Source: an uncultured Rubrobacteraceae bacterium
Lineage (GTDB): Bacteria > Actinomycetota > Rubrobacteria > Rubrobacterales > Rubrobacteraceae
DNA: 24,072 bases
Reading direction: 5' to 3'
NCBI GenBank assembly: GCA_902806015.1
Contig: CADCUZ010000136.1
Span: 1-24,072, forward strand
Positions 1 through 24,072 of the stretch are shown here, piece by piece (within the stretch, counting starts at the first letter, position 1; the number at the start of each line of letters is the position of its first letter). The notes beneath the pieces were generated by a model. The model had not been told where the DNA came from. It saw only the letters and a program-made list of their open reading frames with translations, and ran no database searches. Both the position numbers and the translations under genes were made by a program.

Positions 1-1
1 C

Positions 2-2821
2 TGCGGCACGACGCCGGAGCACATCAAGGCGATGGCCGACGCCGTCGCGGACCACGCGCCGCGCGAGATACCGGAGCTCCCGAAGAAGCTGCGCCTCTCC
101 GGGCTGGAGCCGGCCAACATTGACTCGGACTCGCTGTTCGTGAACGTTGGGGAGCGGACGAACGTCACGGGTTCGGCGAGGTTCAAGGACTTGATCCTGA
201 ACGATGACTACGATACCGCGCTGGAGGTGGCGCGCCAGCAGGTGGAGAACGGCGCCCAGGTCATCGACGTCAACATGGACGAGGGGATGCTCGACGGCGA
301 GGAGGCGATGGTCAACTTCCTCAACCTCGTGGCCGCCGAGCCAGACATCTCGCGCGTGCCCGTCATGATCGACTCGTCCAAGTGGTCCATCATCGAGGCG
401 GGCCTCAAGCGCGTGCAGGGCAAGGCGGTCGTCAACTCCATCAGCATGAAGGAGGGCGAGGAGGAGTTCGTCCGCCAGGCGAGGCTCTTGAAGGGGTACG
501 GGGCCGCCGTGGTCGTGATGGCCTTCGACGAGAGGGGACAGGCCGACACGAAGGAGCGGAAGGTTGAGGTCTGCACGCGGGCGTACAGGTTACTCACCGA
601 GAAGGTCGGCTTCCCGCCCGAGGACATCATCTTCGACCCGAACGTCTTCGCCATCGCAACCGGCATAGACGAGCACAACAACTACGGCGTGGCCTTTATC
701 GAGGCGGTGCGCGAAATCTCCGCGGCCCTCCCCCACGCCAGGACTTCCGGTGGTGTCTCGAACATCTCGTTCGCCTTCCGGGGCAACAACCCCGTGCGCG
801 AGGCCATCCACGCCGTCTTCCTCTACCACGCCATAAACGCCGGCCTTACGATGGGCATCGTCAACGCCGGACAACTCTCCGTTTATGACACCTTGGACGA
901 GGCCTTGCGTGAGACGGTCGAGGACGTGGTGCTGAACCGCCGTGAGGACGCCACCGAGCGTCTGCTGGGCCTCGCGGAAGAGTACCGAGACCGGGGAGAG
1001 GGGGCCGAGGAAAAAGAGGCGCAGGAATGGCGTTCGTGGCCGGTGGAGGAGCGGCTGGAGCACGCGCTGGTCAAGGGTATCGCGGAATTCGCAGAGGAAG
1101 ACGCGGAGGAGGCGCGGCAGCGGGCGGGGCATCCGCTGGACGTGATCGAGGGTCCCCTGATGGACGGGATGAACGTGGTCGGGGATCTGTTCGGGGCTGG
1201 CAAGATGTTCTTGCCGCAGGTCGTCAAGAGCGCCCGCGTGATGAAAAAGGCCGTAGCGTACCTTATACCGTTTATTGAAGTGGAGAAGGGCGAGGCGCGC
1301 AAGCCGAATGGGACGGTCGTGATGGCTACCGTTAAGGGCGATGTGCACGACATCGGCAAAAACATTGTCGGCGTCGTGTTGCAGTGCAACAACTTCGAGG
1401 TTATAGACCTCGGGGTGATGGTGCCGGCGGCGAAGATCTTGCAGACGGCAAAGGAGAAGGGCGCGGACATAATCGGCCTCTCGGGGCTCATCACGCCTTC
1501 GCTAGACGAGATGGTCCACGTCGCGAGCGAGATGCAGCGGGAGGGCTTTGGCCTGCCGCTCCTCATCGGCGGGGCGACCACGTCGCAGACGCATACGGCC
1601 GTAAAAATAGCGCCGGGCTACGGGCAGCCCGTCATACACGTAAAGGACGCCTCCCGCGCGGTCGGCGTGGTCCAGAACCTCGTAAGCGAGGGCCGCAGGG
1701 CCGACTACGCGGCCAGCATTTCCGCCGAGTACGAAGAGGTGCGCCGCAAGCACGCCGGGCGCCGGTCGAAGACGAAGCTCGCCCCGCTTAAGAGGGCGCG
1801 GGCGAACAGGGCGAAGATCAATTGGGAGGGTTACGAGCCGCCGCGGCCCAACGTGCTCGGTGTCCGAACTTTCGAGGATTACCCGTTGGAGGAGATCCGC
1901 GGCTACATAGACTGGACACCGTTCTTCCACTCCTGGCAGTTGAAGGCGAGCCATCCCCGCGTCTTCGACGACCCGGAGAAGGGCGAGGAGGCGAAAAAGC
2001 TCTTTGCAGACGCCCAGGAGCTGCTCGACCGCGTCATAGAGGAGAAGTGGCTCACCGCCCGGGCCGTTTTCGGCCTCTTTCCGGCGAACGCCCTCGAAAA
2101 CGACTCGCTGGAGGTCTACACAGACGGATCGCACGGCGAGGTGCTCGCAGAGCTCAACCTCCTACGCCAGCAGAAGCAGAAGCCGCCGGGGCGTCCCAAC
2201 CGCTCGCTGGCGGACTTCGTGGCGCCCAGGAGCACGGGGCTCGAAGACCACGTCGGCCTCTTCGCGGTGACGGCCGGCATCGGCGCCGACGAGGCGGCGC
2301 GACGCTTCGAGGAGGACAACGACGTCTACAACGCCATCATGGTGAAGGCGCTGGCCGACCGGCTGGCCGAGGCGTTCGCCGAGCTCTTGCACCGGCGCGT
2401 CCGCAGGGAGTTCTGGGGCTACGCCGCCGACGAGGAGCTCGGCACGGACGCCATCATCCGGGAGGAGTACAGGGGCATCCGGCCGGCGCCCGGCTACCCG
2501 GCCTGCCCAGAGCACACCGAGAAGCGCAAGATCTGGGAACTTCTCGACGCCGAGGAGAACGCCGGCGTCTCCCTCACCGAGAGCTGCGCCATGACGCCGG
2601 GGGCGGCGGTCAGCGGCTACTACTTCTCGCACCCCGAGTCCGCTTACTTCGGGGTGGGCGAGATCGGACGCGATCAGGTCCAGGACTACGCCGAGCGCAA
2701 GGGGTGGACGCTTCGGGAGGCGGAAAAGTGGCTCTCCCCAAACCTCGGCTACGAGCCCGGGGGCACGGACGGCGAAGGTGCTACGGAGGTCCCGCAGGCC
2801 CGGGGCAAGGCGGTGGGGTAG
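2..2821 (+). CDS. metH: Cobalamin-dependent methionine synthase, 5'-truncated by the window edge
   Basis: Transfers a methyl group from 5-methyltetrahydrofolate through cob(I)alamin to homocysteine, making methionine in the cytosol. The frame is already open at base 2 and reads [10 protein letters not shown] before the first ATG at base 32. This is the end of the homocysteine/zinc domain, so the first codon is probably one of the zinc cysteines and the ATG is internal. Counting from that ATG, the pterin-binding domain spans about 25-290, the B12 cap about 335-425 and the B12 domain about 427-560. The cobalt-ligand motif DxHxxG is D437-x-H439-x-x-G442. The SAM-dependent reactivation domain runs from about 590 to 915, with a conserved [13 protein letters not shown] stretch and [16 protein letters not shown]. 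It ends with TAG. All modules except the missing N-terminus are present, so it is probably functional. Confidence 0.97.
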
Positions 2822-2855
2822 GGCTTTCGGCAGGTAGACCGCGCCGGAAAAGCCC
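2821..2855 (+). terminator. Weak hairpin at the metH stop codon
   Basis: GGGCTTT (2821-2827) can pair with AAAGCCC (2849-2855), with partial pairing inside the loop. It starts at the last base of the metH stop. There is no T-tract after it, so it may only be a transcript-end or stability structure. Its right arm lies inside the MetE-like remnant. Confidence 0.25.
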
Positions 2856-3110
2856 GATTACGCCGCCCGGCTTGCCACGGTCGGGCGCGGGAAAGTCGAG
2901 GCGGCGGTCGAAGCCATCAACGGGGCCATCAAGGGCCTGGACCAGACGTACAAGTGGGTCAACATCTGCCAAGGCAACTACTCTGTGAGCGACGAGTACG
3001 ATTCGTACGACCAGATCGGGCACCGCCACTTCGACGTCGAGGTGTGCCCGGCCGACCTGATATCCCACCGAGACTGCGACGCCCTGATTGTCGCGTACGA
3101 GCAACAGGGT
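2838..3110 (+). pseudogene. Remnant of a MetE-like cobalamin-independent methyltransferase domain
   Basis: After an in-frame TAG at 2835, the frame is open and reads like real protein for about 90 residues. Segments include GRGKVEAAVEAINGAIKGLD, TYKWVNICQGNYSV and DQIGHRHFDVEVCPADLI. From memory these resemble part of the catalytic domain of the methionine synthase II/UROD-type family (W-V-H-I-C-x-G-N-Y and IGHR-like motifs). No credible start or N-terminal domain exists. The similarity stops near 3110, where the frame runs into the antisense of the convergent DUF4230 gene. It lies 16 bases after metH, so it may be what is left of a B12-independent methionine gene. Coding character is seen directly; the family name is moderately sure. 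Confidence 0.5.
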
Positions 3111-3128
3111 CAGCCTCCGGCTGCTGCG

Positions 3129-3770
3129 TTACTCGAGGTGTACCTCCTTGAAGCCCAGGGTCTCGACGAAAGCACGGATAGAATCTTCGGCGTTCGTCTC
3201 GGCGGTGTCGAGGATGCCGTTCTCGCGGGCGGCGGCCTCGATACTCTCCTCCGCCGTGGCGCGGGCCTTTTCGACGAGGTCGTCGTCGGGGCGCAGGTTT
3301 AGGGGGCTGTAGTCGCGGTCGTAGACGCGGGTCTTCTCTTCGTCGAGACCCGCGGAGAGGACCTCCGGTTCAGGCAGGCGAATGGTCACGATGTCGCCCT
3401 CCACGCGCACGTCGTCGGCTCCGACCTCCGAAAGGTCCACCCCGGCCTCGACGTCGCCGGTCGCGACCACGAGGACCTTCTCGCCAGAGAAGATGCGGTC
3501 AAGAAAGTCCCCGCCGCTCTCGCGCGTCACGACGATCGACTCCCTCCAGCGAACCGTGGCGAGTCGGTCTAGCTTCCCGACCCCCTCGACGGCCACGGAC
3601 CCCGTGGTCGTCCGCGCGGGCCTCTCTTGCAATAGAGGCCCGATTACGGGCATCCGTTCGGCGAAATCGAAGCGGCTGATGCCGGCGCCGAGCCCCAAGC
3701 TCAACACCACGATAAGGAGCGCCAGGACTAGAGTCGTCGCGAAACCCCCACCTTTCTTGCCCACTACCAA
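3129..3770 (-). CDS. DUF4230 family membrane-anchored protein
   Basis: A 213-residue protein of unknown function. Residues 1-10 are basic and glycine-rich (VVGKKGGG). One hydrophobic segment at about 11-31 (TTLVLALLIVVLSLGLGAG) anchors it, leaving a mostly extracytoplasmic domain. That domain has the DUF4230 layout: a V-x-L-x-x-L-A-T-V-R entry strand, a KVLVVATGDVEAGVDLS core, an I-x-L-P-E-P-E-V turn and a helical C-terminus with VYDRDYSPLN. The start is TTG at 3770, chosen because GAGGAG sits about four bases upstream. It converges on metH and stands alone behind its own TATAAT promoter. Family members are widespread and uncharacterised; an envelope role is only an inference. Confidence 0.85.
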   Translation of the reverse strand: MVVGKKGGGFATTLVLALLIVVLSLGLGAGISRFDFAERMPVIGPLLQERPARTTTGSVAVEGVGKLDRLATVRWRESIVVTRESGGDFLDRIFSGEKVLVVATGDVEAGVDLSEVGADDVRVEGDIVTIRLPEPEVLSAGLDEEKTRVYDRDYSPLNLRPDDDLVEKARATAEESIEAAARENGILDTAETNAEDSIRAFVETLGFKEVHLE

Positions 3771-3801
3771 ACTCTCCTCGAGGAAAAGAAGGATTCGACG
3801 G

Positions 3802-3807
3802 ATTATA
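3802..3807 (-). promoter_or_regulatory. -10 box (TATAAT) of the DUF4230 gene
   Basis: A perfect TATAAT on the minus strand lies 31 bases upstream of the TTG start. No clear TTGACA-like -35 box is seen 16-18 bases further up, where the sequence is G-rich. Confidence 0.5.
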
Positions 3808-3844
3808 TCCCCCCTGCTGGGAGGGAAGCTCTACGGGCAGGTTT

Positions 3845-4796
3845 CTAGCCGAACTCGGGCAGGATCTGCTTGCCGAAAAAATCGAAAAAAGCCTTCTGGT
3901 TGGGGCCTATCTGCTGCACGTAGACCTCATCGTAGCCCGCCTCGGCAAACTGGCGGAGCATCCCGCGGTACTTTTCCGGGTCGGGCTCGCAGGGCATGAA
4001 CCTCGCGATCATCTCCTCCGTCACGAGCCCGCTGGCCTGCTCGAAGTGCCGCGGCGTCGGCGGTATTTGCGCAAGTTCCCCGGGCAGCGCCTCGTTGGGC
4101 CAGATGCGGTGGGCCGTCCTCACGCACCCGGCCTCGTCGTCCCCGTAGCAGGCCTTAAAGGCGCTGTGGGCGGGCTTGTCCCCGCCGCCCGAGGAGCGGA
4201 AAAGCTCCAGAAGCTCCGCGTCCGGCCCGACGTTGACGTAACCGTCCCCGATCTCCGCCGCCAGCCGCACGGCCTTCGGCCCGAAGCCGGAGACTAGGAT
4301 CGGCGGGGGCTCGTCGGGAAGCGTGTAGATGCGCGCGTTCACCACGGTGTAGTGGTGGCCTTCGTAGTCCTTCGTGCCACCCTCCCACAGCAGGCGCATG
4401 ACCTCGACGGACTCTTCCAACATCTCCAAACGCACGTCGGCCGACGGCCAGGCGTCGCCAAAGATGTGTGCTCGTTCAGTGCCTCGCCGGAGCCGATGCC
4501 GAGGTTGAAGCGCCCGCCCAGCATAATCGCCGAGGTCGCGGCGGCCTGGGCGATGACGGCCGGGTGGATACGGACGGTCGGGCAGGTAACGGCGGTCGTG
4601 ACGGGGAGCGAGGTGGTCTGGGAGAGCCCCCGATCACGCTCCACACGAATGGGCTCTGCCCCTGCGCCTCGATCCACGGGTGGTAGTGGTCCCTGATCCA
4701 GAGCGCCCCAAACCCCACCCCCTCGGCCATCCGCGCCTGCTCCATTAACGCCCCCGGCCCGAACTCCTCGCAAGACAGAAAGTATCCGACCCTCAC
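3845..4796 (-). pseudogene. F420-dependent LLM-class oxidoreductase (G6PDH-like), two frameshifts
   Basis: The three reading frames together spell a full-length (about 317-codon) luciferase-like oxidoreductase of the actinobacterial F420 'G6PDH family'. The start is GTG at 4796 with GGGGAGG five bases before it. Frame 1 gives VGYFLSCEEFGPGALMEQAR and WIRDHYHPW...QSPFVWSVIGG. Frame 2 gives SLPVTTAVTCPTVRIHPAVI and GRFNLGIGSGEALNEH. Frame 3 gives VRLEMLEESVEVMRLLWEGG through VYVQQIGPNQKAFFDFFGKQ to TAG. The first shift fits loss of one G in a G run (plus-strand C5 at 4627-4631). The second fits an extra AC in a CACAC run (4466-4470). The protein would otherwise be a flavin/F420 hydride-transfer enzyme. 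Both shifts lie in slippage-prone runs, so assembly error is possible. Confidence 0.88.
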
Positions 4797-4893
4797 AAAG
4801 CCTCCCCACCAATAACGATCCGCGACATCGCTAGGGTACTCCGAAGGGGCACGATTTAGGCATCAGGAATCAGACTTTAGGAATGCGGGGCGA

Positions 4894-4909
4894 GTCCCGT
4901 CGTCGGGAC
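4894..4909 (-). terminator. Perfect 6-bp hairpin downstream of the serA operon
   Basis: GTCCCG (4894-4899) and CGGGAC (4904-4909) pair perfectly around a four-base loop, 30 bases past the last gene of the aminotransferase-serA operon. There is no T-tract, as is common in high-GC genomes, so termination is an inference. Confidence 0.4.
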
Positions 4910-4938
4910 CGGGCCGATGGGGCCCTCCCCGAAACCTC

Positions 4939-5151
4939 CTACGCCTGTATGTTCGTCTGCTTCCACCGGGTGTGTTCGCCCAGGTTATCGGCCTCCGGGA
5001 ACTCCTCGCCCTTGGCGAGCTGGATCCGGATCGGGGGCAGCATCGTCCCCCGGTCGCAGACGAATGTTCCGGAGAACGGGGCCTTCTCGCCGGGTCCGAA
5101 GGTCGGACCGTAGGGGCGGTAGCGGGCGAGGATGTCGTCCAGGTTTGCCAT
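4939..5151 (-). CDS. Small YjzC-like protein, translationally coupled to serA
   Basis: A 70-residue soluble protein without signal peptide or membrane segment. The middle and C-terminal part (FGPGEKAPFSGTFVC, then IRIQLAKGEEFPE and a terminal HTRWKQ) follows the pattern of the short Bacillus YjzC family: PGDKAPxxGxY, KxxKLxxGDxFPE, then a basic W-containing tail. The resemblance is from memory. Its ATG shares one base with the TGA of serA (TGATG), so ribosomes finishing SerA should re-initiate here. That coupling supports it being a real gene despite its size. The N-terminus (ANLDDILARYRPYGP) is an added amphipathic stretch. Function unknown; the coupling suggests expression together with serine synthesis. 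Confidence 0.72.
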   Translation of the reverse strand: MANLDDILARYRPYGPTFGPGEKAPFSGTFVCDRGTMLPPIRIQLAKGEEFPEADNLGEHTRWKQTNIQA

Positions 5152-6731
5152 CAGAGGGTTACCGAGCGGACCCCGTTGAAGCCGGGAGTCTTCAGGAAGG
5201 TCCTTAGGACCTCTTCGGGGACGGGCTCGTCCACGGTGACGGCCATCGCGGCGCGAGACCCGGGCTCGCCGCGGCCTACGGCCATGTTGCCGATGTTGAT
5301 GCCGTGGTCGCCCAGGATGGAGCCGACCTTGCCGATCATGCCCGGCTGGTCCTCGTTGCGGATAAAGAGCATGTGCCTCTCGGGCACCACGTCGAAGTCG
5401 AAGCCCATCGCCTCGACCAGGCGCGGCTGCATCCGGGGACCCACGAGCGTCCCGCTCACGACGTTCTCCCCGCCCTCGCCCGCCAGGCGCAGCACGACCA
5501 GGCTCGTGTAATCCGCGCTCTCGGAGAGGCGCGCAGTCTCCAGGCGCAGGCCCCTGTCCTTCGCGAGTATCGGGGTGTTCACGAAGTTGAGGGGCTCGTG
5601 GACCATCGGGGCCAGGAGCCCCTTCTGGGCGGAGACGTCGAGCAGCCGCGTGTCGAAACCGGCGACCTCCCCCCTGTATTCCACCTTCAGGGTGTCCCCG
5701 GGGCGGTCCGTGAGCTGGTAGAGCAGGCTACCGAGCACCTCGCACAACCCGGAAAATTGGGCGACGAACTCGGCGCCCTCGCCCGCCGGCACGGGGGCGT
5801 TTATGGCGTGCATCGGGACCCGTCCCCCGAGCGCGGCGGCGACCTGCTCGGCGGCCGTGATGCCGGCGCGGTCCTGCGCTTCTGCGGTGCTCGCGCCGAG
5901 GTGCGGGGTGACGACGACGTTGGGGAGGGAAAAAATCGGGGACTCCGTCGTCGGCTCCTCCGCGAACACGTCGAGAGCCGCTCCGCCTATGACGCCACCC
6001 TTCAAGGCCTCGTAGAGCGCCGCCTCGTCCACGATGCCCCCGCGCGCCGCGTTTATGAGGTACGCGGCCGGCTTCATCTTCGCCAGGGCCTCCTCGCCTA
6101 CGAGCCCCATCGTCTGCGGCGTGCGGGGTACGTGCAGGGAGACGAAGTCCGCGTTCTCGAGGACCTCGTCGGTGGACTCGGCCCGCTCGACGTTCATCGA
6201 GCGCATCCGGTCCTCAGAGACGTAGGGGTCGTAGGCGAGGACCCGCATCCCCATCCCGAGGGCACCGCGGGCCACGATGGCCCCGACGTGCCCGAGTCCA
6301 ACGAGGCCGAGCGTCTTCTCCCTGACCTCCACGCCCTTGAAGGCGCTCCGCTTCCACTCGCCGCCCTTAAGCGAGGCGTCCGCCGCGGGTATGCGCCTGG
6401 CGGCGGCGAGCATGAGGCCCAAAGTGTGCTCCGCCGCGGCTACGGTGTTGCTCTCCGGGGCGTTGGCGACGATGACGCCGCGCTTGGTGGCGGCCTCTAT
6501 GTCTATGTTGTCCACCCCGATGCCGGCGCGGCCTATGGCCTTGAGGTTCCTCGCTTTGTCTATGACTTCGGCGGTCACCTGGGTGGCGCTGCGGATTATG
6601 AGGCCGTCGTACTCGCCGATCTTCTCCAGCAACTCGTCCGCGCTCAGGTCCAGAAGGACGTCGACCTCGAAGTCCCTATTCAGGAGCTCGATGCCAGGGT
6701 CGGCGAGCTTCTCCGAGATCAGAACCTTCAA
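5151..6731 (-). CDS. serA: D-3-phosphoglycerate dehydrogenase
   Basis: Oxidises 3-phosphoglycerate to 3-phosphohydroxypyruvate with NAD, the first step of serine synthesis. At 526 residues it is the long type. The substrate-binding halves flank a Rossmann domain with GLVGLGHVG (G145-x-G147-x-x-G150) and acidic residue D168. The catalytic set is R230 (NAARGG), E259 (DVFAEEP) and H277 (PHLGAST). An allosteric intervening domain covers about 315-445. A C-terminal ACT domain from about 453 (MLFIRNEDQPGMIGKVGSIL) usually gives serine feedback. The start is TTG at 6731, which overlaps the TGA of the upstream aminotransferase by three bases (TTGA), with GGGGTG as a likely ribosome site. It is the middle gene of a coupled three-gene operon. 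Confidence 0.97.
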   Translation of the reverse strand: MKVLISEKLADPGIELLNRDFEVDVLLDLSADELLEKIGEYDGLIIRSATQVTAEVIDKARNLKAIGRAGIGVDNIDIEAATKRGVIVANAPESNTVAAAEHTLGLMLAAARRIPAADASLKGGEWKRSAFKGVEVREKTLGLVGLGHVGAIVARGALGMGMRVLAYDPYVSEDRMRSMNVERAESTDEVLENADFVSLHVPRTPQTMGLVGEEALAKMKPAAYLINAARGGIVDEAALYEALKGGVIGGAALDVFAEEPTTESPIFSLPNVVVTPHLGASTAEAQDRAGITAAEQVAAALGGRVPMHAINAPVPAGEGAEFVAQFSGLCEVLGSLLYQLTDRPGDTLKVEYRGEVAGFDTRLLDVSAQKGLLAPMVHEPLNFVNTPILAKDRGLRLETARLSESADYTSLVVLRLAGEGGENVVSGTLVGPRMQPRLVEAMGFDFDVVPERHMLFIRNEDQPGMIGKVGSILGDHGINIGNMAVGRGEPGSRAAMAVTVDEPVPEEVLRTFLKTPGFNGVRSVTL

Positions 6732-7885
6732 GCGGTCACCCCGCTTTTGGAGAAGACCCGCTGCGCCGCGCCCACGCCCTTACCGAGCTCGATAGGGAAG
6801 TCCAGCGACTCCAGCGCGAGCTCCGTGGCCGCTATCGTGGCTATTATGTCGAAGGCGTCGAAAAATCCGCAGTGGCCGATGCGGAAGATCCTGCCCGCCA
6901 TGTCGGCCTGTCCGCCGGCGACCTGTATCCCGTGCTCCCTGAAGATCATGCGCACGAGCTGCTTGCCGTCGACGCCCTCGGGTACCCACGCCGCCGTGAC
7001 GGCGGAGTTGGGGTCCTCGTCCGGCCCGAAGAGCTGCAGGCCCATACCCTTGATCCCCTCACGCGAGGCGCGGCCGAGCAGGACGTGGCGCCGGAACACG
7101 TTCTCGATACCCTCGTCCAGGAGCTGCCGCAGGGCGACGTCGAGCTGGATGATAAGGCTGACCGCCGGCGTCCAGGCCGTCTGGGCCGGGTCCTTGGCGT
7201 ATGCCTTCTTCGAAGCGGTCCAGTCGAAGTAGAAGCGCGGAATCCTGGACTCCTCGTGCATCCGCATCGCCCGCTCACTTACGCTCACAAACCCGAGGCC
7301 GGGGGGGGACATCAGCGCCTTCTGCGAACCCGCGACGACCACGTCCACGCCCCAATCGTCCGTCCGCAGCTCGCAGGCTCCAAGCCCGGAGACCGCGTCC
7401 ACTATGGAGACGACGTTACCGGCGGCCTTGGCGAAGCCCTCAATGTCGTTCACGGTGCCGGTCGAGGTCTCCGAGAGCACGCAGACGGCGGCCTTTATCT
7501 CGGGATCGTTCGCCAGCGCCCGGGCTACCTCGTCGTTGTCCGCCTTCTGGCCCCAGTCGTACTCGAGTTCCGTCACCTCGAGGCCGAAGGCCCGGCCCAT
7601 CTTGACCCAGCGTCCGCCGAAGTTGCCATTGTTGACGACAAGGATCTTGTCCCCCGGCGATAAGAGGTTCTGGATAGCCCCCTCGAAGGCCCCCGTCCCG
7701 CTCGCCGCATAGGTAAATACGTCGTTTTCCGTAAGGAAGACCCTCTTCAGGGCCTCGTTGACGCGCGTAAAGACCTCGCCGAACTCCGGCGTCCTGTGGT
7801 GGATGATCGGCAACGCCCCCGCCGCGGAGACCTCCGGCGGTATCGGCGTCGGTCCGGGCGACATGAGACGGTATTTGTTCATCAT
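6728..7885 (-). CDS. Class V PLP aminotransferase (alanine/serine-glyoxylate type)
   Basis: A 385-residue fold-type I PLP enzyme of the serine-pyruvate/alanine-glyoxylate aminotransferase group. It begins with the diagnostic LMSPGPTPIPPEV. A60-ASGTGAFEG binds the cofactor phosphate. D163 in SIVDAVSG contacts the pyridine nitrogen. K189 in VVAGSQKALMSPPGLGF is the Schiff-base lysine. Two ATG codons occur in a row; the first (7885) is taken, with GAGGG about ten bases upstream. Its stop overlaps the serA start, so the pair is translationally coupled. Enzymes of this group next to SerA may transaminate phosphohydroxypyruvate in place of SerC, or interconvert serine/alanine and glyoxylate. The sequence alone cannot separate these, so no gene symbol is given. 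Confidence 0.93.
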   Translation of the reverse strand: MMNKYRLMSPGPTPIPPEVSAAGALPIIHHRTPEFGEVFTRVNEALKRVFLTENDVFTYAASGTGAFEGAIQNLLSPGDKILVVNNGNFGGRWVKMGRAFGLEVTELEYDWGQKADNDEVARALANDPEIKAAVCVLSETSTGTVNDIEGFAKAAGNVVSIVDAVSGLGACELRTDDWGVDVVVAGSQKALMSPPGLGFVSVSERAMRMHEESRIPRFYFDWTASKKAYAKDPAQTAWTPAVSLIIQLDVALRQLLDEGIENVFRRHVLLGRASREGIKGMGLQLFGPDEDPNSAVTAAWVPEGVDGKQLVRMIFREHGIQVAGGQADMAGRIFRIGHCGFFDAFDIIATIAATELALESLDFPIELGKGVGAAQRVFSKSGVTA

Positions 7886-7933
7886 GGGCGAGAAGCCCTC
7901 TCTCTTCGCGTACAGTCGGGCACTATTTTAGTC

Positions 7934-7973
7934 ATTATAGTTGCCGATGGCTACATAATGGGGCAGGCAACTA
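7934..7973 (-). promoter_or_regulatory. Promoter with operator-like inverted repeat for the aminotransferase-serA operon
   Basis: On the minus strand a perfect TATAAT (7939-7934) lies 48 bases before the aminotransferase ATG. Two exact 8-bp arms, TAGTTGCC (7938-7945) and GGCAACTA (7966-7973), form an inverted repeat with a 20-base spacer. The near arm overlaps the -10 box by two bases and the other covers the region upstream of where a -35 box would sit. No good -35 hexamer is visible, which fits an activator- or repressor-controlled promoter. The predicted leader is only about 40 bases, too short for a riboswitch. Confidence 0.5.
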
Positions 7974-8329
7974 ACAAGGTGTTGCTTTCTCAAGGCCGCC
8001 TACGAAAACTCCAGGGGCCAGCCCGAACGTCCAACACTCGTGCGTGAACCACGAGCAAGTAGGCCGCTTCTGTGACAAAAACGCCGAGGCGTAGGCGCGC
8101 CTGGTCAGGGCCGCACCAAGAATACAACACACCCTTACTACCCGGTTCGCACGAAGACACCCGCGGTCTCGGTCCGGCCGCAAGGCTTCCCGAAAAGCTC
8201 GAATCTCCTCACGGACGCCGTCCTCTCCGGCGGCCAGCCTTCCCCTCCTGGCCTATGGCCGGCGACGCGGCCTGCACAGCATACACTCCCTGCGCTCCGG
8301 CCCGAAAGGCCCGACGGCAGGTGCCAGGT
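7974..8329 (-). other. Intergenic stretch without an intact gene
   Basis: No gene, tRNA or repeat could be supported here. One minus-strand frame stays open from near 8329 down to a TGA at 7990 except for a single TGA at 8209. Its peptides are protein-like (for example AGAQGVYAVQAASPAIGQEG and LGVFVTEAAYLLVVHARVLD), but I recognise no family and see no start. It may be a decayed gene or chance. Confidence 0.3.
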
Positions 8330-9547
8330 CTACCCGAAGCCGGCTCCCTCTAGGGCGGGCAGCGCCGAGCGCGCGTAGCGGGCGGCGTAACCGGCGCCGG
8401 CGCGAGAGGGAGGGTCCGACGGCTTCCTGGATGTGAACTCCTCAGTCACGACGTCGGTGCGGATACGGCCCCCGCCTAGGTCCAGCCGCAGGCCGTCCCC
8501 GTCGCGCAACCTCCCCATAACGCCCCCCACCGCGGCCTCCGGCGAGAAGAGCGAGGCCCACAACCCCGCAACACCCTCGGGCGCGAGGCCGTCGGTTACC
8601 ACAGGCGTGGCGAGGCCCGCCTCCCCAAGTGCCGCCCCGAGGGCATCCAACCTGAGCAGCCCAGGACCCCCGCGCGGGCCGCACCCAAGAACCACTAGCA
8701 AGGCATCCGATCCGACCTCACCCGCGCGCACGGCCCTAACGGCCGTCCCTTCGCACGAGAAAACGCGGCACCCGCCGGCCGCCTCCAAGACGCCGGCGGG
8801 TGCCCGGCAGAGGGCCTCCCCGCCAGACGCCCTCGCCCGGACGAAAACGAAGCGGTGCGCACCGTCCAGGCTCGGTGGCGCCGACGGCAAGCCCTTCTTG
8901 AGTTGGCCTGAGACCGTCGGGCCATCGTGCAGCGCGTCGCCGAGCGCGGCGAGTAGGGCGGGAACCCCGTGCTCCGCCACCCAGGCAGGGGCCGCGGCGG
9001 GGGTCTCTGGCGCGAGCACCCGGACCATCTGCCCGAACCCCGCGACGCCGGCCTCGCGGGCCAGGGCGGAGAGATGGATCAACAGCCCCGGCCCACCGCC
9101 TGCCGCCACCCCGGCCCGCAGCGCGTTCGCGAGCGAGAAGTTGTCCAGCAGCCCACCGGGACGCGGTCCACCCGACGCGGTCCCCGCCGCCACGCCGGCC
9201 GCGTTCCCTGACGGCGGCGAAAACCCGAGCGCCGTAAGGGCGGCCGAGAGCGGCGTGCCGGGGGGGGCGTCGCAGACCGCCGGAAGGCCAAGCCGGGCGG
9301 CGGCGAGGAGCATCCCGAAGAGCTGCTCCGGGTCATCCGAAGCGAGAAGCAGGGCGTCGAGGTTCGCGCCGGCGCAGGAGACCTCCGTCGCGTCCGCCAC
9401 CCATTCCCGGGCAAGGGCGACACCGCCGGGCGGCCTGGCCGTCGGCAGGCGCAGCGGCACGGGCTCGGCCCCGGCGGCGAGGACGGCGTCCGGGTGGGCG
9501 GACGGTTCGAAAAACGGTATTCCGACGTCCGGCGGCCGGGGCCTCAA
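8330..9547 (-). CDS. Diverged IlvD/Edd-fold protein, probably catalytically inactive
   Basis: A 405-residue protein (true dehydratases have about 550-620) that follows dihydroxyacid dehydratase in order. A46-REWVADATE aligns with SRELIADSVE. DALLLASDDPEQLFGMLLAA (64-83) aligns with the CDKxxPGMLMAA segment. LANALRAGVAAGGG aligns with the NAxxxDIAMGGSTN helix. TVSGQLKKGL (211-220) aligns with the middle hinge. C289-GPRGGPG, VTDG (317-320), SPEAAVGG and LRDGDGLRLD form the C-terminal barrel. Key residues are lost: the CDK cysteine and lysine are S70-D71-D72, the second cluster-cysteine block (CGxC) is deleted, and the TDGRFSGG serine is replaced (TDGLAPEG). The family is clear; dehydration activity is therefore unlikely. 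The start is TTG at 9547, seven bases after gatB's stop, with a weak ribosome site. Confidence 0.8.
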   Translation of the reverse strand: MRPRPPDVGIPFFEPSAHPDAVLAAGAEPVPLRLPTARPPGGVALAREWVADATEVSCAGANLDALLLASDDPEQLFGMLLAAARLGLPAVCDAPPGTPLSAALTALGFSPPSGNAAGVAAGTASGGPRPGGLLDNFSLANALRAGVAAGGGPGLLIHLSALAREAGVAGFGQMVRVLAPETPAAAPAWVAEHGVPALLAALGDALHDGPTVSGQLKKGLPSAPPSLDGAHRFVFVRARASGGEALCRAPAGVLEAAGGCRVFSCEGTAVRAVRAGEVGSDALLVVLGCGPRGGPGLLRLDALGAALGEAGLATPVVTDGLAPEGVAGLWASLFSPEAAVGGVMGRLRDGDGLRLDLGGGRIRTDVVTEEFTSRKPSDPPSRAGAGYAARYARSALPALEGAGFG

Positions 9548-9554
9548 TGGGTTC

Positions 9555-11012
<1,458 letters not shown>

Positions 11013-11052
11013 GTGCCCTCAGCCTCCGTGCCGCGCTCGGTTTCTACGACCA

Positions 11053-11061
11053 ATTCTAGCA
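11053..11061 (-). promoter_or_regulatory. Extended -10 promoter of gatB
   Basis: On the minus strand TGC is followed directly by TAGAAT (11058-11053), an extended -10 box 41 bases before the gatB start. No convincing -35 hexamer is seen. The same TGC-TAnnnT form precedes pcrA and the Rrf2 gene. Confidence 0.5.
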
Positions 11062-11215
11062 CCACGCAAGTGACGCTCTCCTCGTCAGCGTAGCCGCCTA
11101 CGCACCTGAGGAGCGGATAATAGGCTCAGGTAGGCATGCCCGCAAGGAGCCTCTACTACGTCCTGCTGCCTCGCTTTGACCCTCTTGAGATCTTCGCCAT
11201 TCAGGGTTAAAAGCG

Positions 11216-11689
11216 TTACACCTGCCTTTCCGTAAACGTCTGCTGGGTGGTCAAAGATGCCCTTTTTTGGTACCCCACCAACGCTTTGTTTTCCTGAGGG
11301 GTCACGTAGTTGTACTTGCGGACCTTACCCACATAGAGTTCGAGAAGCATGGCAGGTTCCGCCTGGACTTCAGTGCACGTTAGCAACCCAGTAGCAGCGA
11401 GTTTCCTCGGGTATTCGTGGTCTTTCGGCGGTTTCGGTCGGCCGTCGCCAAGATCAGGATGGCAGCTCTCTAGTACCGCGACCGACATCCTACCAGTCCA
11501 GTCTTACTCGATTTCATGTAGGTACCGGAGAACTGCGCCGATCATACCGGTTTCGATAAAACGTCGCTGATCTTCGCTCGAGGAGGCATCCACGTAGATC
11601 GGCCTGACTCGGGCAACCATCTCCGCTAGCGTTTCGCAACGCTCCTTCAGTTTTGCCCTTGTCTGCTCTCCTGTTGGCCACGATTCGGT
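11216..11689 (-). pseudogene. Decayed unknown gene between gatA and gatB
   Basis: One minus-strand frame runs from after a TAA at 11690 to a TAA at 11216, interrupted by a single in-frame TAA at 11504-11506. The parts read like one helical protein: RAKLKERCETLAEMVARVRP, EDQRRFIETGMIGAVLRYLH, then after the stop MSVAVLESCHPDLGDGRPKP, LLELYVGKVRKYNYVTPQEN and a tail TTQQTFTERQV. An ATG at 11488 could start a 90-residue remnant. After its end the +2 frame stays protein-like (DVYGKAGVTLLTLNGEDLKR), suggesting a further frameshift. Third positions are much less GC-rich than in the neighbours, pointing to transferred DNA. I recognise no family; it could instead be two tiny genes. Confidence 0.4.
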
Positions 11690-11711
11690 TTACCGGGTCT
11701 CCATCGACTAT

Positions 11712-13169
11712 TCAGTCACTACTAGGCTTTAGGGTGAAGCGAAAGTCCGCCGCCCGTTCGGCGGCGCGGGCCGCGCGGAGCAGCATCGGCTCGGTGAAGT
11801 GGTCGCCCATGAGCTGGACGCCGACGGGGAGGCCGTCGGAGAGCCCACCGGGGATGCTTATGGCGGGAACGCCGGCTAAAGACGCCGGGACGGCGCAGAT
11901 GTCCTGCAGGTACATTGCGAGCGGATCATCGGTCTTGGCCCCGATCTCGAACGCCACAGAGGGCGAGGTCGGGGAGACGAGGACGTCGTAGCGCGCGTAG
12001 GCGTCGCGGAAGTCCTCCACGATCTTAGTCCGTACCTTCTGGGCCTGGGCGTAGTAGGCATCGTAGTAGCCGCTGGAGAGGGCGTAGGTACCGAGCATGA
12101 TCCTGCGCTTCGCCTCCGCCCCGAAGCCCCTCTCCCTGGTCTTCCGGTACATCTCGTGCACACCGTCGGCCTGCACCCGAAGGCCGTAGCGGACCCCGTC
12201 GAAACGGGCCAGGTTCGAGGAGACCTCCGCCGGTGCGATGATGTAGTAGGCCTCCAGCGCGTAGTAGGCATGGGGCAGGCTGACCTCCCCCACCTCCGCC
12301 CCCGCCGCTTCCAGGCCTTCGGCCACCTTCGAGGTCACCCCGCGCACGCCGGCGTCTATGCGCTCGTCCATGAGCTCCGTGACGACGCCCACCCGCAGCC
12401 CTTGGACGCCGTCCTCGAGGCCTGCCAGATAGTCCGGGACCTCGACGTTGGCGCTCGTGGAGTCGAGCGGGTCGTGGCCGGCTATGGCCTGGAGAAGGAG
12501 GGCGGAGTCGCGCACGTCGCGGGTCATCGGGCCTATGCAGTCGAGGGAGGAACCGAACGAGATGAGGCCGTACCGTGAGACCCGCCCGTAGGTGGGCTTC
12601 AGCCCCACGATGCCGCAGAGCGCCGCCGGCTGGCGCACCGACCCGCCGGTATCCGTCCCGAGCGCCCACCAGCACTCGGCCGCGGCCACCGCCGCCGCCG
12701 AGCCACCGGAGGAGCCGCCCGGCACCCGGGCCGGGTCCCACGGGTTTTTCGTCGGGCCGTAGGCGGAGTTCTCCGTCGAGGAGCCCATCGCGAACTCGTC
12801 CATGTTCGACTTGCCTACCATCACCGGGCTCTCGCCGAAGCTCCTTAGCGCCGAGGCGTCGTAAAGGGGCGTGAAGTCTTGCAGGATCTTGGACCCGCAC
12901 GTCGTCTTGACCCCGCGCGTGGAGAGCACGTCCTTCACGGCTATGGGCACGCCCTCCCAGGGCTTTACGCCGCCGCCGCGCAGGCGCCCGTCCACTCGCC
13001 CGGCCCGCTCCAGCGCCAGCTCGGGCGTGGTCGTGACGAAGGAGTTGAGGCCGCCGTCCACCTCCTCGACGCGCGCGTTGGCGGCCTCGGCGGCCTCCCG
13101 GACGGTGACCTCGCCGGTGCCCACCTTCTCGGACAACCCGTGGGCGGTGAGGTCCAGCAGGCCGCCCAT
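11712..13169 (-). CDS. gatA: Asp/Glu-tRNA amidotransferase subunit A
   Basis: The amidase subunit of GatCAB; it hydrolyses glutamine and channels ammonia to GatB. At 485 residues it carries the full amidase-signature Ser-cisSer-Lys triad: K79 (IAVKDV), S153 (GGSSGGSAAA) and S177 (GTDTGGSVRQPA), with the 24-residue Ser-Ser spacing of the family. GLKPTYGRVSRYGL and the substrate-loop FGSSLDCIGPMTRD follow, and YALSSGYYDAYY lies in the C-terminal half. The ATG at 13169 shares one base with the TGA of gatC (TGATG), so the two are translationally coupled. gatB is not immediately downstream; the 700-base break holds a decayed gene. Confidence 0.98.
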   Translation of the reverse strand: MGGLLDLTAHGLSEKVGTGEVTVREAAEAANARVEEVDGGLNSFVTTTPELALERAGRVDGRLRGGGVKPWEGVPIAVKDVLSTRGVKTTCGSKILQDFTPLYDASALRSFGESPVMVGKSNMDEFAMGSSTENSAYGPTKNPWDPARVPGGSSGGSAAAVAAAECWWALGTDTGGSVRQPAALCGIVGLKPTYGRVSRYGLISFGSSLDCIGPMTRDVRDSALLLQAIAGHDPLDSTSANVEVPDYLAGLEDGVQGLRVGVVTELMDERIDAGVRGVTSKVAEGLEAAGAEVGEVSLPHAYYALEAYYIIAPAEVSSNLARFDGVRYGLRVQADGVHEMYRKTRERGFGAEAKRRIMLGTYALSSGYYDAYYAQAQKVRTKIVEDFRDAYARYDVLVSPTSPSVAFEIGAKTDDPLAMYLQDICAVPASLAGVPAISIPGGLSDGLPVGVQLMGDHFTEPMLLRAARAAERAADFRFTLKPSSD

Positions 13170-13450
13170 CAGTCGATCCTCGGGACCGCGAAGAGGTCGT
13201 CCGCCGGGTCCGGTGCCGGGGCAAGGGCCTCCTCCCGGGGCAGCTCCGGTCGCGGTTCGTCCGGGCGCGAAACGTTCGAGAGGTTCAGCGGGTTTGCCGT
13301 CGGCGGGGTGTCCGCGAGGTCGAGCTCCCGGATCTTCTCGATGCTCTCCAGGATGGCATCCAGTTGCCCCCCCATCTCCTTGACCTCCTCGTCCGTCAAA
13401 CCCAGCCGCGCCAGGTTGGCGACGTGCCGCACCTGCTCCTCGGATATCAT
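13169..13450 (-). CDS. gatC: Asp/Glu-tRNA amidotransferase subunit C
   Basis: The small subunit that wraps around GatA and stabilises the GatA-GatB contact. The 93-residue length is typical. The helical N-terminus (EEQVRHVANLARLGLTDEE, GQLDAILESIEKIRELD) is followed by the extended TPPTANPLNLSNVSRPDEPR belt and a C-terminal LFAVPRI. The ATG at 13450 has GGAGG six bases upstream. It is the first gene of the gatCA pair and 62 bases after the pyrophosphatase stop, so the two could share a transcript. Confidence 0.97.
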   Translation of the reverse strand: MISEEQVRHVANLARLGLTDEEVKEMGGQLDAILESIEKIRELDLADTPPTANPLNLSNVSRPDEPRPELPREEALAPAPDPADDLFAVPRID

Positions 13451-13512
13451 AGAAACCTCCGGATAGTGTTCTTGATGTCTCCCATCTTAGAGTAAGTGCC
13501 CGAACCCCGGCT

Positions 13513-15135
13513 CTAGAGGATCGATAACAGCGCGGGCGCCACCTGCTTTTTGCGGCTCATCACACCGGGGAGGTCTATGACGCCGTTCCGGGGCTCGGAG
13601 TCGAAGGCCTGATGCACGGCCGAGCAGTCCCCGACGCACAAGAGATAGGTGCCGCCCTGCGTGATGTCCGTGACCATGAGCGCGGAAAAGCTATAGCCGT
13701 TCTTGTCGCGCAGCTCTTCGAGGGCCGAGACGAGCTCGTCCTTCCGCTCCAAGAGGCCAGGCCCAACGGTCTCTATCTGGGAGACGCTCACGCTCTGGCC
13801 GGAGCTGGTCCCGTACTCCTTGGCGTCGCGGCCCACGATCTCCTCGCCGGAGAGACCCGAGACGTCGGACGAAGCCTCGAACATCTCGCGACCAAATTCC
13901 TCGGCGTCGAGGTCGAGGAACTCTTCGAGGATCTTGACGACCTCGCGGTCGCGGTCGGTGGTAGTCGGGGAGTTCAGGATCACGGTGTCGGAGAGTATCG
14001 CCGCGAGGAGCATCTTCGCGGTTGGCTCCTCGGGGCGCAGCCCGGCGGTCTTGAAGCGCTCGACGACCAGGGTCGCCGTCGAACCGACGGGGTCGAAGGT
14101 GGCCGGTATCGGGGAGGCGGTCTCTATGTCGCCGACGTGGTGGTGGTCCAGGATCTCGACGACCTCGGCCCTTTCCACGCCCTTGACGCTCTGGCCGACC
14201 TCGGCGTGGTCCACGAGGAGTACCCGCCGCGGGCGCGGGTTCAAGAGGTTCGTCCTGGTGACGACCCCTGTCGGGACCATGTTCCCGTCCACCGCTATGG
14301 CGGCGCGGTAGTGGACCTCCATAACCTGCTCGGTTATCTCCGTTATGAGGTCGTCGGGGTGGACGGTCAGCGGGTTCTCGCTCATCACCTCCCAGCACGG
14401 GACGGAGATCTGTATCAGGCGGCTGGTCACGTAGGAGTCCAGGGGGGAGAGCACCACGGTCGTCCCCCGCTCCTGGGCCATCTTCAGCACCCCACCTTCC
14501 GGCCGCACCCCGTTCGAGATGACGAGCACCCCGGCACCAAGCTCTATGGCCCGCCTTTGGGCCTGAGGACGGTCCCCGATCACCACGACGTCTCCTTGCT
14601 TCATAGAATGGCCCATCGAGTCCACGCCCATCGAGATCACCCACAGCTGCCCCGAACTTTCCCGGTCCTCTCCGACGAGCAGTTCCCCTTCGAGCACCTC
14701 GAGCATCGCCCCGACGCTGACCGGACTTTCCCTGAAAGACGACGCCCCCCGGGACTCCCTGACGTACATGCGCGCCAGGTTCCGCTCCGTGATGATCCCG
14801 ACTAGCGACCCGTCGTCGTCCACTATGGGAAGCTGGCTTATGTTCCGCTGGGCCATCGTGAGTCCCACGTTGCGAAGCGGGTCGTTCTTGCGGGCGACGG
14901 CGACGTCCCGCGACATCACGTCCTTGACCCGGAGCATTATGTGCTCGAGAAGCTTCGGCTCCTCCGCCCCACTCCTTTCGAGCGCCCAGGCGGTCTGAGG
15001 ATTGACCGTGCCCAGGCGGGCCGGCGCGTAGTCGTTCTCGGGGTCGACGAGGTTCTTGAGCTCCGCGTACCCGATGGCCGATGCTATCGTGTCGGTATCC
15101 GGGTTTTTGTGGCCTGTGACGTAGACGTGTGGCAA
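13513..15135 (-). CDS. ppaC: CBS/DRTGG-domain manganese-dependent (family II) inorganic pyrophosphatase
   Basis: Hydrolyses pyrophosphate to phosphate and pulls biosynthetic reactions forward. The 540 residues form a DHH half split by a regulatory insert, then a DHHA2 half. H9, D13 and D15 (GHKNPDTD) bind metal. Insert: CBS 1 at about 70-125, a DRTGG-like domain at about 140-245 (GDRPQAQ at 187) and CBS 2 at about 247-300. The catalytic part resumes with D309-H (LLVDH), D330-H-H (EILDHHH) and D383 (LSDTVILNSPTTTDRD). The DHHA2 tail ends in MSRKKQVAP. CBS pairs in this family bind AMP/ADP (inhibitory) or ATP (activating), and the DRTGG variant diadenosine polyphosphates. The TTG start at 15135 is chosen because it opens directly on PHVYVTGHK and has GGAGAA upstream; open codons beyond it do not look coding. 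Confidence 0.95.
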   Translation of the reverse strand: MPHVYVTGHKNPDTDTIASAIGYAELKNLVDPENDYAPARLGTVNPQTAWALERSGAEEPKLLEHIMLRVKDVMSRDVAVARKNDPLRNVGLTMAQRNISQLPIVDDDGSLVGIITERNLARMYVRESRGASSFRESPVSVGAMLEVLEGELLVGEDRESSGQLWVISMGVDSMGHSMKQGDVVVIGDRPQAQRRAIELGAGVLVISNGVRPEGGVLKMAQERGTTVVLSPLDSYVTSRLIQISVPCWEVMSENPLTVHPDDLITEITEQVMEVHYRAAIAVDGNMVPTGVVTRTNLLNPRPRRVLLVDHAEVGQSVKGVERAEVVEILDHHHVGDIETASPIPATFDPVGSTATLVVERFKTAGLRPEEPTAKMLLAAILSDTVILNSPTTTDRDREVVKILEEFLDLDAEEFGREMFEASSDVSGLSGEEIVGRDAKEYGTSSGQSVSVSQIETVGPGLLERKDELVSALEELRDKNGYSFSALMVTDITQGGTYLLCVGDCSAVHQAFDSEPRNGVIDLPGVMSRKKQVAPALLSIL

Positions 15136-15389
15136 GTCGTTCTCCGATGTTTTTCTGTGCCGAGTCCCGACCGTTTGGGCTCGGTGCGAACACCCACCGG
15201 ACGCCAACCGGCCCAAAATCGGCCCGTTTGTTCGTGGCCGAAAGGGTACCAGAGATGGGGTCCAGGAACCGCGCGAGCCCGCGCGGGCGGCAGCCATCTG
15301 CCGGGTGTTGGAGAGGGCGTGCGCGTGGCGGCGCGGCGTCAAATGCGCCAGGTGGCGCAAGACCGCTCTAGGCTCCCCGCTCCCACCTC

Positions 15390-15601
15390 TCACCCGCCGC
15401 CTAGCCACCTCCACCAGGCTGGCCCCCGTTGCTCCCCGGGCCCGACCAGCGCCCTCTCTTCTTCCAGCTTCGCCCGGAGCCTCTCAGGGGGAGCCTCTCA
15501 GGGCGCTCCCCCGCCAGCCGCAGGGCCTCCCTGAGGTTGAGCTGGTCGACCTCCGCGGCCACCTTGAGGCAGGTGGCCTTCGAGGCTATCCGGGTTCGCG
15601 A
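15390..15601 (-). pseudogene. Unknown gene fragment broken by a 14-bp tandem duplication
   Basis: The minus-strand frame opens after a TGA at 15602-15604 and reads KATCLKVAAEVDQLNLREAL, then RLAGERPERL. There a 14-bp direct duplication shifts the frame. Removing one copy restores a continuous frame: RAKLEEERALVGPGEQRG, then PAWWRWLGGG and TGA at 15390. Third positions in this restored frame are almost all G or C, as in the neighbouring genes, so it was coding until recently. No start or N-terminal part remains, so it is a C-terminal fragment of about 66 residues. I recognise no family. The rest of the 15136-15698 gap shows nothing I can support. Confidence 0.5.
15477..15504. repeat. 14-bp tandem duplication
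   Basis: GAGCCTCTCAGGG occurs at 15477-15489 and again at 15491-15503, a perfect period of 14 bases. Fourteen is not a multiple of three, and the duplication accounts for the frameshift in the minus-strand fragment that spans it. Confidence 0.85.
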
Positions 15602-15698
15602 TCAAAGCTTCCGCCTTGTTCCTGAGATCCTGCACCCCTCCGAAAGACGCTCCGAGGTCTCCGAGGGTGCCTCCCACCGCCTCCGGCGGTGTCGGCCG

Positions 15699-15821
15699 TG
15701 GGACCAGGACCAGGAGGTGCGCGATGAGCTTCTGGCGGTGGGGGCAAGCGAGGTGCTCTCCAAAGATTGCGCTTCCGCGAAGGTACTCGCGGCCGTGAAG
15801 AGGCTGGTACGCGAAGCGTAG
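15699..15821 (+). pseudogene. C-terminal remnant of a response-regulator receiver domain
   Basis: The frame ends DQDQEVRDELLAVGASEVLS, then KDCASAKVLAAVKRLV and a TAG at 15819. This matches the end of a CheY-like receiver. The helix before 'AGAxxxLxKD' is followed by the conserved lysine-aspartate and the final helix, LLAAVRRL in typical members. The upstream part with the phospho-acceptor aspartate is absent in all three plus-strand frames, and no output domain follows. Only about 40 codons survive. From 15822 to the hairpin at 15990 I see nothing supported. Confidence 0.45.
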
Positions 15822-15989
15822 ATGACCCCTTCGCCCGGGTGCGTGGACGGTGGTTTTCGGGATTTCGTCCCAATGGGTTCTGCTGGCTTGGCCCTCCCCC
15901 GGTCGCTTCCTTTCCGCGCGCTCAGACCGGGGTGCCCTCGATGATGTTGGACGGGGACTAGTCTTGGGGACGCCGGCCAGGTTAAACCC

Positions 15990-16006
15990 GGCCCCGGCGC
16001 GGGGCC
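15990..16006 (-). terminator. Strong GC hairpin downstream of pcrA
   Basis: GGCCCCG (15990-15996) and CGGGGCC (16000-16006) make a perfect 7-bp stem with a three-base loop, 41 bases past the pcrA stop. On the minus strand it is followed by GGGTTTAACC, so only a short T run is present. It is the most terminator-like structure in the window. Confidence 0.5.
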
Positions 16007-16047
16007 TGCTGGGCTACTCGGCGTCACGCGGCCACGGGTCGGCGTGC

Positions 16048-18195
16048 TCACACCTTGCTCAACGGCGCCATCTCGGGGACGAAGGTCCTCTCCTGCGCCC
16101 CGAACCTGACTACCACCTTCCCGCCGCCGGCCTCGACAACCTGCCCGACCCCGAACTTAGCGTGCCGGACCTTCTCCCCGGTGCTGTAGTCCGCACCGGC
16201 GGACGTGGCCCGCTGAAAGCCTCTCTCACGCTGTCCGAAAGAAGTCACCCCCCAGCCCCCCCGCCCGGCGGCGGACCCCGTGGGCACCGTGCCGGACTTG
16301 AACTCGTCGGGGATCTCCGAGAGAAAGCGCGAAGGCATCCGGTACTCGCGCTCGCCCCAGTTCGACCGGAGCTTGGCGTGCGTGAGCGTGAGCGTCTTCT
16401 TCGCCCGCGTGATGCCGACGTAGGCGAGCCTGCGCTCCTCCTCCAAGTTCTGCTCGTCCAGCGAGCGGGCGTGCGGGAAAGTCCCCTCCTCCATCCCCAC
16501 CACGAAGACGTGGTCGAACTCCAAGCCCTTCGCGTTGTGGAGCGTCATCAACGTGACGCTGCCCCCCTCCGAAGTGACGGAGTCCTGCTGCGAGTAGAGC
16601 GCCTGCTCTTGCAAAAAGCCGTCGAGGGTAGGCTCGGACTCCACCCGCTCGTACTCGCGGGCCGCGTTGATCAGCTCCTCGAGGTTCTCCAATCGGGACT
16701 CGGCCTCTATGGTGTTCTCCGCCCGGAGCTCCCCCCGGTACCCGGACTCGTCGAGGACGGCCCCGATCAACTCCGCCGGCGACACCTCCCGGGCCGCCAC
16801 CCGCCATCCCTCGAAGAGCTCCCGCACGGACGCGCACGCCTTCTCCGCCTTCCCCGCGAGCCCGGCCGCGGGGACCTCCGCCAGCGACTCGTACAAGGTG
16901 AGACCGTTCCTGCGGGCGTGATCCTGGAGCTTCGCGACGGAGGTGTTGCCGAGGCCCCGCTTCGGGACGTTTATTATGCGTTCCAGGCCGACCGAATCCG
17001 CGGGGTTGGAGATCACGGCCAGGTAAGCCATGGCGTCCTTGATCTCGGCCCGCTCGTAAAACCTGACCCCGCCCACGATCTGGTACGGAACCCCCTCCCG
17101 CACCAGCACGTCCTCCAAAGCCCGGCTCTGCGCGTTGGTCCTGTAGAACGCCGCGATCTCCCGCGGCGAAGCCCCCCGGTCCGTCAGCTTCTCGACCTCC
17201 GACACGACGAACCGCGCCTCCGCGTACTCGTCGGAGGCCGCGAACACCCGGATGCGCTCCCCTTCGCCCCCGGCCGTCCAGAGCTCCTTGGCCTTGCGCG
17301 ACGCGTTGTTCGCCACCACCGCGTTCGCCGCGTCCAGGATGGTCTGCGTGGAACGGTAGTTCTGCTCCAGCTTCACGACCTTCGCCTCCGGATAGTCCTG
17401 CTCGAAGTCCAAAATATTTCGGATGTCCGCCCCTCGCCAGGAGTACACCGACTGATCGTCATCGCCCACCACGCACAAGTTTCGATGCGCAGCGGCAAGG
17501 ACGTTGACGAGGCGGTACTGGGCGTGGTTCGTGTCCTGGTACTCGTCCACATGCACGTACTTGAAGCGGGTCTGGTAGCGGTCGCGCACCTCGGGGAAGA
17601 GTTCCAGCAAGGCTACGGTCTGCATGATGAGGTCGTCGAAGTCCATCGCGTTGTTCTCGTAGAGGCGCCGCTGGTAGAGGTCGTAGACCTCGGCGACGTT
17701 CTCGGCGATGTAGCCCTCGGTGTTGCGCAAGAAGTCGTCCGGGGGCATAAGGACGTTCTTGGCGGAGGAGATCTGGGCCTGGAAAGAGCGCGGGTTGAAC
17801 CTTTTCGGGTCCTTGCCAAGCTCGACGATGCAGCGCTTTACCAGGCGAACCTGGTCCGCCCCGTCGTAGATGCTGAACCCGCGCTTGTAGCCGAGTTTTT
17901 CGGCGTGGGCGCGCAGGATGCGGGCGCAGAATGCGTGGAACGTGGAGACCCACATCTTTCTGGAATCAGGGCCCACGAGGAGGGCGACGCGGTCCTTCAT
18001 CTCGCGGGCGGCCTTGTTGGTGAAGGTTATAGCCAGGACCTCCTCCGGCGCCGCAAGCCCCTGGTCTATAAGGTAGGCGACGCGGTGCGTGAGCACGCGG
18101 GTCTTACCGCTCCCGGCGCCGGCAAGGATCAGGAGCGGCCCTTCTGTGTGCTCTACGGCGTCTAGCTGGGTCGGGTTTAAGGATTCCAGAAGCAT
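16048..18195 (-). CDS. pcrA: ATP-dependent DNA helicase PcrA/UvrD (superfamily 1A)
   Basis: A 3'-5' DNA translocase and helicase for nucleotide excision repair, removal of recombinase filaments and replication-transcription conflicts. At 715 residues it is the usual size. Helicase motifs appear in order: Q motif LNPTQLDAV, Walker A AGAGSGKT (25-32), ITFTNKAAREM (Ia), Walker B VDEYQDTN (215-222), GDDDQSVYSWRGA (III), QNYRST (IV), VTLMTLHNAKGLEFDHVFV (V) and YVGITRAK (VI). The C-terminus has the PcrA tail that contacts RNA polymerase (GEKVRHAKFGVGQVVEAGGG), a Tudor-like fold. The start is ATG at 18195. There is no ribosome site; a promoter lies only nine bases upstream, so the mRNA is probably leaderless. 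Confidence 0.97.
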   Translation of the reverse strand: MLLESLNPTQLDAVEHTEGPLLILAGAGSGKTRVLTHRVAYLIDQGLAAPEEVLAITFTNKAAREMKDRVALLVGPDSRKMWVSTFHAFCARILRAHAEKLGYKRGFSIYDGADQVRLVKRCIVELGKDPKRFNPRSFQAQISSAKNVLMPPDDFLRNTEGYIAENVAEVYDLYQRRLYENNAMDFDDLIMQTVALLELFPEVRDRYQTRFKYVHVDEYQDTNHAQYRLVNVLAAAHRNLCVVGDDDQSVYSWRGADIRNILDFEQDYPEAKVVKLEQNYRSTQTILDAANAVVANNASRKAKELWTAGGEGERIRVFAASDEYAEARFVVSEVEKLTDRGASPREIAAFYRTNAQSRALEDVLVREGVPYQIVGGVRFYERAEIKDAMAYLAVISNPADSVGLERIINVPKRGLGNTSVAKLQDHARRNGLTLYESLAEVPAAGLAGKAEKACASVRELFEGWRVAAREVSPAELIGAVLDESGYRGELRAENTIEAESRLENLEELINAAREYERVESEPTLDGFLQEQALYSQQDSVTSEGGSVTLMTLHNAKGLEFDHVFVVGMEEGTFPHARSLDEQNLEEERRLAYVGITRAKKTLTLTHAKLRSNWGEREYRMPSRFLSEIPDEFKSGTVPTGSAAGRGGWGVTSFGQRERGFQRATSAGADYSTGEKVRHAKFGVGQVVEAGGGKVVVRFGAQERTFVPEMAPLSKV

Positions 18196-18204
18196 TGGGG
18201 AAAA

Positions 18205-18213
18205 AGTATAGCA
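18205..18213 (-). promoter_or_regulatory. Extended -10 promoter giving a probably leaderless pcrA mRNA
   Basis: TGC then TATACT (18210-18205) on the minus strand, with nine bases (TTTTCCCCA) between the -10 box and the pcrA ATG. Transcription normally starts about 6-8 bases after a -10 box, so the leader would be roughly one to three bases, and no Shine-Dalgarno sequence is present. Confidence 0.55.
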
Positions 18214-18241
18214 GCACGGCCCACCCGTTCCTGCGGGCCTC

Positions 18242-18946
18242 TCACCCTCCGCGGACCCGGTGCAGCACCACCTTCACGCCCCTCTCCACACCCTCGACCC
18301 GGACGGTGGTCTCCTCCGTCTCAAAGCGGAAATCGGCCCCCCGCATCAGCTCCCGGAAGAGCGGCTCCCACCGGCGTCCGGGGTCGGCGAGGAGCGCCTC
18401 GCCCCCGGGCTTCAGCAGCCCGGGCACGAGTCCGGCGAGCGCCCGGGCGCCCCTTTCCTCGTAGAGGACGTCGGCGGCGAGGACGAGGTCGAAGGACGCA
18501 CGACCCCCGATCCGGGGCGCGTGCCAGTCGAGGAGCGCGGTCTCGGGCTCCGGGAGGCCGTTTCGCCGCGCGTTGTGGGCGGCGAAGTCCAGGGCCGCCT
18601 CGTAGTAGTCGGTGGCGAGGACGCGGGCACCGCGGTCGAGGGCGCAGACCGTAGGGAGCCCGACGCCGCAGCCGAGTTCGATCGCCGCTTTACCGGCGAG
18701 GTCTTCCCGCGAGAGTCGCCGGGCCAGGGCTATGGCGCTCGGCCAGAGCTCGGCCCAGTAGGGGAGCCTTTCGTCGTGCTCGAACTCCCGCTCGTCGATC
18801 AGGGCGTCCGCGACGGAGGGGCGAACCAGGTGGTAGCTCTTGCCCGCTACTTCTACGACGGATTCTGCGAGATCGGTGCGGCCCTCGAGGTGGGCCTTAA
18901 GGCTATCCGCCGACGTGGGCGGCCTCGCGTTCGGCGCGGCTCTCAC
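18242..18946 (-). CDS. Class I SAM-dependent methyltransferase (METTL21/Nnt1-like)
   Basis: A soluble 234-residue methyltransferase. Motif I is AIELGCGVGLPTV (88-100), the ribose-binding acid is D113 in LATDYYEAAL, and the post-motif is FDLVLAADVLYEE (152-164). The D-V-L-Y sequence and the upstream PYWAELWPSA (62-71) are typical of the METTL21-like and nicotinamide-N-methyltransferase-like group, whose known members methylate protein lysines or small amines. The substrate here is unknown. The start is uncertain: GTG at 18946 is the only early start codon I found before the conserved part. It places 44 bases inside the Rrf2 gene and has a poor ribosome site, so translation probably depends on coupling with that gene. 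Confidence 0.85.
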   Translation of the reverse strand: MRAAPNARPPTSADSLKAHLEGRTDLAESVVEVAGKSYHLVRPSVADALIDEREFEHDERLPYWAELWPSAIALARRLSREDLAGKAAIELGCGVGLPTVCALDRGARVLATDYYEAALDFAAHNARRNGLPEPETALLDWHAPRIGGRASFDLVLAADVLYEERGARALAGLVPGLLKPGGEALLADPGRRWEPLFRELMRGADFRFETEETTVRVEGVERGVKVVLHRVRGG

Positions 18947-19352
18947 GCTCGGTCTCGGCGAGCTGGTCTATGCTGTAGCGGCCGAAGACCCCTTCGAGGG
19001 CCTCGCGGGCCTCGTCCCAGACCTTGCTCGTCACGCACAGGGGGGCGTCATCCATGTAGCAGACGCCGCCGGCGGAGCACCGGGCCGGACGGACCGCACC
19101 GTCCAGGATCTCGACGACGTCGAGCACGGAGATCTCCTCTGGCGGCATCGCGAACCGGTAGCCGCCGTGCGCCCCGCGCCGGCTTTCCAAAAGCCCCTCG
19201 CGCCGGATCTCGCACAGGATCTGCTCTAGAAACCTCTCCGGGATGCGTTGCCGGCGCGCGATCTCCGCCACGCCCAGCGGTGCTTCATTGCCGCTAACGG
19301 CAAGCTCGACCAAAGCCCTCACCGCGTACTTACTTTTCTGCGTAAGCCTCAT
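18903..19352 (-). CDS. Rrf2-family transcriptional regulator, probable Fe-S sensor
   Basis: A 149-residue winged-helix repressor or sensor. The N-terminus MRLTQKSKYAVRALVELAV and recognition region IARRQRIPERFLEQIL are hallmarks of the family, followed by the wing GLLESRRGAHGGYRF. Three cysteines, C92-x5-C98-x7-C106, sit where IscR and NsrR hold a [2Fe-2S] or [4Fe-4S] cluster (C-x5-C-x5-8-C). A redox, NO or iron-sulfur sensing role is therefore likely but not shown. C47 is an extra cysteine in the helix after the recognition helix. It has its own extended -10 promoter and overlaps the methyltransferase gene downstream. No suf or isc genes are in view, so its targets are unknown; autoregulation would be usual. 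Confidence 0.93.
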   Translation of the reverse strand: MRLTQKSKYAVRALVELAVSGNEAPLGVAEIARRQRIPERFLEQILCEIRREGLLESRRGAHGGYRFAMPPEEISVLDVVEILDGAVRPARCSAGGVCYMDDAPLCVTSKVWDEAREALEGVFGRYSIDQLAETERESRAEREAAHVGG

Positions 19353-19390
19353 AACACAACACCACCCGCTTGCGAAACTCGTTGGCGTTG

Positions 19391-19399
19391 ATTGTAGCA
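19391..19399 (-). promoter_or_regulatory. Extended -10 promoter of the Rrf2 gene
   Basis: TGC then TACAAT (19396-19391) on the minus strand, 38 bases upstream of the ATG, in the 90-base gap after phoU. A GGTGGTG stretch before the ATG may be the ribosome site. This separates the Rrf2-methyltransferase pair from the pst operon transcript. Confidence 0.5.
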
Positions 19400-19442
19400 G
19401 ACGGGTCAGAGGCCGAAAGGTGACGGCCGATAGCGGTCGCCT

Positions 19443-20141
19443 TCACTCCCCGTTGCGGTTGACATCCCTCTCGAGGTACTGGCGCATGGCGTCCTCTATC
19501 CGCTCGCCGGTAACTAGGAATACGGTGCTGCCGCCCACGTCCACGCCGTGGTCGGCGATACGCTCCAGGTAGTGGACCATCAAGGCGGCCCGCATCCGCC
19601 ACTCCGGGTCGCCGGCGCCGGCCTCCGAGGGGTTGGCGATCAGGTTGAGGGCCTCCGAGTACAGGAGGTCCACCTTGTCGTCTTTGGCCTGCAGGTCGCG
19701 GGCGCGGTCTATGTCACGGTACTCGAAGATGTCCAGGCCCTCGTTGAAGATGTTGCGCGCCGTGCGGGCCATCTCGACCAGGGCGGCCTCGAGGTCCTCG
19801 TCCCGCTCGCACCCCGCCGTCTCCGCCAACGCCTGGCAGATGTGCTCCGTGAGGGCGCCCGAGCGGACCAGGTGGTTCGTCACGGACTGCACGGTGTAGA
19901 GGAGCCTCAGGTCGCGGGCGACCGGGGCCTGGCGGGCCTGCAGGATCATGGACTCCCGCTCCATCTCCGCCCCGCGCGCCTTGTAGCGGACGTCCACCCC
20001 GAGCTCCTTGGAGGCGAGGTCCGCGTCGCGCGTCTCCATCGCCCTCACCATGTTCTCCAACGAGGCCCCCACCTCCCTGCCGAGGCTCAGGACCTCGCCC
20101 GTGAGCCCGTCGAGCTCCTGCTGGAAAGTCTCCCGCGGCAT
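19443..20141 (-). CDS. phoU: Phosphate transport/signalling regulator PhoU
   Basis: A cytosolic all-helical protein of two three-helix repeats that links the PstSCAB importer to the phosphate two-component system and limits phosphate uptake. At 232 residues it is of normal size; RQAPVARDLRLL (70-81) marks repeat one and DDKVDLLYSEAL (154-165) the second. The metal-binding E-R-x-x-D motif is intact in repeat two (E193-R-I-A-D197) but replaced in repeat one, where the aligned residues are V92 and A96 (HLVRSGALTEH). The ATG at 20141 has AGAGGGG upstream and lies 12 bases after the pstB stop, so it is the last gene of the pst operon. Confidence 0.95.
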   Translation of the reverse strand: MPRETFQQELDGLTGEVLSLGREVGASLENMVRAMETRDADLASKELGVDVRYKARGAEMERESMILQARQAPVARDLRLLYTVQSVTNHLVRSGALTEHICQALAETAGCERDEDLEAALVEMARTARNIFNEGLDIFEYRDIDRARDLQAKDDKVDLLYSEALNLIANPSEAGAGDPEWRMRAALMVHYLERIADHGVDVGGSTVFLVTGERIEDAMRQYLERDVNRNGE

Positions 20142-20153
20142 CCGGACCCCTCT

Positions 20154-21023
20154 TTAGCCGAACCGGCCGGTGACGTAGTCCTCCGTCTCCCTGCGTTCGG
20201 GGTTGGAGAAGATCCTCTCCGTCTCGTCAAACTCCCACAGGCGGCCCGGATCGCCCATGTTCACGATGTAGAAAAACCCCGTGTAGTCCGAGATACGGGC
20301 CGCCTGCTGCATGTTGTGCGTCACGATCACGACCGTGTACCTCTTCTTGAGCTCCGCCATGGTATCCTCGATTTTCTGGGTCGAGACCGGGTCGAGGGCG
20401 CTCGCCGGCTCGTCCATCAGGATGACCTCCGGCTCCACCGCCAACGTACGGGCGATGCACAAACGCTGCTGCTGGCCGCCCGAGAGGCTGTAGCCGCTCT
20501 CCCTCAGGCGGTCCTTCACCTCATCCCACAGGGCCGCCTGGCGCAAGGAGCGCTCCACCAGTTCGTCCATGTCGCCGCGGAAGCCGTTGATCTTGGCGCC
20601 CCACGCCACATTGTCGTAGATAGACTTTGAGAACGGGTTGGGCTTCTGGAAGACCATCCCGACCCTCCGCCGGATCACCACGGGGTCCGCGTTCTTGTCG
20701 TAGATGTCCTGCTCGCCTAGCGTGACGCATCCCTCCGCCCGCGCCCCGGGGATGACCTCGTGCATCCTGTTAAGGCAGCGGATGTACGTGCTCTTCCCGC
20801 AGCCCGAAGGCCCGATAAGCGCGGTCACCTTGTTGGCCTGGACGTCCATGCTCACGTCCGTAACGGCCTTGAAAGACCCGTAGAACGCGGAGAGATTTTC
20901 TACCCTCATGCCCAACGTGGAGCCGTCGCCCGAGGACGTGTCGCCTCCCCCCGGCTTCACCTCTCTGCGCTCGTCGAAAACCTCGGACACCCTGCGCCCC
21001 TCCCTGGACTTCTTGGTCTCCAC
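20154..21023 (-). CDS. pstB: Phosphate ABC transporter ATP-binding protein
   Basis: The ATPase that powers phosphate import through PstC and PstA. Walker A is GPSGCGKST (71-79), the Q-loop is MVFQKPNPF, the ABC signature LSGGQQQR (180-187), Walker B ILMDEP (201-206, E205 catalytic) and the switch His is in [28 protein letters not shown] and [20 protein letters not shown] are typical PstB. The GTG at 21023 adds a polar 38-residue extension ([20 protein letters not shown]) before the conserved [11 protein letters not shown]; an internal ATG at 20909 would give the usual length but lacks a ribosome site, while the GTG has GGAAAGG about 13 bases upstream. The true start is uncertain between them. 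Confidence 0.97.
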
Positions 21024-21060
21024 TAGGCTAGCACCTTTCCTTTGCGAGCGAACCGTAACA

Positions 21061-21984
21061 CTAACTGCGCCTCTGGTACCTGTTCCTGAGCACTATCGCC
21101 ACGGAGTTCGCGATGAGCAGCACCACCATGATGACCACTATGCCGGCCGCGGCGGAGTCCTGGAAGACCTGCTGCGGGCGGCTGATCCAGTCGTAGATCT
21201 GGGTGGGAAGCGCCATGTAGCCGTCGAACGGACCGCCCGTGGCGTACGTCTGGTAGAGCGAGACCCCAACGACCAGGATCGGGGCGGCCTCGCCGATGGC
21301 TCTGGAGAGCGCCAAAATCATACCCGTGAGCGCGCCCGGCAAAGCCATCGGTAGCAGGTGGCTCCGGATCACCTCCCACTTCGTCGCCCCGAGCGCGAAA
21401 CCGCCCTCCCGGATGGCGCGAGGGATGGCCCGGAACGCCTCCCTGGTGGCGACGATGATGACCGGCAGGATCAGCAGGCTCAGCGTCAGCGCACCCGACA
21501 GCACGCTGCCACCGCCGGTTATCGGCGCCAGCAACTGCACGAAGATGCCCAGGCCAAGCAGGCCGTAGATGACCGAAGGCACCCCGGCCAAGTTGGAGAT
21601 GTTGACCTCGATGATCCGGTTGATGCGCGTGTCTTCCGCGTACTCTTCGAGGTACACCGCGGCCCCGAGCCCGAGCGGCACGCTGATGAAGAAAGTCAGG
21701 CCGAGAAGCCACAGCGAGCCTACGAGCGCCGGGTAGATCCCACCGTTCTCCGGGAAGATCTGGGACGGGAAGCTCGTCAGGAAGTTCAGGCTCAGCATTC
21801 TGGAGCCGTCCCTGGCCACGTCCACCAGGAGCACCGCCAAGACGACGATGCCAACCAGCGCCGCCGCCGTCACCACCACTGTGAAGACCCGGTCGAAGCC
21901 GTAACGGGCGGCCATGTTCGCCTTGAAATCCGCCCCTCCGGCTCCCTCTTTCGGTTTCTCTACCTGCGTGCTTCCCTGCGCCAC
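21061..21984 (-). CDS. pstA: Phosphate ABC transporter permease PstA
   Basis: One half of the membrane channel for phosphate import, 307 residues with about six transmembrane helices (first at about 34-56, then 85-110, 130-160, 165-185, 215-235 and 275-297). The cytoplasmic EAA loop that docks on PstB is [20 protein letters not shown], followed by [19 protein letters not shown]. The first extracytoplasmic loop contains [20 protein letters not shown], as in PstA proteins. The start is GTG at 21984, which shares a base with the TAG of pstC (TAGTG), giving tight translational coupling. The N-terminus is a 30-residue polar tail. Confidence 0.96.
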
Positions 21985-22916
21985 TAGTAGATCTCCCTGA
22001 ATCGCCGGACAAACCAGTAGCTAGCGAGGTTGAGGGCCAGCGTCATCAGGAACAACGCCGACCCCACCGCGAAGATGGACTCAAAAGTTATCGACCCGCG
22101 CGGCGTCTCGCCTCCGACCACCTGCACGATGTACGCCGTCATCGCCTGCATGCTCTCCGTAGGACTACCGCCGAAGTTCGGCTGGGAACCCATCGCGATC
22201 GTCACGATCATCGTCTCCCCGATGGCCCGCGATACCCCGAGGATCACCGCCGCCACTATCCCCGAGAGCGCAGCCGGCAACACGATCTTGGTCGCCGTCT
22301 CGCGCCTGGTCGCCCCGAGCGCGTAGGCACCCTCCCGCAGAGACCGCGGCACCGCGTAGATGGCGTCCTCGCTGACCGACGCCACCGTCGGGATGATCAT
22401 CACGCCCATGATGAGGCCGGCGGCGAGCGCGTTGAAAGACCCGATGCCCGGCAAGACGCTGTCTTTGAAGAACGGGGTGATAAACGTCAGGGCAAAGTAC
22501 CCGTAGACCACGGTGGGCACTCCCGCCAGAATCTCGAGGGCCGGCTTGAGCCACCGCCGCAGCCGCTTCGGGGCGTACTCGCTGAGGTAGATGGCCGTGA
22601 GCAGACCCACCGGAAGCGCGACGGCTATGGCGATAAAGGTCGCCATCAACGTGCCATAAACGAGCGGCAGCACGCCGAAGGCGCCCTGCTGCGGGGCCCA
22701 ACGGGTCGTGGTCAGAAACTCCACGATGGAGACGTCGAGAAAAAACCGGACGGTCTCCTCAAAGAGGACTACGACGATCCCGATCGTCGTGAAGATGGAC
22801 ACGTACGCGCAGGCCGTTAGCAGCGCCTTTATTACCCGCTCCCGGGCCTGCCTGGCACGGCTGTTGCGCTGCCAGTCGCCCTCCCTGGACCTCGCCCCTC
22901 CCGCTTCAACCGCCAC
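21984..22916 (-). CDS. pstC: Phosphate ABC transporter permease PstC
   Basis: The other half of the phosphate channel, 310 residues. After a polar head the first transmembrane helix is [40 protein letters not shown] is the diagnostic PstC periplasmic loop (F-L-x-x-x-x-W-x-P). The EAA loop is [20 protein letters not shown], followed by [15 protein letters not shown]. The start is GTG at 22916 with GGAGGG about six bases upstream. It is separated from pstS by 95 bases containing a hairpin, a usual arrangement for making more binding protein than permease. Confidence 0.96.
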
Positions 22917-22953
22917 CGAAAACCCTCCGAAACCTCGTGATCAGAAAGATGGG

Positions 22954-22973
22954 GGCCGACTCCCGTGCCGGCC
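22954..22973 (-). promoter_or_regulatory. Intercistronic hairpin between pstS and pstC
   Basis: GGCCG (22954-22958) and CGGCC (22969-22973) can pair around a 10-base loop in the 95-base pstS-pstC spacer. It may attenuate read-through or protect the 3' end of pstS mRNA. There is no T-tract and the stem is short. Confidence 0.35.
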
Positions 22974-23011
22974 GCCATATGTTACAAGCAGATCCACCTC
23001 GATACAAACGG

Positions 23012-24043
23012 TTACTGCGACTGCTTGAGCGCACCTTCCAGGTCGCCGCCCTTGGGCTCTCCGGCTTCGGTAAAGACCGTGCCGGTGGTCCGATCCTCGT
23101 ACTGCGCCCGCGACTCGTCGGCGAGGCTGCCCGGCAACGTCACGTACTTGGCGGCCTCGACCAGCCGGTCGAGGTTCTGCTCGGACAGGTAGAAGTCCAC
23201 GAACGGCTTGACCGCGTCGTTGTTCTTGAGCGCTTTGGTGCTCACGTAGATGAACAGCGGACGTGAGAGACCGTACTCGCCGGATCGGATGGTCTTGGCG
23301 GAAGGCTCAACGCCGTCGAGGGCGAGAGCCTTGAGCGAGTCGCGGTTGTTCTCGTAGTAGGAAAAGCCGAAGTAGCCGAGCGCGTTCTGGTCGCCGGCCA
23401 CACCCTGCACGAGCACGTTGTCGTCCTCGCTGGCCTCGTAGTCCGTGCGGTTCACTTCCTCCTCGTTGCCGACGATGGCCTCGTTGAAGAACTCGTAGGT
23501 GCCGGACTCGGTGCCGGGACCGTAGAGGCTCATTTCCTCGTTGGGCCACTCAGAGCGCACCTGGTTCCAGCGCGTGATCTCACCCTCGGCCGCCGGCTCC
23601 CAGAGGGTCTTGAGTTCCTCGCCGGTTACGTCCGACGCAAAGTCGTTCTGCTTGTTGACCACGACCGAGATGCCGTCGAAGGCGACCGGGATCTCGATAA
23701 AACCGATCCCGTTTTCCTCGCACACCGGCACCTCCTCGGCGACGTCTATCGGTCTGGAAGCGTCAGAGATCTGCGTGTCGCCCTGGCAGAACGCTTCGAA
23801 ACCGTCGCTGGTCCCCGAGCCGCCGATGCTGATTCTCGCGTCCGGGTTCTCCTCTCGGAACAACTCCGCCGCAGCCTGCGTTATCGGCTGCACCGTGCTC
23901 GAGCCCTCGATGGCGATCTCACCGGATACCGGCTCTCCACCACCGCCACCACCCTGGCTTCCTCCAGCGCCACCACCGCAGGCGGCCACCACGAACGACA
24001 GGGCCAGCACCACAACGAACCTCGCACGCAAGATCTTCCTCAA
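23012..24043 (-). CDS. pstS: Phosphate-binding lipoprotein PstS
   Basis: Captures phosphate outside the membrane and delivers it to PstC-PstA. At 343 residues it begins with a lipoprotein signal: basic RKILRARF, hydrophobic core VVVLALSFVVA and lipobox VAAC with C22 as the lipidated residue. A Gly/Ser spacer (about 23-36) follows. Phosphate-pocket segments are IEGSSTVQPIT, ISIGGSGTSDGFEAFCQGD, ISDASRPID and the later GPGTESGTYEFFNEAI. The start is TTG at 24043; GGGAGGAA seven bases upstream supports it. It is the first gene of pstSCAB-phoU. Only 29 bases of upstream DNA are in view, so a PhoP/RegX3 box cannot be assessed. Confidence 0.97.
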   Translation of the reverse strand: MRKILRARFVVVLALSFVVAACGGGAGGSQGGGGGGEPVSGEIAIEGSSTVQPITQAAAELFREENPDARISIGGSGTSDGFEAFCQGDTQISDASRPIDVAEEVPVCEENGIGFIEIPVAFDGISVVVNKQNDFASDVTGEELKTLWEPAAEGEITRWNQVRSEWPNEEMSLYGPGTESGTYEFFNEAIVGNEEEVNRTDYEASEDDNVLVQGVAGDQNALGYFGFSYYENNRDSLKALALDGVEPSAKTIRSGEYGLSRPLFIYVSTKALKNNDAVKPFVDFYLSEQNLDRLVEAAKYVTLPGSLADESRAQYEDRTTGTVFTEAGEPKGGDLEGALKQSQ

Positions 24044-24072
24044 CCCGATTCCTCCCTAGGCTACGACTACAA

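Follow-up and report, generated by a model that had tools for sequence, protein, structure and literature searches.

The window, i.e., the whole stretch of DNA analyzed here (24,072 nt from an uncultured Rubrobacteraceae bacterium; GCA_902806015.1, contig CADCUZ010000136.1, positions 1 to 24,072), carries on its minus strand a gene that encodes a short protein with the IlvD/Edd fold and is located directly behind gatB. The genes of this strand follow one another in the order gatC, gatA, a 90-aa ORF, gatB, the short gene, a class-V aminotransferase and serA:

13169..13450, minus strand: gatC
11712..13169, minus strand: gatA (Amidase)
11216..11488, minus strand: 90-aa ORF in the gatA/gatB interval, no Pfam match
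9555..11012, minus strand: gatB (GatB_N, GatB_Yqey), directly upstream of the short gene, its stop 7 nt before that gene
8330..9547, minus strand: short IlvD/Edd-fold gene, 405 aa, TTG start, no internal stop
6728..7885, minus strand: class-V aminotransferase (agt), next gene, part of the ancestral block
5151..6731, minus strand: serA, D-3-phosphoglycerate dehydrogenase, next gene, part of the ancestral block

The sequence-only reading from which this work started described a clean frame of 405 codons and gave no strand; the frame is indeed open from its TTG, and is read from the minus strand. The 90-aa ORF may be a small gene or a remnant, and a 43% similar stretch is found in the gatA-gatB interval of one other locus (L043). 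Upstream of gatC, at 13513..15414 (minus strand, called start apparently too early), lies the gene of a protein with DHH/DHHA2, CBS, and DRTGG domains, which we take to belong to the family of regulated inorganic pyrophosphatases.

The short protein is a member of the IlvD/Edd superfamily. Both Pfam domains score above their cut-offs, ILV_EDD_C (PF24877) with 73.8 bits (E 1.6e-20, cut-off 27.7) and ILVD_EDD_N (PF00920) with 36.7 bits (E 3.6e-9, cut-off 27), and the model predicted for a single chain presents the whole two-domain fold, alpha/beta plus beta-barrel, with trimmed loops and a trimmed N-terminus. The closest PDB sequences are dihydroxyacid dehydratases (DHADs; best E 3.8e-18), and the DHAD model also ranks first in NCBIfam, with 101.4 bits vs an IlvD cut-off of 644. 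The kinship proposed from the letters alone is therefore significant in both Pfam and the structure comparison, and the shortfall of 150–200 residues noted there is close to the 150–180 or so obtained against 32 DHADs, of which 20 have 555–586 aa and the other 12 are longer, these lengths being taken from open frames with untrimmed starts. The “SREL” helix, from which the protein was first said to follow the enzyme, has the letters AREW here.

Among the known structures, the DHAD IlvD of Synechocystis (6nte) and M. tuberculosis (6ovt) has the same two-domain fold over residues 1–402 of the short protein, with 23–29% identity in the aligned part, and the short protein keeps R47-E48-D52, N141, H158, the GPxGGPG loop, TDG, and PE of DHAD, while it differs in its length and in the loss of the cluster cysteines, Mg ligands, and catalytic Ser. 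The short family also differs from the AstD-type DHAD homologue (9ix7), in that AstD works as a dehydratase and is resistant, whereas the dehydratase residues of the short family are lost. The sugar-acid dehydratases (L-arabinonate 5j83, D-xylonate 5oyn) give a lower Z than DHAD, with the same losses in the short protein, and have a C-terminal His, conserved in their subfamily according to PMC11316719, whereas the consensus of the short family ends in GAGFG, with no such His. Aconitase X, the isopropylmalate isomerase small subunit, and RraA (7cnr, 3vba, 3c8o) match a single domain, within the range of a common arrangement, and have no N-terminal half.

As described in PMC9314677, the IlvD/Edd enzymes need three cluster cysteines, four Mg ligands (Asp/Glu, Asp, Glu, and a carboxylated Lys), and a catalytic Ser. 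These positions were followed in an alignment of 30 short sequences (>395 aa) with the 32 DHADs, in which the conservation of the DHADs is slightly understated because one of them (D_L094) is probably in the wrong frame, and in a family set of 215 sequences, composed of the same 30 and, out of 213 further proteins, 185 of 380–450 aa. In the window, the columns concerned are:

9326..9334, minus strand: codons 72–74, which read D-P-E and align with the second cluster Cys and the Asp-Lys Mg ligands
8681..8683, minus strand: codon 289, a Cys aligned with the Mg-ligand Glu of EGPKGGPG
8579..8581, minus strand: codon 323, a Pro aligned with the catalytic Ser of TDGRFSGG

The short family does not have the three cluster cysteines, given that the second is kept by none of the 215 sequences, the column of the third is a gap in 97% of the 30 aligned members, and the Pro beside the first is a gap in all 30, whose other active-site columns hold residues that differ from those of the DHADs. 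The Mg ligands Asp/Glu, Asp, carboxylated Lys, and Glu are kept in 3, 0, 0, and 0 of the 215, respectively, and the column of the catalytic Ser holds Pro in 98%, with Ser in three sequences and TDGRxS in none. The STN of the GGSTN motif is also gone, and W49, R239, P323, W330, Y387, R390, and F404 are both conserved and specific to the family. The losses first noticed in a single protein (cluster Cys, Mg ligands, and catalytic serine) thus extend to its relatives, as none of the 215 keeps the catalytic set.

The active site of the IlvD/Edd enzymes is formed at the dimer interface, with the participation of the N-terminal helix of the partner, as PMC11316719 indicates. The model of the short protein starts at residue 35–46 of most of the aligned chains, and at residue 38 of L-arabinonate dehydratase, in which the partner-reaching helix is at residues 22–30; as the model begins beyond these residues, the partner helix is absent from the short protein. 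Judged by its sequence, the short protein is unable to perform the IlvD/Edd chemistry as known.

The short gene was found by profile search in 37 of 39 Rubrobacteria genomes, with one copy kept, and both of the genomes that are without it (one of 1.3 Mb) are also without gatB in the assembly, so that missing sequence is the simple reading of these two absences. Across 396 Actinomycetota, the 37 genomes with a match at E <= 1e-28 are the same 37 Rubrobacteria and the other 359 have none, although distant short relatives could be missed, because the cut-off was chosen so as to leave out ordinary DHADs and no more than four candidates were scored per genome. When the Pfam C-domain was searched in 60 genomes, the short low-scoring matches were those of five Rubrobacteria; of the other short frames, two (G065, G088) score as ordinary DHAD and one (G051) covers 48 profile positions. 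The phyla beyond the Actinomycetota were covered by two protein searches, rather than genome scans. The first scored 7997 candidates and returned 1136 relatives at E <= 1e-3, the best 120 of which have 366–427 aa and the taxon names Rubrobacter, Rubrobacteraceae, or Actinomycetota, and the second, with a divergent orthologue as the query, returned 141, the best 120 being of 355–477 aa. No copy was confirmed in viral contigs, where 84 stretches matched a pattern. An intact DHAD, with all six of the catalytic motifs tested, is also present in the five Rubrobacteria checked.

The dN/dS (NG86) of the short gene is 0.12–0.35 in 10 of 10 pairs, against 0.07–0.15 for gatB, with high synonymous sites in some pairs, and its dN is 2.3–4.8 times that of gatB. 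These values, well below 1 in every pair, agree with the initial view of a selected, rather than a decaying, frame, and, as far as sequence and selection can indicate, the short gene encodes a pseudoenzyme, an enzyme homologue without the catalytic residues that is kept by selection. A local degenerate copy is ruled out by this selection and by the presence in 37 of 39 genomes. Leaving aside the copies truncated at contig ends, the frames found are open with one exception, that of G029 (L062, G029:C1:2789802-2791011). This copy lies on a 4.2-Mb contig, and its frame is broken, through either a sequencing error or a true loss. Similarly, the gatA of L042 has an in-frame TAA in its aligned span, due to an assembly error or real.

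In all 35 loci (34 Rubrobacteria loci and the window), gatB lies directly upstream of the short gene on the same strand, and two more genomes (G015, G034) show this order by coordinates; the gene order that had been proposed for a search in related genomes therefore recurs in every locus. The gap between the two genes is -13 to 138 nt, with a median of 6, and it falls to 0–10 nt in 25 of 32 loci with the chosen start codons (L039, L051, and L070 gave no start), which are TTG in 13 cases, GTG in 13, and ATG in 6. Weak starts placed just behind the gatB stop suggest coupled translation. Other junctions of the same loci provide a yardstick, being tight in 24 of 24 cases for gatC-gatA, 20/20 for agt-serA, 7/25 for gatA-gatB, and 2/21 for the short gene and agt, which means that the gatB-short gene junction stays tight while the neighbors have moved. 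The co-occurrence and tight gatB linkage expected of a GatCAB accessory factor are thus found in 35 of 35 loci. The rates of the short gene and gatB do not covary in 12 genomes (partial r 0.12; 0.37 for the short gene and gatA), and no conserved downstream partner was seen in these loci, where the neighbors vary. A MOSC-domain gene overlaps or abuts the 3' end of the short gene in two loci (L051:7219-8019, minus strand; L064:5409-6230, plus strand), as does a pterin-binding gene of the dihydropteroate synthase type in another (L052:9492-10379, plus strand).

The short gene fills the ilvD slot of the gatCAB-ilvD-ilvBNC-agt-serA block of other Actinomycetota. Both gatB and ilvD are present somewhere in 47 genomes, and of the 18 other Actinomycetota that have the two on one contig, 11 carry a true ilvD on the same strand and at most 12 kb downstream of gatB, whereas the remaining 7 do not show this order; ilvD and serA are present in 46 genomes, with ilvD at most 12 kb ahead of serA in 17 of 22. 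For example, locus L105 has the order gatC, gatA, gatB, ilvD, ilvB, ilvN, ilvC, class-V aminotransferase, and serA, with other genes interspersed, and L112 repeats it with aconitase-family and isopropylmalate-dehydrogenase-type genes ahead of ilvD.

In the DHAD tree, which leaves out D_L094 (branch of 6.8), SYN_L108, and SYN_L107, the short family is one clade (100/100) with a stem so long that its point of attachment is not fixed, and its descent from the syntenic ilvD therefore rests on the gene order, not on the tree. A duplicate of the Rubrobacteria's own DHAD is weakly disfavored (p-AU 0.040, with the same long stem). It appears that the copy at the ancestral locus, rather than a stray duplicate, lost its chemistry. 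As the short gene occupies the place of the ancestral ilvD, its linkage to gatB is partly inherited, and the neighborhood alone is no proof of a GatCAB function; the one argument for coupling is that the tightness of the gatB junction is derived. The link with GatCAB through co-transcription, which the sequence-only reading had raised, agrees with the gatB unit found in all the Rubrobacteria loci covered, but it does not follow from the neighborhood alone.

As the active site has been lost, and yet the gene is kept behind gatB, it is probable that a former enzyme has been recruited for another task. The short gene is very probably an exapted non-dehydratase at the ancestral slot, and we lean, if only slightly, towards the fuller reading of a class-specific pseudoenzyme derived from dihydroxyacid dehydratase and acting as a GatB-linked binding partner. 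Under this reading, the ilvD copy of the locus would have ceased to catalyze dehydration at a time when a second DHAD served the pathway, the genes that separated this copy from gatB would have been removed, and the short gene would have become translationally coupled to gatB. The protein would then have a role that involves no dehydratase chemistry, most likely that of a partner, made together with GatB, which binds a protein or a ligand. The GPxGGPG/TDG cleft, which is retained, would be its likely ligand site, and a first guess would be that it assists or regulates the GatCAB tRNA amidotransferase. A binding factor produced with GatB fits the selection on the fold, the retention of the cleft loops, and the derived tightness of the junction. 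That the protein acts with GatCAB, physically or functionally, is a tentative proposal, to which the rates of the short gene and gatB lend no support and which nevertheless ranks ahead of a re-tooled metal/thiol protein or enzyme and, after this, of a regulator of DHAD or the branched-chain pathway.

The re-tooled enzyme or metal/thiol protein would have a new site on Cys247, Cys260, and Cys289, together with the retained H158, D319, and E337 and the family-specific R390, for other chemistry or for a metal. These cysteines are conserved in 96%, 97%, and 90% of the 215 sequences, respectively, and in 65, 66, and 58 of the 69 representatives obtained at 75% identity; Cys289 occupies the Mg-ligand Glu column, residues 247 and 260 are found in successive strands of the model (244–250 and 255–263), and many other near-invariant residues are specific to the short family. 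All three are present in 184 of the 215, however, with at least one absent in the other 31, position 289 is replaced by residues as varied as H, Y, F, S, A, V, R, Q, L, and G, and six sequences (L049, L068, L069, P0172, P0184, P0191) have lost both 260 and 289 while keeping 247. A rebuilt Fe-S site with three cysteines is thus not supported as a universal feature, and, as regards the relocated cluster ligands that were to be looked for, the three new conserved cysteines stand away from the original cluster columns and are missing from some members. Given this, a metal or thiol site is possible, as far as conservation can indicate, in most members and is not a class-wide requirement. The re-tooled protein is an unlikely account of the family.

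A role as regulator of the true DHAD, exerted in mixed dimers, or as a sensor of branched-chain precursors that binds a dihydroxyacid or ketoacid without converting it, is somewhat more doubtful. The whole fold and the GPxGGPG and TDG loops are kept, the interface position of the IlvD/Edd active site (PMC11316719) would suit mixed dimers, and the neighbors of the ancestral slot are ilvB, ilvN, and ilvC. However, the STN is gone, and the N-terminal segment that reaches the active site of the partner, as described in the same source, is missing from the model. In addition, a tblastn search found no ilvB, ilvN, or ilvC in the window or the 34 Rubrobacteria loci, 21 of these 35 holding at least 5 kb downstream, and it detected all three in the control locus L111. 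In three genomes with near-genome-length contigs (G013, G016, G017), the working ilvD is some 480–640 kb from the short gene on the same contig; that of G016 (L121) adjoins ruvB, away from the gat and serA genes. The suspected link to branched-chain precursors is historical, through the ancestral locus, and is not supported as a functional one. It is more improbable still, although conceivable, that the ancestral ilvD of the whole class was turned in place into a thiol/metal sensor (Cys247/260/289 in the old Mg/Fe-S cleft), synthesized with GatB, that would tune the tRNA-dependent supply of Gln/Asn to redox or branched-chain precursors.

Finally, a slowly decaying and functionless ilvD leftover carried along by gatB would account for the ancestral slot, an evolution faster than that of the neighbors, and the broken G029 copy, but it is highly improbable in the face of the dN/dS values, the otherwise open frames, the near-invariant, family-specific W49, Y387, R390, and P323, and a gatB junction that stays tight.

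No description of the short protein or of the gatB-short gene pair was found in the titles and abstract openings of the open-access literature. The binding-partner reading presents an ilvD copy of an ancestral locus, its chemistry apparently lost, that is tied throughout a bacterial class to a gene of tRNA amidation, and, if the binding to GatCAB is true, the short protein would be a part of indirect tRNA aminoacylation that has gone unrecognized. Public sources give many members the name “dihydroxy-acid dehydratase”, which the active site does not support and which would mislead pathway reconstruction in the Rubrobacteria.
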